Assembly: GCA_944322815.1 (NCBI GenBank)
Contig: CALUQB010000002.1
Span: 1-64,000 of the forward strand
Direction of reading: 5' to 3'
DNA: 64,000 nt
From: an uncultured Bacteroidales bacterium
GTDB taxonomy: Bacteria; Bacteroidota; Bacteroidia; Bacteroidales; UBA932
Program-made: the position numbers and the translations under genes
In this document: one piece after another, positions 1 through 64,000 of the stretch
Layout: each line of letters begins with the position of its first letter
Numbering within the stretch: position 1 is the first letter of the stretch
The notes under the pieces: generated by a model
Databases searched by the model: none
The model's input: the letters and a program-made list of their open reading frames with translations, nothing else
What the model was told of the DNA's origin: nothing

Positions 1-2
1 TG

Positions 3-419
3 AACGATGTAGGTATGCTTACTTCCCAGTTGTATCATTACAATATCCAGCCAATACTGAACGACATTGCCAGCATCAACCTTGGCTCTGTATATGAAAG
101 CGCCGTCGCCCAGGAACTGAAAGCACATTACGAAAAACTGTTCTACTACGACAACAAGCAGAAAGGGGAGGTCGACTTCCTTGTTGATGACAGTGGCACC
201 ATGAGTGTGCTGCCTATCGAGGTCAAGTCCGGAAAGGATTATACGGTTCACAGTGCATTGGACAACCTGATGGCAATTCAGGATTACCATATTGTTTCAT
301 CTATCGTTCTCTCAAACGAAAGGGAAATAAAGACGAAGGGAAATATCCTTTATCTCCCGATCTACTATGTTATGTTCGTGGAGAACAAGATGCCGGAACC
401 AAAAAATCTGTACTTCTGA
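3..419 (+). CDS. ATP-binding protein, DUF4143 C-terminal domain (5' truncated)
   Basis: This is the C-terminal end of a protein that begins before the window; the frame is open from base 3 with no stop before it. The visible 139 residues match the DUF4143 domain found at the end of AAA-type ATPases common in Bacteroidales. A basic/aromatic stretch leads into the nuclease-like strand pattern GEVDFLV...LPIEVKSGK, in which the D and the E-x-K resemble a PD-(D/E)xK fold. The N-terminal P-loop ATPase domain would lie upstream and is not seen. Its cellular role is not established for the family. The next 480 bp hold only a decayed gene. Confidence 0.8.
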   Translation, partial: NDVGMLTSQLYHYNIQPILNDIASINLGSVYESAVAQELKAHYEKLFYYDNKQKGEVDFLVDDSGTMSVLPIEVKSGKDYTVHSALDNLMAIQDYHIVSSIVLSNEREIKTKGNILYLPIYYVMFVENKMPEPKNLYF

Positions 420-897
420 GCTTATATCTGGTCCGGACATTCGATTTTTCGAAGGACCAAAGCTGGTGAAAACTCGTTCCAGGACCCGATTTATGCCTGT
501 TGGCTGAAGACAGAGTACTTCGCAAAAATGACGGAGGTCAGTCGAGCAGGGATGACGGGGTACGTCCGGTAATGCTTCTGAATTTTCTGCAGAAATACGA
601 TATGTCGTTGAATCCACTGGCATAGCAGGCTTCAGAGACGCTACGGCAGGTTTCCTGACGCTTGACCTGTGCCTGAACCTGAATGTCTTCGGACTGTTGA
701 CGGAGGCGAGAAATGCCCAGATGTATACCCCGATAGGGGCTGGAGCATGACTGGCGAGCAGTTATATATTGGCCTGACAAGGCTTTTATATCCTTTTCTG
801 GCCGGACTTCTCCTTGAGTGGCTGAAAAAATTCTGAGTTACATAGGGCCATATTTCTTCCGTTTTAAGTAACTTTATCCGGTCAAATCATAGGACAA
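420..897. other. Intergenic region with a gene remnant
   Basis: No intact gene is visible in these 478 bp. The only recognisable content is an AraC-type helix-turn-helix remnant on the minus strand (538-780). A small imperfect inverted repeat, GGTCC...GGACC, lies near 431-458. A weak promoter-like TAACTTTA at 869-876 precedes the HD-domain gene. Confidence 0.5.
538..780 (-). pseudogene. Remnant of an AraC-family transcriptional regulator
   Basis: The minus-strand frame ending at 538 contains SVSEACYASGFNDISYFCR followed by KFRSITGRTPSSLLD. This is the second helix-turn-helix and C-terminal signature of AraC/XylS regulators (family pattern: V.EIAY..GF.d.SyFsr.Fkk..G.tP). Upstream of it only an RLR-like fragment resembles the family. 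The spacing to the HTH is wrong, and neither a first HTH nor a sensor domain can be found. The only start available for the open frame is TTG. This is best read as the decayed 3' end of a regulator gene, possibly with a frameshift just before the second HTH. Confidence 0.6.
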
Positions 898-1524
898 ATG
901 GAAGAAAAGATACAAAAGGAAGATACCGGACGGCTGGACAGGATAGTGGATTTCTGCCGGCTGATAGACAAGGAAAAGTTTATCCGGAGAAGGACTTATC
1001 TGACAGACGGCGAACGCTTCGAAAACGATGCCGAGCATGCCTGGCATCTGGCCATGATGGCCTTGCTTCTGAGCGAATACTCGAACGAAAAGATAGATGT
1101 GCTGAAAGTGATGGGTATTGTCCTGATTCACGACCTTGTGGAAATCTACGCAGGGGACACTTTCGCCTATGATACCGAAGGTCTCAAGACACAGAAAGCG
1201 CGCGAAAACGCAGCTGCTGACAAACTCTTTTCTCAGCTTCCGGATGACCTTTGCTTGAAACTCCGTGCCTTGTGGGAAGAATTCGAAGCGGACGAAACCC
1301 CGGAGGCACATTTCGCGCATACGCTGGACAATTTCCAGCCGATGATGCTGCAGGCGGCCACTGACGGCAGGGCCTGGAAGGAAGGACATCGGAAACTGAG
1401 CGAAGTCCTGCACAGGAACGCCGGAACGTCAGCCGGTTCAAAGGCCCTGTGGGAGTACGCCAAAAAACATTTCATCGCCCCTCAGCTCGAAAACGGACAT
1501 CTGATACAAGATACGGAACTTTAG
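898..1524 (+). CDS. HD-domain phosphohydrolase (YfbR/HDDC2-like)
   Basis: A 208-residue HD-superfamily metal-dependent phosphohydrolase. The metal ligands are in order: H47 in AEHAWH, H78-D79 in IHDLVE, and D144 in HTLDNFQPM; E82 and the G86-D87 pair complete the usual HD_3 pattern. Family members such as YfbR and HDDC2 remove phosphate from deoxynucleoside 5'-monophosphates, so a nucleotidase role is plausible but the substrate is not shown by the sequence. The gene stands alone and ends 12 bp from the end of a convergent metallophosphoesterase gene. Confidence 0.85.
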   Translation: MEEKIQKEDTGRLDRIVDFCRLIDKEKFIRRRTYLTDGERFENDAEHAWHLAMMALLLSEYSNEKIDVLKVMGIVLIHDLVEIYAGDTFAYDTEGLKTQKARENAAADKLFSQLPDDLCLKLRALWEEFEADETPEAHFAHTLDNFQPMMLQAATDGRAWKEGHRKLSEVLHRNAGTSAGSKALWEYAKKHFIAPQLENGHLIQDTEL

Positions 1525-1536
1525 CATGAAAACTTT

Positions 1537-2868
1537 TTACAGCGGAATCACGCAGTCGTTGTCCGGAAATCCTTCCTTGTCGGTATGCAGATAACGGGTG
1601 ATATGGTCGAGGATGAAAGCATATTTGAATGAATGTTTGCGGACCTTTTTCACCACAGCCTTGAGTGCTTCCAGCTCCTCGTCAGACATGGACTCGTCAC
1701 CTTGAATATGGGCGACATATGCGTCACCTGCCACGGATGCCGCCTCCCCGACGATTTCCTGAGGAATAGTTTCCGGCACCAGACTGCGCACTATGGAAGC
1801 GATAGCCTCATGGGCATAATGCACAGCCTTGCCTTCCAGAGTTTTGTCTTCCATCAGGGGAGCGATGTGCCAAGTGTGGACAGACAGGCTGTCGGTTCCA
1901 AGAACAAGATTCCGGACAGGCATCGGATAGCTTACAGTGGATCCTGTCTCAATGTCGTACACCGCAGATTTTCCGCTACCGTAACGTGAAATGTCCTGAG
2001 CATGGAAATGTCCGGAAAAGATGATGTCAAGTCCATATTTCCTGAAAAGCCTTTCGCATTTCTTCCAGTCTGCCACTAAATAGTCCGCCATAGCCTTATC
2101 CTCCCATTTCCAATGTCTTACGACACCATGATGTATCATAGCCAGCATTCTGCAACCGTCCTTTTGAGCAATGGCCGCCTGTTCCCGGATAAAATCAAAA
2201 GTGGCATCCTTGATCCTTCCGCCTACCACACAAGTACCGGTCCCGAAATCATTGTCCTCATATCTGCACGCATCTATCGCAAGCAGTCTGACCGAATCGT
2301 TGAGCCGGGCTACATAAGTCAGGGAGGCGGTATCTCTGGCGACAGCCTCTCCATAGCCGTAATCCTGATAGAAAGCGGCGAATTCATCCGCACTTACCGT
2401 CCTGGTCCGGACAGTGCTGTCACCGTGATACTCCACTGCGTCCGGATTGTTTATGTCATGGTTTCCCGGAATGACAAAAGTTCTGATTCCGGCATCTGCC
2501 AGAGGCCTGAGAAGAGTTTCTGAAACAAGCTTATGTGATGCGTATTCGCCGTCTTTCGTCAGATCCCCGCTTATGAGAACGATGTCCGGCCTGTCGGCCA
2601 ATATCTTCGTCACAGCGGTTTTCAATATTTCAGGTCCTTCTTTCAGAAGTTTCCTGTCACCTGCAATATAATCCTGATACGCAGGACCATCCTCTACGAG
2701 AAGCTCAGGAGCCATGACGTGTATGTCGGACAAGACCGTTATTTTCATTTTCGGAATTGACATCTGGTCCGTAACTGTCTGTTTTCTGCCGCTGTCTGCG
2801 GCAATGACGGTGTCTGCCAGGACAAAGAAAGCGCATAACAATGCTGCCAGAATGATTTTTGCGTTCAT
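1537..2868 (-). CDS. Exported calcineurin-like metallophosphoesterase
   Basis: A 443-residue phosphoesterase with an N-terminal signal peptide (AALLCAFFVLADTVIAA). The five motifs of the calcineurin-like fold are present in order: DIH (LSDIHVM), GD (ISGDLTKDGE), GNHD (IPGNHDINN), HH (MIHHG) and GHFH (SGHFHAQD). These bind two metals and hydrolyse phosphoester bonds; the true substrate is not evident. About 120 residues follow the last motif with no recognised domain. The signal peptide places the protein in the periplasm or at the cell surface. It is divergent from the DUF3467 gene. Confidence 0.88.
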   Translation of the reverse strand: MNAKIILAALLCAFFVLADTVIAADSGRKQTVTDQMSIPKMKITVLSDIHVMAPELLVEDGPAYQDYIAGDRKLLKEGPEILKTAVTKILADRPDIVLISGDLTKDGEYASHKLVSETLLRPLADAGIRTFVIPGNHDINNPDAVEYHGDSTVRTRTVSADEFAAFYQDYGYGEAVARDTASLTYVARLNDSVRLLAIDACRYEDNDFGTGTCVVGGRIKDATFDFIREQAAIAQKDGCRMLAMIHHGVVRHWKWEDKAMADYLVADWKKCERLFRKYGLDIIFSGHFHAQDISRYGSGKSAVYDIETGSTVSYPMPVRNLVLGTDSLSVHTWHIAPLMEDKTLEGKAVHYAHEAIASIVRSLVPETIPQEIVGEAASVAGDAYVAHIQGDESMSDEELEALKAVVKKVRKHSFKYAFILDHITRYLHTDKEGFPDNDCVIPL

Positions 2869-2946
2869 TTCCGTTAAATTGAATGATTTTTCTGCAAATA
2901 TAACCTCCAGATACGAGCTGATATGTTATTTGTCGTTAATTATTCA

Positions 2947-2954
2947 TAAATTTG
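2947..2954 (+). promoter_or_regulatory. Candidate -7 box of the DUF3467 gene
   Basis: TAAATTTG matches the Bacteroidetes -7 consensus TAnnTTTG. The nearest upstream TTTG (2929-2932) is only 14 bases away, shorter than the usual spacing near 20, so only the -7 box is well supported. Confidence 0.35.
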
Positions 2955-3034
2955 CATGATTTGGTGAAACGGGCTGCCGTTTCAATGCGTGACCGGACGA
3001 TATGAATTTTTGACAGAAAACACTAAATACAATT

Positions 3035-3361
3035 ATGGAAGACCAGAACAACAATAAGAAAGGGCCTCAGCTCAGTATCGAGATCAAGCCCGATGTAGCC
3101 AAAGGAGTATATTCAAATCTCGCTCTCATCACACATTCTCCGACAGAATTCGTGGTGGACTGCGTTTCAAACCTTCCAGGCTATCCGAAAGCAGAGGTGG
3201 TGAGCAGGGTGATAATGACCCCTGAGACAGCGAAAAGACTGATGCTGGCACTTCAGGACAATGTCGCCAAATACGAAGCCCAGTTCGGACAGATCAAATT
3301 CGCGTCTGACCAGCATAAAATCACATTCCCGGTAGGCGGAGGCCAGAACGGACTGTCTTGA
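3035..3361 (+). CDS. DUF3467 domain-containing protein
   Basis: A small 108-residue protein matching DUF3467, a family frequent and conserved in Bacteroidetes. The characteristic pattern is visible: GVYSNLALITHSPTEFVVD, then a segment with MTPETAKRLMLALQDNVAKYE, which looks like a helix closing the fold. No catalytic residues are apparent and no function is established. It sits 19 bp before the KdsC-like phosphatase gene and could be co-transcribed with it and with maf. Confidence 0.85.
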   Translation: MEDQNNNKKGPQLSIEIKPDVAKGVYSNLALITHSPTEFVVDCVSNLPGYPKAEVVSRVIMTPETAKRLMLALQDNVAKYEAQFGQIKFASDQHKITFPVGGGQNGLS

Positions 3362-3380
3362 ATCGGCAGGTTTACTGATT

Positions 3381-3908
3381 ATGGAAGATATATTCAAGAC
3401 TATCAAAGCTTTCGCTTTCGATGTGGACGGAGTCCTGACGACAGGAGGCATACTGGCGAATCTGGACGGAGAGCTTTTCCGTACATTCGATTCGAAGGAC
3501 GGATTCGGTCTTCGCATGGCCTCCATGGGCGGATACCATCTGGGAATCATCACCGGAGGACGCTCTGAAAGCATAAGGAAACGTTTCCTGACTTGCGGAG
3601 TGAAGGCTGAAGATGTTTATCTGGGATCGAGAGACAAGATCGAAGACTTCGATGACTTCTGCTCCAGACACGGAGTCAGGCCTGAAGAGGTGATGTATTT
3701 CGGAGATGACCTGCCGGATCTGCCCGTAATGGTCAAGTGCGGCTGCGGAGTGGCTCCGGCGGATGCCGTTGCAGAAGTGCTGGAAGCAGCAGACTATGTT
3801 TCTCCGAAAGCCGGAGGCAGAGGCTGCGTGAGAGACACTATCGAGAAAGTGATGAAGGCTCAGGGGACGTGGAGTCTCGATGTGTCGTTATATAAGAAGA
3901 AATTCTGA
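3381..3908 (+). CDS. kdsC: KdsC-like HAD phosphatase (3-deoxy-D-manno-octulosonate 8-phosphate phosphatase)
   Basis: At 175 residues it has the length of KdsC, the capless HAD phosphatase that converts KDO 8-phosphate to KDO for lipopolysaccharide core synthesis. HAD motifs: D14 and D16 in FDVDGVLT (nucleophile and acid/base), T58 in IITGG, K86, and GDDLPD at 108-113. The gene is followed after 15 bp by maf. Other C0-type HAD phosphatases such as the sialic-acid phosphatase family look similar, so KDO 8-phosphate as substrate is the likely but not proven choice. Confidence 0.82.
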   Translation: MEDIFKTIKAFAFDVDGVLTTGGILANLDGELFRTFDSKDGFGLRMASMGGYHLGIITGGRSESIRKRFLTCGVKAEDVYLGSRDKIEDFDDFCSRHGVRPEEVMYFGDDLPDLPVMVKCGCGVAPADAVAEVLEAADYVSPKAGGRGCVRDTIEKVMKAQGTWSLDVSLYKKKF

Positions 3909-3923
3909 GGGAAACAGTCTGAT

Positions 3924-4529
3924 ATGGAACTTAAAGGCAAACGCATAATTCTGGGCAGCGCGTCTCCGCGGAGAAAAGAGTTGCTCGGAGGTCTTGATCT
4001 GGACTTTACGGTAGATACCGGGAATACGTTCCAGGAGAATTTTCATGGGATCAAGGCATTACATGAGATTCCGGCCATGATGTCCGAAGGGAAATCGCAC
4101 GGTTTCCACAGGCCGTTGGCCGATGATGAGATACTTATCACTTCCGATACCATAGTCATCTGCGGAGACGAAGTCCTTGGAAAGCCTTCCGACAGGGCAG
4201 ACGCGGTGCGGATGCTGAAAAAATTGTCCGGCAGGCAGCACGAAGTGGTGACGGCCGTGACCATAAGATCGGCAGCGTCGGAAGAGACATTCTCGGACAC
4301 GGCACTGGTCAGGTTCAGAGAACTGGCGGACGAGGAAATAGCCTGGTACATAGATAAATACAAACCTTTCGACAAGGCCGGGGCCTATGGCGTCCAGGAG
4401 TGGATAGGCTATGTCGGCATCGAGTCCATCCAGGGGTCGTTTTACACTATCATGGGCTTCCCGGTATATCAGGTATATCTTCACCTGAAGAAATTCCTCT
4501 CCGGACAAGAAACCGTCCGGAATTCGTGA
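3924..4529 (+). CDS. maf: Maf-like nucleoside triphosphate pyrophosphatase
   Basis: A 201-residue Maf/HAM1-type pyrophosphatase that would hydrolyse non-canonical or excess nucleoside triphosphates to the monophosphate. The N-terminal signature ILGSASPRRKELL, the central SDTIV/GKP segment with its conserved Asp, and the later FDKAGAYGVQEWIG are all present. The last pattern is typical of the dTTP/UTP-specific (YhdE) branch. The C-terminus (about 12 residues after the fold) is unremarkable. It lies between kdsC and valS, with a candidate promoter for valS in the following 70 bp. Confidence 0.9.
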   Translation: MELKGKRIILGSASPRRKELLGGLDLDFTVDTGNTFQENFHGIKALHEIPAMMSEGKSHGFHRPLADDEILITSDTIVICGDEVLGKPSDRADAVRMLKKLSGRQHEVVTAVTIRSAASEETFSDTALVRFRELADEEIAWYIDKYKPFDKAGAYGVQEWIGYVGIESIQGSFYTIMGFPVYQVYLHLKKFLSGQETVRNS

Positions 4530-4577
4530 TGTGATTCGTGATGACGAAAATTTAGACTGCTTCTAAGAAAAAATCAG

Positions 4578-4585
4578 TATATTTG
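4578..4585 (+). promoter_or_regulatory. Candidate -7 box of valS
   Basis: TATATTTG matches TAnnTTTG and lies 14 bases before the first ATG of valS. No clear TTTG is found at the expected -33 distance, only TTTAG at 4551. Confidence 0.35.
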
Positions 4586-4599
4586 TCGGCTTTTTATCA

Positions 4600-7260
4600 A
4601 TGAAGTTGATTATGGAACTTTCTGCTAAGTACAACCCTTCTGTGACAGAAGACAAATGGTACGCCTATTGGCTCGAACATAAGTTTTTCCATTCCGAACC
4701 GGATGGACGGGAACCGTATACGATAGTGATTCCGCCGCCGAACGTTACCGGCATCCTGCATATGGGACATGTCCTGAACAATACCCTGAACGATGTCCTG
4801 ATCAGAAAAGCAAGGATGGACGGCAAGAATGCGTGCTGGATTCCCGGCACCGACCATGCATCCATCGCTACCGAGAACAAGGTGGTGGCCAAGCTGAAGG
4901 CAGAAGGGATAAACAAGGAAGATCTGACACGTGAAGAATTCCTCAAATATGCCTGGGAGTGGAAAGAAAAACACGGAGGCATCATTCTGAGCCAGCTCCG
5001 CAAACTCGGCGCCTCATGTGACTGGGACAGGACCAGATTCACCATGGATCCGGATTTAAGCGAGGCTGTCATAAACACTTTCGTATATTTCTACAGGAAA
5101 GGCTATATATACAGAGGTATCAGGATGGTGAACTGGGACCCTGTAGGTCACACTGCAGTCAGCGATGAGGAAGTGGTTCACAAGGACACAGTCAGCAAGT
5201 TCTATCATCTGAGATATTTCATTTCGGACGGAAACGGGAATCCTACTGACAAATACATCATCATCGCCACTACACGTCCGGAGACTATCATGGCCGATGC
5301 CGCCGTATGTATAAATCCGGAAGACGAAAGGTATCATTGGCTGAAAGGCAGGAAGGTCCTCATCCCGTTGATAAACAAGGAAATTCCGATCATCGAGGAC
5401 AGTTATGTGGAGATGGGATTCGGTACCGGATGCCTGAAAGTCACTCCGGCGCATGACGTGAACGACTACGAGATAGGGCTCAGACACAATCTTCCTGTCA
5501 CCGACATCATCGATGATCACGGCCGGCTGAACGAAAAGGCGCAGATACTGGTAGGAGAGGACCGGTTCGATGCCCGTCAGAAGATAGAAGGAATGCTCCG
5601 CGATGCGGGCAATCTCGAAAAGGTCGAAGACTATACATCACCTGTAGGCTATTCCGAAAGGACGAATGCCGTGATCGAACCGCGGCTCTCCATGCAGTGG
5701 TTCCTGAAGATGGATGCCCTGGCAAAGGACGCTCTGGAATCAGTTGAAAGCGGGAAGGTGAAGCTTATCCCAGACAAATACAGGAACACATACAGGCACT
5801 GGATGGAGAATGTACGTGACTGGTGCATCTCCCGACAGCTCTGGTGGGGACAGAGAATCCCTGCATATTACCTGCCTGACGGACAGTTCGTAGTGGAACC
5901 TACACCGGAAGCGGCCCTGGAAGCTGCCAGGAAGATCGATCCGTCCGTCACTGCCGCTGATCTGAAACAGGACGAAGACGTGCTGGATACATGGTTCTCA
6001 TCATGGCTCTGGCCGATATCCGTGTTCGATCCGGAAAAGCCGGGACATCCTGACCATGAGCCGAACAGGGATCTGGCATACTATTATCCGACCAATGATC
6101 TGGTGACAGGTCCGGACATTCTCTTCTTCTGGGTAGCCAGAATGATCATGGCCGGAAACGAATTCATGAAGGACGTACCTTTCAGGAATGTCTATCTTAC
6201 CGGCATCGTCCGCGACAAACTCGGCAGGAAAATGTCGAAAACCCTCGGAAACTCTCCGGACCCTCTCGATCTGATAGCGAAATACGGTGCGGATGCCGTG
6301 AGACTTGGCATGCTCCTGTGCAGTTCTGCAGGAAACGATATTCTGTACGATGAGGCACAGATAGAACAGGGCAGGAATTTCTGCAACAAGATCTGGAATG
6401 CATACAGGCTTATTGCCGGATGGAATGTCGATGCCTCTGCGCAGCAGCCTCAGTCGGCTGCCGTTGCGGTGAAATGGTTCGGATACAAGCTCAGCCAGGT
6501 GCTTGAGCAGGTGGAAGACCATTTCTCCAAATTCAGGATCTCCGATGCCCTGATGACCATATACAAATTCTTCTGGGATGACTTCTGCTCATGGTATCTC
6601 GAAGCTGTAAAGCCTGTTTACGGTGCAGGAATCGACCAGATGACTTTCGATGTTACCAGAGGATATTTCGAGGCATTGCTGAAGATGATACATCCTGTGA
6701 TGCCATTCATCACGGAAGAACTCTGGCAGGCAATGTCAGCGAGGAAAGAAGGGGAGACCATCATGCTCCAGCGTTATCCGACAGCAGAAGATTTCGATGC
6801 GGATTTCATTTCGGCTTTTGACAATGCCTGCGAGGCGGTAGCCGGAGTGAGGAATATCCGTCAGCAGAAGAACATTTCCCCGAAAGAAGCCCTCACTCTC
6901 AAAGTGAAGACAGATTTCCCGGCAGCGGTAGTCCCGGTCATAGAAAAACTGGCCAACGTAACCGTAGAGACAGCCGACTCATTCGGAGAAACTGCATCGG
7001 GCGTGACATTCATGGTGAAAACATTCGAAATGTTCGTTCCTCTGACAGGAATGGTGAATGCGGAAGAGGAGATAGCGAAGCTGGAAGCTGCCATAGCCTA
7101 TCAGGAAAAGTTCCTGGAAAGCGTTCGCAAGAAACTTTCGAACGAGAAATTCGTAAGCAGCGCACCTGAAAAGGTCGTTGCCATGGAGAGGAAGAAGGAA
7201 GCTGACTCTCTCGCCAAGATAGAGGCGGCCAAGGCTTCCCTGAAAGTACTTAAAGGTTGA
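4600..7260 (+). CDS. valS: Valine--tRNA ligase
   Basis: An 886-residue class Ia aminoacyl-tRNA synthetase charging tRNA-Val. The HIGH-type motif is [16 protein letters not shown] (HMGH at 54-57) and the KMSKS motif appears as [10 protein letters not shown] near residue 545. The editing domain lies between them, and the C-terminal 60 residues form the expected tRNA-binding coiled coil ([21 protein letters not shown]). The start at 4600 gives [11 protein letters not shown]; the internal ATG at 4612 is equally possible. The gene ends directly at the thioesterase gene, suggesting translational coupling. Confidence 0.97.
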
Positions 7261-7295
7261 TATTGCGGAAGATCCGCATGAATGTCAGAAGAATT

Positions 7296-7697
7296 ATGCA
7301 ATCGGAATTGGAACTTGCTGTAAGGTATTACGAGACTGACCAGATGGGGATAGTGCACCATTCGAACTATGTGAGATATTTCGAATGCGGCCGTTCCGAC
7401 ATGATGGCCAGACACGGTCTGCCGATAGAAGAGATAGAGGCGGAAGGAGTCATGCTTCCGGTAATATCCGTTGAAGCCAAATACAGGAATCCGGCGAAGA
7501 TGGGCGACATCATACGGATAGTCTCCAGAATAGACAAGGTACCTATGGCCAAGCTGGAAGTAAACAATGAAATATACAATCAGGAAGGGACGCTTCTATG
7601 CACGGGGAAAGTCATCCTCGGCTTCATAGACTCCGTCACCAGACATCCTGTGAGATGTCCGGAAAAACTGGCTGGAATCATCGCCGCGACATTATGA
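7296..7697 (+). CDS. Acyl-CoA thioesterase, YbgC/FadM hotdog family
   Basis: A 133-residue single-hotdog thioesterase. The diagnostic YYETDQMGIVHHSNYVRYFE holds the catalytic Asp of the 4-hydroxybenzoyl-CoA thioesterase type. An upstream ATG at 7278 (6 residues earlier) and a TTG overlapping the valS stop are in frame. I chose 7296 because the family begins close to this point. The stop codon overlaps the ATG of the following ABC-F gene (ATGA). Substrate unknown; the family hydrolyses short- to medium-chain acyl-CoA or acyl-ACP. Confidence 0.85.
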   Translation: MQSELELAVRYYETDQMGIVHHSNYVRYFECGRSDMMARHGLPIEEIEAEGVMLPVISVEAKYRNPAKMGDIIRIVSRIDKVPMAKLEVNNEIYNQEGTLLCTGKVILGFIDSVTRHPVRCPEKLAGIIAATL

Positions 7698-9649
7698 TTT
7701 CCATAAACTCTCTGACTGTAGCATACGGCGGATTCACTCTGCTCGACGACATCAGTTTCCATATCAGCGAGAATGACAAGATCGGCCTGGTAGGGAAGAA
7801 CGGTGCAGGCAAGTCGACCATACTGAAACTTGTCTGCGGCCTTCAGAAACCTACGTCCGGAAAGATAGAGATGCCGTCGGATCTGCGGATAGGCTATCTG
7901 CCGCAGATCATGGAGCACCATAAGGGAAAGAGTGTCATAGACGAAGCCATGACAGCTTTTTCCGAACTGTTCAGCATGGAAGACGAACTGAATTCCATCA
8001 TGGACGAACTGTCGAGCCGCGAAGACTACGACTCGCCTGAATATCAGAAACTCATCGAGAGGATGAACGATGTGAATGACAGGCTGGCGTATACAAAGTC
8101 TGAATCACCGCGTGTCGCGGCAGAAAAGACGCTGCTGGGTCTCGGCTTCAAGACTGAAGAACTTTCCAGGCCTACGGAGACTTTCAGCCAGGGCTGGAAC
8201 ATGCGCATAGAACTGGCCAAGATCCTGCTGTCGAAACCTGATGTCCTGCTTCTGGACGAGCCTACAAACCATCTGGACATAGAGTCCATAGAATGGCTTG
8301 AAGACTATCTGAAAGCTTACAAGGGTTCTCTGGTGCTGATTTCCCATGACAGGAAGTTCCTGGACAATATCACTAACCGCACCGTGGAGATCATGCTTGG
8401 GCATATCCATGACTACAAGGTTCCGTACAGCCAGTATCTTGAACTCAGGAAAGAGAGGATCGCACAGCAGAAGGCAGCGTACGAGAACCAGCAGAGAATG
8501 ATCGAAAAGACGGAAGACTTCATCGAGAGATTCCGCTACAAGCCGACCAAATCGAATCAGGTCCAGTCCAGAATCAAACAGCTGGACAAACTGGAAAGGA
8601 TAGAAGTCGACATGGAGGATAATTCTGCCCTTACAGTGAAATTCCCTCCGGCACCACGTTCGGGAGACGTGGTATTCAAGGCTGAAAATCTGTCATTGGG
8701 CTATCCCGCCAGGGATGGCCATGGTGAAAAGGTGGTCTTTACAGGGGCTGATATCGAAGTCCGCAGAGGAGAAAAGGTCGCTCTGGTAGGAAGGAACGGC
8801 GAGGGAAAAACCACCCTGATGAGGGCGGTCATGGGAGAGCTGGAACCATTGGAAGGAACAGCAAAGACAGGATACAATGTCAATATCGGATATTATGCCC
8901 AGAACCAGGAAGACATACTGGACAAGAACGATACGGTATTCGGCACTCTTGACCGTATTGCCACAGGCGATATAAGAACAAAACTGAGGGACATACTGGC
9001 GGCATTCCTGTTCAAGGGAGAGGACATCGACAAGAAAGTGGCTGTCCTCAGCGGCGGTGAAAGGGCGAGGCTCGCGATGGCCAAACTCATACTCAAGCCA
9101 TATAATCTCCTGGCCTTGGACGAACCTACGAACCACATGGATATCCGGTCCAAAGACATACTGAAACAGGCTCTGAAAGCATACGACGGGTCTCTGATCA
9201 TAGTTTCCCATGACAGGGACTTTCTGGACGGTCTGGTGGACAAACTGTACGAATTCAGAGACGGGAAGGTGACCGAGCATCTGGGCGGTGTGGAAGATTT
9301 CCTGAGAAAACGCCGGCTGGAAAGCCTGAACGAACTGGAACGGAAGAACAGGACAGCCGAGAAAGAGCCCGAAAAACCGGCCGGGAAAGTACCTACCGCA
9401 TCACAGATAGAGTACAATCAGAAGAAATTCATCTCGAAAGAGGAGAGGAAGGTCAGGAACCGTATAGATTCTCTGGAAAAGGGAATAGCGGAAGTGGAAT
9501 CGAAGATGAAGGCTATAGAAGCCATCCTGACTGCACCGGGTCCTTCTGACGATATCATGGAACTGACCAGACAGTATCTGGAGCTTAAACGCGAGCAGGA
9601 CATGAAGACGGAAGAATGGGAAAGACTGGTCGAAAGTCTGGAATCTTAG
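7694..9649 (+). CDS. ABC-F family ATPase (Uup/EttA-like)
   Basis: A 651-residue protein with two ABC ATPase domains and no membrane segments, as in ABC-F translation factors that act at the ribosome. Walker A: GKNGAGKST and GRNGEGKTT. Signature: SQGWNMRIELAKIL and LSGGERARLAMAKL. Walker B: LLLDEPTNHLD and LALDEPTNHMD. A charged linker (residues ~245-310) joins the two domains, and the C-terminal ~90 residues form a lysine/glutamate-rich coiled coil typical of the Uup branch. The start overlaps the thioesterase stop. Whether it gives antibiotic protection cannot be told from sequence. Confidence 0.92.
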   Translation: MISINSLTVAYGGFTLLDDISFHISENDKIGLVGKNGAGKSTILKLVCGLQKPTSGKIEMPSDLRIGYLPQIMEHHKGKSVIDEAMTAFSELFSMEDELNSIMDELSSREDYDSPEYQKLIERMNDVNDRLAYTKSESPRVAAEKTLLGLGFKTEELSRPTETFSQGWNMRIELAKILLSKPDVLLLDEPTNHLDIESIEWLEDYLKAYKGSLVLISHDRKFLDNITNRTVEIMLGHIHDYKVPYSQYLELRKERIAQQKAAYENQQRMIEKTEDFIERFRYKPTKSNQVQSRIKQLDKLERIEVDMEDNSALTVKFPPAPRSGDVVFKAENLSLGYPARDGHGEKVVFTGADIEVRRGEKVALVGRNGEGKTTLMRAVMGELEPLEGTAKTGYNVNIGYYAQNQEDILDKNDTVFGTLDRIATGDIRTKLRDILAAFLFKGEDIDKKVAVLSGGERARLAMAKLILKPYNLLALDEPTNHMDIRSKDILKQALKAYDGSLIIVSHDRDFLDGLVDKLYEFRDGKVTEHLGGVEDFLRKRRLESLNELERKNRTAEKEPEKPAGKVPTASQIEYNQKKFISKEERKVRNRIDSLEKGIAEVESKMKAIEAILTAPGPSDDIMELTRQYLELKREQDMKTEEWERLVESLES

Positions 9650-9692
9650 ACGACGGCAGACAGACATCATAAACGGAAAACCGCTATACATT

Positions 9693-10451
9693 ATGGAAGA
9701 ACAGCAGATGCAATACCTTTTCGGGATACATCCCGTCATGGAGGCTATCAGGGCAGGGAAGAAGTTCGATAAAATCCTGCTGAAACAGGGGATGGAAGGT
9801 TCCCAGTACGGAGAACTTCTCGGGCTTATAAAGCAGAACGGGATACAGTACCAGTTCGTCCCCCTGGAAAGGCTGAACAGGGCTGTGCGCGGAGCACATC
9901 AGGGAGTCGTGGCCTACATATCGAAGATAGACTATGTCCCATACGAGGAACTGGTGGATACGGCATTGGCCACAAGCCAGTCGCCCATGATAGTGATTCT
10001 GGACGGAGTGAGCGATGTCCGGAATCTGGGTGCGATCGCCAGGACTCTGGAATGTGCCGGAGGCAGCGGAATCATCCTGCCAGCAAAAGGCGGCGCGGCC
10101 ATAAACGCGGAGGCCATAAAGGCATCTGCAGGAGCTCTCATGAGACTGGCGGTAGCCAAGGTCCCGAATCTCAGAATGGCTGTCTATTACCTGAAACAAA
10201 GCGGCTTCAAGATCATATCCGTGACTGAAAAGGCATCCGCACTGATATATGATACGGACATGACAGGACCTTGCGCAGTCGTGATGGGATCCGAAGGAAA
10301 AGGCATTTCACAAGGCATGCTGGACCTCTCGGACGAGAAGGCCGCCATCCCGATGTCAGGGGAGATTTCGTCACTGAATGTCTCGGTCGCCACGTCCGTA
10401 GTGCTCTACGAGGCAGTAAGACAGAAAACGGCCGGACGCTGGAAAGAGTGA
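9693..10451 (+). CDS. rlmB: 23S rRNA (guanosine-2'-O)-methyltransferase RlmB-like, SpoU/TrmH family
   Basis: A 252-residue SPOUT methyltransferase. The N-terminal substrate-binding domain (YLFGIHPVMEAIRAGKKFDKIL) is followed by the knot domain with motif 1 LDGVSDVRNLGAIARTLE, motif 2 VMGSEGKGIS and motif 3 IPMSGEISSLNVSVATSVVLYE. RlmB modifies G2251 (E. coli numbering) in the ribosomal P site. A second TrmH-type gene lies at 42659; this one is closer to RlmB. The stop codon overlaps the start of the dipeptidase gene (TGATG). Confidence 0.88.
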   Translation: MEEQQMQYLFGIHPVMEAIRAGKKFDKILLKQGMEGSQYGELLGLIKQNGIQYQFVPLERLNRAVRGAHQGVVAYISKIDYVPYEELVDTALATSQSPMIVILDGVSDVRNLGAIARTLECAGGSGIILPAKGGAAINAEAIKASAGALMRLAVAKVPNLRMAVYYLKQSGFKIISVTEKASALIYDTDMTGPCAVVMGSEGKGISQGMLDLSDEKAAIPMSGEISSLNVSVATSVVLYEAVRQKTAGRWKE

Positions 10452-11512
10452 TGTTTGTACTTGATTCCCACTGCGATACTCCATCGCAGATACACAGGCT
10501 CAGGAATATAGGAGTCTGGAATGAACACGGACATGTCGATTTCCCGAAGATGAAAAAAGGGGGAGTAGACGGAGTTTTTTTCGCCCTGTATATTCCTCCC
10601 GCACTCGGACCTGACGCAGCTACATCCTATGCCATGGAGCTGATGGCAGATCTGAGTGACACGATGGATGCATGCAGCAGCCAGGCTGTGCTTGTGACCT
10701 CTCGCGAAGAGGCTCTGGCTGCTCAGGCAAAGGGTCTCATCGCAGTATTTCTTGGTCTTGAAAACGGCTCGGCCATCCGGAAGTCCCTGCCACTGCTGCG
10801 GCTTTACAGGAAGATGGGAGTCCGCTATATGACACTGGCTCATTCCGCGCATAACGATATATGCGATTCCTGTTCACCGACTCAGCCTCGATGGGGAGGC
10901 CTCAGCCCGTTCGGCAGGGAAGTTGTCGCCGAGATGAACCGTCTGGATATGCTCATAGACGTCTCGCACATATCCGATGCAGCCTTTTACGATGTCCTCA
11001 AATACTCCGAAAAACCGGTCGTCGCCACGCATTCTTGCTGCCGCGCACTTGCAGGACACAAGCGGAACATGTCGGATGAGATGATATGCGCCCTGGCTGA
11101 AAAAGGAGGCGTGATTCAGATAAATTTCTATCCGGTATTCCTTGACGACGGATTTGCAGCCAGACTGTCTGCATCAGGTATCGAAGCCAGGGGCGAAGCT
11201 GTCGAGGCCGAATTCATCGGAGACCCGTCGGATCCCGCGAAAAGGGCTGCCTGGTATGCGGTTGAAGACGAACTGGCAGCCATGGAAAGGCCGTCATACA
11301 AACGCATAGCCGACCATATAGACCATGCCGTATCTCTCGTGGGGCCGGAGCACGTAGGTCTCGGTTCAGATTTTGACGGAATTTCCGTCACCCCGTCAGG
11401 GATGGAGGACATCTCGCATTTCAGCATTATTCTCGATGAGCTCGCCAGACGCGGCTACAGCGACTCCGATATCGGGAAAATCGCCGGCGGCAATTTTCTG
11501 AACCTCTTATAG
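10451..11512 (+). CDS. Membrane dipeptidase, peptidase family M19
   Basis: A 353-residue renal-dipeptidase-type zinc peptidase that would cleave dipeptides. Metal ligands are visible in DSHCDTP near the N-terminus, ATHSCCRAL after IDVSHISD, and LGSDFDGI near the C-terminus. Upstream open frame exists, but the ATG at 10451 overlapping the rlmB stop gives the expected N-terminus MFVLDSHCDT. There is no signal peptide, so the enzyme is probably cytoplasmic. It ends before an AT-only perfect hairpin shared with the convergent cinA. Confidence 0.9.
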   Translation: MFVLDSHCDTPSQIHRLRNIGVWNEHGHVDFPKMKKGGVDGVFFALYIPPALGPDAATSYAMELMADLSDTMDACSSQAVLVTSREEALAAQAKGLIAVFLGLENGSAIRKSLPLLRLYRKMGVRYMTLAHSAHNDICDSCSPTQPRWGGLSPFGREVVAEMNRLDMLIDVSHISDAAFYDVLKYSEKPVVATHSCCRALAGHKRNMSDEMICALAEKGGVIQINFYPVFLDDGFAARLSASGIEARGEAVEAEFIGDPSDPAKRAAWYAVEDELAAMERPSYKRIADHIDHAVSLVGPEHVGLGSDFDGISVTPSGMEDISHFSIILDELARRGYSDSDIGKIAGGNFLNLL

Positions 11513-11563
11513 CCTTACGGCAATTTTTTCAGCCCTGAGCGCCCTTGCGCTGCCGATATTGAG

Positions 11564-11602
11564 TATAACAAAAATGTTACAATGGCGAACATTTTTGTTA
11601 TA
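11564..11602. terminator. Perfect 15-bp hairpin between convergent genes
   Basis: The arms at 11564-11578 and 11588-11602 are exact reverse complements (arm TATAACAAAAATGTT) around a 9-base loop. It lies 51 bp after the dipeptidase stop and 20 bp beyond the cinA stop. The stem has few G-C pairs but its T-rich arms could serve both strands, so a bidirectional terminator is likely. Confidence 0.6.
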
Positions 11603-11622
11603 TTTAATGATAGTCAAATACT

Positions 11623-12882
11623 TTATTGATAAAGGATATATTTCCGGACTGCGTCCAATGCTGACGCGGCAAACCGCTCCCTGTTGCGTATCCTGTCGTT
11701 GTGAAAGTGAAAATCCATGGTCTGTGTACCGTATTCCGAACTGATGCCGACCCATACCAGACCGACATCCTTGTTTTCGGAAGCGGCAGGACCGGCGTTT
11801 CCAGTAGTGGAAACCGCAAAATCGGAACCGGTCAGACGGCGGACTCCATCGGCCATTGCGGCTGCGCATTCCGGACTTACAGCCCCGTATCCGCCTATGA
11901 TGTCCGGAGACACACCCAGAACATTCTCCTTGACGCTGTATGCATACGAAACCACTGACCCGAGGAAATAGTCGGAAGCTCCTGGAACGGAAGTCAGCAG
12001 TGAAGCCACAAGACCGCCTGTACAAGACTCGGCCGTACTGATGGTCATGCCTTTCTTCCGCAGCAACTCTCCCACCACCTGTTGAAGGGTAGTTTCATTT
12101 TCCGCATAGACCGCATCGCCGAGAATCTTTTTCAGTTTTTCCGTCTCGGTGCTGAAAACGGTTTCCGCATCATCTGAGGCGCCGTAGACGGAGAGTCTCA
12201 GAGTGACTCCTTTGAGCGGATCCGGAAGATATGCCAGACGCACATAAGAAGGCAGGGCGCTTTCCCACCCTGCTATCTTCTCGGAAAGCGCGGATTCAGC
12301 TATTCCGTATGTCATGATAGTCTTATGATGTATTTCGGAAAGGCTGTATGCAGATCTGATATCTGAAATGATGTCTTTCATGGCACCTGCAGCTTCGAAC
12401 GGGACTCCGGGAAGAGAATAGACGGTGGCTGTATGCCCGTACTTCTCCTCGGGAAACCTCATCACCATCACAGGAGCTGTCCCGAGCCTGTTCGGGATCA
12501 CGCTGCACCTGTCAGGCACCTCAGCCTGTCTTCTGTTGGTTTCCAGCACGTCAAGTCCCCTTGAAGTAAGCAGATCATGTATGATTTCCAGCTGTCTGTT
12601 GTCAGTGACATAACCTGTACTTCCGGAAAGCCTGTACAGGACGCTCTTCGTGATGTCATCCTTAGTCGGGCCAAGTCCGCCAGTGACGATCACTATATCG
12701 TTCTTCCGCAGGCCTTCTTCTATCACACGTGAAATCTCCCTGCCGTCATCGCCGACGGACAGCATTTCACTGACCCTGACACCGGCCTTGCCAAGCTCAC
12801 GCGATATCATGGCCGAATTCGTATCCACTATCTGTCCTATGAGGATTTCGTCCCCGATGGTGCAAATGCTTGCCGTCGTCAT
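11623..12882 (-). CDS. cinA: CinA family protein, nicotinamide-nucleotide amidase
   Basis: A 419-residue two-domain CinA. The N-terminal MoCF/COG1058 domain (CTIGDEILIGQIVDTNSAMISREL, GGLGPTKDD) belongs to the ADP-ribose/NMN-processing type. The C-terminal amidase domain (ISTAESCTGGLVASLL...TTGNAGP) deamidates nicotinamide mononucleotide in pyridine-nucleotide recycling. Length fits the full-size form. It lies 19 bp downstream of pyrD in the same direction and may be co-transcribed with it. Confidence 0.92.
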   Translation of the reverse strand: MTTASICTIGDEILIGQIVDTNSAMISRELGKAGVRVSEMLSVGDDGREISRVIEEGLRKNDIVIVTGGLGPTKDDITKSVLYRLSGSTGYVTDNRQLEIIHDLLTSRGLDVLETNRRQAEVPDRCSVIPNRLGTAPVMVMRFPEEKYGHTATVYSLPGVPFEAAGAMKDIISDIRSAYSLSEIHHKTIMTYGIAESALSEKIAGWESALPSYVRLAYLPDPLKGVTLRLSVYGASDDAETVFSTETEKLKKILGDAVYAENETTLQQVVGELLRKKGMTISTAESCTGGLVASLLTSVPGASDYFLGSVVSYAYSVKENVLGVSPDIIGGYGAVSPECAAAMADGVRRLTGSDFAVSTTGNAGPAASENKDVGLVWVGISSEYGTQTMDFHFHNDRIRNRERFAASALDAVRKYILYQ

Positions 12883-12901
12883 ATCTTACCTCCTTACGGA
12901 A

Positions 12902-13945
12902 CTATTGTCTTCCGAGTCGTTTGAGTATGTACCTGTTTATGTTTTTCACCAGTGACGGCCCTTCATAAATGAAGCCGCTGTATATTTCCACCAGAGAGGC
13001 CCCTGCGTCAAGCATCTGCTGTGCCTGCTCGCCTGACATGATACCTCCGACACCGATGATAGGCAGCTTGCCTTTAGACTTTTCGCTGATATATCTGACC
13101 AGTGACAGGCTCTTGCCGAAAAGCGGTGCTCCTGACATGCCTCCGTTACCGATTTCATCTATCTTTTCCTGAGGCAGGGTCAGCCCGTCCCTGGTTCTGG
13201 TAGTATTCCCGGCTACGATTCCGTCCACTCCTGACATCAGGGCATAGTCGATGATCTCATCGAGTTGCTGGTGCGAAATGTCAGGGGATACCTTGATCAG
13301 TATCGGCCTGTATTCGTCGAAATACATCCTCAGATCCAGCAGTTTGTCCACGATGTCCGACAGGTAGGAAACATCCTGCAGATCGGAGAGTCCGGTGACA
13401 TTGGGACATGAAATATTCACGACGAACATATCCACGAAGTCGTAAAGAAGGGCGAAGGCGGACTCATAGTCTTTGGCCGCATCCTCATTTATGCTGTTCG
13501 TGTTTTTCGAAATATTTGCGGCGACCAGCACTTCAGGACGATGCCGTTTCAGCTGCTCCACGGCATATTTGACCCCTTTGTTGTTGATTCCCATCCTGTT
13601 TATGATGGCTCTGTCCTTCACGACGCGGAAAAGGCGCGGCTTGGGATTTCCGGGCTGAGGTTCCGGTGTCAGCGAACCTATCTCCACGAAGCCGAATCCG
13701 AAATTTCCGAGATCATTGTAGAACTCTCCGTTCTTGTCCAGACCTCCTGCCAGTCCGACCGGATTCCTGAATTTCAGTCCGAAGACTTCACGTTCGAGAG
13801 CCGGATCGTTTTTCCTGCAGGTCATTCTGACCAATGCTTTCGCAAAGGGGATATATCTGAGACATTTCAGACCCAGAAATGTCAGATTGTGGGCAGTCTC
13901 AGGATTCAGACTGAACAATAACGGACGCAATATCTGCTTATACAT
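12902..13945 (-). CDS. pyrD: Dihydroorotate dehydrogenase, class 2 type
   Basis: From the start at 13945 the protein has 347 residues and begins MYKQILRPLLFSLNPETAHNLTF, the membrane-associating helices of quinone-linked PyrD, which oxidises dihydroorotate to orotate in pyrimidine synthesis. FMN-binding segments (GLAGGLDKNGE, GFGFVEIGSLTP, IGVGGIMSGEQA) are present. The catalytic-base loop reads VNISCPNVTGL. The family's class 2 enzymes normally have Ser where this Cys stands, while Cys is typical of class 1. The start is chosen because a -7 box at 13967-13974 leaves almost no leader for the upstream ATG at 13957. Confidence 0.9.
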   Translation of the reverse strand: MYKQILRPLLFSLNPETAHNLTFLGLKCLRYIPFAKALVRMTCRKNDPALEREVFGLKFRNPVGLAGGLDKNGEFYNDLGNFGFGFVEIGSLTPEPQPGNPKPRLFRVVKDRAIINRMGINNKGVKYAVEQLKRHRPEVLVAANISKNTNSINEDAAKDYESAFALLYDFVDMFVVNISCPNVTGLSDLQDVSYLSDIVDKLLDLRMYFDEYRPILIKVSPDISHQQLDEIIDYALMSGVDGIVAGNTTRTRDGLTLPQEKIDEIGNGGMSGAPLFGKSLSLVRYISEKSKGKLPIIGVGGIMSGEQAQQMLDAGASLVEIYSGFIYEGPSLVKNINRYILKRLGRQ

Positions 13946-13966
13946 GGTTCTATTCATTTTACTCTG

Positions 13967-13974
13967 CAAAGATA
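13967..13974 (-). promoter_or_regulatory. Candidate -7 box of pyrD
   Basis: Read on the minus strand, TATCTTTG matches TAnnTTTG. Transcription would begin near 13961, which favours the pyrD start at 13945. No TTTG stands at the usual -33 distance. Confidence 0.4.
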
Positions 13975-14022
13975 ATATGGAAGCATGTAAAACGAGCAGG
14001 GGATAATACGAATTTTGATTTG

Positions 14023-14493
14023 TCAACGTGAAAATTCCTCGAATGTACCGTTGTCATAGAATACGATGATCCTGGCAACTTTCCGCTGACGGACTGAAAT
14101 ATGGCTGCCGTCTTCATAATCCGGTATGTCTTCAGGCATGTCATCGGGCACGTCTGCCGTATCCGGCTGTCCTGAAGATTCTCCGGTATCCTCATGAGAA
14201 TCGCCTGGAGCGCTGAACAGATCGAAGTCCGCGTTTTTATGGGATTCCTGGATCACCGATGCAGACTCAGGCTGCGGGTCTTCGGTCTTGTACATTTTGC
14301 CTTTGCCGGTGAGCAGCCATTCCAGATTAAGGGTAGGGAAACTTTTTATAATCCCGACGAAGAAATCGTAACCCGGCTTGTTCCTTCCTTTCAGGATATG
14401 GGATACACTAGCCCTGGCGACATTGATTTTGTCGGCAAAAGCGGCCTGGGAGATGTTCTCGGCAGCCAGAAACTGCATCAGACGACGATTCAT
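14023..14493 (-). CDS. XRE-type helix-turn-helix regulator
   Basis: A 156-residue protein. Residues 1-65 form a lambda-repressor-like HTH: MQFLAAENISQAAFADKINVAR then ASVSHILKGRNKPGYDFF, followed by FPTLNLEWLLTGKGKMY, an ending common in Bacteroidetes phage-like repressors. The remainder is acidic and low in complexity, with no ligand domain. An in-frame TTG exists at 14505, but the ATG at 14493 gives the usual N-terminus. Three 12-bp repeats at exact 24-bp spacing lie 18-77 bp upstream, suggesting it binds its own control region. Its targets are unknown. Confidence 0.82.
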   Translation of the reverse strand: MNRRLMQFLAAENISQAAFADKINVARASVSHILKGRNKPGYDFFVGIIKSFPTLNLEWLLTGKGKMYKTEDPQPESASVIQESHKNADFDLFSAPGDSHEDTGESSGQPDTADVPDDMPEDIPDYEDGSHISVRQRKVARIIVFYDNGTFEEFSR

Positions 14494-14510
14494 TTTTCTA
14501 AACAAATTAT

Positions 14511-14570
14511 TTACAAATGTAATAATAAAATTAATAACAAATGTAAACGCGGTTTAAGTTACAAATGTAA
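14511..14570. promoter_or_regulatory. Three 12-bp near-palindromic repeats at 24-bp period (candidate operators)
   Basis: TTACAAATGTAA occurs at 14511-14522 and 14559-14570, and TAACAAATGTAA at 14535-14546, each starting exactly 24 bp after the previous one. The unit is nearly a perfect palindrome. On the minus strand it reads TTACATTTGTAA and therefore contains the -7 consensus TACATTTG, so operator and promoter may overlap. A fourth copy is at 14897. The XRE gene directly downstream is the obvious candidate binder. Confidence 0.6.
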
Positions 14571-14584
14571 ATCGGGATAGGGGA

Positions 14585-14985
14585 GTAAGGGTAAATCATT
14601 GAAGAAGTACTATAGATAGCACTTGTAAATATCTGGATATAATCTATATAATACAGTAATATCTGTTATTTCATACTGTAAACTGCCCGATAGTATCCTG
14701 ATTGCAGCATACATGTTGATTCAAAACTTTAGATTACAAGCTTCAATATACTGATTTTTAACATATTGTTTGTATGTGAATTTCGCATGGAAATTCAATA
14801 TGGTCAATATGTTAAATTGTATAGAAATTTGAATATTAGCACCATTTACATTAATCTATGATTTACTATATTATATCAATGTTATATAATATTGAATTAC
14901 ATTTGTAAATTACATCAAACATGACGTCGGAATTGCCATTTGCGGAAATTTCAGTATTTTCGCAGGTATTTTATTGACTGAAGAA
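14585..14985. other. AT-rich intergenic region without a gene
   Basis: Roughly 400 bp, visibly richer in A and T than the surroundings, with no plausible gene. It holds a nested inverted repeat: outer arms TTTAACATATTG at 14757-14768 and its complement at 14805-14816, inner arms GAATTTC at 14778-14784 and GAAATTC at 14790-14796. I see no DnaA-box cluster or RNA gene. Confidence 0.5.
14897..14908 (+). promoter_or_regulatory. Fourth operator-like repeat and candidate -7 box of queA
   Basis: TTACATTTGTAA is the inverse orientation of the repeats at 14511-14570 and so faces queA as they face the regulator. It contains TACATTTG, matching TAnnTTTG, which would give a leader of about 75 bases before the queA ATG. 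Confidence 0.45.
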
Positions 14986-14987
14986 AA

Positions 14988-16196
14988 ATGATACCTGAAA
15001 TAAAGATTTCCGAATTCGATTATGACCTTCCCGATGGGAGAATCGCAAAATATCCGCTCGAACAGCGGGATATGTCCAAACTTCTGAGATATTCCGGAGG
15101 CGAAGTGTCGGAGCATGTTTTCAAGGAAATTCCGGAACTCATCCCGGCTGACTCCATCATGGTGTTCAATGACACGAAGGTGGTGCCTGCACGCCTGCAT
15201 TTCCAGAGAGAAACCGGTGCACATATAGAGATATTCTGTCTGGAGCCTGTCAAGCCTGCCGAATACAATCTCATATTTGCCGAAACCTCATGCTGCAGCT
15301 GGAAATGCATCGTAGGGAATGCCAGGAAATGGAAATCGGATATACTTAAACTATACAATCCGGAAAACGATGCTGCCGTGGCCGCACTGGACCTCAAAGC
15401 CTCTTTGATAGAACGGAACGGGGAAACATCCGTAGTAGGATTCTCCTGGAACGGAGGACTGCCGTTCTCCAAAGTGCTGGAAATATGCGGGACAGTGCCT
15501 ATCCCGCCCTATCTCAACAGGGAGTCCGAAGCCATAGATACCGAACGTTACCAGACTTTGTATGCGAAATACCGCGGCTCGGTAGCTGCTCCTACCGCCG
15601 GCCTGCATTTCACGCAGACAGAACTGGATGCCATCAGGGCCAAAGGAACGGATATGGAGACTGTCTGTCTGCACGTCGGAGCAGGGACCTTCCTTCCCGT
15701 AAAATCGGAACTGGTTTCAGGACACAGAATGCACAGGGAACCGTTCGTCGTCAGGAAATCCTTTATCGAAGACATTGCCGGAAGCGACAGGAAAGTCGTC
15801 GCTGTAGGCACCACGTCAGTCAGGACGTTGGAGTCACTGTATTATATAGGTGTCAGCTGTATCGAAAAGGGACGGCCGGAGGACGTAGGCCAATGGGATC
15901 CGTATGAACGCGAGTACCGCTATCCGACCCGGGAGGCTCTCAAGGCTATAGTGTCATATCTCGATGCTGAAGGACTGGATGAACTGAAAGTCGGTACCAG
16001 AATCATAATAGTACCCGGATTCAAGTTCAGGATAGTGGATGTTCTGGTGACCAATTTCCATCAGCCGCAGAGTACGCTGCTGCTTCTGATTTCCGCGTTC
16101 GTGCACGGAGACTGGAGGAAAATCTATGATTTCGCTCTCTCTCATGACTTCCGTTTCCTGAGTTATGGTGACAGTTCGATCCTGTTCCGCGAATAG
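14988..16196 (+). CDS. queA: S-adenosylmethionine:tRNA ribosyltransferase-isomerase
   Basis: QueA transfers and isomerises the ribosyl part of SAM onto 7-aminomethyl-deazaguanine in tRNA, giving epoxyqueuosine. The family signatures are complete: FDYDLPDGRIAKYPLEQRD, VFNDTKVVPARLHF, APTAGLHFT, HVGAGTFLPVKSE and NFHQPQSTLLLLISAF. At 402 residues it is somewhat longer than the ~350 of E. coli, with the additional length in the middle. It is a single gene behind the AT-rich region; no other queuosine gene is in the window. Confidence 0.95.
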   Translation: MIPEIKISEFDYDLPDGRIAKYPLEQRDMSKLLRYSGGEVSEHVFKEIPELIPADSIMVFNDTKVVPARLHFQRETGAHIEIFCLEPVKPAEYNLIFAETSCCSWKCIVGNARKWKSDILKLYNPENDAAVAALDLKASLIERNGETSVVGFSWNGGLPFSKVLEICGTVPIPPYLNRESEAIDTERYQTLYAKYRGSVAAPTAGLHFTQTELDAIRAKGTDMETVCLHVGAGTFLPVKSELVSGHRMHREPFVVRKSFIEDIAGSDRKVVAVGTTSVRTLESLYYIGVSCIEKGRPEDVGQWDPYEREYRYPTREALKAIVSYLDAEGLDELKVGTRIIIVPGFKFRIVDVLVTNFHQPQSTLLLLISAFVHGDWRKIYDFALSHDFRFLSYGDSSILFRE

Positions 16197-16244
16197 TACT
16201 GCGTAAATGGCAGCTGCGGCTGTGGAAATATCATTATTTAATAT

Positions 16245-16252
16245 TAACTTTG
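16245..16252 (+). promoter_or_regulatory. Candidate -7 box of the acyltransferase gene
   Basis: TAACTTTG matches TAnnTTTG and lies 28 bases before the ATG at 16281. TGTG at the -33 distance is a partial match. Confidence 0.4.
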
Positions 16253-16280
16253 TATTCATTACATATCGAGGAAACAATTT

Positions 16281-17465
16281 ATGATAGATTTGTCCGAATT
16301 TGAAAGCATAAGCCCGTACACTGACGAAGAAGCGGTGAAAGCGCTGAATATAGTAGCCGAAAATCCTGTCCTTCAGGAAGTCTCACAGTATTTCTTCCCT
16401 GAGGAAGCTCCTGATTATCTGCAGAATATCCTGAAACAGGTGAAGAGCATAGATGATTTCCAGGTGATGGTGATGTCGAAGGTGATAGAGTGGGTGCTGG
16501 AGCATACCGCCCACAATTTTTCATACGACGGCATCACGAATATAGACAGGGACAGAAAGTTCCTGGCCCTGTCGAACCACAGGGATATCATACTTGATCC
16601 GGCCATTACGCAGCTGGTGCTGTACAGGAACGGGATTCCGCTCACGGAAATAGCTGTGGGAGACAATCTGATCACGAACAAGTTCATCGAGTATCTTATC
16701 CGTTCAAACAGGATGATCAAGGTGGTACGAGGTATTTCCGCGCGAGAACTGTATCTTTCGTCACAGCTTCTGTCCAAGTACATCCGTCTCAACATCACGG
16801 AGCAGAAAAGTTCCATCTGGCTGGCCCAGCGTCAGGGACGAACCAAGGACGGGGAGGATATCACCGAACAGGGCCTGCTGAAGATGCTGGATATGAGCGG
16901 AACGGCAGATTTCAGACAGAATTTCGAAGAGCTGAACATCATACCTCTCAGCATTTCATACGAATATGAGCCATGCGATATACTGAAGGCACGCGAACTC
17001 CTGATTTCCAGGACCAGGAAGTACGTAAAGGCTCCAGGAGAGGATTTGAACAGCATTCTGACTGGTATCAAGCAGCAGAAAGGCAGCATACACCTGAACA
17101 TAGGGCTTCCGCTGACTTCTGAAGAGATAGATGCTGCCTCGAAGTGTGACAAGAATGACCGTTACCAGTGGATACGGCATGCTGTCGATTTGCGAGTCAT
17201 CGAGGGATACAAGCTCTGGAAAACCAATTATATCGCTTACGATCTTCTGAACCAGGGATTCAAATATAACGAGCATTATACTTCCGATGAGTCTACGGCT
17301 TTTATCGGGTACATGGAGCATCAGCTTGATTCGGTAGAGAAGGAGCTGTGCCGAGAGGATTTGCGTGATATTTTCCTGAAAATCTATGCTAACCCTGTGG
17401 TTTCCAAGGAGCTTCTGGCAGAGAAAATGGAGCTGCCGGGGTGGAAGTTACAATGGGGACGGTAG
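16281..17465 (+). CDS. PlsC-like glycerophosphate acyltransferase family protein
   Basis: A 394-residue protein of the lysophosphatidic/glycerophosphate acyltransferase superfamily. The acyl-binding motif is LALSNHRDIILD (H100, D102, D106), and the later WLAQRQGRTKDG corresponds to the EGTR-type phosphate-binding motif. The canonical HX4D spacing is not exact here; D106 stands six residues after H100. No membrane segment is obvious. A role in acylating a lysophospholipid is likely, but acceptor and donor are unknown. The gene is monocistronic and followed by two large nested hairpins. Confidence 0.72.
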   Translation: MIDLSEFESISPYTDEEAVKALNIVAENPVLQEVSQYFFPEEAPDYLQNILKQVKSIDDFQVMVMSKVIEWVLEHTAHNFSYDGITNIDRDRKFLALSNHRDIILDPAITQLVLYRNGIPLTEIAVGDNLITNKFIEYLIRSNRMIKVVRGISARELYLSSQLLSKYIRLNITEQKSSIWLAQRQGRTKDGEDITEQGLLKMLDMSGTADFRQNFEELNIIPLSISYEYEPCDILKARELLISRTRKYVKAPGEDLNSILTGIKQQKGSIHLNIGLPLTSEEIDAASKCDKNDRYQWIRHAVDLRVIEGYKLWKTNYIAYDLLNQGFKYNEHYTSDESTAFIGYMEHQLDSVEKELCREDLRDIFLKIYANPVVSKELLAEKMELPGWKLQWGR

Positions 17466-17483
17466 TTTTTTATTTTTTGTTTT

Positions 17484-17544
17484 ATCAGGGAGGAATTTTT
17501 TTCGGACCAGAAAAAACAGGTCCGGAAATAAATTCCTCCCTGAT
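17484..17544. repeat. Nested hairpin element, copy 1
   Basis: A 15-bp perfect outer stem (17484-17498 with 17530-17544; core GGGAGGAATTT) encloses a T-run, a 6-bp inner stem CGGACC/GGTCCG (17503-17508, 17519-17524) and an A-rich loop. It starts 19 bp after the acyltransferase stop. The first hairpin could terminate that transcript, but the architecture is shared with copy 2 at 17677. Confidence 0.65.
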
Positions 17545-17676
17545 TTCAATATTATTTTAAACTTCGTTTACAATCACGCTGCGCCTCGGCATTGCCTGAA
17601 CAAGTTCCGACACTGCTCTCGGCTTGCAGTTTATTTTAAAAAAAACTACACGGGTGGCAGAGGGTGTAGGGCTATA

Positions 17677-17737
17677 TGGAGGCAAGTATTTTTTTCGCGG
17701 CAGAAAAAAACGGCCGCTGCAAAAAATCTTGCCTCCA
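17677..17737. repeat. Nested hairpin element, copy 2
   Basis: It has the same 61-bp length and layout as copy 1. The outer stem is TGGAGGCAAG (17677-17686) with CTTGCCTCCA (17728-17737), followed by a T-run, an inner CGGC/GCCG stem and an A-rich loop. The stem bases differ from copy 1 yet pairing is kept on both sides. Between the copies lie 132 bp with no gene. Confidence 0.65.
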
Positions 17738-17846
17738 ATGACAATAAACTAAAATCTGCACATTCGCAGAGGGTATGGATAGTGTATTACTTAACATAAT
17801 ATAAATTGTATGACAAAAATTTATTAAGGATTTTCGAAATAGTTGC

Positions 17847-17854
17847 TATATTTG
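17847..17854 (+). promoter_or_regulatory. Candidate -7 box of the exported-protein gene at 17866
   Basis: TATATTTG matches TAnnTTTG and lies 11 bases before the ATG at 17866. This supports that ATG over the in-frame upstream start at 17806. Confidence 0.45.
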
Positions 17855-17865
17855 CATGTTCGAAT

Positions 17866-18315
17866 ATGAAGAAACTTTTGTATATGATCTTTATGGCTGC
17901 AGCATTTGCAGCCATTTACCATGCAGAGACGATTCCTGCCGCGGAATTATCTGTCTGTATGGAAAACGTTTCTTCTCAGGACAACAGGCCTTCCGATACA
18001 TGCGACACCATCAAGGATGACGGCTTCCGTGGCTTCTTTGCATATAATGCACTGAACGGAACATCGGAACAGATCAATGCCTCTGACAACAGACAGGTAC
18101 TGGTCTACAGAAACACCTACGGCGGCCCTGCAGGATATAATCCCGCTTCTTCAAAAAGACAACACTCCCCCGGTTTGAAATGGCTTCTCGAAGGCGGAAT
18201 AACTCATTCATTTCCAGAGAAATACTACTTTCTGCAACATAATGTAAACATTCTGGACCGGGGCATGTCATCCAATTCCGAACGGATACATCTGCTCCGC
18301 ATCCTGATCGTATAG
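17866..18315 (+). CDS. Hypothetical exported protein
   Basis: 149 residues. The first ~25 (MKKLLYMIFMAAAFAAIYHA) form a signal peptide with a cleavage region around AETIPAAE. The mature part is hydrophilic with no motif or family I recognise, and the C-terminus (RIHLLRILIV) is hydrophobic. The start follows the -7 box at 17847-17854. It stands alone between the nested hairpins and a 198-bp gap. It could be a decaying or very lineage-specific gene. Confidence 0.5.
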   Translation: MKKLLYMIFMAAAFAAIYHAETIPAAELSVCMENVSSQDNRPSDTCDTIKDDGFRGFFAYNALNGTSEQINASDNRQVLVYRNTYGGPAGYNPASSKRQHSPGLKWLLEGGITHSFPEKYYFLQHNVNILDRGMSSNSERIHLLRILIV

Positions 18316-18438
18316 CCGTTTCCGGGGTTATCTGAAAGTTCCGCTGGACGAACTTCCCATATCAACCATTGCAGTCAAAACTGCCGCCACCTGTTTACCG
18401 GTGGTACAGATAAAAACGAGATTCCGGACAACTCATGG

Positions 18439-18491
18439 AGCCAGTCCGCCGGAATCCCGGAAATTTTACCGAATCATACATCGGACTGGCT
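18439..18491. promoter_or_regulatory. Inverted repeat in front of the small membrane protein gene
   Basis: AGCCAGTCCG (18439-18448) and its exact complement (18482-18491) enclose 33 bases, 22 bp before the ATG at 18514. It could be a terminator for the upstream gene or a leader structure. The rest of the 198-bp gap shows nothing recognisable. Confidence 0.35.
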
Positions 18492-18513
18492 TGAAATTCA
18501 AAATATTACAATT

Positions 18514-18960
18514 ATGGAAAAGGAATTCAGCAGAGGTCGCTCTGCACAAGATATCATCATTTCTCTCATACTCGTGGTTTTCGGCGCCATTCTCGTAGCC
18601 ATGCCTACATCACAGTCTGTCAATATTCTCGGCTTCTTCATGATATTTGCAGGACTCATACTCCTGTTCGTGCTGAGGACATGCTACAAGCTTGACGGAA
18701 CGAAAGAAACTTTCAAGAAAAAGGAAATCTACTTTGCACAGAGCAAAAGGGATTCTACCGCAGCCGCCATCGCTTCAGATCCCGCTGCCATCGATCTTGC
18801 CGACGAGAACAAGGGTAACGGACTGCGTGTCGACATATTCTATAACAGGAAGTCAGGAAAGGCATATTGCAGGCTTTTCGAGTATGTTCCTTACCGTTAC
18901 GAACCATGTACTCCATACTATGAGTATCCTATCGAGAAAGTGGAAAAACTGCTGAAATAA
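18514..18960 (+). CDS. Hypothetical two-helix membrane protein
   Basis: 148 residues. After a short charged N-terminus (MEKEFSRGRSAQD) two hydrophobic helices are visible (about residues 14-31 and 37-54), followed by a hydrophilic domain of ~90 residues rich in Tyr and Lys (DIFYNRKSGKAYCRLFEYVP). The layout predicts an inner-membrane anchor with a soluble C-terminal domain. No family recognised. It ends before a bidirectional terminator shared with the convergent DUF5723 gene. Confidence 0.6.
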   Translation: MEKEFSRGRSAQDIIISLILVVFGAILVAMPTSQSVNILGFFMIFAGLILLFVLRTCYKLDGTKETFKKKEIYFAQSKRDSTAAAIASDPAAIDLADENKGNGLRVDIFYNRKSGKAYCRLFEYVPYRYEPCTPYYEYPIEKVEKLLK

Positions 18961-18982
18961 GCGGAATAACGCGGACATGAAA

Positions 18983-19024
18983 AAGGTGGATATCCATCAT
19001 CGGGAACGATCGGGTATCCACCTT
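18983..19024. terminator. Bidirectional terminator
   Basis: AAGGTGGATATCC (18983-18995) pairs with GGGTATCCACCTT (19012-19024) with one G-T pair. On the minus strand the stem is followed by T5, giving a classical intrinsic terminator for the DUF5723 operon. It also lies just after the plus-strand gene ending at 18960. Confidence 0.75.
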
Positions 19025-19031
19025 CTTCATA

Positions 19032-19049
19032 TAATGTCAGTCCGACGAA
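19032..19049 (+). repeat. Dispersed 18-bp motif, copy 1
   Basis: TAATGTCAGTCCGACGAA lies just beyond the stop codon of the minus-strand DUF5723 gene. Related copies are at 36067, 49107, 49148, 49383 and 61055. Confidence 0.55.
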
Positions 19050-19058
19050 TCAGTCTGC

Positions 19059-20483
19059 TCAGTAGTTTTTTCCCATTGCTATATGGAAACCGAATCTGAG
19101 ATTGAAATTCGCCTGGTTTACAGGCAAAATAGCCAGAGATGACTCACCTACAGGGAGTTTGGCCCTCTGAAGCATGAAATAGTCGCTGCCGATGAAGAAT
19201 CCCACTCCGGACTTGGGGATAAATTCCAGAATCCAGCCTAAGGATTTCCATGTATTCAGCATGGAATAATTCACTCCGAAGTTGATCCAATCTTTCGGCC
19301 TTGCATTCAGTGCCAGAGTCAATTCATTACGTGTGCTCGTATAGCCGAATTTGGCATTGTAAAGCAGGCCCACACACATGTTGTCCCACAGTATAGGCAG
19401 TTCCACACCGACAAAAAGCTGCGGTCTTATCCTGGATGTCACCTTTTCAGCCGCCACTTCCTGCAAGTCCAGAATCTCCAGAAACTGATCCTTGATTCCG
19501 TTGAATGTTTCCTGAAGATTCATATCCTGTCCGAGCTGGATATCATTGACTCCTGTATATTCCACATTGCCAGATGTCTGGAACTTCTGTACTGCCTTAG
19601 ATGAAAAACTCAGGAAGCCCAGATCAGTGACGGCTGCGGAGAATTTGATATAGTCGAAAAAGCCGTTGATATACAGACGGTATTCCGCTCCCAGATCCAT
19701 TGCAGCCCCCATACCGGCCAGACCGATCTGACTGCTGTCGAAACGGCTGCCGTACTGTCTGTCACCGGTCTTGTAGACATCCATGCCTTTAAGCATCAGA
19801 TATCCGGTGGCATCCGCCCGCACGTTCCATACATCGGAACTCATCGTCAGGTCCAGATTGTTTACACGCAGGTCTCCCCTGCCCAGGCCTGCCAGCAGTT
19901 TCACTCTTCCTCCTATGCTCAGACCTTTCACAAGGTCCGACATGTCATGGGAATATCCTACTGAAAGTTCCGCGTATGCATTGGCTATGACACTCAGGTT
20001 CCGTATATTGTATGTCTGAGGATCTGTCTCCGCTCCGTTTTTCAGAAAAGCGAACATGGATTTCGGAAGATTCACCTCCCCGTCCACCTTGACACCAAGC
20101 CCTATCGACCAGAAACTTTTCGGACCGGTGAAGAAACCGACATTGAATATGTCCGTATCGACATCGATGTCCAGATGCGGATTCGCAGGCAGTTTGCCAA
20201 GGAAGGTTGCGGATGAAACATCCGGATGCAGAAAGGTCTGCAAGGAACCGTCGCCAGCCGGATACAGGAAATTCGACAGGCCGACATTACCGGAGATTCC
20301 GAATCCTGTATTTCCTATGACCGGAATGGTCAGATATGAGGAACGCGGTACAAAGGCAGGGTTCATTTTGTTTCTGAGTACGGACATCTCCGAAAAATAG
20401 CTGCCTTTAAGAGCCTGACCGCCCGCAAGCAGAGGGAACAGGCATATCATGGTCAGAAGTAATATTCTTTTTTTCATAATCAT
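19059..20483 (-). CDS. DUF5723 family outer-membrane beta-barrel protein
   Basis: A 474-residue protein with a signal peptide (MKKRILLLTMICLFPLLAGGQA) and repeated amphipathic strands of barrel type (for example FSIGLGVKVDGEVNLPKSM). It matches DUF5723, a Bacteroidetes outer-membrane family of unknown function, beginning with the typical YFSEMSVLRNKMNPAFVP. The start overlaps the stop of the upstream lipoprotein gene (TGATG); a second ATG six bases further, at 20477, begins MKKRIL. The two genes form a translationally coupled pair, suggesting the products work together at the outer membrane. Confidence 0.82.
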   Translation of the reverse strand: MIMKKRILLLTMICLFPLLAGGQALKGSYFSEMSVLRNKMNPAFVPRSSYLTIPVIGNTGFGISGNVGLSNFLYPAGDGSLQTFLHPDVSSATFLGKLPANPHLDIDVDTDIFNVGFFTGPKSFWSIGLGVKVDGEVNLPKSMFAFLKNGAETDPQTYNIRNLSVIANAYAELSVGYSHDMSDLVKGLSIGGRVKLLAGLGRGDLRVNNLDLTMSSDVWNVRADATGYLMLKGMDVYKTGDRQYGSRFDSSQIGLAGMGAAMDLGAEYRLYINGFFDYIKFSAAVTDLGFLSFSSKAVQKFQTSGNVEYTGVNDIQLGQDMNLQETFNGIKDQFLEILDLQEVAAEKVTSRIRPQLFVGVELPILWDNMCVGLLYNAKFGYTSTRNELTLALNARPKDWINFGVNYSMLNTWKSLGWILEFIPKSGVGFFIGSDYFMLQRAKLPVGESSLAILPVNQANFNLRFGFHIAMGKNY

Positions 20484-22351
20484 CAGTTTTCAGAATCGGT
20501 GTTGTTTTCGTTTTCTCCCAGGGAACTGAGGTCTATCGTGATTCCTCCCGGGACCCTGACTTTCAGGACTGCCTGCAGATATGATTCTTCCGTCACAGGC
20601 TCCCCAGTCATGTTCCCTGATGTCACCCGGAAATTCATCCTGATCTTCGTAAGATCCGTACCGTCTTCACCATCGGCAAGTTTCAGCGTCAGATCCACAG
20701 GAGACTTCACCGGATTCTCCGGAGTACCTTCGGAGATAAGCAGGCTTGCAGGCTCGGTCCGGATGATTTCATTCCTTGAATCCAGAAGATCCATGGTAAG
20801 TTCAAGTTTCAGAGGCAGGGAGGATTCCACATAGCCGCCAAGACCGAAAGCGTTCATATTCAGCAATTCTCCGAGGACCGGCGGCAGAGCATCATTTTCC
20901 TGGTCTGATCCTTCTGCCGCATCATCTTTGTCACCGGGGATGGTATAGTCCATCCTGATGTCGGTTTCTTCCCCGAACTCGAACGGTATTTCCACTTCAT
21001 AGTTCAGCAAAAGACTGTTTTCATAACCGGCAGTTATGGTACTGAGACTCTCCGGATCCGTACCGGCAGTGATTTCAAGCCGAAGCGTATCAGGTATTCT
21101 TCTGGTCAGCGAACGGACATCCGCCTCCAGGAATTCATATCCGTCAGGCATTCCTGTCCTGTCGTTGGCGATCCAGTATGACAGCACCCTTCCTGAAGCA
21201 TCTGAAGCTGGTATCGAGAGGGCTATCGTCTGTGCGGAAGCCTCGTCGGCAACGTTTACGAAAACAGGTGTGATCTTCAGCTCGCCTTTTACTGGCATCT
21301 GCAGATTCGAATTGACGGTCAGCTTTATATGCGGATTCGCGAAATCGAGGATAAAGTCCTCTCCTTTCACGAAATCCGGAAGTTCTTCGAGAGATATGCT
21401 CTGGTTCATGTTTTCACCGCTGTCACTTCCGAGCCTGCAGTCTACATACCCTGTGATTTCGGAAATGTTCACGGCCGGTATTCCACCGGTAATGTCCAGC
21501 CAGATACCTACGGTTTCAAGATCGGCAGGATCATCGATCACCGGGTTCTCGACAGTGACCGTTCCTTCTACCCTGACAGAGCTTTTCACTGTCCCGCCGG
21601 CTGAAAAATCGACATTCTTCAGATTCAGGCCGGTGACGGCTATCGGTTCCATGGTGAATTCATTGTTTTCGAGATCTTCCGATATGCGGAATACATTGTT
21701 TTCATCCACCCTTTCGTCATCAGTCATGATTTCCTCCGGCAGATAGACCGACAGGTCGATATGCGGGGTGGAGCCTATGTCAGGAACAGTCCTGACAGTG
21801 AATGTCATGTGCAGTTCGGTTTCTGACAGGACCACATCTTCTACAGTCATATCCTTGAGCTCTTCCGGCAGTTCCTCCAGATCCATGATAGTGATTTCCT
21901 GCTGTTTCTCGAAAGTGCGTTCGAATCTGATGACTCTTGGGGAAACGGCAGAAATGTCGGAAACAGCATCTGAAAGGACGCTTTCCGTATCCCTGGCTTT
22001 GCTGCCGGCGACAGCTTCGACAGAAAGATCTATCGTTATCGGGTCGACCTTGAACTCGCTTATCACATCAGGTATGTCATCGGAGAGATCCATCTCGTCA
22101 GAAACTGTAAATGCATAGACTCCCCCGTCAAGCGAAGTTATGTATTCGAAATCTTCTTCCGACAGCAAAGTATTGAGTTTCAGCTGTTCGGTAGCACCGA
22201 GGGGAAAGACGAGAGCGTTGCCGCCTAGTGATACAGTCGTATCCACTTTGGAAATGTCGTACTCTTCATTGACGCACGACAGCGGCAGAGCAAGACCGAA
22301 GACAGCAGCCACGATTCCGGGTGCTGTCTGAATTAAAAATCGCTTTACCAT
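20483..22351 (-). CDS. Large lipoprotein paired with the DUF5723 barrel
   Basis: 622 residues from the ATG at 22351. The N-terminus MVKRFLIQTAPG... has a hydrophobic segment ending in the lipobox LPLS-C, so the mature protein begins CVNEEYD and is lipidated. The rest is beta-rich and acidic, with repeated hydrophobic/polar strand alternation and no catalytic motif, perhaps several immunoglobulin-like modules. An in-frame ATG at 22399 would add 16 hydrophilic residues in front of the signal and is unlikely. Function unknown; the coupling with DUF5723 points to an outer-membrane complex. Confidence 0.72.
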   Translation of the reverse strand: MVKRFLIQTAPGIVAAVFGLALPLSCVNEEYDISKVDTTVSLGGNALVFPLGATEQLKLNTLLSEEDFEYITSLDGGVYAFTVSDEMDLSDDIPDVISEFKVDPITIDLSVEAVAGSKARDTESVLSDAVSDISAVSPRVIRFERTFEKQQEITIMDLEELPEELKDMTVEDVVLSETELHMTFTVRTVPDIGSTPHIDLSVYLPEEIMTDDERVDENNVFRISEDLENNEFTMEPIAVTGLNLKNVDFSAGGTVKSSVRVEGTVTVENPVIDDPADLETVGIWLDITGGIPAVNISEITGYVDCRLGSDSGENMNQSISLEELPDFVKGEDFILDFANPHIKLTVNSNLQMPVKGELKITPVFVNVADEASAQTIALSIPASDASGRVLSYWIANDRTGMPDGYEFLEADVRSLTRRIPDTLRLEITAGTDPESLSTITAGYENSLLLNYEVEIPFEFGEETDIRMDYTIPGDKDDAAEGSDQENDALPPVLGELLNMNAFGLGGYVESSLPLKLELTMDLLDSRNEIIRTEPASLLISEGTPENPVKSPVDLTLKLADGEDGTDLTKIRMNFRVTSGNMTGEPVTEESYLQAVLKVRVPGGITIDLSSLGENENNTDSEN

Positions 22352-22429
22352 AATATTATGTTTAGTTTTTTCATCGTCAGGCCGTAAAGCCATACTCACA
22401 TAAGCACATTTTCACTATTCTGCATTCTA

Positions 22430-22437
22430 CAAATATA
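22430..22437 (-). promoter_or_regulatory. Candidate -7 box of the lipoprotein/DUF5723 operon
   Basis: On the minus strand TATATTTG matches TAnnTTTG and lies 78 bases before the ATG at 22351. It forms a divergent pair with the box at 22481. Confidence 0.4.
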
Positions 22438-22480
22438 TCAATATTAAGGGAGATATCCCTCTTTTATCGGAAAATTAACA

Positions 22481-22488
22481 TATTTTTG
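22481..22488 (+). promoter_or_regulatory. Candidate -7 box of the RlmD-like gene
   Basis: TATTTTTG matches TAnnTTTG and lies 20 bases before the ATG at 22509. Confidence 0.4.
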
Positions 22489-22508
22489 CAAAGACAAATT
22501 ACAGGAAA

Positions 22509-23921
22509 ATGGGAAGAAAGAAACAGGATATAGTACTTGAAAACATTGAAATAGAGTCTGTAGCGGCCGAAGGGAAAGCCATCGCCAGAGTCGGCGGTGC
22601 CGTACTTTTCGTACAGTTTGCCGTACCTGGCGACATCGTGGATGTAAAGGTGACGAAGAAAAAGAAAAACTATATGGAAGGTTTTATCCTGCGTATGGTC
22701 AGGCCTTCCGCACACAGACTGGAGCCTTTCTGCAGCCATTTCGGTATCTGCGGCGGATGCAAATGGCAGCCTCTTCCATACGAAATGCAGCTACAGGCAA
22801 AACAGCAGCAGGTATATGACCAGCTGGTACGGATCGGCCATCTGGATGTACCGGAAATACAGCCTATCGCAGGTTCCGAAAAGACCGTCGGTTACAGAAA
22901 CAAACTGGAATTCACATTCTCGAACCGCCGCTGGATAGAAGCAGGAGAAGACCCTGAAAGCATTTCTCCGGAAGACCGGGTGGGACTAGGCTTCCATGTA
23001 GGCCGTTTCTTCGACAAAGTGCTGGATATCAAAAAGTGCTACCTTCAGCCTGAACCGTCCGATGCGATCAGGCTTTTCATCAGGAAATATGCCGTGGAAC
23101 ATGGCCTTGCCTTTTTCGATATCCGGAATCATCAGGGTTTTCTGCGGAACATGATCATCCGGAACAACCTGAAAGGAGACGTGATGCTCATACTCTGCTT
23201 CTACCACGAAGACGAAAAGGCCCGTACAGCACTTCTGGATGCAGTGGCCGGAGAATTTCCCCGGATCAGGTCCCTCTGGTATGTCATAAACGGAAAGGCC
23301 AACGATTCGATAGCCGATCAGGAGTGCATCCTGTACAAGGGGGAAGATGCCATATACGAAGAAATGGAAGGACTCAGATTCAAGATCGGACCTAAATCCT
23401 TCTATCAGACGAATTCTCTGCAGGCTTGCAAGCTATACGGCATCACACGCGAATTTGCGGATCTTCACGGCGGCGAAACGGTTTACGATCTCTATACCGG
23501 AACCGGCACCATCGCCCAGTTCGTATCCGGCAAGGCATCGAAAGTCATCGGTATAGAATATGTTCCTGAGGCCATAGCCGATGCCAGAATCAATGCGGCA
23601 AACAACGGGATCACGAACTGCGAATTTTTCGCCGGAGACATGAAGGATGTCCTGACGGACAATTTCATCGCCGTCCACGGAAAGCCGGATGTCATAATTC
23701 TGGATCCGCCGCGTGCCGGTATCCACCCGGATGTCGCCAAGGTCATCCTGAATGCCGCCCCTCGCAGAATCGTCTATGTCAGCTGCAATCCTGCATCTCA
23801 GGCACGCGATCTGGCCATTCTGTGCGAAAAATACAGGATCACCGCAGTCCGTCCGGTCGACATGTTCCCGCATACGCATCATGTGGAGAATGTCGTGGCC
23901 CTCGAAGCCGTATCCGAATAA
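22509..23921 (+). CDS. rlmD: 23S rRNA (uracil-5)-methyltransferase, RlmD/RumA family
   Basis: A 470-residue RNA m5U methyltransferase. The N-terminal ~60 residues form a TRAM domain. Cysteines for a [4Fe-4S] cluster follow in CSHFGICGGCKW, with a fourth in DIKKCYLQPE. The SAM-binding domain carries DLYTGTGTIAQFVSG. The catalytic motifs are DPPRAG and the nucleophilic Cys in VYVSCNPASQARDL. Whether it methylates U1939, U747 or both is not decidable from sequence. It is monocistronic between divergent promoters and the Hdr operon. Confidence 0.9.
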   Translation: MGRKKQDIVLENIEIESVAAEGKAIARVGGAVLFVQFAVPGDIVDVKVTKKKKNYMEGFILRMVRPSAHRLEPFCSHFGICGGCKWQPLPYEMQLQAKQQQVYDQLVRIGHLDVPEIQPIAGSEKTVGYRNKLEFTFSNRRWIEAGEDPESISPEDRVGLGFHVGRFFDKVLDIKKCYLQPEPSDAIRLFIRKYAVEHGLAFFDIRNHQGFLRNMIIRNNLKGDVMLILCFYHEDEKARTALLDAVAGEFPRIRSLWYVINGKANDSIADQECILYKGEDAIYEEMEGLRFKIGPKSFYQTNSLQACKLYGITREFADLHGGETVYDLYTGTGTIAQFVSGKASKVIGIEYVPEAIADARINAANNGITNCEFFAGDMKDVLTDNFIAVHGKPDVIILDPPRAGIHPDVAKVILNAAPRRIVYVSCNPASQARDLAILCEKYRITAVRPVDMFPHTHHVENVVALEAVSE

Positions 23922-23931
23922 AAATTTTTCT

Positions 23932-23939
23932 TAACTTTG
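23932..23939 (+). promoter_or_regulatory. Candidate -7 box of the Hdr-like operon
   Basis: TAACTTTG matches TAnnTTTG in the gap after rlmD. Transcription from it would give a leader of about 85 bases before the ATG at 24033, including a small GGACC-TGAT-GGTCC hairpin (23982-23995). Confidence 0.4.
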
Positions 23940-24032
23940 CATGTTTGGTTTTCCGTCAAGGGGTGTTGTCAATACTGAGCGGGACCTGATGGTCCTGCGA
24001 TGATCTCCCCGGGATGGAGAGAAATAGGACAT

Positions 24033-24731
24033 ATGAAATTATACGATGAACTTTTGAAAGACTACAGGGCGAAGGAAGGGCTGAAAACCTGCATCAATTG
24101 CGGTACATGTACAGCCATCTGCCCTGCGGCCGAATTTTATAAATACGATCCGAGGAAAGTGATGGACATCGTCCAGAGCCGTGACGAAGCGGAAATCGAA
24201 AAACTCCTGAAAAGCGATTTCATATGGTACTGCGGCGAATGCATGTCATGCGTCACCCGTTGTCCGAGAAAAAACGGTCCCGGACTCGTGATCATGGCAT
24301 TGAGAAACCTGTCGGCCAGACTCGGCTACTTCACATGCTCCGAGAAAGGAAGGCAGCTCTACCCTCTTACGAAAATCCTTACCGGAAATATACTGAACTA
24401 CGGCTACTGTGTCTATCCCGATACTTTCAAATGGGAAGACCACAAGGAATCGGGTCCTGTCTGGAAATGGCATCTTGACCATATCGAAGATTCGATGGCC
24501 CGTCTCGGGGCGAATTTCAAGGGTAAAGGTCCTGGTGTGCTCAGGAAGATACCTCAGGAATCCCTCGACGAGCTGAAAAGCATATTCGATGTCACCGGCG
24601 GTACGGAACGTATCGAAACTGTGAACAGATTCTCGAAAGCCAAGGCCGAAGAGCTGGGCATGGACATGGACGATTATTTCAGGGAAACTTTCGAACATAC
24701 GTCGGAAGGACATCTCAACACCGAGGACTGA
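24033..24731 (+). CDS. HdrC-like 4Fe-4S protein (heterodisulfide reductase subunit C type)
   Basis: 232 residues. Two [4Fe-4S] motifs in HdrC spacing: C20-x2-C23-x2-C26-x3-C30-P and C67-x2-C70-x2-C73-x3-C77-P, as expected for an electron carrier between HdrA and HdrB. An in-frame ATG at 24000 would add 11 residues; 24033 is preferred because it gives the usual short N-terminus and follows AGGAC. The C-terminal ~150 residues extend beyond the ferredoxin fold and are mostly helical and charged. It is the first gene of a seven-gene forward cluster and is followed after 57 bp by hdrB-like. Confidence 0.85.
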   Translation: MKLYDELLKDYRAKEGLKTCINCGTCTAICPAAEFYKYDPRKVMDIVQSRDEAEIEKLLKSDFIWYCGECMSCVTRCPRKNGPGLVIMALRNLSARLGYFTCSEKGRQLYPLTKILTGNILNYGYCVYPDTFKWEDHKESGPVWKWHLDHIEDSMARLGANFKGKGPGVLRKIPQESLDELKSIFDVTGGTERIETVNRFSKAKAEELGMDMDDYFRETFEHTSEGHLNTED

Positions 24732-24788
24732 AAGCATTGCCGGAGGCATTAACATTGGCCGCAAGGCCCCTAAAATCAGAAAAACGAG

Positions 24789-25859
24789 ATGATATATCAG
24801 GGAAAACAGAAAATATGGGCGGATTATCAGAAGGAAATACCCGATAATCACTGGTTCTACGTAAGGAGCTGCATCAGGCAGAATTTCTTCCCGGGAGCTG
24901 AAAGGATGTTCATGGAGATAAGCCGGAATCTTCTGGGAAAAGACATATTCGAGACGGAGAACCATACGACTTGCGGAGGAATAGCATATCACTGCGATAC
25001 CATACCGCAGGAGACAGTCATGACCATAGTGGCCAGGCAGTTCGCTCTCATGACAGAGGCCGGATATGAAAACTATGTGGCTTCATGCATCACGTCTTTC
25101 GGGAACTACATCGAAATCCTGGAGACATGGAAAGAGTTTCCGGAGCTGGAAACTCGTATCCGCGAACTGCTGTGGAAAGCCTGCAAGAGAGAGTTCAACA
25201 AACCGAAATACGTAGCTCATGCCAGCGACCTCATATACAAGTACCGGAACGAAATAGCCGCCAGGGCGAAATACCGTCTTGTGGACAGGCACACCGGAGA
25301 ACCTCTCCGCGCAGTCGAGCATATCGGCTGCCACTATGCGAAGATGTTCCCTTCACGGGGAATCGGCGGAGCTGAATATCCTTATGTCCTCTGCGGCATG
25401 ATAGAGTCATGGGGAGGAAATGTCATAGACTATCCGGAAAGACGCCACTGCTGCGGCTACGGATTCAGGCAATATCATGTAAAGGCAAACAGAGGCTATT
25501 CCATCTCCAACACATACAAGAAATTCGAATCCATGGAGCCGTATCATCCGGACTTCATCCTCACGAACTGCCCCGGCTGTCCTTATTTCATGGACAGGTG
25601 GCAGTATGTCATAGCCGAGACTGAAGGCAAGACCTACGGAGAAAACGGCTACGGAATCCCTGTCCTGACATACGAAGAACTTGCATCCCTCGTGCTTGGA
25701 TACAATCCGTGGGACATAGGGCTGCAGCTTCACCAGGTCGCTGTCGAACCTCTGCTGGACAAACTTGGAATAGAATACGACCCTAAGGAAAAATACAAGG
25801 GACTGAATGAGAAGGAACTCATGAGACCTGAACTTCCAGGTGTGCTGAGATGCTGCTGA
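24789..25859 (+). CDS. HdrB-like protein with two CCG-type iron-sulfur domains
   Basis: 356 residues of the HdrB/CCG family. The first Cys module is SCIRQNFFPG...TTCGGIAYHC...VASC, degenerate compared with the classical CCG. The second is complete: IGCHYAK, then RHCCGYGFR, then TNCPGC. In methanogens HdrB holds the noncubane cluster where CoM-S-S-CoB is cleaved; bacterial relatives act on other disulfides or unknown substrates. Context is hdrC-hdrB-hdrA-hdrC, so it is probably the catalytic subunit of a soluble HdrABC-like complex. The substrate cannot be read from the sequence. Confidence 0.85.
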   Translation: MIYQGKQKIWADYQKEIPDNHWFYVRSCIRQNFFPGAERMFMEISRNLLGKDIFETENHTTCGGIAYHCDTIPQETVMTIVARQFALMTEAGYENYVASCITSFGNYIEILETWKEFPELETRIRELLWKACKREFNKPKYVAHASDLIYKYRNEIAARAKYRLVDRHTGEPLRAVEHIGCHYAKMFPSRGIGGAEYPYVLCGMIESWGGNVIDYPERRHCCGYGFRQYHVKANRGYSISNTYKKFESMEPYHPDFILTNCPGCPYFMDRWQYVIAETEGKTYGENGYGIPVLTYEELASLVLGYNPWDIGLQLHQVAVEPLLDKLGIEYDPKEKYKGLNEKELMRPELPGVLRCC

Positions 25860-25902
25860 CGTCCGTGCCGCACCTGAAAACGTTACTAAACCCGAATCTG
25901 AA

Positions 25903-26922
25903 ATGAAAGAGAACATAGTCATCGTCGGTGGCGGCATAGCCGGACTGGAAGCTGCCGCCCAGCTTTTGGATCTGGGCTACAAACCGATCATCATCGAGAA
26001 AAGCGACCACCTCGGCGGACATGTGGCCGACTGGAACTGCCTGTTCCCGGACATGTCCCCGGCAAAGGATGTCGTCAGCTCGCTGATAGCCCGTTCGGCT
26101 GAAGCCAATATCTTCCTGAATACCGAGATATCTTTCGTGAACAAGCTGAAAGACAGCTACAACATAATGCTGTCGAACGGTATATCCATCATCACCAGGA
26201 TATTGCTCATGACGACGGGGTTTTCCCTTTTCGATGCATCGAAAAAGGAAGAATACGGATATGGGATATACGACCAGGTCATGACTAACAAGGACCTCGA
26301 GCACTGGTTCAACACAGGAGATGACAAGCGCATAAACAACAGTGCCATGAATGCCGTAGGTTTCGTTCACTGCGTAGGGTCCCGCGACGAGAAAGCCAGG
26401 AATCCGCAATGTTCGAAAGTCTGCTGTATCACGGCGATAAAGCAGGCCATAGAACTGAAACAGAAGTTCCCGGATGCCATGGTCTACTGTTTCTACATGG
26501 ACTTGAGAATGTTCGGAAAGAAATACGAAGACTTCTACATCAACGCGCAGCGTGACTACGGTATCCGGTTCATCAGGGGACGGGTATCGGAAGTCGGTGA
26601 GAATATCGACGGAAGAGTGATAGTCAAGGCCGAGGACACCCTTTCAGGAAAACCTGTCAAGGTCACTCTTGATCTTCTGGTGCTGATGGCAGGAATGGTC
26701 TGCAACCCTGACAGCACAAAAGTGGCGAACATGGCCAGTCTCCCGATAGATTCCGACGGGTTCCTCAAGTCAAGGGACAATGTAGCCGACATCATAGAGT
26801 CTCCGAAGGACGGAGTATTCTATGCCGGTGCCTGTACGGGACCGAAGACGGTCCCGGAAACATTGGCTGAGGCCAGGGCCGCAGCCCTGAAGATTTATCT
26901 GTACATTAAAGGACTTGAATGA
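25903..26922 (+). CDS. Compact HdrA-like FAD oxidoreductase
   Basis: 339 residues. FAD-binding GGGIAGLEAAAQLLDLGY (from residue 9) and HLGGH are followed by the HdrA cysteine signature C157...C170-x3-C174-C175 in HCVGSRDEKARNPQC and SKVCCITAIKQA. The C-terminal FAD-contact motif is FYAGACTGPKTVPETLAEA. It is much shorter than methanogen HdrA (~650 residues) and lacks the added ferredoxin domains used in flavin-based bifurcation, resembling QmoA-type subunits. The stop overlaps the start of the second HdrC-like gene (ATGA). Confidence 0.87.
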   Translation: MKENIVIVGGGIAGLEAAAQLLDLGYKPIIIEKSDHLGGHVADWNCLFPDMSPAKDVVSSLIARSAEANIFLNTEISFVNKLKDSYNIMLSNGISIITRILLMTTGFSLFDASKKEEYGYGIYDQVMTNKDLEHWFNTGDDKRINNSAMNAVGFVHCVGSRDEKARNPQCSKVCCITAIKQAIELKQKFPDAMVYCFYMDLRMFGKKYEDFYINAQRDYGIRFIRGRVSEVGENIDGRVIVKAEDTLSGKPVKVTLDLLVLMAGMVCNPDSTKVANMASLPIDSDGFLKSRDNVADIIESPKDGVFYAGACTGPKTVPETLAEARAAALKIYLYIKGLE

Positions 26923-27254
26923 TGGATTTCGGATTCAGAATATCGCCCAGTTCGGCCATCAATCTGGATAAGGTGAACCTGGAGAAGTTCGAGGAGCTTC
27001 ACAGGATAGAGCCTGACGTGTACAAATGCATGGCCTGCGGATCCTGTTCTTCCACATGTCCGGCCAACAGGTATTCGGGAATGAGTATCAGGAAAGTGAT
27101 ACTCGCACTGCAGAGAGGCAAGGAAAAGGAAGCCGTAGCCATGATGAGGAACTGCATGCTATGCGGGAAATGTACCATGGTATGCCCGCGCGGCATCAAT
27201 ACCAGGCATCTGATTCTGTCTATATGCAGGATATATGAGGAGGACGTGAAATGA
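26919..27254 (+). CDS. Second HdrC-like 4Fe-4S ferredoxin subunit
   Basis: A 111-residue minimal HdrC. It contains C37-x2-C40-x2-C43-x3-C47-P and C79-x2-C82-x2-C85-x3-C89-P. The start overlaps the hdrA-like stop, and the stop overlaps the start of the membrane protein gene at 27251, so the three are translationally coupled. This subunit most likely carries electrons between the HdrA-like flavoprotein and the membrane subunit, whereas the longer HdrC at 24033 sits next to HdrB. Confidence 0.87.
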   Translation: MMDFGFRISPSSAINLDKVNLEKFEELHRIEPDVYKCMACGSCSSTCPANRYSGMSIRKVILALQRGKEKEAVAMMRNCMLCGKCTMVCPRGINTRHLILSICRIYEEDVK

Positions 27255-29101
27255 GAGAGAGATTTCTGACAGGCTACAACGATTTCGTGCTGCCTTTCGT
27301 GTGCGGCATGATCTTCGTCCTCATATACTGTCTGGTAGGGCTGGTACGGATCATATTGCAGCTCCCTGCCGAGGACAGGAAACGTTTCTTCATCTCTTTG
27401 GTCACTCCGAAGACTCTCGTGAAGAACATAAAGGACATCTTCCTGAAATGCCTGATACATGTAGATATCTGGAAAAGGAACAAGCTTCTGGGCTACATGC
27501 ATTCCAGCATTGCTTTCGGATGGTTCATGCTCATAGTGGTAGGACACATCGAAGTCATGCTCTACACTTCCCGTCTGGGATTGAAAGCGCTCTACTACCC
27601 TATTTTCTTCAGATATTTCGTGGCTGAAACAGAGAGCACCATGAAAGGTTCTCTGATTTTCTTCCTCATGGACTTCTTCCTGCTGGTGGTACTCAGCGGC
27701 ATAGCCCTGGCCATCATCAAGCGCGTCCGTTCCAGACTTTTCGGAATGAGGAGAACCACGAATCCAAGTTTTCTGGACCTGATCGGCCAATACTCCCTCT
27801 GGTCCATCTTCCCTCTCCGTCTTCTGGCGGAATCGTTCACGGCCGATATCAGCGGAGGTTCGTTCCTTACAAAATCGCTGAACTACGTATTCACGGAATT
27901 CCTTAGCAACCACGCGAACATGCTGCCTGCATGGTGGGCGTATTCCTGTGCACTCGGGATCTTCTTCTTCGTACTGCCGTTCACCAGATACATGCACATC
28001 CCTACCGAGATCCTGCTGATTCCTTTCCGTAATGCCGGGATCAAGATAGTCAACGCCCGCAAGGGGTTTGCCAAGGCTCAGGTCTACTCGTGTCCGAGCT
28101 GCGGTCTGTGCATCGATGCCTGCCCGATGGGTGTCCTCAAAGGCAATATAAAGGATACTACCGTATATCTGAATCGCCAGATACGCAGGAACAACGAAAC
28201 CCGTATCGAGGAAATCAGCGACAAATGTCTTCTGTGCGGAAAATGTACTGCCATCTGCCCGGTAGGTGTGGAAGGTGACAAGCTGAGAATAGCGCAAAGG
28301 GCCGTCAGGAAATACAATTTCGGCCCTGACTATTCAAATATCGATGTCTCAGAGGAGATTCAAAGATGTAACAAATTTGTTACCAACCAAAACAATATTG
28401 TTTCATCATCGGATAATGAGAAAGTTCTCTACTTCGGAGGATGCATGACAGCTCTCACTCCAGCAATAATGAAGGCTACAGGTTCGGTACTGGAAAAGGC
28501 GGGGATTGAATTCGAAATCATGGACAAGGACGGCGGCATCTGCTGCGGCAGGCCTATGTTCATGGCCGGCAGATTCGCTCAGGCCATGCAGCTGGTAGAG
28601 AAGAATACGGAAATCATCATGAGTTCCGGTGCTGATACACTCTTGCTTTCGTGCCCGATATGCTACAAGATATTTCTGGAAAAATATCATCTGCCCGGTA
28701 TAGAGATCATCCATCATACCGAATATTTCGAGAGACTGATACTTTCCGGAAGACTGAAAGTAAGAAAAGAAGCTGTCAGATATGTCTATCATGATCCGTG
28801 TGAGCTGGGACGAGGATGCGGAGTGTACGAACAGCCGCGTACGGTGCTTTCAGCCGCTGGGGAACTCGTTGAAGCAGCTAAGAACAGAAAGGAAAGCATC
28901 TGCTGCGGCGGCAGTCTGGGAAGTCTGACTCTCGGCTTCGAGAAGAGAAAGGCCATGACTGAAAATGCGCTGAACAACCTCGTGGCTGACTCTCCTGAGA
29001 GGATAGTGACAGCCTGCCCTCTGTGCATGTCTACTTTCAACAGATATGCCGACAGACCGGTAGAAGACATAGCAATGGTCCTTGACAGGACAGCATACTG
29101 A
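27251..29101 (+). CDS. Membrane-bound Hdr-type fusion: haem-binding-like bundle + HdrC + HdrD modules
   Basis: 616 residues. Hydrophobic helices lie at about 12-37, 80-105, 135-157 and 225-245. The second carries H84 and H99, spaced like NarI/HdrE-type haem b ligands. Then follow two [4Fe-4S] motifs (C281/284/287/291 and C326/329/332/336) and two CCG modules (C398, C431-C432, C468/C471; and C517, C551-C552, C589/C592). This combines HdrE-, HdrC- and HdrD-like parts in one chain and predicts electron exchange between the quinone pool and a disulfide or sulfur substrate. Direction and partner are unknown. Cysteate synthase follows after 25 bp. Confidence 0.83.
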   Translation: MRERFLTGYNDFVLPFVCGMIFVLIYCLVGLVRIILQLPAEDRKRFFISLVTPKTLVKNIKDIFLKCLIHVDIWKRNKLLGYMHSSIAFGWFMLIVVGHIEVMLYTSRLGLKALYYPIFFRYFVAETESTMKGSLIFFLMDFFLLVVLSGIALAIIKRVRSRLFGMRRTTNPSFLDLIGQYSLWSIFPLRLLAESFTADISGGSFLTKSLNYVFTEFLSNHANMLPAWWAYSCALGIFFFVLPFTRYMHIPTEILLIPFRNAGIKIVNARKGFAKAQVYSCPSCGLCIDACPMGVLKGNIKDTTVYLNRQIRRNNETRIEEISDKCLLCGKCTAICPVGVEGDKLRIAQRAVRKYNFGPDYSNIDVSEEIQRCNKFVTNQNNIVSSSDNEKVLYFGGCMTALTPAIMKATGSVLEKAGIEFEIMDKDGGICCGRPMFMAGRFAQAMQLVEKNTEIIMSSGADTLLLSCPICYKIFLEKYHLPGIEIIHHTEYFERLILSGRLKVRKEAVRYVYHDPCELGRGCGVYEQPRTVLSAAGELVEAAKNRKESICCGGSLGSLTLGFEKRKAMTENALNNLVADSPERIVTACPLCMSTFNRYADRPVEDIAMVLDRTAY

Positions 29102-29126
29102 AAATTGGAATTAAAACATACGTACT

Positions 29127-30413
29127 ATGACCTTTGAACCTACAAGCTACAAGCTTATGAACTGTGCCGACGGAAGGATTTTCGAAGACTCCGGATGGAC
29201 ACTGGCCGACCCTCAGAGCGAGGTACCGTCTCTGGTAAGGGCCGTTTATGAAAAAAAGGATTTTGAAATCAGGAATGATCTGGACGGATTCTATAAGTTC
29301 GCGAACTGGCTTCCTATAAAAAGGACTTTGAACAATTCATGCCCTCCTGTCACGTATAAAAGCAGAAAACTGGCCGAGTATCTGAAACTGGAGAATCTGT
29401 ATATCACGTTTTCCGGCTATTATCCTGAAATCGGCGCTACCATGCAGACCTGCTCGTTCAAAGAGACCGAAGCATATTCGGTCTGCGCGCGTCTGGCTGA
29501 AGATGAAAAACGTGTCCTCGTCGTAGCATCGGCAGGCAATACGGCAAGGGCCTTTGCCAAGGTATGTTCGGACAACGGGATACGCCTGCTTCTGAGCATT
29601 CCGGAAGACAATATCCATGCCCTGTGGTTCGACAAGCCGCTGAATGACTGTGTGAAGATCATAGCCGCTCCCAAGGGTGCGGACTACTATGATGCCATAG
29701 CTTTGAGCGACAAGGTGTGCGAATCTCCTGCCTTCCTGGCAGAAGGAGGAGCCAAGAATATAGCCAGACGTGACGGCATGGGTACTACTATCCTGTCGGC
29801 AGTGGAAAAGACAGGACGTATTCCTGATGCTTATTTCCAGGCTATAGGAAGCGGTACCGGGACGATAGCCGTATGGGAAAACAATCTCAGGCTCATTCAG
29901 GACGGCCGGTTCGGCACTCACAAGATGAGACTTTATCCGTCGCAGAATGATCCGTTCACCATCATGTATGATTCGTGGAAAGCCGGCTCCAGGGCTTTGG
30001 TTCCGCTTTCGCCTGAAGATGCCAGGATGCAGGCTTCGGAAATCAAGGCCAAGGTATTGTCGAACAGGAAACCGCCATATTCCCTTGCAGGAGGCGTATA
30101 TGATGCTATCCGGGATGCAGGCGGAAATATTTACAAGATATCCAATGATGTACTGGAGCAGTGGAAGGCGAAATTCCAGGAGCTTGAAGGCGTGGATATC
30201 TATTCTGCAGCCGCAGTTGCCGTCGCCAGCCTCGAAGAAGCGGTAAAGGACGGTTCCGTAAACAAGGACGAGCTTATCATGCTGAATATCACCGGTGGCG
30301 GGGAAAAGCTGGCCAAATCCCACAGGCAGGTGGTATATGCCACTCCTGATCTGGTGCTCGACCCGTCTCTGCCTGCAGAAGAAATCATAAGCAAGACCGA
30401 AAAATTATTCTGA
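29127..30413 (+). CDS. Cysteate synthase (PLP-dependent, threonine-synthase-like fold)
   Basis: 428 residues of the fold type II PLP family. It follows the cysteate synthase pattern: PVTYKSRKLAEYLKLENLYI, TCSFKETEA with the PLP lysine K112, VASAGNTARAFAKV for the PLP phosphate cup, FLAEGGAKNIARRDGMG, and QAIGSGTGTIAVWENNLRLI. The enzyme makes cysteate from O-phosphoserine and sulfite. Cysteate feeds coenzyme M synthesis in Methanosarcinales-type archaea and capnine/sulfonolipid synthesis in Bacteroidetes. Threonine synthase is the alternative, but the conserved stretches above fit cysteate synthase better. It is linked to the Hdr-like genes by a 25-bp gap. Confidence 0.78.
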   Translation: MTFEPTSYKLMNCADGRIFEDSGWTLADPQSEVPSLVRAVYEKKDFEIRNDLDGFYKFANWLPIKRTLNNSCPPVTYKSRKLAEYLKLENLYITFSGYYPEIGATMQTCSFKETEAYSVCARLAEDEKRVLVVASAGNTARAFAKVCSDNGIRLLLSIPEDNIHALWFDKPLNDCVKIIAAPKGADYYDAIALSDKVCESPAFLAEGGAKNIARRDGMGTTILSAVEKTGRIPDAYFQAIGSGTGTIAVWENNLRLIQDGRFGTHKMRLYPSQNDPFTIMYDSWKAGSRALVPLSPEDARMQASEIKAKVLSNRKPPYSLAGGVYDAIRDAGGNIYKISNDVLEQWKAKFQELEGVDIYSAAAVAVASLEEAVKDGSVNKDELIMLNITGGGEKLAKSHRQVVYATPDLVLDPSLPAEEIISKTEKLF

Positions 30414-30424
30414 TTCATACTATC

Positions 30425-31348
30425 ATGTCATTCAGTTTCTTACAGTCAGCTGCCACTGAAATCAAGGACAGCATAGATATCCAGAAAGCTACCGAACAGT
30501 TCGTAGAGAAAATCGCCACTACTCCGGCAGACCAGCTCCTGACCGAATTCGTGGACAAGGCCATAGCTTTCGGGCTCAAGGTGCTGGCGGCACTTGCCAT
30601 ATATGTCATAGGAGCGTGGCTTATCAAGAAACTAAAGAGGATAATCCATAATATTTTCGTCCGGAGGAATACGGAACATTCCATAGCCTCCTTCGTGGAG
30701 AGTCTGGCAAGTATCTTCATGACAGTCTTCCTGGTGATTTTCACCATAAGCGCTCTGGGAGTGAATACGACATCCATTGCAGCGCTTCTGGCTGCCGGAG
30801 GTATGGCCATAGGTATGGCCCTCAGCGGAACAGTCCAGAATTTCGCCGGCGGTATCATGCTGCTCGTGTTCAAGCCGTTCAAGGCCGGTGATTTCATCGA
30901 AGCTCAGGGATATAGCGGTACAGTGACAGACGTGACCATAGTCAGCACGAAGATCACAACGACAGACAACAGGAACATCATCATCCCTAACGGTTCCCTG
31001 TCAAACGGTACCATAAACAATTATTCCCAGAATGTATACAGGCGGCTGGAATGGCTGGTCGATGTGGAATACGGGGCCTCATCCGAGAAGGTAAAGGCTA
31101 TCCTCAAGAAGATAATCGATGAAGAAAAGAGGATAGTCTATGCTCCTGCCTCTCCGGCAGATCCGACCATCGCTTTGAATGCCCTCAGAGACAGCAGCGT
31201 ACAGTTTGTGGCCAGGGCATGGGTGAAAAAGGAAGATTACTGGGATGTGCTTTATGATGTGAACGAGAAGATCTACAATCAGATTCCGGAGAATGGAATC
31301 CAGTTCCCGTTCCCGCAGTTGGATGTACATATAGCAGGAAATGACTAG
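30425..31348 (+). CDS. MscS-type mechanosensitive channel
   Basis: A 307-residue small-conductance channel. Three transmembrane helices lie in the first ~135 residues; the pore helix carries the Gly/Ala pattern GGMAIGMALSGTVQNFAGGI, followed by the beta domain FKPFKAGDFIEAQGYSGTV and IIPNGSLSNGTINNYS. Family members open under membrane tension to release solutes. It starts 11 bp after the cysteate synthase stop and is probably in the same transcript. The last codons and the stop lie inside a perfect 40-bp palindrome. Confidence 0.9.
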   Translation: MSFSFLQSAATEIKDSIDIQKATEQFVEKIATTPADQLLTEFVDKAIAFGLKVLAALAIYVIGAWLIKKLKRIIHNIFVRRNTEHSIASFVESLASIFMTVFLVIFTISALGVNTTSIAALLAAGGMAIGMALSGTVQNFAGGIMLLVFKPFKAGDFIEAQGYSGTVTDVTIVSTKITTTDNRNIIIPNGSLSNGTINNYSQNVYRRLEWLVDVEYGASSEKVKAILKKIIDEEKRIVYAPASPADPTIALNALRDSSVQFVARAWVKKEDYWDVLYDVNEKIYNQIPENGIQFPFPQLDVHIAGND

Positions 31349-31366
31349 TCATTTCCTGCTATATGT
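31327..31366. terminator. Perfect 40-bp palindrome covering the mscS stop codon
   Basis: The 20-base arms (31327-31346, 31347-31366) are exact reverse complements with no spacer, centred on ACTAGT. The mscS stop TAG (31346-31348) lies at the centre. It could fold into a long terminator hairpin for the Hdr/mscS operon. It is followed after 6 bases by a second repeat element. Confidence 0.6.
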
Positions 31367-31372
31367 GCAAAT

Positions 31373-31439
31373 GTCTTTCTTCGAAAGACAGAAACCATCC
31401 TAACCCCCGCAGACAAAGTCTGCGACCCCTGTCAGGGGT
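31373..31439. repeat. Dispersed intergenic repeat family B, copy 1
   Basis: It begins with the hairpin GTCTTTC-TTC-GAAAGAC (31373-31389), then TAACCCCC (31401-31408). Hairpin CGCAGAC-AAA-GTCTGCG (31408-31424) and hairpin ACCCCT-GTC-AGGGGT (31425-31439) follow. The first hairpin and the TAACCCCC block recur in the same order and spacing at 49237. It sits between convergent mscS and the flavodiiron gene. Confidence 0.6.
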
Positions 31440-31461
31440 GTTTTCGCTCCCTCCGGTCGCG

Positions 31462-31510
31462 GTCACTCCGTGACTTGTGAATTTGCGTAACGTCACTCCG
31501 TGACTTGTGA
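31462..31510. repeat. 19-bp direct repeat at the flavodiiron gene stop
   Basis: GTCACTCCGTGACTTGTGA occurs at 31462-31480 and again at 31492-31510, offset 30 bp. The second copy contains the last codons and stop of the minus-strand flavodiiron gene, so the 3' end of that gene appears duplicated just beyond its stop. TAACGTCACTCCG at 31488 also resembles the 18-bp dispersed motif. Confidence 0.6.
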
Positions 31511-32704
31511 CGCTATGGTGTCGGCGAGGGCAGCCATATCGCATTTTTCTGGAGTGAAGGCCTGGGGGAAGGAAAGTCCCTCCGATATCAGGTCGAATCC
31601 GAGCTTGGAAGCCATCTCGTTAAGAAGCTTCACACTGGCTCCGGCCCAGGTAAATGATCCGAAGGCTGCAAATGCGCGATTCTTCATCAGGCGTGCGGAC
31701 ACACCGTACATGAAACTGAATGCAGGCGGGAAAATGTCGTTGTTATAGGTAGGTGCACCTACCGCCAGCGTATCATACCTGAATGCATCACGATATGCAT
31801 ACGATACATTTTCCGTGCAGAGATTGTGAACGGCATACCGCACTCCCCTCTTTTCGAGTTCGGCCGCCAGAGACATGGCCGCCTTCTCCGTATTTCCGTA
31901 CATGGACGCATAGACTATGCAGACACCCTTTTCTCCTTCATAGCGGCTCAGCCTGTCATAGCAAGACACGACTTCCGCGATGTTCTTCTCCCATACCGGA
32001 CCGTGAGTACTGCATATTCTGGAAATCTCCAGACCGGCAAGTTTCTTCATCGCCGCCTGGACTGTCTGGCCGTATTTTCCCACTATATTCGAATAATACC
32101 TGAGCATTTCCCCGTTGAACGCTTCAAAGGTATCCGCAGCGGCATCGCTGCAACCGTACAGGCGTGCACCCGCATCCGTTATTCCGTCAGCCAATGCACC
32201 GAAGGTTCCGAAAGCATCCCCGGAGAAAAGGGTTTTCTCTTCATGAAAGTATGTCATCATGGTCTCCGGCCAATGCACCATCGGCGTCATGTGGAAAGTC
32301 AGCGTGCTGTTTCCGAGACTGATGCTGTCACCTTCTTTCACGATATGAAGATTCTCACAGATCCCGTAATATCCCTTGATCATCGGAACTGTCTTGGCAT
32401 TTCCCACTATCCTCGCTTCCGGATATGCTTCGCGGATCATGGACATGAGAGATGAGTGATCCGGTTCCATGTGGTTCACCACCAGATAGTCGACCTTCCT
32501 TTCACCGAGTTCGCGGCGGATATTTTCCATGTATTCCGCAGCATAACCTGCTTCAGCCGTATCGATCAAGGCCACTTTGTCATCAATGACAAGATAAGAA
32601 TTGTAGCTGACGCCGAAAGGCAACGGCCACATTCCCTCAAAAAGGGATTTTTTCAGATCGTTGACTCCGACATAACGTATTCTTTCTGAAATCCTGCTGT
32701 TCAT
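31493..32704 (-). CDS. Flavodiiron protein (FprA-type oxygen/nitric oxide reductase)
   Basis: 403 residues. The N-terminal metallo-beta-lactamase-like domain carries the diiron motif H78-x-E80-x-D82-H83 (NHMEPDHSS), with further ligands in PMVHWPE, FSGDAFG and STHGPVW. The C-terminal flavodoxin domain binds FMN through YASMYGNTEKAA. There is no rubredoxin domain, so this is a class A enzyme that needs an external electron donor. It reduces O2 or NO to protect anaerobic metabolism. It may be the last gene of the pyk-GNAT-barrel cluster, 32 bp after the preceding gene. Confidence 0.92.
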   Translation of the reverse strand: MNSRISERIRYVGVNDLKKSLFEGMWPLPFGVSYNSYLVIDDKVALIDTAEAGYAAEYMENIRRELGERKVDYLVVNHMEPDHSSLMSMIREAYPEARIVGNAKTVPMIKGYYGICENLHIVKEGDSISLGNSTLTFHMTPMVHWPETMMTYFHEEKTLFSGDAFGTFGALADGITDAGARLYGCSDAAADTFEAFNGEMLRYYSNIVGKYGQTVQAAMKKLAGLEISRICSTHGPVWEKNIAEVVSCYDRLSRYEGEKGVCIVYASMYGNTEKAAMSLAAELEKRGVRYAVHNLCTENVSYAYRDAFRYDTLAVGAPTYNNDIFPPAFSFMYGVSARLMKNRAFAAFGSFTWAGASVKLLNEMASKLGFDLISEGLSFPQAFTPEKCDMAALADTIASQVTE

Positions 32705-32736
32705 AATTTGTAATTTTTATAGTATGACATTTTTTC

Positions 32737-33387
32737 CTAAAAAACCAGAGAGAAACCGAACGTCAAGGCACTTATAAAGGCATCATTGCGTCGCAGACGC
32801 TCTGAAGGGACATAGTTTCCGGCATCGGATTCATAGGCACGGGGATGCGTGAAAACCTCCTGAAAAGCCAGAAGGAAATCCAGCTTGACGGAACGGTTCA
32901 GCGAAATACGGTATCCCCCGCCTATCTTCCCTTCCGCCGAAACATCTGTGAGATTACCGAAATCATTGAATCCGGCCCCTGCGCTGAGAAAGGCCATCCA
33001 ACGGTTCCTCATAGGGTCCTTCCCGGAAAACCATGACAGACGCAGAGCTACGGGAACCACACGTACCCGGCTATAGACACCGCTGTAGCCTGTGTACAGA
33101 GACAGGTTAAAGGCAGGAGAAATATTCACGCCTCCGCTGACCAGAATCTGTCCGTTGCTGTAAGCTCCGCCACTCATGGTCTTCACATCTCTTCTGCCGC
33201 CATCCATGGATATGAAATTGAAATGCGAATAATTTAGAAAAGTCAGGACATACGAGGTCTCTATTCCGAAAGTAAACCGAGGATAGTCCCGTTTCTCACG
33301 GACTTCAGCCGCCCCGGCCTCTGCAGCAAGTGCATGAAAGACCGCGGACAGGGCGAAAAGAACTGATATGAAGAGACTGCGTTTCAT
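32737..33387 (-). CDS. Small outer-membrane beta-barrel-like protein
   Basis: 216 residues with a signal peptide (MKRSLFISVLFALSAVFHALA). The rest alternates hydrophobic and polar residues in short strands (FTFGIETSYVLTFLNYSHF, GGGYRISLNRSVKLDFLLAF) and ends in an aromatic residue (FGFSLVF), as porin-like barrels usually do. It lies 7 bp after a second protein of the same type. No family recognised and no function known. Confidence 0.62.
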   Translation of the reverse strand: MKRSLFISVLFALSAVFHALAAEAGAAEVREKRDYPRFTFGIETSYVLTFLNYSHFNFISMDGGRRDVKTMSGGAYSNGQILVSGGVNISPAFNLSLYTGYSGVYSRVRVVPVALRLSWFSGKDPMRNRWMAFLSAGAGFNDFGNLTDVSAEGKIGGGYRISLNRSVKLDFLLAFQEVFTHPRAYESDAGNYVPSERLRRNDAFISALTFGFSLVF

Positions 33388-33394
33388 TTTGCTT

Positions 33395-33937
33395 TCAGAA
33401 TCTGTATTTTATCCCCAGATGAGGAAGAAGGGAATATATGAGTCCGGCCTTGTAGAATCCCATGGAAAGATATCCGAAACGGTCTCTGCTGAGATGCAGT
33501 CCGATACACGGCTCCAGTGTCAGCGAGATGGATACGGGGACCATGAACACGTACTCGAAACCGATGCATCCTGTCAGCGAGACCATGGCTCCGTATGCAC
33601 CTGAAGTGTCTCTGACATATCCGACCCCTGCACCAGGACCTGCAAGAAAACCCATGGATTCACCTGAGGGGAAGGTGATTCCGGCAAATTCGTACAGATA
33701 AGCCACATTAGCGGATACACCCGGAAAGAGGCAGTCTCCCGGAATCACTCCGGACATGTCGAGATTTGCCGATATCATGATGGTTTCCCGGTCTTTCACG
33801 GGCATGGTGAAAGTCGCGGAAAATTCATTGTAGGCGAACGACATGCCGACGGTCTTCTCCCGGGCAGCTGTATCCGTACCGGTTGCGGCAAATACGGCGG
33901 CGAGGACAAACACAGCTATCCCGGAAAACCTTTTCAT
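33395..33937 (-). CDS. Small outer-membrane beta-barrel-like protein
   Basis: 180 residues with a signal peptide (MKRFSGIAVFVLAAVFAATGTDTAA), glycine-rich strand pattern (GFLAGPGAGVGYVRD) and terminal aromatic LGIKYRF. The design matches the neighbour at 32737, so the two may be diverged duplicates or two parts of one system. The start overlaps the end of the GNAT acetyltransferase gene by 4 bases. Confidence 0.6.
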   Translation of the reverse strand: MKRFSGIAVFVLAAVFAATGTDTAAREKTVGMSFAYNEFSATFTMPVKDRETIMISANLDMSGVIPGDCLFPGVSANVAYLYEFAGITFPSGESMGFLAGPGAGVGYVRDTSGAYGAMVSLTGCIGFEYVFMVPVSISLTLEPCIGLHLSRDRFGYLSMGFYKAGLIYSLLPHLGIKYRF

Positions 33938-34530
33938 GCCTGAAGGCTTTTCTGCATGTGCTTCATTCTGTGCCCCAGGAAATCCCTGAAGCCTACAGTC
34001 CTGAATCCGAGACGGATATACAGGGCTTCAGCCTTTGGCTTGTCTTCATCCACGATCAGGCCGACGACATCGAAACCGGCTTTGGCGGCCCTGTCCGTCA
34101 TGGACTCGAACAGCATGGACCCTATTCCGCGGGATCGCATGGAAGGGTCTACACCTACGGAATCAAGGTAAAATTCACCTGCCTCGGTCTCCACTACCGA
34201 AGAGAAATCTCCGCTTGAACGGAAAGAGGCTTTCATGGCATCCAGTATTGGCTGTTTAAGGGTCCTGTACAAGGCTCCGTCATAGCCGTTCATGGCGCCG
34301 ACGATCTTTTCCGTACCGTCATCTGCGGCCAGTACCGCTACGGCAGTATGCAGATAACTGTACAGGTTGTCATCCGCTTCCACGAATTTCTGTATGAAAC
34401 GGGTGAAATCCTCCTGTGTCATGCCTGGATTCATTTTCAGGAATTCTTCTACGGGCCAGGCCAGGACTATCATTCCGGCCACGTCAGGAGCATCTTCCCT
34501 GACAGCATCTCTGACATAGATTTTTTCCAT
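33934..34530 (-). CDS. GNAT family N-acetyltransferase
   Basis: A 198-residue single GNAT domain. The acetyl-CoA pyrophosphate-binding loop is visible as VDPSMRSRGIGSMLFESM, followed by AEALYIRLGFRTVGF, the usual C-terminal strand-helix pattern. Substrate unknown. It sits 14 bp downstream of the pyruvate kinase gene and overlaps the following barrel gene. Confidence 0.82.
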   Translation of the reverse strand: MEKIYVRDAVREDAPDVAGMIVLAWPVEEFLKMNPGMTQEDFTRFIQKFVEADDNLYSYLHTAVAVLAADDGTEKIVGAMNGYDGALYRTLKQPILDAMKASFRSSGDFSSVVETEAGEFYLDSVGVDPSMRSRGIGSMLFESMTDRAAKAGFDVVGLIVDEDKPKAEALYIRLGFRTVGFRDFLGHRMKHMQKSLQA

Positions 34531-34544
34531 ATTCGAAAAACATG

Positions 34545-35954
34545 TTACTGTACATACTTGAATTCAAGATAGGTGGCGCCAAGTTCATCGTTGAAACTGC
34601 CGCCTATGAATGCGACCAGATCTCCTGACGCTATCCTGCCATTGTCCAGAAGCATCTGAATGGCATTCTTCACGAAAGCCTCCTTGCTGCCCTGGATAGG
34701 GAACTTGTAACAATATATATCGTATGCCAGAGCCAGTTCGCGCATGGTGTAGTCATTATAGCACATGGCATATATCGGCACTTTAGGCCTGAATTCTGAA
34801 AGATACCGCCCGGTACGGCCTGTCCAGGTATCGAATATGATGGCTTTCACAGGCAGATCCCTGGTAGCCGCCACCAGTTCCTTCGCCAGAACGGCTGCTA
34901 TGGGCTTGGAGACCATCTCCAGATTCAGGTCCAGCGATATGTTGATGGATTTCTCGGCCTCTTTCGCTATCTTAGTCATGGTGGCCACTGCTTCCACCGG
35001 ATATTTGCCGCTGGCAGTTTCCCCGCTGAGCATGATGGCATCGGTACTCTGGAATATGGCATTCGCCACGTCGGTCACTTCTGCTCTGGTAGGACGGGGG
35101 TTCTCTATCATCGTATGCAGCATCTGCGTGGCTATGATCACAGGTTTTTTCCTGGCCCTGCACCGCTGTATGATATGTTTCTGGATCAGAGGAATCTTTT
35201 CGGCCGGAATTTCCACTCCGAGATCCCCTCTGGCGACCATGACAGCGTATGTATGCGAGAGAATGTCATCGAGATTGTCTATTCCCTGCTGATTCTCTAT
35301 CTTCGAGATGAGTTTTATATGGCTTCCGAGCGAATCCAGCAGGGTCTGTACCTCTATCAGGTCTTCCTTTCCCCTCACGAAAGAATGCGCTATGAAATCT
35401 AGGTCGGCCTCGACTGCCCATCTTACGAACTTCTTGTCCTTTTCAGTCAGGGCCGGCAGCGCTATGTGCACATTCGGCACATTGACGCTTTTCTTCCCTT
35501 TTATGATACCGTCGTTCTGTACCTCGCACAGGAGTTTGTCATTGTCCTTGCCGGTAATGAAAAGGTCGACCGCGCCGTCGTCTATAAGCACATGCGAGCC
35601 GACAGGTACATCGGAAACGAAATTCGCATAGTTCGTATACAGTACGGGATATTTGCAGAGCCTGTCCGGACCGTTATGGATTTCTATCCAGTCTCCCTGT
35701 CTGGCCTCGAATTCCCCTGCATCATCAGCCATGGCCGTAAGTCTCACCTCCGGACCTTTCGTGTCCACCAGTATTCCTATCTTGTCGGAAACGGCACGGA
35801 CATTATCCACTATCTTCTGCGCTCCTTCTACGGTGGCATGAGCGGAATTGATCCTTACTATGTTCATGCCGCTTTCGTAAAGCTTCGTCAGAAATTTCAC
35901 ATCACACCTCAGATCCGAAATGGTGCATATTATCTTGGTCTTTTTTTCAAACAT
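34545..35954 (-). CDS. pyk: Pyruvate kinase
   Basis: 469 residues. It converts phosphoenolpyruvate and ADP to pyruvate and ATP at the end of glycolysis. Signature elements: TKIICTISD at the N-terminus, NIVRINSAH, LVDTKGPEVR, the active-site ISKIENQQGIDNLDDI, MVARGDLGVEIPAE and TQMLHTMIENPRPTRAEVTDVANA. The length matches the short bacterial form without an extra C-terminal PEP-utilising domain. It is the first gene of the minus-strand cluster that continues with GNAT and two barrels. Confidence 0.96.
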   Translation of the reverse strand: MFEKKTKIICTISDLRCDVKFLTKLYESGMNIVRINSAHATVEGAQKIVDNVRAVSDKIGILVDTKGPEVRLTAMADDAGEFEARQGDWIEIHNGPDRLCKYPVLYTNYANFVSDVPVGSHVLIDDGAVDLFITGKDNDKLLCEVQNDGIIKGKKSVNVPNVHIALPALTEKDKKFVRWAVEADLDFIAHSFVRGKEDLIEVQTLLDSLGSHIKLISKIENQQGIDNLDDILSHTYAVMVARGDLGVEIPAEKIPLIQKHIIQRCRARKKPVIIATQMLHTMIENPRPTRAEVTDVANAIFQSTDAIMLSGETASGKYPVEAVATMTKIAKEAEKSINISLDLNLEMVSKPIAAVLAKELVAATRDLPVKAIIFDTWTGRTGRYLSEFRPKVPIYAMCYNDYTMRELALAYDIYCYKFPIQGSKEAFVKNAIQMLLDNGRIASGDLVAFIGGSFNDELGATYLEFKYVQ

Positions 35955-36014
35955 AGTCTTCGAAGAATATCTGGTATATAAAGTGCGAATTTAAGAAATA
36001 AATTTCGAATTGAT

Positions 36015-36046
36015 TTTGCCGATATGGATTTTATCCGCTAATTTTG
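36015..36046 (+). promoter_or_regulatory. Bacteroidetes-type promoter of rarA
   Basis: TTTG at 36015-36018 and TAATTTTG at 36039-36046 are separated by exactly 20 bases, a full match to the -33/-7 consensus of the phylum. Transcription would start near 36052, about 45 bases before the rarA ATG. Confidence 0.65.
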
Positions 36047-36066
36047 AACTTCCAATGATATCCGGT

Positions 36067-36084
36067 TTCATCGGACTGACATTA
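36067..36084 (-). repeat. Dispersed 18-bp motif, copy 2
   Basis: On the minus strand it reads TAATGTCAGTCCGATGAA, one base different from the copy at 19032. It lies in the leader of rarA, 13 bp before its ATG. Confidence 0.5.
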
Positions 36085-36097
36085 AACGAGGACTGAA

Positions 36098-37411
36098 ATG
36101 GATTCTGTCGATAATATAGGAAGAAGCACCATGCTGCCGCCTCTCCCCGAAAGGATGAGACCGCATACTCTGGATGAATATGTCGGCCAGAAGCATCTGG
36201 TGGGTAAGGATGCGGTGATTTACAGGATGGTGGAAAGCGGGGAACTCAAATCCTTCATTCTCTGGGGTCCTCCCGGGACAGGCAAGACTACGCTCGCGAA
36301 AATCATTGCCAAAGCCATGGAGAGGGAGTTCTACACACTTTCCGCCGTAAGCGCAGGAGTGAAAGAAGTACGTGAAGTCATAGACAAGGCACGCAGCGGC
36401 TCCATTTTCTCCTCTTCGCAGTCCCCGGTCCTGTTCATAGACGAGATTCACAGGTTCAGCAAATCGCAGCAGGATGCCTTGCTCGGTGCAGTGGAAGAAG
36501 GCGTAGTGACGCTTATAGGTGCCACTACCGAGAATCCGTCTTTCGAAGTCATCACTCCCCTTCTGTCCAGGTGCCAGGTCTTTGTCCTGAAGCCTCTCGA
36601 GGCGGCCGATCTTGACATATTGATGAACCGGGCCATCACCAGTGACGTGATATTGAAAACCCGCAAGTTCGATATCAGGGAGACGGAAGCGCTTTTCAGG
36701 TATAGCGGGGGAGATGCACGCAAACTGCTGAATATCATAGACCTTCTCGCGTCCACTTTTCCTGCCGGCCGATCCGTACTGATCGACAACCAGACCGTCA
36801 CTTCCAGACTGAACGAACATCTTTCGGTCTATGACAAGGGAGGGGAAATGCACTATGACATCATTTCCGCATTTATCAAGAGCATAAGGGGTTCGGATCC
36901 GAACGCCGCCGTCTACTGGCTCGCCCGTATGCTGAACGGAGGCGAAGATCCTCTTTTCATAGCACGCAGGATGTGCATACTTGCATCCGAAGACATAGGA
37001 TTGGCGAATCCGAACGCAATGCTGCTCGCCAATGCTTGTTTCAGTACGGTTCACAACATTGGTATGCCGGAAGCACGGATCCCGTTGTCGGAAACTGCCA
37101 TTTATCTGGCCTGTTCGCCGAAAAGCAATTCCGCATACATGGCCATAAACCAGGCAATGGCTGTCGCCAGGGAGACTCAGGATGCTCCGGTACCTCTGTA
37201 CCTGCGCAATGCCCCTACCAAACTGATGGAGGAGCTGGGCTATAGTGACGGATACAAATATGCACATGACTATCCCGGGCATTGGACCGACCTGGAATTC
37301 ATGCCGGAAAAGCTGAAGGGTACGAAATTCTATGAGCCTGCCGACAACAGGAGGGAGATCGAAATGAGGGAGAGGCTCGAACGGCTGTGGCCGAAGTACA
37401 AGGACAGATAG
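36098..37411 (+). CDS. rarA: Replication-associated recombination protein A
   Basis: A 437-residue AAA+ ATPase of the RarA/MgsA/WRNIP1 family that acts at stalled replication forks. Walker A: GPPGTGKTTLAKII. Walker B: LFIDEIHRFSKSQQDALL. Sensor 1: LIGATTENPSFEV. The C-terminal tetramerisation domain (GSDPNAAVYWLARMLNGGEDPLFIARR) is typical. The N-terminus PLPERMRPHTLDEYVGQKHL lacks the SSB-interacting extension of some homologs. It is driven by the promoter at 36015. Confidence 0.94.
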   Translation: MDSVDNIGRSTMLPPLPERMRPHTLDEYVGQKHLVGKDAVIYRMVESGELKSFILWGPPGTGKTTLAKIIAKAMEREFYTLSAVSAGVKEVREVIDKARSGSIFSSSQSPVLFIDEIHRFSKSQQDALLGAVEEGVVTLIGATTENPSFEVITPLLSRCQVFVLKPLEAADLDILMNRAITSDVILKTRKFDIRETEALFRYSGGDARKLLNIIDLLASTFPAGRSVLIDNQTVTSRLNEHLSVYDKGGEMHYDIISAFIKSIRGSDPNAAVYWLARMLNGGEDPLFIARRMCILASEDIGLANPNAMLLANACFSTVHNIGMPEARIPLSETAIYLACSPKSNSAYMAINQAMAVARETQDAPVPLYLRNAPTKLMEELGYSDGYKYAHDYPGHWTDLEFMPEKLKGTKFYEPADNRREIEMRERLERLWPKYKDR

Positions 37412-37478
37412 TCCGCAAGCCGCCCGAGTCGGGAAACAGCAAAAGGAAAGCGGTACCCGCAACGACAAGGCAGGAATG

Positions 37479-37907
37479 TCAGAATGACGAGGTGAAATTC
37501 CGCAGAAGCCAGAACAAAAGGATGACGGCCAGAATTACACGCACGGCCGGACCATGATACAAGACCATCTCTGCCTTCCTGCAGAAAACCGCCGCCTTTC
37601 CTGGAATCTTCATGACAATTTTCAGAAACGCGAACATAAGCAGATACGGTATTGCCGCCACTAACAGAAGATTGTAATGCACAGCGGAAAGCAGATCACC
37701 GTTCAGAAGAGAATGCACCGCCCTCTGCGAGCCGCACCCAGGACACTCCAGACCGGTCAGCAAATGAAAAGGACATTTGGGCCAGAATACTGAGCCGGCC
37801 GGATCAAATTCTGAATACAGGAAAATTGCCGCTGTCAGGACAATGGCAGCGGCAACTGATATCACTACTGGAAGGACGGAACCTTTCCTGTTCCTCAAAG
37901 AAGGCAT
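37479..37907 (-). CDS. DUF2752 family membrane protein
   Basis: 142 residues. The DUF2752 core is clear: CPFHLLTGLECPGCGSQRAVHSLL, with the conserved CPGCG(S/T)xR loop, followed by hydrophobic helices. Four transmembrane helices are likely. Function unknown; the family is often found near TM2 and zinc-ribbon membrane proteins, as here. The start overlaps the end of the zinc-ribbon gene at 37895. Confidence 0.82.
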   Translation of the reverse strand: MPSLRNRKGSVLPVVISVAAAIVLTAAIFLYSEFDPAGSVFWPKCPFHLLTGLECPGCGSQRAVHSLLNGDLLSAVHYNLLLVAAIPYLLMFAFLKIVMKIPGKAAVFCRKAEMVLYHGPAVRVILAVILLFWLLRNFTSSF

Positions 37908-38284
37908 GTATAGAAAGTGTCAGCGTCTTCCCACCACATGGCCCATGATACGCCGGCAGCTATCAGGATGATATATGCTATATAGAACAGGGCGGTCAGC
38001 ACTATTCCCCATACTGACCAGTTCCTGGCCAGTCGGGAAAATCTTCTGGCATCTTCATAATGTCCGGTGTTCCAGGCGGAATCCACTCTCGAGGCATAAA
38101 CTATCCCGACTACTCCGAACGGTACACAACAGCATATCGTAGTGAGTATGGCCAGCACCATATTCGTATTCGGCCGTCCGGCATTTTCGTAAGAGGTCAC
38201 AGGCGGCAGGTTCTGATCGGCCCCGCAGTTCGTACAGAAACGGGTGCCTTCATCCAGCAGGGTGCCGCATTTCTTGCAATACAT
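37895..38284 (-). CDS. Zinc-ribbon membrane protein with CD225-like domain
   Basis: 129 residues from the ATG at 38284, which gives the N-terminal zinc ribbon MYCKKCG...TRFCTNCG. Upstream in-frame starts would add ~27 residues without homology. Two hydrophobic segments flank a short charged loop (NMVLAILTTICCCVPFGVVGIVYASRV and the segment after RLARNWSVW), the arrangement of CD225/dispanin-type proteins. Function unknown. Start 25 bp after the TM2 gene, so co-transcription is likely. Confidence 0.72.
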   Translation of the reverse strand: MYCKKCGTLLDEGTRFCTNCGADQNLPPVTSYENAGRPNTNMVLAILTTICCCVPFGVVGIVYASRVDSAWNTGHYEDARRFSRLARNWSVWGIVLTALFYIAYIILIAAGVSWAMWWEDADTFYTCLL

Positions 38285-38309
38285 AATTCTCCTATATTTC
38301 GTAACGACT

Positions 38310-38723
38310 TCAGAACAGAGGGAAAGTCTTGTCAGTATCCACATATTTCGCCATGAAGGCCTCATCGGTCATGGTGAGAATCAATATACCCTGAATGAGC
38401 ATCACCACTCCCCAGATGTAGCATGAGCAAAGTCCCAGGATCAGCGTAATGATACCGGCCGTGGTCTTGCCCATATAGAAATAATGTATACCAAGCCCGC
38501 CCAGAAGGATGGCCAGGATTCCGGCTACGATCTTGTCTTTCTTCTGATTCCCCTGGCAGTTTATTCCCGCCCCGCAATTAGGACAATACTGTACATTCTC
38601 AGGGATTTTAGTGCCGCATTTCCGGCAATAGACATCTTTCACGACAGGTGCTCCGCAGTGAGGGCACACTGTTGCGGTATCGGATATTTCCTTCCCGCAT
38701 TCCTTGCAATTGATAAGTGCCAT
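38310..38723 (-). CDS. TM2 domain protein with two zinc ribbons
   Basis: 137 residues. Two zinc ribbons (CKECGKEI...CPHCG and CRKCGTKI...CPNCG) precede a TM2 domain: AGILAILLGGLGIHYFYMGK, then a second helix around LILGLCSCYIWGVVMLIQGI. TM2 proteins are widespread small membrane proteins of unknown function. It is the first gene of the DUF2752/zinc-ribbon/TM2 trio on the minus strand. Confidence 0.85.
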   Translation of the reverse strand: MALINCKECGKEISDTATVCPHCGAPVVKDVYCRKCGTKIPENVQYCPNCGAGINCQGNQKKDKIVAGILAILLGGLGIHYFYMGKTTAGIITLILGLCSCYIWGVVMLIQGILILTMTDEAFMAKYVDTDKTFPLF

Positions 38724-38760
38724 AGTTAAGTTATATTTATACCTTATACCTAATATTCTA

Positions 38761-38790
38761 CGAATATAGCAATATTATGCATAAAACAAA
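38761..38790 (-). promoter_or_regulatory. Candidate promoter of the TM2 gene cluster
   Basis: On the minus strand TTTG (38790-38787) and TATATTCG (38768-38761, one base off TAnnTTTG) are 18 bases apart, 38 bp before the TM2 ATG. Confidence 0.4.
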
Positions 38791-38820
38791 CTGTCGGACG
38801 GAAAATTCAGCTGTCTGACA

Positions 38821-41010
38821 TCAGAACGGATAGCCAACGCCGAAATGCACGGCGAAACCGTCCCGCTCCAGCCACTGTCCCGGACGGAGCCATCTCCTGC
38901 CGGCTTCTCTGGCAGGATCGTGCAGCCTCATGCCCATATCCACACGGAGCAGCAGGAAGTTCAGGTCCAGGCGGATACCGAACCCCCAATCCGCAGCTAT
39001 GCTCTGCGCGAATGTCTTCATCATCAGTTTGGAGGCAGCGCTGTTTTCACCGCCGGTATCGCGCAGCGTCCACACATTTCCGGCATCCACGAACAAGGCG
39101 CCGTCCACTTTCCAGAACATGTTGAACCTGTATTCGATATTAGCTTCCAGCTTCATGTCACCGGTCTGGTTCGCGATGATGAAAGTCCGGTCGAGCGGAG
39201 CCAGACCAGGGCCTACGGCACGTGCCTGCCAGCCTCTCAGGCTGCTCGCACCCCCGGAATAAAAATGCTTTTCAAAAGGAAGGGCGTCTGAGTTCCCGTA
39301 TGCATATCCTGCACCGGCCAGGAATCTGGTCGCGACAGCCTGACCGTCCCTGCGGCCGAAGCGCCATGTCTTTCCTACTGAAAATTCAGCCCTGACATAC
39401 TGGGAATACGGAGTGTTCCAGATGATACCGGCTCCGTTGGAATCCTTTTTCATCAAAGGTTTGAACGCACTGAGTATATTACCGGCTATGTCTATTTGGC
39501 AGCGTGCGTAAAAGAACGTAGTCCGCGGCACCACATCAGCATCCGTAGTATAATACAGGCTCACGCCAGAGCCCAGATCAAAGTGGTCCTGGTATGCATT
39601 TCTCATGAAGGGGTCCCGCGAAAGCGTGTTGAAAAAGCCCTGGTCGAGATCGAAAAGACGCACTACATTGAACTGCAAGGGATAGAACTGATAGAAGAAT
39701 TTCCCTCTGCGGCTTCCGTTGTAGCCGTAAGACATGGAAATGATGTTCCTGGTGTATTCCGGACGGCTCTGGTAGTTATATGAAAAATTGATATCCGTAC
39801 GCGGCACATTCCCCGGAAACATGCTGTACGGAAGCAGCAGGAACTTGGGGAAACTCAGACCGGCAGACATACCGAACTCGTTCGAACGGATGTCATCATT
39901 GAACTTGAACTGGAAATTTCCCATGAAACTCAGACTGAGCCACTCTCCTCCCCTGAATATGTTCTTGTGATAATATGACAGCTGGGGAGAAACACCGAAA
40001 AGCCCTGATGAATTTATGGAGGCTTCCAGATTCAGCTTGATACCCTGAAGCCTGGACTGCGACAGATTGATGCTGCAGTCCACTATATTCGTATCCCGCT
40101 GGGTCATCTCCACGTTCACGCTGCTGAAAACGCGCAGGGAAGACAATCTGTTGTATGCATTGTTGACGAGCGTCTCGCTATAAAGGCTGCCCGGTTTGAT
40201 GGTATTGAGGTCAGTCAGGACCTTTTCCCTTATCTTCAGGTCTGCCGGATACGAGATGGAGACATCCCCTATCGTGAACTTGTACAGAGGCCTCGCATCG
40301 CTCTCGCTTTCATTTCTGGTATAGTTGTTCACCCGCATTTCCAGTACGGCTGAATCGGGATATGACAGAGTGTCGGCTTCGAAGAAAAAATAGTTTTTAT
40401 TGAAGGTATAGAACCCCTGGTTCCTCATATAGGTACTGATCCTCTCGCTTTCATCCTCCAGAAGACTTTCCGAAAGCGGCACTCCCTTCCTCACTGCCAG
40501 AGAGGCGGTATCCTTGCAGAACTCCTCTGCGAATTCACCGTCGGGAACGTTTATGATCAGAGACTTGACAGGATATTGCTTGCCAAGGGTCACGTAATAG
40601 CCGACGTAGACCTTTCTTTTCTTCACTTCGATTTTCGTATCTACCGTCGAATGGAAATAGCCGAGATACTCCAGATGTCTGGTGATGTTCTCTACGGAAC
40701 TCCCGACCATTTCAGAGTCGTATACTACAGGCGCCACGCCGATTTTCTGCACGAACCTGTCCCATCCCTTTCCTTTTCCGTTCGACCAATTGTATATGTT
40801 CAGAAAAGGATTCCATCCGAATATGAAATACGAATTCGGCTTCTGCTTCAGATACGGCTCTATCTGGCCGGTGTTGAATGACTTGTCATTGGTCACTTCG
40901 ACCTTGTTTTTCGCCAGGCGGAATTCACCGTCCTGCAGAACCCTGGTAGTACTGCAGGAAAGCATGCAGATCGCGCACGCGCTTACGAATATCCACTTTC
41001 CGACGCCCAT
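38821..41010 (-). CDS. tamL: TamL-like lipidated BamA-superfamily outer-membrane protein
   Basis: 729 residues. The N-terminus has a lipobox (ICMLS-C at ~17-22), so the protein is lipidated, unlike ordinary TamA. POTRA-like segments follow, then a C-terminal 16-strand-type barrel of ~350 residues. In it, FYSGGASSLRGWQARAVGPG is the conserved loop-6 motif of the BamA family, and the last residue is Phe (GVGYPF). In Bacteroidetes TamL works with TamB in outer-membrane biogenesis. No tamB is adjacent. Confidence 0.87.
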   Translation of the reverse strand: MGVGKWIFVSACAICMLSCSTTRVLQDGEFRLAKNKVEVTNDKSFNTGQIEPYLKQKPNSYFIFGWNPFLNIYNWSNGKGKGWDRFVQKIGVAPVVYDSEMVGSSVENITRHLEYLGYFHSTVDTKIEVKKRKVYVGYYVTLGKQYPVKSLIINVPDGEFAEEFCKDTASLAVRKGVPLSESLLEDESERISTYMRNQGFYTFNKNYFFFEADTLSYPDSAVLEMRVNNYTRNESESDARPLYKFTIGDVSISYPADLKIREKVLTDLNTIKPGSLYSETLVNNAYNRLSSLRVFSSVNVEMTQRDTNIVDCSINLSQSRLQGIKLNLEASINSSGLFGVSPQLSYYHKNIFRGGEWLSLSFMGNFQFKFNDDIRSNEFGMSAGLSFPKFLLLPYSMFPGNVPRTDINFSYNYQSRPEYTRNIISMSYGYNGSRRGKFFYQFYPLQFNVVRLFDLDQGFFNTLSRDPFMRNAYQDHFDLGSGVSLYYTTDADVVPRTTFFYARCQIDIAGNILSAFKPLMKKDSNGAGIIWNTPYSQYVRAEFSVGKTWRFGRRDGQAVATRFLAGAGYAYGNSDALPFEKHFYSGGASSLRGWQARAVGPGLAPLDRTFIIANQTGDMKLEANIEYRFNMFWKVDGALFVDAGNVWTLRDTGGENSAASKLMMKTFAQSIAADWGFGIRLDLNFLLLRVDMGMRLHDPAREAGRRWLRPGQWLERDGFAVHFGVGYPF

Positions 41011-41056
41011 AATCTAAAATCTTTCAAAATTATCCCATAAATTCCAATAAACAAAA

Positions 41057-41086
41057 TATTATTGGCCGGAAATCCGGCCAATAATA
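41057..41086. promoter_or_regulatory. Perfect 14-bp inverted repeat between divergent genes
   Basis: TATTATTGGCCGGA (41057-41070) and its exact complement (41073-41086) are separated by two bases. It lies 46 bp upstream of tamL and 155 bp upstream of the decarboxylase gene. Between two divergent starts a terminator is not expected, so an operator or a leader structure is more likely. Confidence 0.5.
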
Positions 41087-41160
41087 CCGTGAACGGCCGT
41101 TTCCAGCCTGATTTATTCAATATTTATCCTGCAATGATTAGGAATGACAGAGATAAATCA

Positions 41161-41168
41161 TATATTTG
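41161..41168 (+). promoter_or_regulatory. Candidate -7 box of the decarboxylase gene
   Basis: TATATTTG matches TAnnTTTG, with a leader of about 65 bases to the ATG at 41242. No clear -33 box. Confidence 0.4.
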
Positions 41169-41241
41169 CAGCCTGAATTCGGAATCCGAGTCGATCGGAT
41201 AGGAAAATTCCGGCCAAAGTAATTTAATCGCATTAGTAGAA

Positions 41242-42636
41242 ATGAAGAACAAGTACATTGATCTGATAGACCAGACATTCGAGTTTCCGCAGGATGAATT
41301 CAAGGTGGAGGACGGGGAACTGTACTTCCACGGAATCAACATGATGGACGTTATAAACCAGTACGGAACACCGCTCAAGATCACCTACCTGCCGAAAATA
41401 TCATCGCAGATACAGCGGGCGAAGAGGATGTTCAATGTGGCTATGGCCAAGGCTGACTACAAGGGTGACTACCACTACTGCTACTGTACGAAAAGTTCAC
41501 ATTTCGAGTTCATACTGAGGGAAGCGCTCAAGAATGACATCCATATCGAGACCTCTTCCGCATTCGACCTGAACCTCATAGAGGCCCTGGAGGATGAAGG
41601 TGCAGTCGACAGGGATCTCTATATCATCTGCAACGGTTTCAAGAAACCTGCCTACATAGAGAACATAGCGAATTTCGCCAATTCCGGATGGAAGAACATC
41701 ATCCCCGTTCTCGACAACATGCACGAGCTCCAGGATCTGGATACGCTGGTGAACGGCCCTATAAACATAGGAATCAGGATAGCTTCCGAGGAGGAGCCGA
41801 ATTTCGAGTTCTATACCTCCCGTCTCGGTATCCGCTACAGCGACATAGTACCGTTTTATGAGAACATCATCAGCAAGAGCAGCAAGTTCCATCTGAAGAT
41901 GCTCCATTTCTTTATCAATACCGGTATCCGTGACACCGCATACTACTGGAACGAACTGGCCAAGTGCGTGAACGTTTACTGCGACCTCAAACTGATATGT
42001 CCGGAGCTCGATTCCCTGAACATCGGAGGCGGCTTCCCTATCAAGAATTCCCTGGCGATGGATTTCGACTATGAATATATGGCTGAGGAAATCCTTCTGC
42101 AGATAAAGACCATGTGCAATGCCCGCGGAGTTCCCGAGCCGAACATCTTCACCGAATTCGGCAGTTTCACTGTAGGCGAGTCCGGAGCTACCATCTTCCA
42201 GGTTCTTGACATGAAGCAGCAGAACGACAGGGAAAGATGGTACATGATAGACAGCTCCTTCATGACCACCCTGCCTGACACATGGGGAATCAAGCAGAGG
42301 TTCATTCTTCTGCCCATAAACAAATGGAACGAGAAATACCAGAGAGTATTTCTGGGAGGACTGACTTGCGACAGCCAGGATTACTATAATGCCGATTCCC
42401 ATGCAAATGCCATCTTCCTGCCTATCATGGAAAACAGGAAAGATCCTCTGTACATAGGCTTTTTCCATACCGGAGCTTACCAGGAGTCGATTTCGGGTTT
42501 CGGAGGACTCCAGCACTGCCTGCAGCCTGCCCCGAAATACATCATCATCGACAGGGATGAAAACGGAGAGTATTTCACCAAGCTTTTCACGAAAGAACAG
42601 ACTTACAAGTCAATGCTGAAGATACTTGGATATTGA
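41242..42636 (+). CDS. Arginine decarboxylase-like PLP enzyme (alanine-racemase fold)
   Basis: 464 residues of the fold III decarboxylase family. The PLP-lysine strand is HYCYCTKSSH, the glycine loop is LNIGGGFPIKNS, and the substrate-side Cys is in GGLTCDSQDYY. It is shorter than E. coli SpeA (658 residues) because the long inserts are missing. Bacteroidetes proteins of this type are usually called arginine decarboxylase. Diaminopimelate, ornithine or carboxynorspermidine as substrate cannot be excluded. No agmatine-processing or spermidine gene is adjacent; the neighbour on the same strand is an RNA methyltransferase. Confidence 0.75.
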   Translation: MKNKYIDLIDQTFEFPQDEFKVEDGELYFHGINMMDVINQYGTPLKITYLPKISSQIQRAKRMFNVAMAKADYKGDYHYCYCTKSSHFEFILREALKNDIHIETSSAFDLNLIEALEDEGAVDRDLYIICNGFKKPAYIENIANFANSGWKNIIPVLDNMHELQDLDTLVNGPINIGIRIASEEEPNFEFYTSRLGIRYSDIVPFYENIISKSSKFHLKMLHFFINTGIRDTAYYWNELAKCVNVYCDLKLICPELDSLNIGGGFPIKNSLAMDFDYEYMAEEILLQIKTMCNARGVPEPNIFTEFGSFTVGESGATIFQVLDMKQQNDRERWYMIDSSFMTTLPDTWGIKQRFILLPINKWNEKYQRVFLGGLTCDSQDYYNADSHANAIFLPIMENRKDPLYIGFFHTGAYQESISGFGGLQHCLQPAPKYIIIDRDENGEYFTKLFTKEQTYKSMLKILGY

Positions 42637-42658
42637 TCCGAAAGGGGCGGAGCCGCTT

Positions 42659-43411
42659 ATGGGCACTATTTCGAAGAACGAGATAAAGAAAATCAGGTCT
42701 CTGGCACAGAAGAAGTTCAGGGACGAGTTCGGGCTTTTCACCGTGGAAGGCGAAAAGCTCGTAGCCGAGGCTCTTGCATCGTCTTTTCAGGTGGAAAGAG
42801 TGTATCGCCGCGAGGAGATCGGAGAAGAAGCCATGTCGCGGATCACCATGCTGGCCAGCCCGTCTCCGGTGCTGGCAGTGGTGCGCAAGCCTGAGGACTG
42901 CCATATTGCAGGCGGAAGCCTGCGCGAAGCCATTGGCCCGACAGGGCTTTATCTTGGACTTGATGTCATACGCGACCCGGGAAATCTGGGGACTATCGTG
43001 CGCGTGGCTGACTGGTTCGGGGCCGATGCTGTCCTTGCTGCCGAGGGAACTGTCGACATTTTCAATCCGAAGGTCGTGCAGGCTACGATGGGAGCGGTTT
43101 TCCGTGTAAAATTCCACTATGTGAACCTGGCAGAGGCGGCAAACGCCGTTCTGGAAAAAGGCGGCAAGGTGTACGGGACATTCATGGACGGGAGGAATCT
43201 GTATACGGAGAAACTGGAGACAGGAGCCGACTCCCCTGTCATGGTCGTGACCGGGAATGAGGCTGACGGGATTTCGCCCGAGATGGAAAGCCTGGTCAGC
43301 GGGCGCATCGCCATTCCTCCCTATCCTGCAGACGAACCCGGCTCCGAATCCCTGAATGCAGCTGTGGCCACTGCCATCACTGTCGCGGAATTCAGACGCC
43401 GGCTTATATAA
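42659..43411 (+). CDS. TrmH/SpoU family RNA 2'-O-methyltransferase
   Basis: 250 residues. The N-terminal L30e-like substrate domain (RSLAQKKFRDEFGLFTVEGEKL) is followed by the knot: GLDVIRDPGNLGTIVRVADWFGA (motif 1), VVTGNEADGIS (motif 2) and IPPYPADEPGSESLNAAVATAI (motif 3). The start at 42659 avoids overlap with the decarboxylase gene and follows AAAGGGGCGG, a good ribosome binding site. Target RNA unknown. Confidence 0.87.
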   Translation: MGTISKNEIKKIRSLAQKKFRDEFGLFTVEGEKLVAEALASSFQVERVYRREEIGEEAMSRITMLASPSPVLAVVRKPEDCHIAGGSLREAIGPTGLYLGLDVIRDPGNLGTIVRVADWFGADAVLAAEGTVDIFNPKVVQATMGAVFRVKFHYVNLAEAANAVLEKGGKVYGTFMDGRNLYTEKLETGADSPVMVVTGNEADGISPEMESLVSGRIAIPPYPADEPGSESLNAAVATAITVAEFRRRLI

Positions 43412-43435
43412 GGGTGACTGTCTTTCACAGCCTTT

Positions 43436-43467
43436 TTTGGATAATATCCATAATTTATTTAATTTTA
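43436..43467 (+). promoter_or_regulatory. Candidate promoter of the lipoprotein gene at 43475
   Basis: TTTG (43436-43439) and TAATTTTA (43460-43467, one base off TAnnTTTG) are 20 bases apart. The ATG follows only 7 bases after the -7 box, so the leader would be very short. Confidence 0.45.
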
Positions 43468-43474
43468 GTGAACC

Positions 43475-43939
43475 ATGAAAAGTATTTTCAAATTTCTAGT
43501 CATCACGCTGCTGGCATGCACATCGTGCGACAAGATCATCGACTGGGCTCCGATAGATCTCCGGATTTACGTCCAGGACACTTCCGGGAAAGATCTGCTG
43601 GATCCTGAGAACGACAATACATGGGCAGAAGGTACCACACTGACATTTCAAGGAAATGAAAGCCTTCTGGAACTGAATGACACTCCTCAGACAAAGGATT
43701 TGCCGGCCGTGTATGAAGGTTTCCGCATAGAAAAGGACGGAGACCGTTACCAGATGGTCTATGGCGAGATCTACGGAGGCGATACTTACAGAAACGAAGA
43801 ATTCATAATCAGATGGCCGGACGGCACTGAAGACATCATTTCCCTGACCAGACGAATGAACAACATCAAAGTCAGCGCCAAAAACATCTGGAAACTGAAC
43901 GGAGAAAAAACGGATTTTCCGATAGTAATAGTCAAATGA
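43475..43939 (+). CDS. Hypothetical lipoprotein
   Basis: 154 residues with a lipoprotein signal (MKSIFKFLVITLLACTS-C). The mature part is beta-rich and acidic, with WPDGTEDIISL and repeated DTY/GD turns, suggestive of a small beta-sandwich. No family recognised beyond a general resemblance to Bacteroidales surface lipoproteins. It stands alone between the RNA methyltransferase and tpx. Confidence 0.65.
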   Translation: MKSIFKFLVITLLACTSCDKIIDWAPIDLRIYVQDTSGKDLLDPENDNTWAEGTTLTFQGNESLLELNDTPQTKDLPAVYEGFRIEKDGDRYQMVYGEIYGGDTYRNEEFIIRWPDGTEDIISLTRRMNNIKVSAKNIWKLNGEKTDFPIVIVK

Positions 43940-44011
43940 CGGACCGTTTCCGTATCGGCAAGTGAATATTTTCGTATATTTAAGGTTTGAAACGAAAAAA
44001 CCTTGAATATC

Positions 44012-44512
44012 ATGGCAACAGTAAAATTCAAAGGGACTCCCGTGGCACTTTGCGGAGAGCTTCCTGCAGTCGGTGAAGACGCCCCTAAATTCGGAGGTGT
44101 CAAAGGTGACCTCACTACGGTACATCTTCCTGATTTTCTCGGAAAGAAAGTGGTGCTCAACATATTCCCGAGCCTTGACACACCGGTATGTGCCGCTTCA
44201 GTAAGGAAATTCAACCAGATGGCAGCATCAATGTCTGACACTGTGGTTCTTTGCGTATCAAGAGACCTTCCTTTCGCCCAGTCCAGATTCTGTGCGGCCG
44301 AAGGAATAGAAAATGTGATTCCGATTTCAGTGTTCCGGTGCCGCCATTTCGATGAGAGATACGGTCTCACCATGACGGAAGGTCCGCTCAAAGGACTGAC
44401 TGCCAGAGCCGTAATCATCGTGGACGAAAAGGGAAAAATCATCTACGAAGAACTTGTGCCTGAAATCACGGCCGAGCCTGACTACGAAGCTGCCCTCAAT
44501 GCACTGAAATAA
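44012..44512 (+). CDS. tpx: Thiol peroxidase, atypical 2-Cys peroxiredoxin
   Basis: 166 residues from the ATG at 44012 (a further ATG three codons earlier is possible). The peroxidatic C60 is in FPSLDTPVCAASVRKFN and the resolving C94 in SRFCAAEGIE, the positions expected for Tpx, which reduces alkyl and hydrogen peroxides with thioredoxin as donor. The conserved GKKVVLNIFPS and RAVIIVDEKGKI complete the fold. Together with the flavodiiron protein it indicates oxidative-stress defence in an anaerobe. Confidence 0.94.
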   Translation: MATVKFKGTPVALCGELPAVGEDAPKFGGVKGDLTTVHLPDFLGKKVVLNIFPSLDTPVCAASVRKFNQMAASMSDTVVLCVSRDLPFAQSRFCAAEGIENVIPISVFRCRHFDERYGLTMTEGPLKGLTARAVIIVDEKGKIIYEELVPEITAEPDYEAALNALK

Positions 44513-44519
44513 ACACAAA

Positions 44520-44560
44520 AGCGGAGTTTGTCCATAACATGATGCCGGCCGGACTCCGCT
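44520..44560 (+). terminator. Possible terminator after tpx
   Basis: AGCGGAGT (44520-44527) and its complement (44553-44560) enclose 25 bases in the 67-bp gap before the receiver/ATP-grasp gene. There is no T-run, so termination is uncertain. Confidence 0.35.
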
Positions 44561-44579
44561 ATTCCACAACCATCCAGAT

Positions 44580-47500
44580 ATGAATACAGTAGAACCGGTA
44601 AGCCTTAAAGAACTTATCGTGACCGACTATCGTGCCCTGATGAGCTACAGGGTGAGGAAAATCCTGATGATATGCAGCAATTATGATGCATTCATTCTCG
44701 AAGAAGACGGGCAGATAGAGGCGCAGATATACAAGGAATACATAGAACTTAACCTGAGCAATCCTCCGCAGTTCGTGTGGGTGACCTCATCGTCCGAAGC
44801 GGAAAAAGTCCTGGACTCCGACCATAACCACATAGACATGGTCATCTGCATGTACAATGACAAGGACCGGGAAATATTCAATTTCGCGAAAAAACTGAAA
44901 TCGCGGACATCCGACAACCCGCAAGGTAAGAACATTCCTTTCATCCTGCTTACCCACTTTTCCAGGGAAATCCACAGAAGACTTGAAAAGCAGGACCGTT
45001 CCTGCGTGGACTATGTATTCAGCTGGAACGGCAATGCGGAGCTGATAGTGGCGATAGTGAAACTGTTCGAGGATCTGATCAACGCCGACAACGACATTCT
45101 GAAAGTCGGTGTACAGGCCATACTGCTGGTGGAAGACTCTGTCCGCTATTATTCCACATACTTGCCGGAACTCTACAAGCTCGTACTGAAGCAGAGCGCC
45201 GAATTTCTGAAAGAAACGCTGAACGAGAAACAACGCAAACTCAGAAAGCGCTCCCGACCGAAAATCCTCCTGGCCACGAACTACGAAGATGCCATAAACC
45301 TGTACCGGAAATACAGGAACAACATGCTGGGCATCATCTCGGACGTAGGATTTGTCCTGCACAAGAATGATCCTCAGGAAACCGAAAAAGCGGATGCGGG
45401 CATCGACCTGGTGAAGCTCGTGAAGGAGGAGGACCAGTACATGCCGATAATACTCCAGTCATCCCAGGGCGACATGGCGGAAGTCGCCGAAAAGCTCGGG
45501 GTTGGCTTTCTGAAGAAATATTCGAAGACACTGATCATCCAGCTGTCCGAGTACATCAGGGAAGAATTCGAGTTCGGAGACTTCGTCTTTAGGGACAAGG
45601 ACAGGCAGGAATACGGGCGTGCGGCCAATCTGAGCGAACTTCAGGAATGCATTCAGACCATTCCTGACGATGTGCTCATATACAACACCTCGAAAAACAT
45701 GCTTTCCAAATGGTTCTTCGCCCGCGGACTTTTCACCCTGGCGAACCAGTTCAGGAAAGTGCATGAAAATCACTTCAATACCACGGCCGAGCTCAGGAAC
45801 TATGTCTCCCAGCAGATACATGACTATCATGCTCTGAACGGGAGGGGCATCATCGCACACTTCGACAAGGACACATACGGCAAATACATCTGGTTCTCAC
45901 GCGCCGGAGAGGGATCTTTGGGAGGAAAGGCCAGAGGACTGGCTTTCCTCAATACCCTTATCGCCAAATACCGCCTTACGAACCGCTATGAAGGCGTGAA
46001 AATCTCCACCCCGCGGACACTCGTGGTCGCGACGGACTACTTCGATCAGTTCATCATGGAAAATGACCTGCAGTATGTCATAGACGCTGACATATCGGAT
46101 GAGGAGATCCTGTCCGAGTTCGTGTCGTCCAGGCTTCCTGAAGAACTGGTGGAAGAACTCAAGGCTTTTCTGAAGACAGTGGACACTCCCCTGGCGGTGA
46201 GGTCAAGTTCGAAACTGGAGGACAGCAACTACCAGCCGTTCGCCGGGGTATATTCCACCTACATGATTCCGCTTACCGAAAACAAGGACCAGATGCTCAG
46301 ACTGCTGCGCAAAGCCGTCAAGAGCGTGTATGCATCTGCGTTTTTCAATGGCAGCAGGACATATATCCACACCACCGGAAATCTCCTGAGCGAGGAAAAG
46401 ATGGCGGTCATCATACAGAGCATCTGCGGAACGAAACACGGGGAACTGTATTACCCTATGCTTTCCGGGGTGGCCCGTTCGGTCAACTTCTATCCTATCG
46501 GAAAGGAAAAGCCGGAGGACGGTGTAGTGAATCTGGCATTCGGTCTGGGAAAGACCGTAGTAGACGGTGGAAATACCCTGAGATTCATCCCGAAATTCCC
46601 GAAAAAGATACTCCAGTTGTCCGACATGAAGATAGCGCTGAACGACACGCAGAAGACGATGTATGCACTGGATCTCAGGCCTGGCGCATTCATGCTGTCC
46701 CGTGACGATTCGGTGAATCTGGTGAACCTGCCGGTATCGGAGGCTCTGAAAGAATACAACCATCCGGAACTGGTGGCTTCGACATTCAGCACGGCTGACA
46801 ACAGGATGGTCCCCGGAATCAACGCTTCAGGACCTCGAATCATCACATTCGACTACATTCTCAAATACGGCCGCTATCCGCTCGCACAGGTCCTTTCAGA
46901 CCTGCTGGTGATGTGCCGCGAAGAGATGATGTGTGATGTGGAGATGGAATTCGCCATGGATGTCATCCCTGACAGTCCATCGCAGGAATGTGTCATAAAG
47001 CTCCTTCAGGTCCGTCCTGTAGTGGACTATGCGGAAGAACAGGACATCTCCATTGAACAGGTGATGGAACACATGGAACATGTACTCGTAAGGTCCGGGA
47101 ATGCCCTTGGCTCTGGAGAAATATCCGGCCTGACGTACATCCTGTATGTGGATCCGGAACTGTTCGACAGTGCGAAAACGAAAGAAATAGCGGCTGAAAT
47201 ATCACAGATAAACAAGGAACTGAAAGACAAAGGGAATTCTTATCTGCTGATTGGTCCCGGAAGATGGGGGTCGTCCGACCCGTGGTTAGGCATACCGGTA
47301 TTGTGGAGCAATATCTCGGAAGCGAAGCTGATAGTGGAATGTGCCATTCCCGGCTTCCGCATCGAGCCGAGCCAGGGGACGCATTTTTTCCAGAATATCA
47401 CATCGCTCGGTGTAGGTTATCTGACCATAGACACGGTTCTGGATGAAAAATCACTGGACACGTCCTTTCTGGACAGCCTGAACTGTGTCAGGAATGGCGG

Positions 47501-47588
47501 TTTTGTGAAACTCTACGAAGCCCCGGCCTCCCTCACCGCATACATCGACCGCAAGTCGAACCAGGCCGTCATCGGTACTCTGAAATAA
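44580..47588 (+). CDS. Receiver-like domains fused to a PEP-synthase-type ATP-grasp domain
   Basis: 1002 residues. The N-terminal ~350 contain receiver-like units, best seen in AILLVEDSVRYYSTYLPEL and PKILLATNYEDAINLYR...LGIISDVGF...PIILQSSQG. From ~430 a PPDK/PEP-synthase N-terminal nucleotide-binding domain follows: GSLGGKARGLAFLN, LAVRSSSKLEDSNYQPFAGVYSTY, NLAFGLGKTVVDGG and VIKLLQVRPVVD. The phosphohistidine swivel domain and the PEP/pyruvate barrel are absent; instead ~160 residues with LLIGPGRWGSSDPWLGIPV close the protein. It therefore cannot make PEP by the normal route. A nucleotide-dependent signalling or phosphotransfer role is plausible. Confidence 0.75.
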   Translation: MNTVEPVSLKELIVTDYRALMSYRVRKILMICSNYDAFILEEDGQIEAQIYKEYIELNLSNPPQFVWVTSSSEAEKVLDSDHNHIDMVICMYNDKDREIFNFAKKLKSRTSDNPQGKNIPFILLTHFSREIHRRLEKQDRSCVDYVFSWNGNAELIVAIVKLFEDLINADNDILKVGVQAILLVEDSVRYYSTYLPELYKLVLKQSAEFLKETLNEKQRKLRKRSRPKILLATNYEDAINLYRKYRNNMLGIISDVGFVLHKNDPQETEKADAGIDLVKLVKEEDQYMPIILQSSQGDMAEVAEKLGVGFLKKYSKTLIIQLSEYIREEFEFGDFVFRDKDRQEYGRAANLSELQECIQTIPDDVLIYNTSKNMLSKWFFARGLFTLANQFRKVHENHFNTTAELRNYVSQQIHDYHALNGRGIIAHFDKDTYGKYIWFSRAGEGSLGGKARGLAFLNTLIAKYRLTNRYEGVKISTPRTLVVATDYFDQFIMENDLQYVIDADISDEEILSEFVSSRLPEELVEELKAFLKTVDTPLAVRSSSKLEDSNYQPFAGVYSTYMIPLTENKDQMLRLLRKAVKSVYASAFFNGSRTYIHTTGNLLSEEKMAVIIQSICGTKHGELYYPMLSGVARSVNFYPIGKEKPEDGVVNLAFGLGKTVVDGGNTLRFIPKFPKKILQLSDMKIALNDTQKTMYALDLRPGAFMLSRDDSVNLVNLPVSEALKEYNHPELVASTFSTADNRMVPGINASGPRIITFDYILKYGRYPLAQVLSDLLVMCREEMMCDVEMEFAMDVIPDSPSQECVIKLLQVRPVVDYAEEQDISIEQVMEHMEHVLVRSGNALGSGEISGLTYILYVDPELFDSAKTKEIAAEISQINKELKDKGNSYLLIGPGRWGSSDPWLGIPVLWSNISEAKLIVECAIPGFRIEPSQGTHFFQNITSLGVGYLTIDTVLDEKSLDTSFLDSLNCVRNGGFVKLYEAPASLTAYIDRKSNQAVIGTLK

Positions 47589-47680
47589 AGACTATCCGCA
47601 AAAATACCCTCACCTTGTCATCCTCTCACTCACACGCATTCATTCTCTCACTGTGACATCTGTCATAATCAAAAAAAAGA

Positions 47681-47711
47681 TGACCCTTAAAAGTCCTTGA
47701 CTTTTGGGTCA
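47681..47711 (-). terminator. Intrinsic terminator of the phosphofructokinase transcript
   Basis: TGACCC pairs with GGGTCA, and inside it AAAAGTC-CTT-GACTTTT pairs over 7 bp. On the minus strand the stem is followed by TC and T8 (47678-47671). It would also stop plus-strand transcription from the ATP-grasp gene. Confidence 0.75.
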
Positions 47712-47733
47712 CCCTCTAACAGGTTCTATCATG

Positions 47734-47853
47734 GAAAATCATTCCTGACGAGAGGTATCAAGAAGGACGTAGTCCGGAGCACCGGAGCAACCTGACGGTT
47801 GTGAGGAGCGGACGGCAAGTCCGACGAAGATAACGCCGTCAGGAATGATTTTC
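47734..47853 (-). ncRNA. Candidate structured 3'-UTR element after the phosphofructokinase gene
   Basis: A 17-bp perfect stem (47734-47750 with 47837-47853; arm GAAAATCATTCCTGACG) encloses 86 bases that themselves form paired arms: CAACC-TGAC-GGTTG, GTCCG...CGGAC and GGAC-GGCAA-GTCC. The outer arm ends on the last base of the phosphofructokinase stop codon. Together with the intrinsic terminator at 47681 this gives a multi-stem 3' UTR of about 180 nt. It contains AGTCCGACGAA, the core of the dispersed 18-bp motif. It may be an RNA element or a DNA-level repeat. Confidence 0.45.
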
Positions 47854-49088
47854 TACCAGTTCAGGATTTTCTTGAAATCGTAAGCCTCAGGATCTGAAAC
47901 ATACGCCTTTGCAGCCTCATAGTCAGCCTCGGTGACATAGTGGGCGATGTAGTTGTAGTAATTCTGCGCCGTGCCGCTGTTGATATCCACTACTCTTGGC
48001 GGAATCTTTCCCGTAGAAGGATCCTGGAGGTCAGACAGATATAGCGGAGAAACATTGCCGTAGGCATCCACATACACCATACATCCTGTCTTGCCCTCGC
48101 TGTAAAGCTGATAAACACCCATGGCGAGCTCCGTACAGTATGTCAGGTCGTAAGCAACCGGATCCTGGCAGCGGACATCATATCCTATCTCCACAGGACG
48201 GGTCTTCACCTTCAGGCCGATCTTCTTCAGTTCCTTCTCCAGCAGGTCATTGAACAGGACAGCCTTGGATATTTTCCCGAGCTCGGGATGTCCGTGCTCG
48301 TCATAAGTGAAATGCACGCCTGCAGCTGCAGCCTCCTTGGCCACGCCCTCATCGTGGAAAAGTCCCTCGGCTGCCACTACGGTACCGTAGTTCACACCCA
48401 TGATCTTTCTCTTTATGATGGCTGAAATAGTCAGCTTTATGATCTTCTCCAGACTGATGTCAGTCTTGTTGAACATCTCTGGAATGATGGTCATCGGGCA
48501 ATGTGTAGCCTCGCCTATTCCGAGAGCCAGACTTCCGCAAGTACGTCCCATGGCAGAGATCAGCAGCCAGTTTCCTGACGTACGGGCATCCTCATAAATG
48601 GTCCTGGCCAGATGAGCACCCTCATTCTTTGCAGAATTGTATCCGAAAGTCGGAGTATTGTTCGGAAGAGGAAGGTCGTTGTCGATAGTCTTCGGACAGT
48701 GGATATTGGCGATAGGATAATTCTTTGCAGCCAGAAACTTGGAAATCCTGTTGGCGGTGGAAGCCGTATCATCGCCTCCGATGGTCACGAGCAGCTTGAT
48801 GTTGTTCTCCTTGAAAAGATCGAGATTGAAGTTCTCCTCGAAATCCTTGTCAGTAGGTTTGAACCGGCTCATCTCCAGATAGGATCCGCCCCTGTTGAAA
48901 TAACGGTCAGCCTTGAAGAAATCGAGATCTTCAGTACGTGCATTCTTGCTGAAAAGTCCGGAATAGCCGCCGTGAAGACCAATGACCCTGAAACCTTTGG
49001 CCAGAAAAGTCTTGGCCACACTCATCGAAACCGAATTCATTCCCGGAGCGGGACCGCCGCCACAGAGAATAATCACTGCATCTTTCAT
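47853..49088 (-). CDS. pfkA: 6-phosphofructokinase, PPi-dependent type
   Basis: 411 residues of the PfkA family, phosphorylating fructose 6-phosphate to the 1,6-bisphosphate. Active-site loops: CGGGPAPGMNSV, TIGGDDTAST and HCPKTIDNDL. In the second, Asp replaces the Gly of ATP-PFK (GGDGS), and in the third a Lys stands before TIDND where ATP enzymes have Gly. Both substitutions mark PPi-dependent enzymes, which can also run in reverse. The gene is monocistronic, with a structured element directly after its stop. Confidence 0.9.
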   Translation of the reverse strand: MKDAVIILCGGGPAPGMNSVSMSVAKTFLAKGFRVIGLHGGYSGLFSKNARTEDLDFFKADRYFNRGGSYLEMSRFKPTDKDFEENFNLDLFKENNIKLLVTIGGDDTASTANRISKFLAAKNYPIANIHCPKTIDNDLPLPNNTPTFGYNSAKNEGAHLARTIYEDARTSGNWLLISAMGRTCGSLALGIGEATHCPMTIIPEMFNKTDISLEKIIKLTISAIIKRKIMGVNYGTVVAAEGLFHDEGVAKEAAAAGVHFTYDEHGHPELGKISKAVLFNDLLEKELKKIGLKVKTRPVEIGYDVRCQDPVAYDLTYCTELAMGVYQLYSEGKTGCMVYVDAYGNVSPLYLSDLQDPSTGKIPPRVVDINSGTAQNYYNYIAHYVTEADYEAAKAYVSDPEAYDFKKILNW

Positions 49089-49106
49089 AATACCTTAATA
49101 CTTAAA

Positions 49107-49165
49107 TAACGTCAGTTCGACGAATCATTATACTAAGTACCAGAGACTTCGTCGAACTGACGTTA
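49107..49165. repeat. Perfect 18-bp inverted repeat made of two copies of the dispersed motif
   Basis: TAACGTCAGTTCGACGAA at 49107-49124 and its exact reverse complement at 49148-49165 enclose 23 bases, directly upstream of the phosphofructokinase start (minus strand). Two copies of the dispersed motif face each other, so the full element seems to be a palindrome of which the other sites hold half. Confidence 0.65.
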
Positions 49166-49209
49166 AGATTTCTTCGAAATCCCTTTCCTTTTACGTGTCA
49201 CCCCTCTTA

Positions 49210-49234
49210 AATTGGGTGACTGAGTCACCCAATT
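49210..49234. repeat. 11-bp hairpin
   Basis: AATTGGGTGAC (49210-49220) and its complement (49224-49234) enclose TGA. It is adjacent to repeat family B copy 2 and belongs to the dense array of inverted repeats in the 567-bp gap between the phosphofructokinase and ligA genes. Confidence 0.55.
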
Positions 49235-49236
49235 AC

Positions 49237-49291
49237 GTCTTTCTTCGAAAGACTGGATCCGTCTTAACCCCCAGCCCCCTATTAGGGGGAT
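49237..49291. repeat. Dispersed intergenic repeat family B, copy 2
   Basis: GTCTTTC-TTC-GAAAGAC (49237-49253) is identical to 31373-31389. The TAACCCCC that follows stands at the same distance as in copy 1, and a hairpin CCCCCT-ATT-AGGGGG follows in place of ACCCCT-GTC-AGGGGT. It ends with a T-run. Confidence 0.6.
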
Positions 49292-49325
49292 TTTTTAGGC
49301 CTCCCGTAGGGGAGAACTTACTGCC

Positions 49326-49355
49326 GGATTCGTATAACGAATCCTCTAAAAGAGG
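49326..49355. repeat. Two adjacent small hairpins
   Basis: GGATTCGT-ATA-ACGAATCC (49326-49344) shares its last bases with CCTCT-AAA-AGAGG (49343-49355). Both pair perfectly. They are part of the inverted-repeat array upstream of ligA; no gene covers them. Confidence 0.5.
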
Positions 49356-49382
49356 TAGTTCTCTGAAATTCACTTCGTTCTT

Positions 49383-49400
49383 TTCATCGAACTCACGTTA
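49383..49400 (-). repeat. Dispersed 18-bp motif, diverged copy
   Basis: On the minus strand it reads TAACGTGAGTTCGATGAA, two bases different from the copies at 49107 and 49148. Confidence 0.45.
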
Positions 49401-49566
49401 AATATTTATTTTAATCAAGAACTTTATCTTCCCTTATCCTTCAGCAGCACCCGGATTCCACTCCCCCGGTCAGGAGAGACGTACCGGAAAGCCTTCGGCC
49501 AATGCCTGATTCCAAAAGACTTGCAAAAATATCTAATTTCAGTCAAAAAACCACGAAAAAAAATCG

Positions 49567-49574
49567 TATTTTTG
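49567..49574 (+). promoter_or_regulatory. Candidate -7 box of ligA
   Basis: TATTTTTG matches TAnnTTTG, with a leader of about 75 bases before the ligA ATG. No clear -33 box. Confidence 0.35.
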
Positions 49575-49646
49575 TAAAATATATGCTTTTCGGCGATGCC
49601 GGAAGCCCGTATATGGCAAATCCGGCACGGAGCAAACTACAGGTAA

Positions 49647-51821
<2,175 letters not shown>

Positions 51822-51916
51822 CAATATTGCCGCAGGCACTGAAAAACCGGTGCCGACAAAAAATTACGGAAATTGCCGGTAACGGCAGGAAAAAGACAAT
51901 CTGAAAAGGATATAAT

Positions 51917-52288
51917 ATGGAAATTGGAGAAAAAAAGATTTCGAAGCATACGGTGACCGAAGCAGAGACAGCCGACAAAGTGGGGTCTGGAGGACTGCCG
52001 GTATATTCGACACCATCGATGATAGCGCTGATGGAAAAGACGGCATTCGGACTTGCCGAAGATCATGGTCACGACACGGTGGGTACGCGGCTGGAGGTTT
52101 CTCATCTGAAGGCATGTCTGCCTGGAACTGAATTGATTTGCGAGGCCGGACTGACCGGCATCGACGGACGCAAGCTGACTTTCACGGTGCAGGTCAGCGA
52201 TGCTGAAGGAACTGTCGGCGAGGGCATTCACGAAAGATTCATCATCGACCCCGAAAGGTTCATGCGCAAGCTTTCAGGGAAAAAATAG
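51917..52288 (+). CDS. Hotdog-fold thioesterase family protein
   Basis: 123 residues resembling the fluoroacetyl-CoA-thioesterase-like hotdog group: KVGSGGLPVYSTPSMIALMEKTA carries the Thr/Ser and Glu of the active-site helix, and LEVSHLKACLPG the strand pair. Substrate unknown; a metabolite-repair thioesterase is possible. It lies between ligA and the YihY gene, 25 bp before the latter's ATG. Confidence 0.82.
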   Translation: MEIGEKKISKHTVTEAETADKVGSGGLPVYSTPSMIALMEKTAFGLAEDHGHDTVGTRLEVSHLKACLPGTELICEAGLTGIDGRKLTFTVQVSDAEGTVGEGIHERFIIDPERFMRKLSGKK

Positions 52289-52313
52289 CACGGGCCTGAT
52301 ACGGAGAACACAT

Positions 52314-53237
52314 ATGAAAAATCCTCTCGAAATACTCGGAAGAGTGAAACGTTTCATTACGGAAGATATCTGGAATCTGGATATCGAGGATTTTTCACGT
52401 GCCAAAGCCAGAAGTATCAAATATCTCAAGGTCCTGATTATCACCATCAAGACCTTTTCAGCTGAAAAAATAGGATTCCAGGCAGTCGCCCTGAGCTTTT
52501 TCGGGACGATGTCGGTAGTGCCTTTCCTGGCAGTGGTTTTCGCCATCACAGGCGGACTCGGACTTGCAGACAAGCTGAAAGACCTGCTTTACGAGTATTT
52601 CAACAATTCCCAGGAGACCATAGACATGGTACTCGGATTCGCGACAAACATCATAGACACAGCTCAGTCGAGTACGATGGGACTGATAAGCGCCCTGCTC
52701 TTCCTCTGGCTCGTATTCTGGATGATGATATCCGTGGAAAGGGTATTCAACAATGTCTGGAGAGTAAAGAAATCAAGAAACATATTCAAGAGAATATCTT
52801 TCTATATCGCGATACTGTTCATAGCACCTTTCGTGATCATGCTTTTCTTCTCGGGTTCCATCATATACAGCAACATGCTGAAAGGCATAGGACTCGGTGT
52901 TGCGTATTTCGAATCCATCGCCTCCATCATGGCCTGGGTGCTGTTCTACATAGTGGCCACCCTTACCTTTTCGGCGATGTACAAGTTCATACCGAACTAC
53001 AAGGTCCTGTATTCGAACGCCCTGCGCTCTGCCGCCGTTTCAGCATTCGCTTTCACCGTGCTGCAATACCTGTATCTGGAAACCCAGCTTTTCGTCACCA
53101 GGCTCAACATGGTCTACGGAGCAGTGGCAGCCATACCCCTATTCATGTTCTGGATGAATTTCGGATGGTTCATCATTCTCTTCGGAGCCGAACTGTCCTA
53201 CGCATACCAGCACGTAGACAGCTACAATATAGAATAA
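52314..53237 (+). CDS. YihY/BrkB family inner-membrane protein
   Basis: 307 residues from the ATG at 52314, which follows GGAGA and gives the expected N-terminus; the open frame continues upstream into the thioesterase gene. Six hydrophobic helices are visible, with the family motif FGTMSVVPFLAVVFA and the loop VERVFNNVWRVKKSR. Once called ribonuclease BN in error, the family has no established biochemical role. It precedes rel by 22 bp and may share its transcript. Confidence 0.88.
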   Translation: MKNPLEILGRVKRFITEDIWNLDIEDFSRAKARSIKYLKVLIITIKTFSAEKIGFQAVALSFFGTMSVVPFLAVVFAITGGLGLADKLKDLLYEYFNNSQETIDMVLGFATNIIDTAQSSTMGLISALLFLWLVFWMMISVERVFNNVWRVKKSRNIFKRISFYIAILFIAPFVIMLFFSGSIIYSNMLKGIGLGVAYFESIASIMAWVLFYIVATLTFSAMYKFIPNYKVLYSNALRSAAVSAFAFTVLQYLYLETQLFVTRLNMVYGAVAAIPLFMFWMNFGWFIILFGAELSYAYQHVDSYNIE

Positions 53238-53259
53238 TAACACTTGAAAAAACGACAAC

Positions 53260-55485
53260 ATGCCTGTATCTGAATTTACTAAAGAAGATTTCGACATCAT
53301 AGCACGGGACTATGCCGACCTCAAGGAGGCCGCCAGGAAAAGATGTGCTGACCAGAAGGAACTGGACGTGGTGCAGAAAGCGTTCGACTTCGCCAACGAA
53401 GCCCACAAAGGGGTAAGGAGGCGTTCCGGTGAACCGTATATACTTCATCCCATCGCCGTAGCCAAGATCGTAGTAAGCAACATCGGCCTGGGCTACAAGT
53501 CCATAGCCGCGGCTTTGCTTCATGATGTGGTCGAAGATACAGAATATACGGTAGAGGACATCAGCAATCTTTTCGGGGAAAAGATCGCTTCCCTCGTGGA
53601 CGGACTGACGAAAATCAAGACAGTGCTCGACAACGAGGACAAGGCCGAGAAAAAAAGCATCCAGGCTGAAAACTTCAAACGCATCCTCCTGACACTCAAC
53701 GATGATGTGCGTGTCGTCCTGATCAAGCTGGCGGACAGGCTGCACAACTGCCGTACCATAGAGTTCATGCCGGAATACAAGCGAGACAAGATCCTCTCCG
53801 AAACAATGTTCATCTTCATACCTCTCGCCCACAGGCTTGGTCTTTATGAAGTGAAGTCGGAGATGGAAGACATCTGGCTCAGATACAAGGAACCAGAGGC
53901 TTTCAATGAAATCACTGAAAAGATAAACAGGAATATTTCCGACAAGGAAAAAGAGATAAACGAATTCATCCAGCCTATAGAGGAAGCCCTGAAAAAGGCA
54001 GGATTCGATTTCGAGATAAAGAAAAGGGTCAAGACACCGTATTCCATCTGGCACAAGATAGTGACAAAGGGCATCACTTTCGAACAGATTTACGATCTGT
54101 ATGCTGTCCGCATCATCTTCAATCCCGGACAAGGCTGTACAAAGGATATGGAAAGGGACCAGTGCTACCACGTCTTCTCCATCATTACAGGCATCTACAA
54201 ATACAAGAGCGACAGAATCCGGGACTGGGTCAAGCATCCGAAGAACAACGGTTATGAAGCCCTGCACTGCACCCTGATGAGCCATTCTGGAATATGGATA
54301 GAAGTCCAGATCCGGACCCAGAGAATGAATGACATCGCGGAAAAAGGTATCGCCGCACACTGGGCCTACAAGAAAGACGGTTTCGTAAGCGAGAACGAAA
54401 GCGAGATGGACAAATGGATAAGCAAGGTGAAGGAAATCCTCGTCAATCCTGATGTCAACGCCCTCGAACTCCTCGATATCATACATAACGACCTGATCAC
54501 CAGCGACATCTTCGTCTTCACACCGAAAGGCGAGCAGAAAAGCATACAGAAAGGCGCCACAGCCCTGGATTTCGCCTATATGATACATACGGAAATAGGC
54601 AACAAGGCCATAGCCGCGAAGGTGAACATGAAACTGGTGCCGCTTTCCTATGTCCTCAGATCCGGAGACCAGGTAGAAATCATCACCGCCGAAAACGAGA
54701 AACCGAAAAGGGCCTGGCTCCAGTTCCTCGTCACCAGAAAAGCGAAGAACATCGTCATAGACTATTTCAAGGGCGAACGACAGGAAAGTATCCGAGTCGG
54801 GAAAACCATGCTGGAGGAACAGCTGGCCACATTGGGATACAAGATGACTGACAAGACCATAGCCAGGCTCATGGAGGGCTATGAAATCTTCGAAGGTGAC
54901 AAGAACGAGCTTTTCTTCCGGATCGGAGCCGGTATTCTGAAACTCAACAATCTGGAACAGATAGCGAAAAAGGACAATGACAAGCAGGGCCGCTGGTCGT
55001 TCCCGTGGTTCAAGAGCAAGGACAAGAAAGACAGCAAATATGTCATCAACGACAAATCGGACGCTGCGCACAAATATGTCATAGCCAGCTGCTGCAACCC
55101 TATCCCGGGAGACAGTGTGGTAGGATTCCTGGCTTCCGACGGAACCATTACGGTGCACAAGAAATCATGCAGCGTGGCCAACAGCATAGCCGCCAAGCAC
55201 GGTGACCGCATCGTACGGACGCAGTGGGAGCAGGATACGGAGCAGTCGTTCCTGGTCAGACTATCGCTCAAAGGCTATGACCGCATAGGTATCATCAACG
55301 AAATTTCCAGATATATTTCCCTGGTCATGAACGTGAACATGAGACGGATGTATCTGAACACTGAAGATGAAGTCTTCGACGGATACATAGACCTTTATGT
55401 CCATGACAAGGATGACCTGGAAAAGCTAATCAGGAGACTCGGAAAGATAGAAGGCATCCAGAGCGTTGTCAGGACCGATCTCTAA
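53260..55485 (+). CDS. rel: Bifunctional (p)ppGpp synthetase/hydrolase, RelA/SpoT family
   Basis: 741 residues. The N-terminal HD hydrolase has the intact HD motif in ALLHDVVEDTEYTVEDISNLF. The synthetase domain has YDLYAVRIIFN and KNNGYEALHCTLM followed by WIEVQIRTQRMNDIAEKGIAAHW. A TGS domain (FVFTPKGEQKSIQKGATALDFAYMIH) and a C-terminal ACT-like region complete the long Rel architecture. Both hydrolase and synthetase residues look intact, so the protein should make and degrade the stringent-response alarmone. Confidence 0.95.
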   Translation: MPVSEFTKEDFDIIARDYADLKEAARKRCADQKELDVVQKAFDFANEAHKGVRRRSGEPYILHPIAVAKIVVSNIGLGYKSIAAALLHDVVEDTEYTVEDISNLFGEKIASLVDGLTKIKTVLDNEDKAEKKSIQAENFKRILLTLNDDVRVVLIKLADRLHNCRTIEFMPEYKRDKILSETMFIFIPLAHRLGLYEVKSEMEDIWLRYKEPEAFNEITEKINRNISDKEKEINEFIQPIEEALKKAGFDFEIKKRVKTPYSIWHKIVTKGITFEQIYDLYAVRIIFNPGQGCTKDMERDQCYHVFSIITGIYKYKSDRIRDWVKHPKNNGYEALHCTLMSHSGIWIEVQIRTQRMNDIAEKGIAAHWAYKKDGFVSENESEMDKWISKVKEILVNPDVNALELLDIIHNDLITSDIFVFTPKGEQKSIQKGATALDFAYMIHTEIGNKAIAAKVNMKLVPLSYVLRSGDQVEIITAENEKPKRAWLQFLVTRKAKNIVIDYFKGERQESIRVGKTMLEEQLATLGYKMTDKTIARLMEGYEIFEGDKNELFFRIGAGILKLNNLEQIAKKDNDKQGRWSFPWFKSKDKKDSKYVINDKSDAAHKYVIASCCNPIPGDSVVGFLASDGTITVHKKSCSVANSIAAKHGDRIVRTQWEQDTEQSFLVRLSLKGYDRIGIINEISRYISLVMNVNMRRMYLNTEDEVFDGYIDLYVHDKDDLEKLIRRLGKIEGIQSVVRTDL

Positions 55486-55555
55486 CCGGCATTTCCGGAA
55501 GTGCAGGCACGACCTTTGAGGCACCGCCGCCTCCGTATGAAAAAGTTTTGAACGA

Positions 55556-57352
55556 ATGAAAAAATTCTTATCCCAATACTTCCCTCTGCTGGCAGTCATC
55601 GCTGCCACAGGGATACTCGTATTCTCGCCTTCTTGCGCGAACACCACCACACCGCCGAGCGGAGGTCCCAAAGACACTATCCCGCCGGTTCTGGTGAAAT
55701 ACTCTCCCCTGCCCGGGGACACCATGGTGACAAGGCACAAGACACAGATATCCCTCACTTTCGATGAATTCGTGGTCGTAAAGGACGCGCAGAGTCTTTT
55801 CCTGTCACCTCCTCTGGAGAAAGTGCCGAAATACAGGTTGAAAAACAAAAGCGTGATAGTATATTTCGAATCGGACCTCGACTCGAACAAGACCTATGTG
55901 CTCGATGTCACGAATGCCATAGCCGACAACAACGAAGGAAACATGTTTCCAGGCTATGCACTAGTCTTCTCTACGGGAAAGCACCTCGACTCCATGATGG
56001 TCACCGGCATGGTACAGGACTGCAACACACTCATGCCTGTCAAGGGGGCTACGGTCATGCTGTACAAGGATCACTCCGACTCGGCCATCTTCAAGCACAG
56101 ACCCGATGCGGCCATCAAGACGGATGACTGGGGATTCTTCTGTCTGAGGAATATCCAGGATACCGTCTACAGGATGTACGCCATCATGGATATGAACAAC
56201 AACAACATCTACGAAGCTGACCAGGAACAGGTGGCGTTCATCGATACCCTTATAAGACCTTCTCAGAAGGTCAATGATTCACTTCCCGAACTCAGGAAAT
56301 ATATCATGACCGACACCGTGGCTTGCATGGCCAGGAAAACCGAGTATGAACTGAACCTCTTCAAGGAAGTCCCTTCCAAACAGATGATAATGAACAAGGA
56401 ACGTATCGGGGAAAGGACAGCATATATCACTTTCATGGCTCCGTATGCCCAGATCGACTCCATCTGGATGACAGGCATCCCTGCCGACAAGCTCATCACC
56501 CAGTTCAACCTCGAACAGGACAGCCTGGAGATATGGGTCAATGATCCGAATCCGCTGCCGGACACGCTCTTCCTGAATGTCAACTATCTGAAGACCGACA
56601 CACTGGGGAACCTCGTCCCTACTCTGGAAGAAGTCAAGCTGGCCAAACCGCGTGAGATGGCCGTAGCCAAGAGTTCCAGGAAAGACATAAAGAAGGAGGA
56701 TACTACCACTGTCTTCACGATCAATGCGCAGCCGGAAACCGTCGAACAGTACGGGTTTGAAATAGAATTCAAATATCCTCTGGTCGAATCGGCCTTCGAT
56801 TCGCTCGAATTCCGCTACCTGAATCCCAAACAGCAGGAATTCACAGATACCTACACCGTGGTCCAGGACAGCCTGAACCTCAGGAAATACATCGTCAGGC
56901 CCACTTCCGGGCTGCTCCCGGGTTATGAATATTTCCTGAAAGTACCGCATCACAAGTTCAAGGACATAAACGGGTTCTACAACGACAGTTCCGAAGTCAA
57001 GGTGATGCTGCCGAATGATGACAAACTCAGTTCCCTGCATCTGGCCCTGAGCAACGTACACAACAAATACATCGTGGACCTGCTGAACGAAAAACGGGAT
57101 CAGACCATCAGGTCGTTCATCGTCGAAAATGACACTACCCTGCTGTTCCCGTACATCAAGACAGGGAAATATTCCATAAGGCTTACTGAAGACCTGAACA
57201 GGAACGGACTGGTGGATACAGGAAATCTTCTGGAACACAAGCAGCCGGAAAAAGTGAAGTTCTACAAGCTTGATGACGGAACGGCTTACATGGATATCCC
57301 TGAAATGACTGAACTCGAACAAAGCATAGACGTGGGAGAAATGTTCAAATAA
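55556..57352 (+). CDS. Ig-like domain lipoprotein (Big_5 type)
   Basis: 598 residues. Lipobox ...ILVFSPS-C, then the Bacteroidetes signature NTTTPPSGGPKDTIPPVLV, which leads into an Ig-like module (SPLPGDT...LTFDEFVVV...VFSTG, residues ~40-140). Further beta modules follow, one resembling a carboxypeptidase-regulatory-like domain (VTGMVQDCNTLMPVKGATVMLYKD). The C-terminus is ...SIDVGEMFK. A surface or periplasmic structural role is likely; the function is not established. The stop is 7 bp before the ATG used for the downstream barrel gene. Confidence 0.82.
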   Translation: MKKFLSQYFPLLAVIAATGILVFSPSCANTTTPPSGGPKDTIPPVLVKYSPLPGDTMVTRHKTQISLTFDEFVVVKDAQSLFLSPPLEKVPKYRLKNKSVIVYFESDLDSNKTYVLDVTNAIADNNEGNMFPGYALVFSTGKHLDSMMVTGMVQDCNTLMPVKGATVMLYKDHSDSAIFKHRPDAAIKTDDWGFFCLRNIQDTVYRMYAIMDMNNNNIYEADQEQVAFIDTLIRPSQKVNDSLPELRKYIMTDTVACMARKTEYELNLFKEVPSKQMIMNKERIGERTAYITFMAPYAQIDSIWMTGIPADKLITQFNLEQDSLEIWVNDPNPLPDTLFLNVNYLKTDTLGNLVPTLEEVKLAKPREMAVAKSSRKDIKKEDTTTVFTINAQPETVEQYGFEIEFKYPLVESAFDSLEFRYLNPKQQEFTDTYTVVQDSLNLRKYIVRPTSGLLPGYEYFLKVPHHKFKDINGFYNDSSEVKVMLPNDDKLSSLHLALSNVHNKYIVDLLNEKRDQTIRSFIVENDTTLLFPYIKTGKYSIRLTEDLNRNGLVDTGNLLEHKQPEKVKFYKLDDGTAYMDIPEMTELEQSIDVGEMFK

Positions 57353-57359
57353 GGTGCAG

Positions 57360-58325
57360 ATGGAAAAGCTTCAGAAGATTTTTTACATATTGGCCGCGAC
57401 AGCGGTACTGGCATTGACAGGCATCCCGGCAGCGAAAGCCCAGCTGCCGCCGGGCATGACTGTCGAAGAAGAAGACAAAGAACCGGAACAGCATGCGGAC
57501 ACGTCCGGACTGGATATGGTGACACTGGATATAGACTCACTGAGCGACAGTTTTCTGGACAGTCTGGATCTGAACAGAGACATTCCGATCAATGACTATA
57601 CTATGATAGGTTTCCAGTACGGGGTGGGGATAAGTCAGGTGAGCTGGAATCCGTCCATGGAACAGAAATTCCGTTTCGTGCCGGTGAATTTCGGTTTTCT
57701 GTACACCCGCTACGGAAAAATGTTCGGCTATATGCCATACTTCGGCATACAGGCAGGTATCTTCTACGGACAGGAAGGATATCAGTTCGAAGAAGATGAA
57801 GAAGGCTATACTCCGACTCTCGAGGGGGCTACCGGAGCCATCATGCAGGTAGTGGAAGTGCCGGTCATGGCTCACTGTCATTTCGATTTCTGGAAGATGA
57901 AACTGATGGTGAATCTCGGACTCTACGGAGGCTACAGGCTGAGCATAGAAAGATTCGGGGACGGTGTTTCCGACCAGGTCAGAAACTCTTTTCTGGATAC
58001 GGATCTGAGATTCGACTACGGCATCAAGGGAGGCGCGGGTTTCGCGTTCGTCTTCGATCCCATGGAAATCCATATCACGGCCATGTACAAACATTCTTTC
58101 GGATCGCTGTATCAGCCGGACTATTACAGCCAGTATTACTACAGGTATGCTTATCCGACAAATTTCATATTTTCAGTAGGAATACACTTCCAGCTTACGA
58201 AACGTGTCGGAAAGACCAAGCATGCGCTCAGGCAGGAAGCCAGGGAACACCTCGGGCTTGTAAAAAGCATACAGACCAATGTCCCGGCAGGCCAGAACTC
58301 TTCATCAGGACCGACAGTAAATTAA
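57360..58325 (+). CDS. PorT-like outer-membrane beta-barrel protein
   Basis: 321 residues from the ATG at 57360 (57354 is in frame two codons earlier). Signal peptide KIFYILAATAVLALTGIPAAKA, an acidic segment of ~45 residues (MTVEEEDKEPEQHADTSG...), then a barrel of aromatic-rich strands (FVPVNFGFLYTRYGKMFG, FDYGIKGGAGFAFVFD) ending HFQLTKRVG before a hydrophilic tail. The resemblance is to PorT/outer-membrane beta-barrel proteins of Bacteroidetes. It is coupled to the Ig-like lipoprotein and followed by ispG after 13 bp. Confidence 0.72.
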   Translation: MEKLQKIFYILAATAVLALTGIPAAKAQLPPGMTVEEEDKEPEQHADTSGLDMVTLDIDSLSDSFLDSLDLNRDIPINDYTMIGFQYGVGISQVSWNPSMEQKFRFVPVNFGFLYTRYGKMFGYMPYFGIQAGIFYGQEGYQFEEDEEGYTPTLEGATGAIMQVVEVPVMAHCHFDFWKMKLMVNLGLYGGYRLSIERFGDGVSDQVRNSFLDTDLRFDYGIKGGAGFAFVFDPMEIHITAMYKHSFGSLYQPDYYSQYYYRYAYPTNFIFSVGIHFQLTKRVGKTKHALRQEAREHLGLVKSIQTNVPAGQNSSSGPTVN

Positions 58326-58338
58326 AAGGAGCAATATC

Positions 58339-59676
58339 ATGCAGACAAAAGAAGTGAGAGTCGGAAATGTCAGCATAGGGGGCGGACACCCCATTGTAGT
58401 ACAGACGATGTGCAACACGCATACATCGGATATCGAAGCCTCCGTCAGCCAATGCAGACGGCTGGCTGCGGTCGGAGCCGGTCTGATCAGGCTCACGGTC
58501 CCTACCTTGGCCGATGTGCGGGCATTGGCGGAAATCAAGTCCAGGCTTCGCGCTGAAGGACTGGAAGTACCTCTTGTAGCCGATGTGCATTTCTCATCCG
58601 ACATAGCCATAGCCGCAGCCGAAGTGGTGGAGAAAGTCCGTATAAATCCCGGGAACTTCCACAAGGATTTCGACATGGCGTGCTCGCAGTTTTCCAGACT
58701 GGTGAAAGTCTGCAGAGAACATGGCACAGCCATAAGGATAGGACTGAACCATGGCTCTCTCGGCGAGAGGATCACCACCCTGTACGGAAATACACCACTG
58801 GCCATGAAAGAAGCCGCCATGGAGTGGCTGGGCCTGTGTGTGGAGAACGATTTTCATGACGTGGTAGTGTCTCTGAAAGCGAGCAACACTCTGGTCATGG
58901 TAGAAGCCTACCGGCTTCTGGCACGGGACATGGAAGAAAAGGGCATGTCCTTCCCCCTGCATCTTGGTGTGACGGAAGCCGGAAACGGGGATTCAGGTCG
59001 GATAAAGTCTGCCGTAGGTATTTCCGCACTGCTGTCTGAAGGTATAGGTGATACTGTCAGAGTATCGCTGACAGAAGATCCGGAAAATGAAATACCTGTA
59101 GCGAGGTATCTGGCTGACAGATATGGCCACAAGCTCCACTCTTCAATGATACGGCTGAATATGGAAGGAAAGAAAGCCATAGCCACCTATGAGTCTCCGT
59201 CCAGGGAAAGACTGATGCTGGACATGGCCTGCGATTTCGGGAAAATGCTTCTGGACAGGAAAATAGACGATGTGGAAGTGCGCGGCAGATATTACGCCGG
59301 AAACGGACAGGAAATCGTGCTCGACGGTACGGAAGAAGCTGCCTATTTTTCGGACGAACTGCTCCAGGCTGCAAGGAGACGTTTCTACAAGCCTGAATAT
59401 ATAGCCTGCCCGGGATGCGGACGCACCATGTACAATCTTGAAGAGACATTCGAGGAAGTCAAACGCCGGACATCACACCTTAAAGGCATGGTGATAGCAG
59501 TGATGGGATGCATAGTGAACGGTCCCGGAGAAATGGCCGATGCCGACTGGGGCTATGTAGGGGAAGGCGGACACAAGGTCACCATATACAGGAAGAAAAC
59601 ACCTGTGCTGAAGCACATTCCTGAAAAGGAGGCTATAGACAGGCTGCTCGAACTAATTGAAAAAGACGGGAAATAA
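58339..59676 (+). CDS. ispG: 4-hydroxy-3-methylbut-2-enyl-diphosphate synthase (flavodoxin)
   Basis: 445 residues. IspG catalyses the reductive ring-opening of MEcPP in the MEP isoprenoid pathway. The TIM barrel carries VQTMCNTHTSDIEA and VADVHFSSDIA. The cluster ligands are C357 and C360 in CPGCGR and C391 in GCIVNGPGE, with E398. A region of ~90 residues (252-345) between barrel and cluster domain is the site of the insert of the long Bacteroidetes/plant type, but the whole protein is shorter than those ~600-residue enzymes and longer than the ~370-residue short type. The start follows AAAGGAG, a clear ribosome binding site. Confidence 0.92.
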   Translation: MQTKEVRVGNVSIGGGHPIVVQTMCNTHTSDIEASVSQCRRLAAVGAGLIRLTVPTLADVRALAEIKSRLRAEGLEVPLVADVHFSSDIAIAAAEVVEKVRINPGNFHKDFDMACSQFSRLVKVCREHGTAIRIGLNHGSLGERITTLYGNTPLAMKEAAMEWLGLCVENDFHDVVVSLKASNTLVMVEAYRLLARDMEEKGMSFPLHLGVTEAGNGDSGRIKSAVGISALLSEGIGDTVRVSLTEDPENEIPVARYLADRYGHKLHSSMIRLNMEGKKAIATYESPSRERLMLDMACDFGKMLLDRKIDDVEVRGRYYAGNGQEIVLDGTEEAAYFSDELLQAARRRFYKPEYIACPGCGRTMYNLEETFEEVKRRTSHLKGMVIAVMGCIVNGPGEMADADWGYVGEGGHKVTIYRKKTPVLKHIPEKEAIDRLLELIEKDGK

Positions 59677-59693
59677 TCCCGTCTTTTTCAATT
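59655..59693. terminator. Bidirectional intrinsic terminator of ispG
   Basis: A 17-bp perfect stem (59655-59671 with 59677-59693) around AATAA, with a G-C-rich GACGGGA core followed by a T-run on both strands. The ispG stop TAA forms part of the loop, so the last codons lie in the terminator. It also serves the convergent CNNM gene, which ends at 59705. Confidence 0.85.
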
Positions 59694-59704
59694 CACCCTC
59701 AATA

Positions 59705-61045
59705 TTACTTGGCGGCAATCTGACCTGCCGACTGAACATCCTCCTGACTTTGTTCAGCCTCGCCGGCATCCTGAGACCCCTTCTTGACGATCACCTTGTC
59801 GATCCTGGCCCCGTCCATATCCACGACCTCGAACTGGAAGTCTCTCCATGAAACCTTCTCTCCGGGAACAGGCATATGGTCAAGTTCATCGAGTATCAGT
59901 CCTGCTACTGTAGTATATTCGAAATCCTCCATGGAATCCTCAATGTCGAAATGCCTGAGGAAATCATACATCGGGCACATTCCGTCTACAAGCCAGCCGT
60001 CATTGTCGGCCCTGGCCACGATATCAGGATCTTCATGGTCGTCATTGATGTTGCCCACCAGGGCCTCCATTATATCCTTCAGGGTGATGATGCCTGAACA
60101 TGAACCGAACTCATCGCAGACAAGCGCACGGCTTATCTTTTTCTGTTTCATCTGCTCAAGAACGGTATACACATTCATGTTCTCATGAAAATATTCCGGT
60201 TCCTTCATCATTTTGCGGAGATCAATACCTCCTTCCCTGCCCATATTCAGGACGTATTCCTTCAGGGAAAGGACGCCGACCACATGGTCCAGGTCATCTT
60301 CCACCACCGGATATTCCTCGAAGATATTTGATTCTATGGTCTCACGGATCTCCTGCTCGGACATTTCCAGATCCAGCCATACGATATCTGCCCTGTGGGT
60401 CATGATGGTGCTTACCTTCAGATCGCCAAGGGCGAAAACCCTTTCCACGAGATCCTGTTCGACAGGCGATACCTCGCCTTCATCCGTCCCTTCCTGGATG
60501 ATGGACTTGATTTCCTCCTCAGTCACCTTCGTCTCCTGATACCTGATTCCCAGTATCCTGGTCACCAGCGAAGTCGTCTTGGCCAGCAGCCATACGAAAG
60601 GTGCGGCGATCATTGAGATGAATTTCATCGGTCCGGCCACGATCTTCGAAACTCTCTCGGAAGCGCTCATCGCTATCCTTTTAGGGACAAGCTCACCGAA
60701 AATCAGCGTCAGGAACATCACCAGTATGACTATGATGGTCTGGGCAAGTGCCGATGCTCCGGACGCGGCCATTCCCGCCTTCTGCAGCAAGGCAGAGAAC
60801 TCCGCAGCTATCTTGTTGCCGGAAAAAATACCTGTCAAAATTCCGATAAGTGTGATGCCGACCTGTACGGCCGAAAGGAATCTGTCCGGATCCTGGGCCA
60901 GCTTCAAAGCAGTCCTGGCAGCTTTGCTCCCTTTGTTGGCATCAGTCTGGAGACTTGATTTTCTTGCCGAAATGATGGCGATCTCGGACATGGCGAAAAC
61001 ACCATTCAAAAGAATAAGCAAGAGTATTATAAAAATTTCTTCCAT
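59705..61045 (-). CDS. CNNM/CorC-type transporter-associated protein (HlyC/CorC family)
   Basis: 446 residues. A DUF21/CNNM membrane domain (three to four helices, with NGVFAMSEIAIISARKSSLQ and LIFGELVPKRIAMS) is followed by two CBS domains (~215-335) and a C-terminal CorC_HlyC domain (YTTVAGLILDELDHMPVPGEKVSW). Homologs take part in magnesium or cobalt homeostasis. It is 14 bp downstream of psd in the same direction. Confidence 0.92.
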   Translation of the reverse strand: MEEIFIILLLILLNGVFAMSEIAIISARKSSLQTDANKGSKAARTALKLAQDPDRFLSAVQVGITLIGILTGIFSGNKIAAEFSALLQKAGMAASGASALAQTIIVILVMFLTLIFGELVPKRIAMSASERVSKIVAGPMKFISMIAAPFVWLLAKTTSLVTRILGIRYQETKVTEEEIKSIIQEGTDEGEVSPVEQDLVERVFALGDLKVSTIMTHRADIVWLDLEMSEQEIRETIESNIFEEYPVVEDDLDHVVGVLSLKEYVLNMGREGGIDLRKMMKEPEYFHENMNVYTVLEQMKQKKISRALVCDEFGSCSGIITLKDIMEALVGNINDDHEDPDIVARADNDGWLVDGMCPMYDFLRHFDIEDSMEDFEYTTVAGLILDELDHMPVPGEKVSWRDFQFEVVDMDGARIDKVIVKKGSQDAGEAEQSQEDVQSAGQIAAK

Positions 61046-61054
61046 AAAGTATTT

Positions 61055-61072
61055 TAACGTCAGTTAGACGAA
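61055..61072 (+). repeat. Dispersed 18-bp motif, copy at the psd stop
   Basis: TAACGTCAGTTAGACGAA overlaps the last codons and stop of the minus-strand psd gene; one base differs from the copies at 49107 and 49148. Here the motif contributes coding sequence (the end of ...KPSSN). Confidence 0.55.
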
Positions 61073-61740
61073 GGTTTCAATCTTTTTTTATCCAATACGG
61101 CTATGACAGTTTCACAGGCTCTGACTTCTTCGCCAAGTCCTACCTTGATATCGGCATCCAGAGGAAGATACATGTCGATGCGGGAGCCGAACTTGATGAT
61201 TCCGCACTGTTTCCCGCGGCTTCCGGTCTTCCCCACCTCCGCATAACATTCTATCCTGCGGCAGAAAGTACCGGCCAGCTGCTTGAAAAACACTTCGCCG
61301 CAGTCATTTTCCATGCATACGGAAGTATGTTCATTCAATTCCGAAGCTTTCGGAAGGAAAGCCAGAAAATATTTGCCGGGATGGTATTTATAGTAAGTGA
61401 CCCGACCGCTCACAGGCCAGAAGTTCACATGGACATTGAAGAAATCCATGTAAATCGACACCTGCATGCACTCCCTTTTCAGGTACTCCGGCTCATAAAC
61501 CCTGTCAAGGACGACTATCTCGCCATCAGCCACTGCCGTGACCAGATCATCGCCTTCAGGAATCACCCTCGAAGGTACCCTGAAAAAGAACATGACAAAA
61601 CCCATAAGGAAAATCAGAAGCGATACCAGAGGCAAAGAGACGTATGGACAGCTTATAAAATGCAAAATCAACCAGATAAGCAAGCTACAAGTCGCCCACA
61701 CCACAAGAATAATCCTCCAGCCGCCTCTATGTACAGTCAT
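61060..61740 (-). CDS. psd: Phosphatidylserine decarboxylase proenzyme
   Basis: 226 residues of the short (archaeal-type) Psd that forms phosphatidylethanolamine. The self-cleavage site is the GS in IIKFGSRIDMYLP, where the Ser becomes the pyruvoyl group. Two hydrophobic helices at the N-terminus anchor it in the membrane, and FFNVHVNFWPVSGRV is the conserved barrel motif. A candidate promoter lies between it and the upstream cdsA, so psd may have its own start of transcription besides read-through. Confidence 0.94.
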   Translation of the reverse strand: MTVHRGGWRIILVVWATCSLLIWLILHFISCPYVSLPLVSLLIFLMGFVMFFFRVPSRVIPEGDDLVTAVADGEIVVLDRVYEPEYLKRECMQVSIYMDFFNVHVNFWPVSGRVTYYKYHPGKYFLAFLPKASELNEHTSVCMENDCGEVFFKQLAGTFCRRIECYAEVGKTGSRGKQCGIIKFGSRIDMYLPLDADIKVGLGEEVRACETVIAVLDKKRLKPSSN

Positions 61741-61762
61741 AATGAGTAATGGTTACAACTTG

Positions 61763-61794
61763 CAAAGTTAGAAAAATTTACGCAATCACAGAAA
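61763..61794 (-). promoter_or_regulatory. Candidate promoter of psd
   Basis: On the minus strand TTTC (61794-61791) and TAACTTTG (61770-61763) are 20 bases apart, close to the TTTG-N20-TAnnTTTG consensus, 22 bp before the psd ATG. Confidence 0.45.
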
Positions 61795-61809
61795 TAAACT
61801 TTTCGCGAT

Positions 61810-62640
61810 TCACAGGATATTCAGGACCATAAGATACATGATGCCTACCGGCAATGCCAGAAGGGCGCTGTCCAGCCTGTCCAGGATACCGCCGTGTCCT
61901 GGCATGATCGTTCCCGAATCCTTGACGGCATAATACCTTTTCCACTGGGATTCGATGAGATCCCCGTAGACGCCGAATATATTCATAAGCACTGCGAGTA
62001 TGATGCAATGCCAGACCGGATACTTCAGAAATCCCGTATAATGCAGGACAATGCCGGCCGCAACTGCCAGACACAGGCCTCCCCAGAAACCGGCCCATGA
62101 CTTTTTAGGGGACACTTCAGGAAAAAGTTTCTTGCCGTATTTCTGTCCGATGGTCATGCCGAAAAGATAGCCTCCTATGTCTGAAACCCAGACGATGACG
62201 AAAAAGCAGAGAAGCAGAGTCCCGTCATACTGTCCCGGATGGGAAAAGGCGATGAAATTCGTCATGGACATCGGCACTGCTATGTACAGCAGCGCCGTGT
62301 AAAGGTTCGCGAATTTGCCGAAATCAGTCTTGTCCTTGACGTACAGAGAATTTATCATCATGACAAATACGGGGACAATGGCCAGAATCACCAGTCTTCC
62401 CGGGAAATCGAAGCCGCGGTACAGGAAAGTCAGCGAAAACATCACAACTCCTGCCAGGATGGACAGAACCTGTGAAAAGACATACTCCCCTCTCATCGTC
62501 ATTCTGTAGAACTCTATCATCATCACCGCCATCAGTCCTGTCATCAGCACGGCAAACGAATATTTGTTCCACATTATGCAGGCTACTGTCACTGCAACGA
62601 ACCCCAGCCCTGTCAAAGTCCGGATTATCAAGTTTTTCAT
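61810..62640 (-). CDS. cdsA: Phosphatidate cytidylyltransferase
   Basis: 276 residues from the ATG at 62640; the open frame upstream of that overlaps ftsH and has no homology. Several transmembrane helices and the family signature VYGDLIESQWKRYYAVKDSG with PGHGGILDRLDSALLALP are present, together with SPKKSWAGFWGG. CdsA makes CDP-diacylglycerol, the precursor of phosphatidylserine and thus of the Psd product encoded next. It follows ftsH by 13 bp. Confidence 0.93.
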   Translation of the reverse strand: MKNLIIRTLTGLGFVAVTVACIMWNKYSFAVLMTGLMAVMMIEFYRMTMRGEYVFSQVLSILAGVVMFSLTFLYRGFDFPGRLVILAIVPVFVMMINSLYVKDKTDFGKFANLYTALLYIAVPMSMTNFIAFSHPGQYDGTLLLCFFVIVWVSDIGGYLFGMTIGQKYGKKLFPEVSPKKSWAGFWGGLCLAVAAGIVLHYTGFLKYPVWHCIILAVLMNIFGVYGDLIESQWKRYYAVKDSGTIMPGHGGILDRLDSALLALPVGIMYLMVLNIL

Positions 62641-62653
62641 AGACAAACTACGA

Positions 62654-64000
62654 TTAAGCCATGTCGTTTCCGCCAGCTGCCGCATTCGCCCTCGGACCGA
62701 AAATCCGCTCCATATCATCGGCGAAAATGACTTCCCTGTCCAACAGAAGAGCTGCCAGCTCCAGGAATTTATCCTTATTGTCCATAAGTATCTTATATGT
62801 CCTGTCATGGATTCTGTTTATCAGAACCTTGACTTCCTCATCGATGAGTTCCGCAGTCTTCTCGCTATACGGCTTGCTGAGTTCATAGCCTCTGGAACCT
62901 GTCGAATCATAGTACGAGACAGTACCGATCTTGTCGCTCATTCCATAATACACCACCATGGCATATGCTGACTTCGTCAGGCGTTCAAGGTCGTTCAAAG
63001 CCCCTGTCGAAGGCTGTCCGTTCACGATTTCTTCTGCCACGCGACCGCCTATGAGAGAACACATCTGGTCTATCATCTGCTCTTTGGTCTCCAGCTGACG
63101 TTCTTCCGGAAGATACCATGCAGCACCGAGAGCCTGTCCCCGAGGCACGATCGTCACCTTGAACAGAGGATTTGCATTCGGCAGCAGCCAGCTGACGGTA
63201 GCGTGTCCGGCCTCGTGATGGGCTATGGACTTTTTCTCCTCCGGGGTAATGATCTTGTTCTTCCTCTCCAGACCGCCTATGATCCTGTCCACTGAATCCA
63301 GAAAATCCTGTCTGTCGATCTCTGTCTTGTTCTTTCTGGCCGCTGTCAGGGCCGCTTCGTTGCAGACATTGGCGATATCCGCGCCTGAAAAGCCCGGGGT
63401 ATGCTTGGCCAGGAATTCCACATCGAAATCCGGCGCCAGTTTGAGCCCTTTCAGATGGACTTTGAATATCTCCTCACGCTCTTTCAGGTCAGGCAGGTCC
63501 ACATGTATCTGCCTGTCGAAACGCCCGGCACGGAGCAGAGCCTTGTCGAGGATATCAGCCCTGTTGGTAGCAGCCAGGATGATGACACCTGAATTCGAAT
63601 CGAATCCGTCCATCTCGGTCAGAAGCTGGTTCAGGGTATTTTCACGTTCATCGTTTGACGAGAAACCTACATTCTTGCTTCTGGCACGGCCTACGGCATC
63701 GATTTCATCTATGAAGACTATGCACGGAGCCTTTTCTTTCGCCTGTCGGAACAGATCCCTGACTCTGGAAGCACCCACTCCGACAAACATCTCCACGAAA
63801 TCCGAACCTGAAATGGAGAAGAACGGCACATCGGCTTCTCCGGCTACAGCTTTCGCCAGCAATGTCTTTCCTGTTCCAGGAGGGCCCACCAGCAACGCAC
63901 CTTTCGGAATCTTTCCTCCCAGCGCAGTATATTTTTTCGGATTTTTAAGGAAATCCACGATCTCCATCACTTCTTCCTTGGCCCCGTACAGACCTGCCAC
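62654..64000 (-). CDS. ftsH: ATP-dependent zinc metalloprotease FtsH (5' truncated)
   Basis: The C-terminal 448 residues; the start lies beyond the window. The AAA domain has Walker A GPPGTGKTLLAKAVAGE, the pore loop FVEMFVGVGASRVRD, Walker B IVFIDEIDAVGRARS and arginine fingers in LRAGRFDRQI. The protease domain has HEAGH for zinc, with the third ligand further on near GALNDLERLTKSAY. It ends in a short acidic tail. FtsH degrades misassembled membrane proteins; in E. coli it also controls lipopolysaccharide synthesis. The next two genes on this strand make phospholipid. Confidence 0.95.
   Translation of the reverse strand: MAGLYGAKEEVMEIVDFLKNPKKYTALGGKIPKGALLVGPPGTGKTLLAKAVAGEADVPFFSISGSDFVEMFVGVGASRVRDLFRQAKEKAPCIVFIDEIDAVGRARSKNVGFSSNDERENTLNQLLTEMDGFDSNSGVIILAATNRADILDKALLRAGRFDRQIHVDLPDLKEREEIFKVHLKGLKLAPDFDVEFLAKHTPGFSGADIANVCNEAALTAARKNKTEIDRQDFLDSVDRIIGGLERKNKIITPEEKKSIAHHEAGHATVSWLLPNANPLFKVTIVPRGQALGAAWYLPEERQLETKEQMIDQMCSLIGGRVAEEIVNGQPSTGALNDLERLTKSAYAMVVYYGMSDKIGTVSYYDSTGSRGYELSKPYSEKTAELIDEEVKVLINRIHDRTYKILMDNKDKFLELAALLLDREVIFADDMERIFGPRANAAAGGNDMA

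Follow-up and report, generated by a model that had tools for sequence, protein, structure and literature searches.

Background

What brings genes for a heterodisulfide reductase (Hdr)-like complex together with a cysteate synthase gene in a Bacteroidales genome? The question is raised by a 64,000-nucleotide stretch of DNA from an uncultured Bacteroidales bacterium, hereafter the window. The original prediction, made from the letters alone, offered three readings of this neighbourhood: a sulfonolipid (capnine) pathway with its own redox module, a sulfur metabolism that supplies cysteate synthase (CS) with sulfite, and a disulfide metabolism built on a sulfonate thiol.

The sulfonolipids that gut Bacteroidales make count as bioactive compounds in the available portion of PMC10191378. 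The capnine pathways of Alistipes (SulA) and Capnocytophaga (CapABC) have in common with the genome studied here an archaeal-type CS, a SulA-like cysteate-C-fatty acyltransferase (CFAT) with a diagnostic lysine, and an SDR (available portions of PMC9304779, PMC11211663 and PMC10191378). The paper on SulA of A. finegoldii (PMC9304779) has in its main text, as far as available, neither the word 'heterodisulfide' nor the word 'sulfite'. The partial texts returned by our literature search held no account of an Hdr-like cassette together with CS or sulfonolipid genes, and no sulfite source for an anaerobe lacking sulfate assimilation. The search likewise returned nothing joining heterodisulfide reductase with Bacteroidales and cysteate, or with Cryptobacteroides.

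Here we propose to read the run as an operon for sulfonolipid precursors, in which a complex resembling the sulfur-oxidising sHdr would supply CS with sulfite and so replace sulfate assimilation. We consider the case for this reading to be evenly balanced.

Results and discussion

Seven genes in one run

All seven forward open reading frames of the original prediction were found at the expected positions, in a single run from 24033 to 31348. The first five genes encode an HdrC-like 2[4Fe-4S] electron carrier (C1, 24033..24731, 232 aa), an HdrB-like subunit (B, 24789..25859, 356 aa), a compact HdrA-like FAD-type protein (A, 25903..26922, 339 aa), a small 2[4Fe-4S] protein (C2, 26919..27254, 111 aa) and a 616-aa fusion of a membrane domain, an HdrC-like ferredoxin domain and two CCG motifs (M, 27251..29101). 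They are followed by CS (29127..30413, 428 aa), which makes cysteate from phosphoserine and sulfite, and by an MscS-type small-conductance channel (MscS, 30425..31348, 307 aa). An alternative start of C1 lies at 24000; the matches of relatives begin at the 24033 start. The run is flanked by rlmD on its 5' side and by a flavodiiron-type protein 3' of MscS. MscS is also found 3' of CS in some genomes without neighbouring Hdr genes.

Three junctions overlap or are shorter than 15 bp, as had been predicted: A/C2 and C2/M overlap by 4 bp each, and 11 bp separate CS from MscS. The other gaps measure 57 bp (C1-B), 43 bp (B-A) and 25 bp (M-CS). On the forward strand, 93 bases 5' of the C1 start, TAACTTTG (23932..23939) matches TAnnTTTG, which we take to be the Bacteroidota -7 promoter consensus. 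Among relatives, this motif occurs within 150 bp 5' of C1 in 38 of 53 loci that have C1 as their first gene (3.0 expected from mononucleotide shuffling), in 0 of 19 loci with SDR or CaCA before C1 (0.7 expected) and within 100 bp 5' of a linked CS in 4 of 48; both the 19 and the 48 include locus L147, which carries only remnants of CS, CFAT and SDR. At the far end, a forward-strand terminator-like hairpin with a 20-pair stem and a weak T-tract (31324..31369) spans the end of MscS. Eight terminator-like sites lie in the region, against 6.6 expected from shuffles; two of them are this hairpin, and the remaining stems have 5 or 6 pairs. Judged by these sequence signals, C1 to MscS form one apparent transcription unit.

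Hdr-like proteins and their relatives

The predicted gene identities hold. CS passes the curated TIGR03844 cut-off (450.8 against 324.9 bits) and the Hdr proteins match Hdr models. They miss the NCBIfam equivalog cut-offs, with 247.7 bits against 1100 for A, 125.1 against 450 for B and 79.1 against 350 for C1, so that 'Hdr-like' is the fitting word. C1 also misses the QmoC equivalog NF038018 (50.6 bits, cut-off 300), and QmoC is not among the matches listed for M (25 families).

Compared with methanogen HdrABC, B aligns over its length with HdrB (125 bits) below the curated cut-off, and the N-terminal and ferredoxin parts of HdrA are missing from A. A and the 349-aa chain 6TJR, which we take to be sHdrA of Hyphomicrobium, align over almost their whole lengths; at 200 bits this chain is no closer to A than five methanogen-type HdrA sequences (175-211 bits). 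In B the C-terminal CCG motif is complete (C181, C221-C222, C261, C264), and the N-terminal cysteine motif is reduced in 14 of 14 aligned sequences (C28, T61-C62, C100-x-x-S103). Selenocysteine in HdrB was considered and set aside: two genomes have two TGA codons, but the matched part is stop-free and the TGAs lie beyond the match. The membrane domain of M takes up residues 1 to about 270, with hydropathy peaks at 13-31, 79-97, 135-153 and 224-242, and His70, His84 and His249 are invariant in 15 sequences. An HdrC-like ferredoxin domain (278-340) and two complete CCG motifs follow (C398, C431-C432, C468, C471; C517, C551-C552, C589, C592). Methanogen HdrDE likewise combines membrane, HdrC-like and HdrB-like parts.

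Type II sHdr has the order C1-B1-A-H-B3, and sHdr makes sulfite, according to the available portions of PMC11582611 and PMC12423496. Like that system (shdrC1B1AHB3 plus etfAB), the run reads C1-B1-A, a small gene and a fused C2B2, with CCG-type subunits and a compact A of about 340 aa that 6TJR covers nearly in full. The likeness at the H position is one of place: C2, a 111-aa ferredoxin, stands there. The run differs in that its B3 equivalent bears a membrane domain with invariant histidines, no etfAB lies beside the genes, and the partner gene, CS, is anabolic. The genome itself, which is 93.9% complete, has no candidate for LbpA, the dedicated lipoate-binding protein of sHdr systems, and no match to TusA (PF01206, detected in 11 of 14 control genomes) of the TusA/DsrE sulfur delivery. 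Its sole strong GCV_H protein is encoded among genes that read gcvT-gcvH-gcvP-(489 aa)-lpd-like, and the other match is weak (23.5 bits). An Hdr-like cluster on the Picosynechococcus sp. PCC 7003 plasmid NZ_CP016476.1 has C1, B and A in the same order, with identities of 45% (C1, over 197 aa), 41.5% (B) and 41.9% (A), and shares the reduced N-terminal motif of B. There, separate C2 and B2 genes plus an FAD oxidoreductase replace M, and no CS is annotated in the 25 kb shown.

Sulfonolipid genes

The genome carries a CFAT with an SDR beside it, away from the Hdr run. This CFAT shares 73% identity with the CFAT that lies next to CS in a relative (G001) and scores 573 bits against 28eh, named cysteate-C-fatty acyltransferase, and 595 bits against 7u7h, which we take to be SulA although its listing name differs. 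It keeps the diagnostic lysine, 30 residues past the Schiff-base lysine. In SulA this is Lys281, where serine palmitoyltransferase has alanine (available portions of PMC9304779, PMC11211663 and PMC10191378). The SDR, a member of a large family, is a candidate 3-ketocapnine reductase; in A. finegoldii the kcr genes lie apart from cfat and Cys (PMC11211663, available portion).

These genes also bear on the third predicted reading. In a CoM-like version of it, a sulfonate thiol would be made from cysteate and its heterodisulfide would be the substrate of the Hdr-like complex, an idea that draws on the relatives of both CS and HdrB in methanogen CoM metabolism. However, HdrB, the best conserved of the three aligned subunits, still shows 58-70% identity in genomes without a CS match, which makes a cysteate-dependent substrate of HdrB unlikely. 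CFAT, the known cysteate consumer, is moreover present at an identity of at least 70% in 24 of 25 same-genus CS-positive genomes. We found no support for a disulfide metabolism with a sulfonate thiol and rejected the CoM-like thiol as very improbable, HdrB being nearly as conserved where CS was not found.

Linkage in relatives

We compared 80 named loci of relatives, fetched by similarity to M, using the codon-weighted version of the gene calls. The five Hdr genes have identical order in all 74 loci that hold all five; the other 6 lack the full set. An intact CS lies directly 3' of M in 47 of the 80, and CS remnants in one more. Locus L134, recorded as Muribaculum sp. An289, has the window's whole order C1-B-A-C2-M-CS-MscS. 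The six genes keep together in varied settings: with rlmD before and MscS after, with CaCA, with VOC-CFAT-SDR, with a gene of about 1075 aa, or with MarR. Recurring in several chromosomal settings, the placement of CS 3' of M is more than chance, and the predicted association thus survived the neighbourhood check in relatives. An intact SDR lies directly 5' of C1 in 12 loci, 9-31 bp away as measured between match ends; CFAT is present in 11 of them and CS downstream in 11, and 9 loci show the full order VOC-CFAT-SDR-C1-B-A-C2-M-CS. With CFAT and SDR inside the run in relatives, and a lysine-bearing CFAT with an SDR in the genome itself, the genetic association of a sulfonolipid pathway with a redox module of its own has good support. 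Sulfite supply would be the mechanism of such a module, so the first two predicted readings merge into one.

Across the order the picture is narrower. Among 344 Bacteroidales genomes, in which HdrB was counted alone, Hdr-CS linkage was found in 4 of the 40 genomes with both, all in the window's family. HdrB occurs in 113 of the 344, 73 of them without CS, so the cassette is not dedicated to sulfonolipids; of nine HdrB genomes read more fully, one alone (G315) shows just C1-B. The confinement to one family would fit a general electron-transfer module that gains energy by coupling a donor in the cytosol to menaquinone, its CS neighbourhood being one family's history with no metabolic link. On the HdrB tree (95 rows) linkage needs 6 changes, so a single old linkage followed by losses is possible. 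The tested same-strand neighbours of unlinked cassettes are mostly unrelated genes, and none of the 10 neighbour proteins tested is a consistent partner for the CS-less cassettes. Such a module would leave unexplained that six genes stay together despite changing surroundings, and that L140, which falls within the unlinked clade, once more has the cassette behind VOC-CFAT-SDR. We judge it improbable.

Sulfur assimilation and transporters

The genome has no PF01507 match and hence no CysD or CysH; PF01507 was detected in 14 of 14 control genomes. Sulfur genes recur around the cassette in relatives: a YeiH-type transporter directly 3' of CS in three loci (L154-L156), SulP 3' of CS in another (L183) and, next to C1-B in L294, a fusion of CoA-disulfide reductase and rhodanese. 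In the genus, a long YeiH is present in 23 of 27 sulfonolipid-positive and 0 of 10 sulfonolipid-negative genomes. Hdr is missing from 12 of the 25 same-genus CS-positive genomes, and all 12 have a YeiH-type transporter; 11 of these have no PF01507 match and one (G003) has a partial match. Within the genus, Hdr and PF01507 occur together in G013 and G029, and Hdr with a partial PF01507 match in G002.

Among the 97 CS-positive Bacteroidales, HdrB is present in 18 of the 22 genomes without PF01507, against 22 of the 75 that have a match (p=1.5e-5). The corresponding counts in CS-negative genomes are 22 of 79 versus 51 of 168 (p=0.77). A family-level permutation over 34 families gave a one-sided p=4e-5; its own-genus exceptions were hand-entered same-genus CS-positive genomes at least 90% complete, with the partial PF01507 of G003 counted as absent. 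The CS tree (97 sequences) yields 7 independent pairs with a difference in PF01507; on average, Hdr follows the predicted direction in 2.1 of them and the opposite in 2.1. The same pair test gives 2.2 for and 1.0 against with Hdr or YeiH, and 3.7 for and 0.5 against with YeiH alone; fewer than six informative pairs cannot reach 0.05. The long YeiH set used here was hand-picked (match beginning no later than profile position 6, below 190 bits, open frame of at least 401 aa). With no effect in the independent pairs, clade structure may account for the cross-genome association. We rejected strict complementarity between Hdr and sulfate assimilation: plain counts and the family permutation show it strongly, but independent pairs do not. 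Overall co-occurrence of CS and HdrB is weak (OR 1.67, p=0.042), and 22 of the 40 genomes with both carry PF01507.

The cassette could instead run reductively or act as a thiol-disulfide or persulfide relay, with menaquinol or NADH electrons keeping a disulfide or persulfide reduced in sulfur stress or sulfide homeostasis; no sulfite would be made, and sulfonolipid genes would lie nearby through a common sulfur regime. The strong conservation of HdrB and its wide distribution without CS fit such a role, as do the CoA-disulfide reductase-rhodanese neighbour and the lack of LbpA and TusA matches. So does L147, whose intact Hdr genes beside sulfonolipid remnants indicate, at least as assembled, a value of the cassette in its own right. 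A relay alone does not account for the several settings in which the cassette seems to be transcribed together with CS, CFAT and SDR, nor for the excess of HdrB in CS-positive genomes without PF01507, an excess that is not robust to phylogeny. We regard it as unlikely, though the more credible of the alternatives.

A proposed route from sulfur to capnine

Sulfite supply to CS, the second predicted reading, is the putative mechanism that we prefer, with the layout of the genes, the missing sulfate assimilation and the transporter context in its favour. Speaking against it are the result from independent pairs, the 12 same-genus CS-positive genomes that lack Hdr, the genomes with both Hdr and PF01507, the many cassettes without CS, the confinement of linkage to one family in the order-wide sample, locus L147, the lack of LbpA and TusA matches, and the score of A against 6TJR. 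In the mechanism that we propose, C1-B-A-C2-M would be the subunits of a membrane-bound complex with a layout akin to that of the sulfur-oxidising sHdr. Its substrate would be sulfane-level sulfur, present as a persulfide or as bound S0 and coming in the end from sulfide or cysteine, and noncubane [4Fe-4S] centres would be the site of the oxidation to sulfite. Electrons would reach menaquinone by way of A, C1, C2 and the membrane part of M, which presumably binds heme; fumarate would be the likely final acceptor. CS would then combine sulfite with phosphoserine to give cysteate, which CFAT and the SDR would convert to capnine. The complex would thereby stand in for sulfate assimilation as the sulfite source in a presumed anaerobe without CysD or CysH.

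More tentatively, and with somewhat less than even confidence, we see here a biosynthetic form of sulfur oxidation: a menaquinone-linked, membrane-bound sHdr-like complex, working without LbpA or TusA, may make sulfite as a building block for sulfonolipids and not for energy, drawing on the sulfur of sulfide or cysteine instead of sulfate.

Conclusions

The putative operon described here, from uncultured gut bacteria, suggests that an Hdr-like complex makes the sulfite for sulfonolipids without sulfate assimilation, and it is a candidate sulfite source for CS. If the proposed mechanism is true, sHdr-type sulfur oxidation would not be only dissimilatory, but would also serve the synthesis of lipids in the gut from sulfide-level sulfur.

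Organization of the predicted Hdr-cysteate synthase operon

ORF reading of the window bears out the coordinates of the seven genes that the original prediction had placed in one forward run (24033-31348), all on the + strand. At three junctions the genes either overlap or are separated by fewer than 15 bp. The run consists of five Hdr-like genes (the cassette, ordered C1-B-A-C2-M) followed by cysteate synthase (CS) and MscS, with rlmD upstream. A flavodiiron-type protein with ODP and flavodoxin domains (window 31493-32704, - strand) converges on the operon from downstream; relatives of it lie near CS in some other loci, such as L069, L078 and L080.

CS scores above its curated cut-off, and the Hdr proteins match Hdr models, yet below equivalog cut-offs. 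A, a compact HdrA, can be aligned almost end to end with 6TJR (200 bits), which we take to be HdrA of the sulfur-oxidising Hdr-like complex (sHdr); its core also aligns with HdrA of the methanogen type (five chains, 175-211 bits), and since these scores are alike, sequence alone places A nearer to neither. The C-terminal CCG motif of B is complete; its N-terminal counterpart is reduced in 14/14 aligned sequences, a reduction common to B of an Hdr-like cluster (C1-B-A-C2-B2 plus FAD oxidoreductase; L188:11242-16982, +) that a plasmid of the cyanobacterium Picosynechococcus sp. PCC 7003 carries. Across 15 sequences of M, His 70, 84 and 249 of the membrane part are invariant, as are two complete CCG motifs.

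A match to TAnnTTTG, presumably the promoter consensus, lies upstream of C1 (23932-23939), and a hairpin of 20 pairs (31324-31369) lies at the end of the run; a generic sigma-70 scan gave no excess of sites (7 vs 9.0 in shuffles). Of 53 loci that begin with C1, 38 have the motif in the 150 bp ahead of it (3.0 expected), against none of 19 in which SDR, a candidate 3-ketocapnine reductase, or a CaCA exchanger precedes C1 (0.7 expected). For linked CS (the next gene after M; L147 counted), the motif lies no more than 100 bp ahead of CS in 4 of 48. This distribution is compatible with a single predicted transcription unit from C1, or from the glyoxalase-fold gene VOC, through CS.

Association with sulfonolipid genes

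Among 80 named loci, the best 80 of at least 500 M matches and a sample biased to close kin, Hdr gene order is identical in all 74 holding the five genes, and intact CS directly follows M in 47. The other 33 comprise CS remnants (L147), CS 3.5 kb off (one), no CS in the locus (30) and a truncated locus (one). Intact SDR lies upstream of C1 in 12/80 loci, with 9-31 bp between match ends; 11 of these 12 have intact cysteate fatty-acyltransferase (CFAT) and 11 have CS downstream. The complete series from VOC through CFAT, SDR and the cassette to CS is present in 9 loci. The VOC protein (357 aa, two domains) is the first gene of the sulfonolipid run at L063:18139-19212 (-) and likewise in ten other VOC-SDR loci.

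The settings of the cassette vary: rlmD before and MscS after; a CaCA exchanger, VOC-CFAT-SDR or a gene of about 1075 aa (7 loci) before; or MarR before (L183, and L293 from the one-contig genome G246). A SulP/DauA-type permease (L183, 9177-10886, +) lies directly 3' of MarR-Hdr-CS. Mapped onto an HdrB tree with 95 labelled rows, L147 taken as linked, linkage requires 6 changes; in L147 remnants of CFAT, SDR and CS (6661-7077 and 12062-12230, +) flank an intact cassette on both sides. L140 has no CS after M; its VOC-CFAT-x-SDR-Hdr run carries, between CFAT and SDR, a threonine-synthase/cysteate-synthase-like PLP enzyme (4909-6123, +; TIGR03844, 126.8 bits, below both cut-offs), possibly a second, independent cysteate synthase.

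The window genome (2.68 Mb, 93.9% complete) has several Candidatus Cryptobacteroides among its nearest named relatives. Its CFAT (contig C5:66551-67804), whose end an SDR overlaps, is 73% identical to the CS-adjacent CFAT of G001, matches 7u7h (595 bits) and 28eh, a chain named cysteate-C-fatty acyltransferase (573 bits), and retains the Lys described as diagnostic in the SulA paper. The 37 same-genus genomes, this one included, hold CS in 25 and M in 14; 13 of the 14 have CS and the remaining one, G015, has CFAT. Taking CS, or CFAT at >=70% identity, as sulfonolipid-positive, M occurs in 14/27 positive vs 0/10 negative genomes (p=0.0056, kinship and incomplete assemblies ignored). Of 61 genomes searched, five have M and CS as neighbours (the window genome G000, G012, G026, G029, G034). 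G012 has two cysteate synthases (G012:C54 and G012:C26; loci L067, L068), one joined to the cassette and the other in an rlmD-CaCA-CS setting without Hdr.

Sulfite supply

A profile search for PF01507, positive in 14/14 control genomes, gave no match in the window genome, which thus has neither CysD nor CysH, both of which we take to be members of that family. A set of 344 Bacteroidales genomes, each 85% complete or better, has HdrB in 113, CS in 97 and both in 40 (OR 1.67, p=0.042). Within CS-positive genomes HdrB is found in 18/22 without PF01507 vs 22/75 with it (p=1.5e-5); CS-negative genomes have no such link (22/79 vs 51/168, p=0.77). Family permutation of the HdrB-PF01507 association gave a one-sided p=4e-5 (3e-4 with own-genus exceptions included), but independent pairs compared on the CS tree split evenly (2.1 for vs 2.1 against, of 7). 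Hdr is also absent from 12/25 same-genus CS-positive genomes, 11 of these 12 without any PF01507 match. Because of these even pairs and exceptions, the association of HdrB with a missing PF01507 match in CS-positive genomes is suggestive only.

PMC12423496 names YeiH as the exporter of sulfite in Hyphomicrobium, an organism with sHdr. A YeiH-family gene of the long type lies directly 3' of CS in L154-L156 (with Hdr; at L154:13124-14464) and L071 (without Hdr); in L065 it stands some 0.5 kb past CS in the same orientation, with a MarR-like ORF in between. Within the genus the long type occurs in 23/27 sulfonolipid-positive vs 0/10 negative genomes, the negative G031 having YeiH of another type. 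It is present in 12/12 CS-positive genomes without Hdr, and the three CS-positive genomes lacking it (G000, G013, G034) all have Hdr, a split that is not significant (p=0.22). Order-wide, with kinship ignored, long YeiH occurs in 22/97 CS-positive vs 7/247 CS-negative of the 344 genomes (p=3e-8), and HdrB or long YeiH in 21/22 CS-positive genomes without PF01507 vs 25/75 with it.

Discussion

Characterized sHdr complexes liberate sulfite from sulfane sulfur (PMC6067878, PMC12423496), and type II sHdr has a fused C2B2 (PMC11582611). The present layout resembles type II (C1-B1-A-H-B3), with a membrane anchor and without EtfAB. Neither an LbpA candidate nor TusA was found in the window genome, so we do not class the complex as sHdr; by analogy, it may work like sHdr with a different sulfur donor. 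Electrons from sulfur oxidation would pass to menaquinone, a flow that the redox potentials of sulfite/sulfide (about -116 mV) and menaquinone (about -75 mV) allow. At L294 (3252-8345, +), C1 and B share a run with an ApbC-like carrier, a fusion of CoA-disulfide reductase with rhodanese and a protein of the metallo-beta-lactamase fold, A, C2 and M being unmatched within the 14 kb read; such neighbours would fit a persulfide substrate.

HdrB is common without CS, which argues for a wider role of the complex. On sulfite supply, the distribution of YeiH points the same way as that of Hdr, and one way to read the two is as putative alternative sulfite routes, uptake and internal production.
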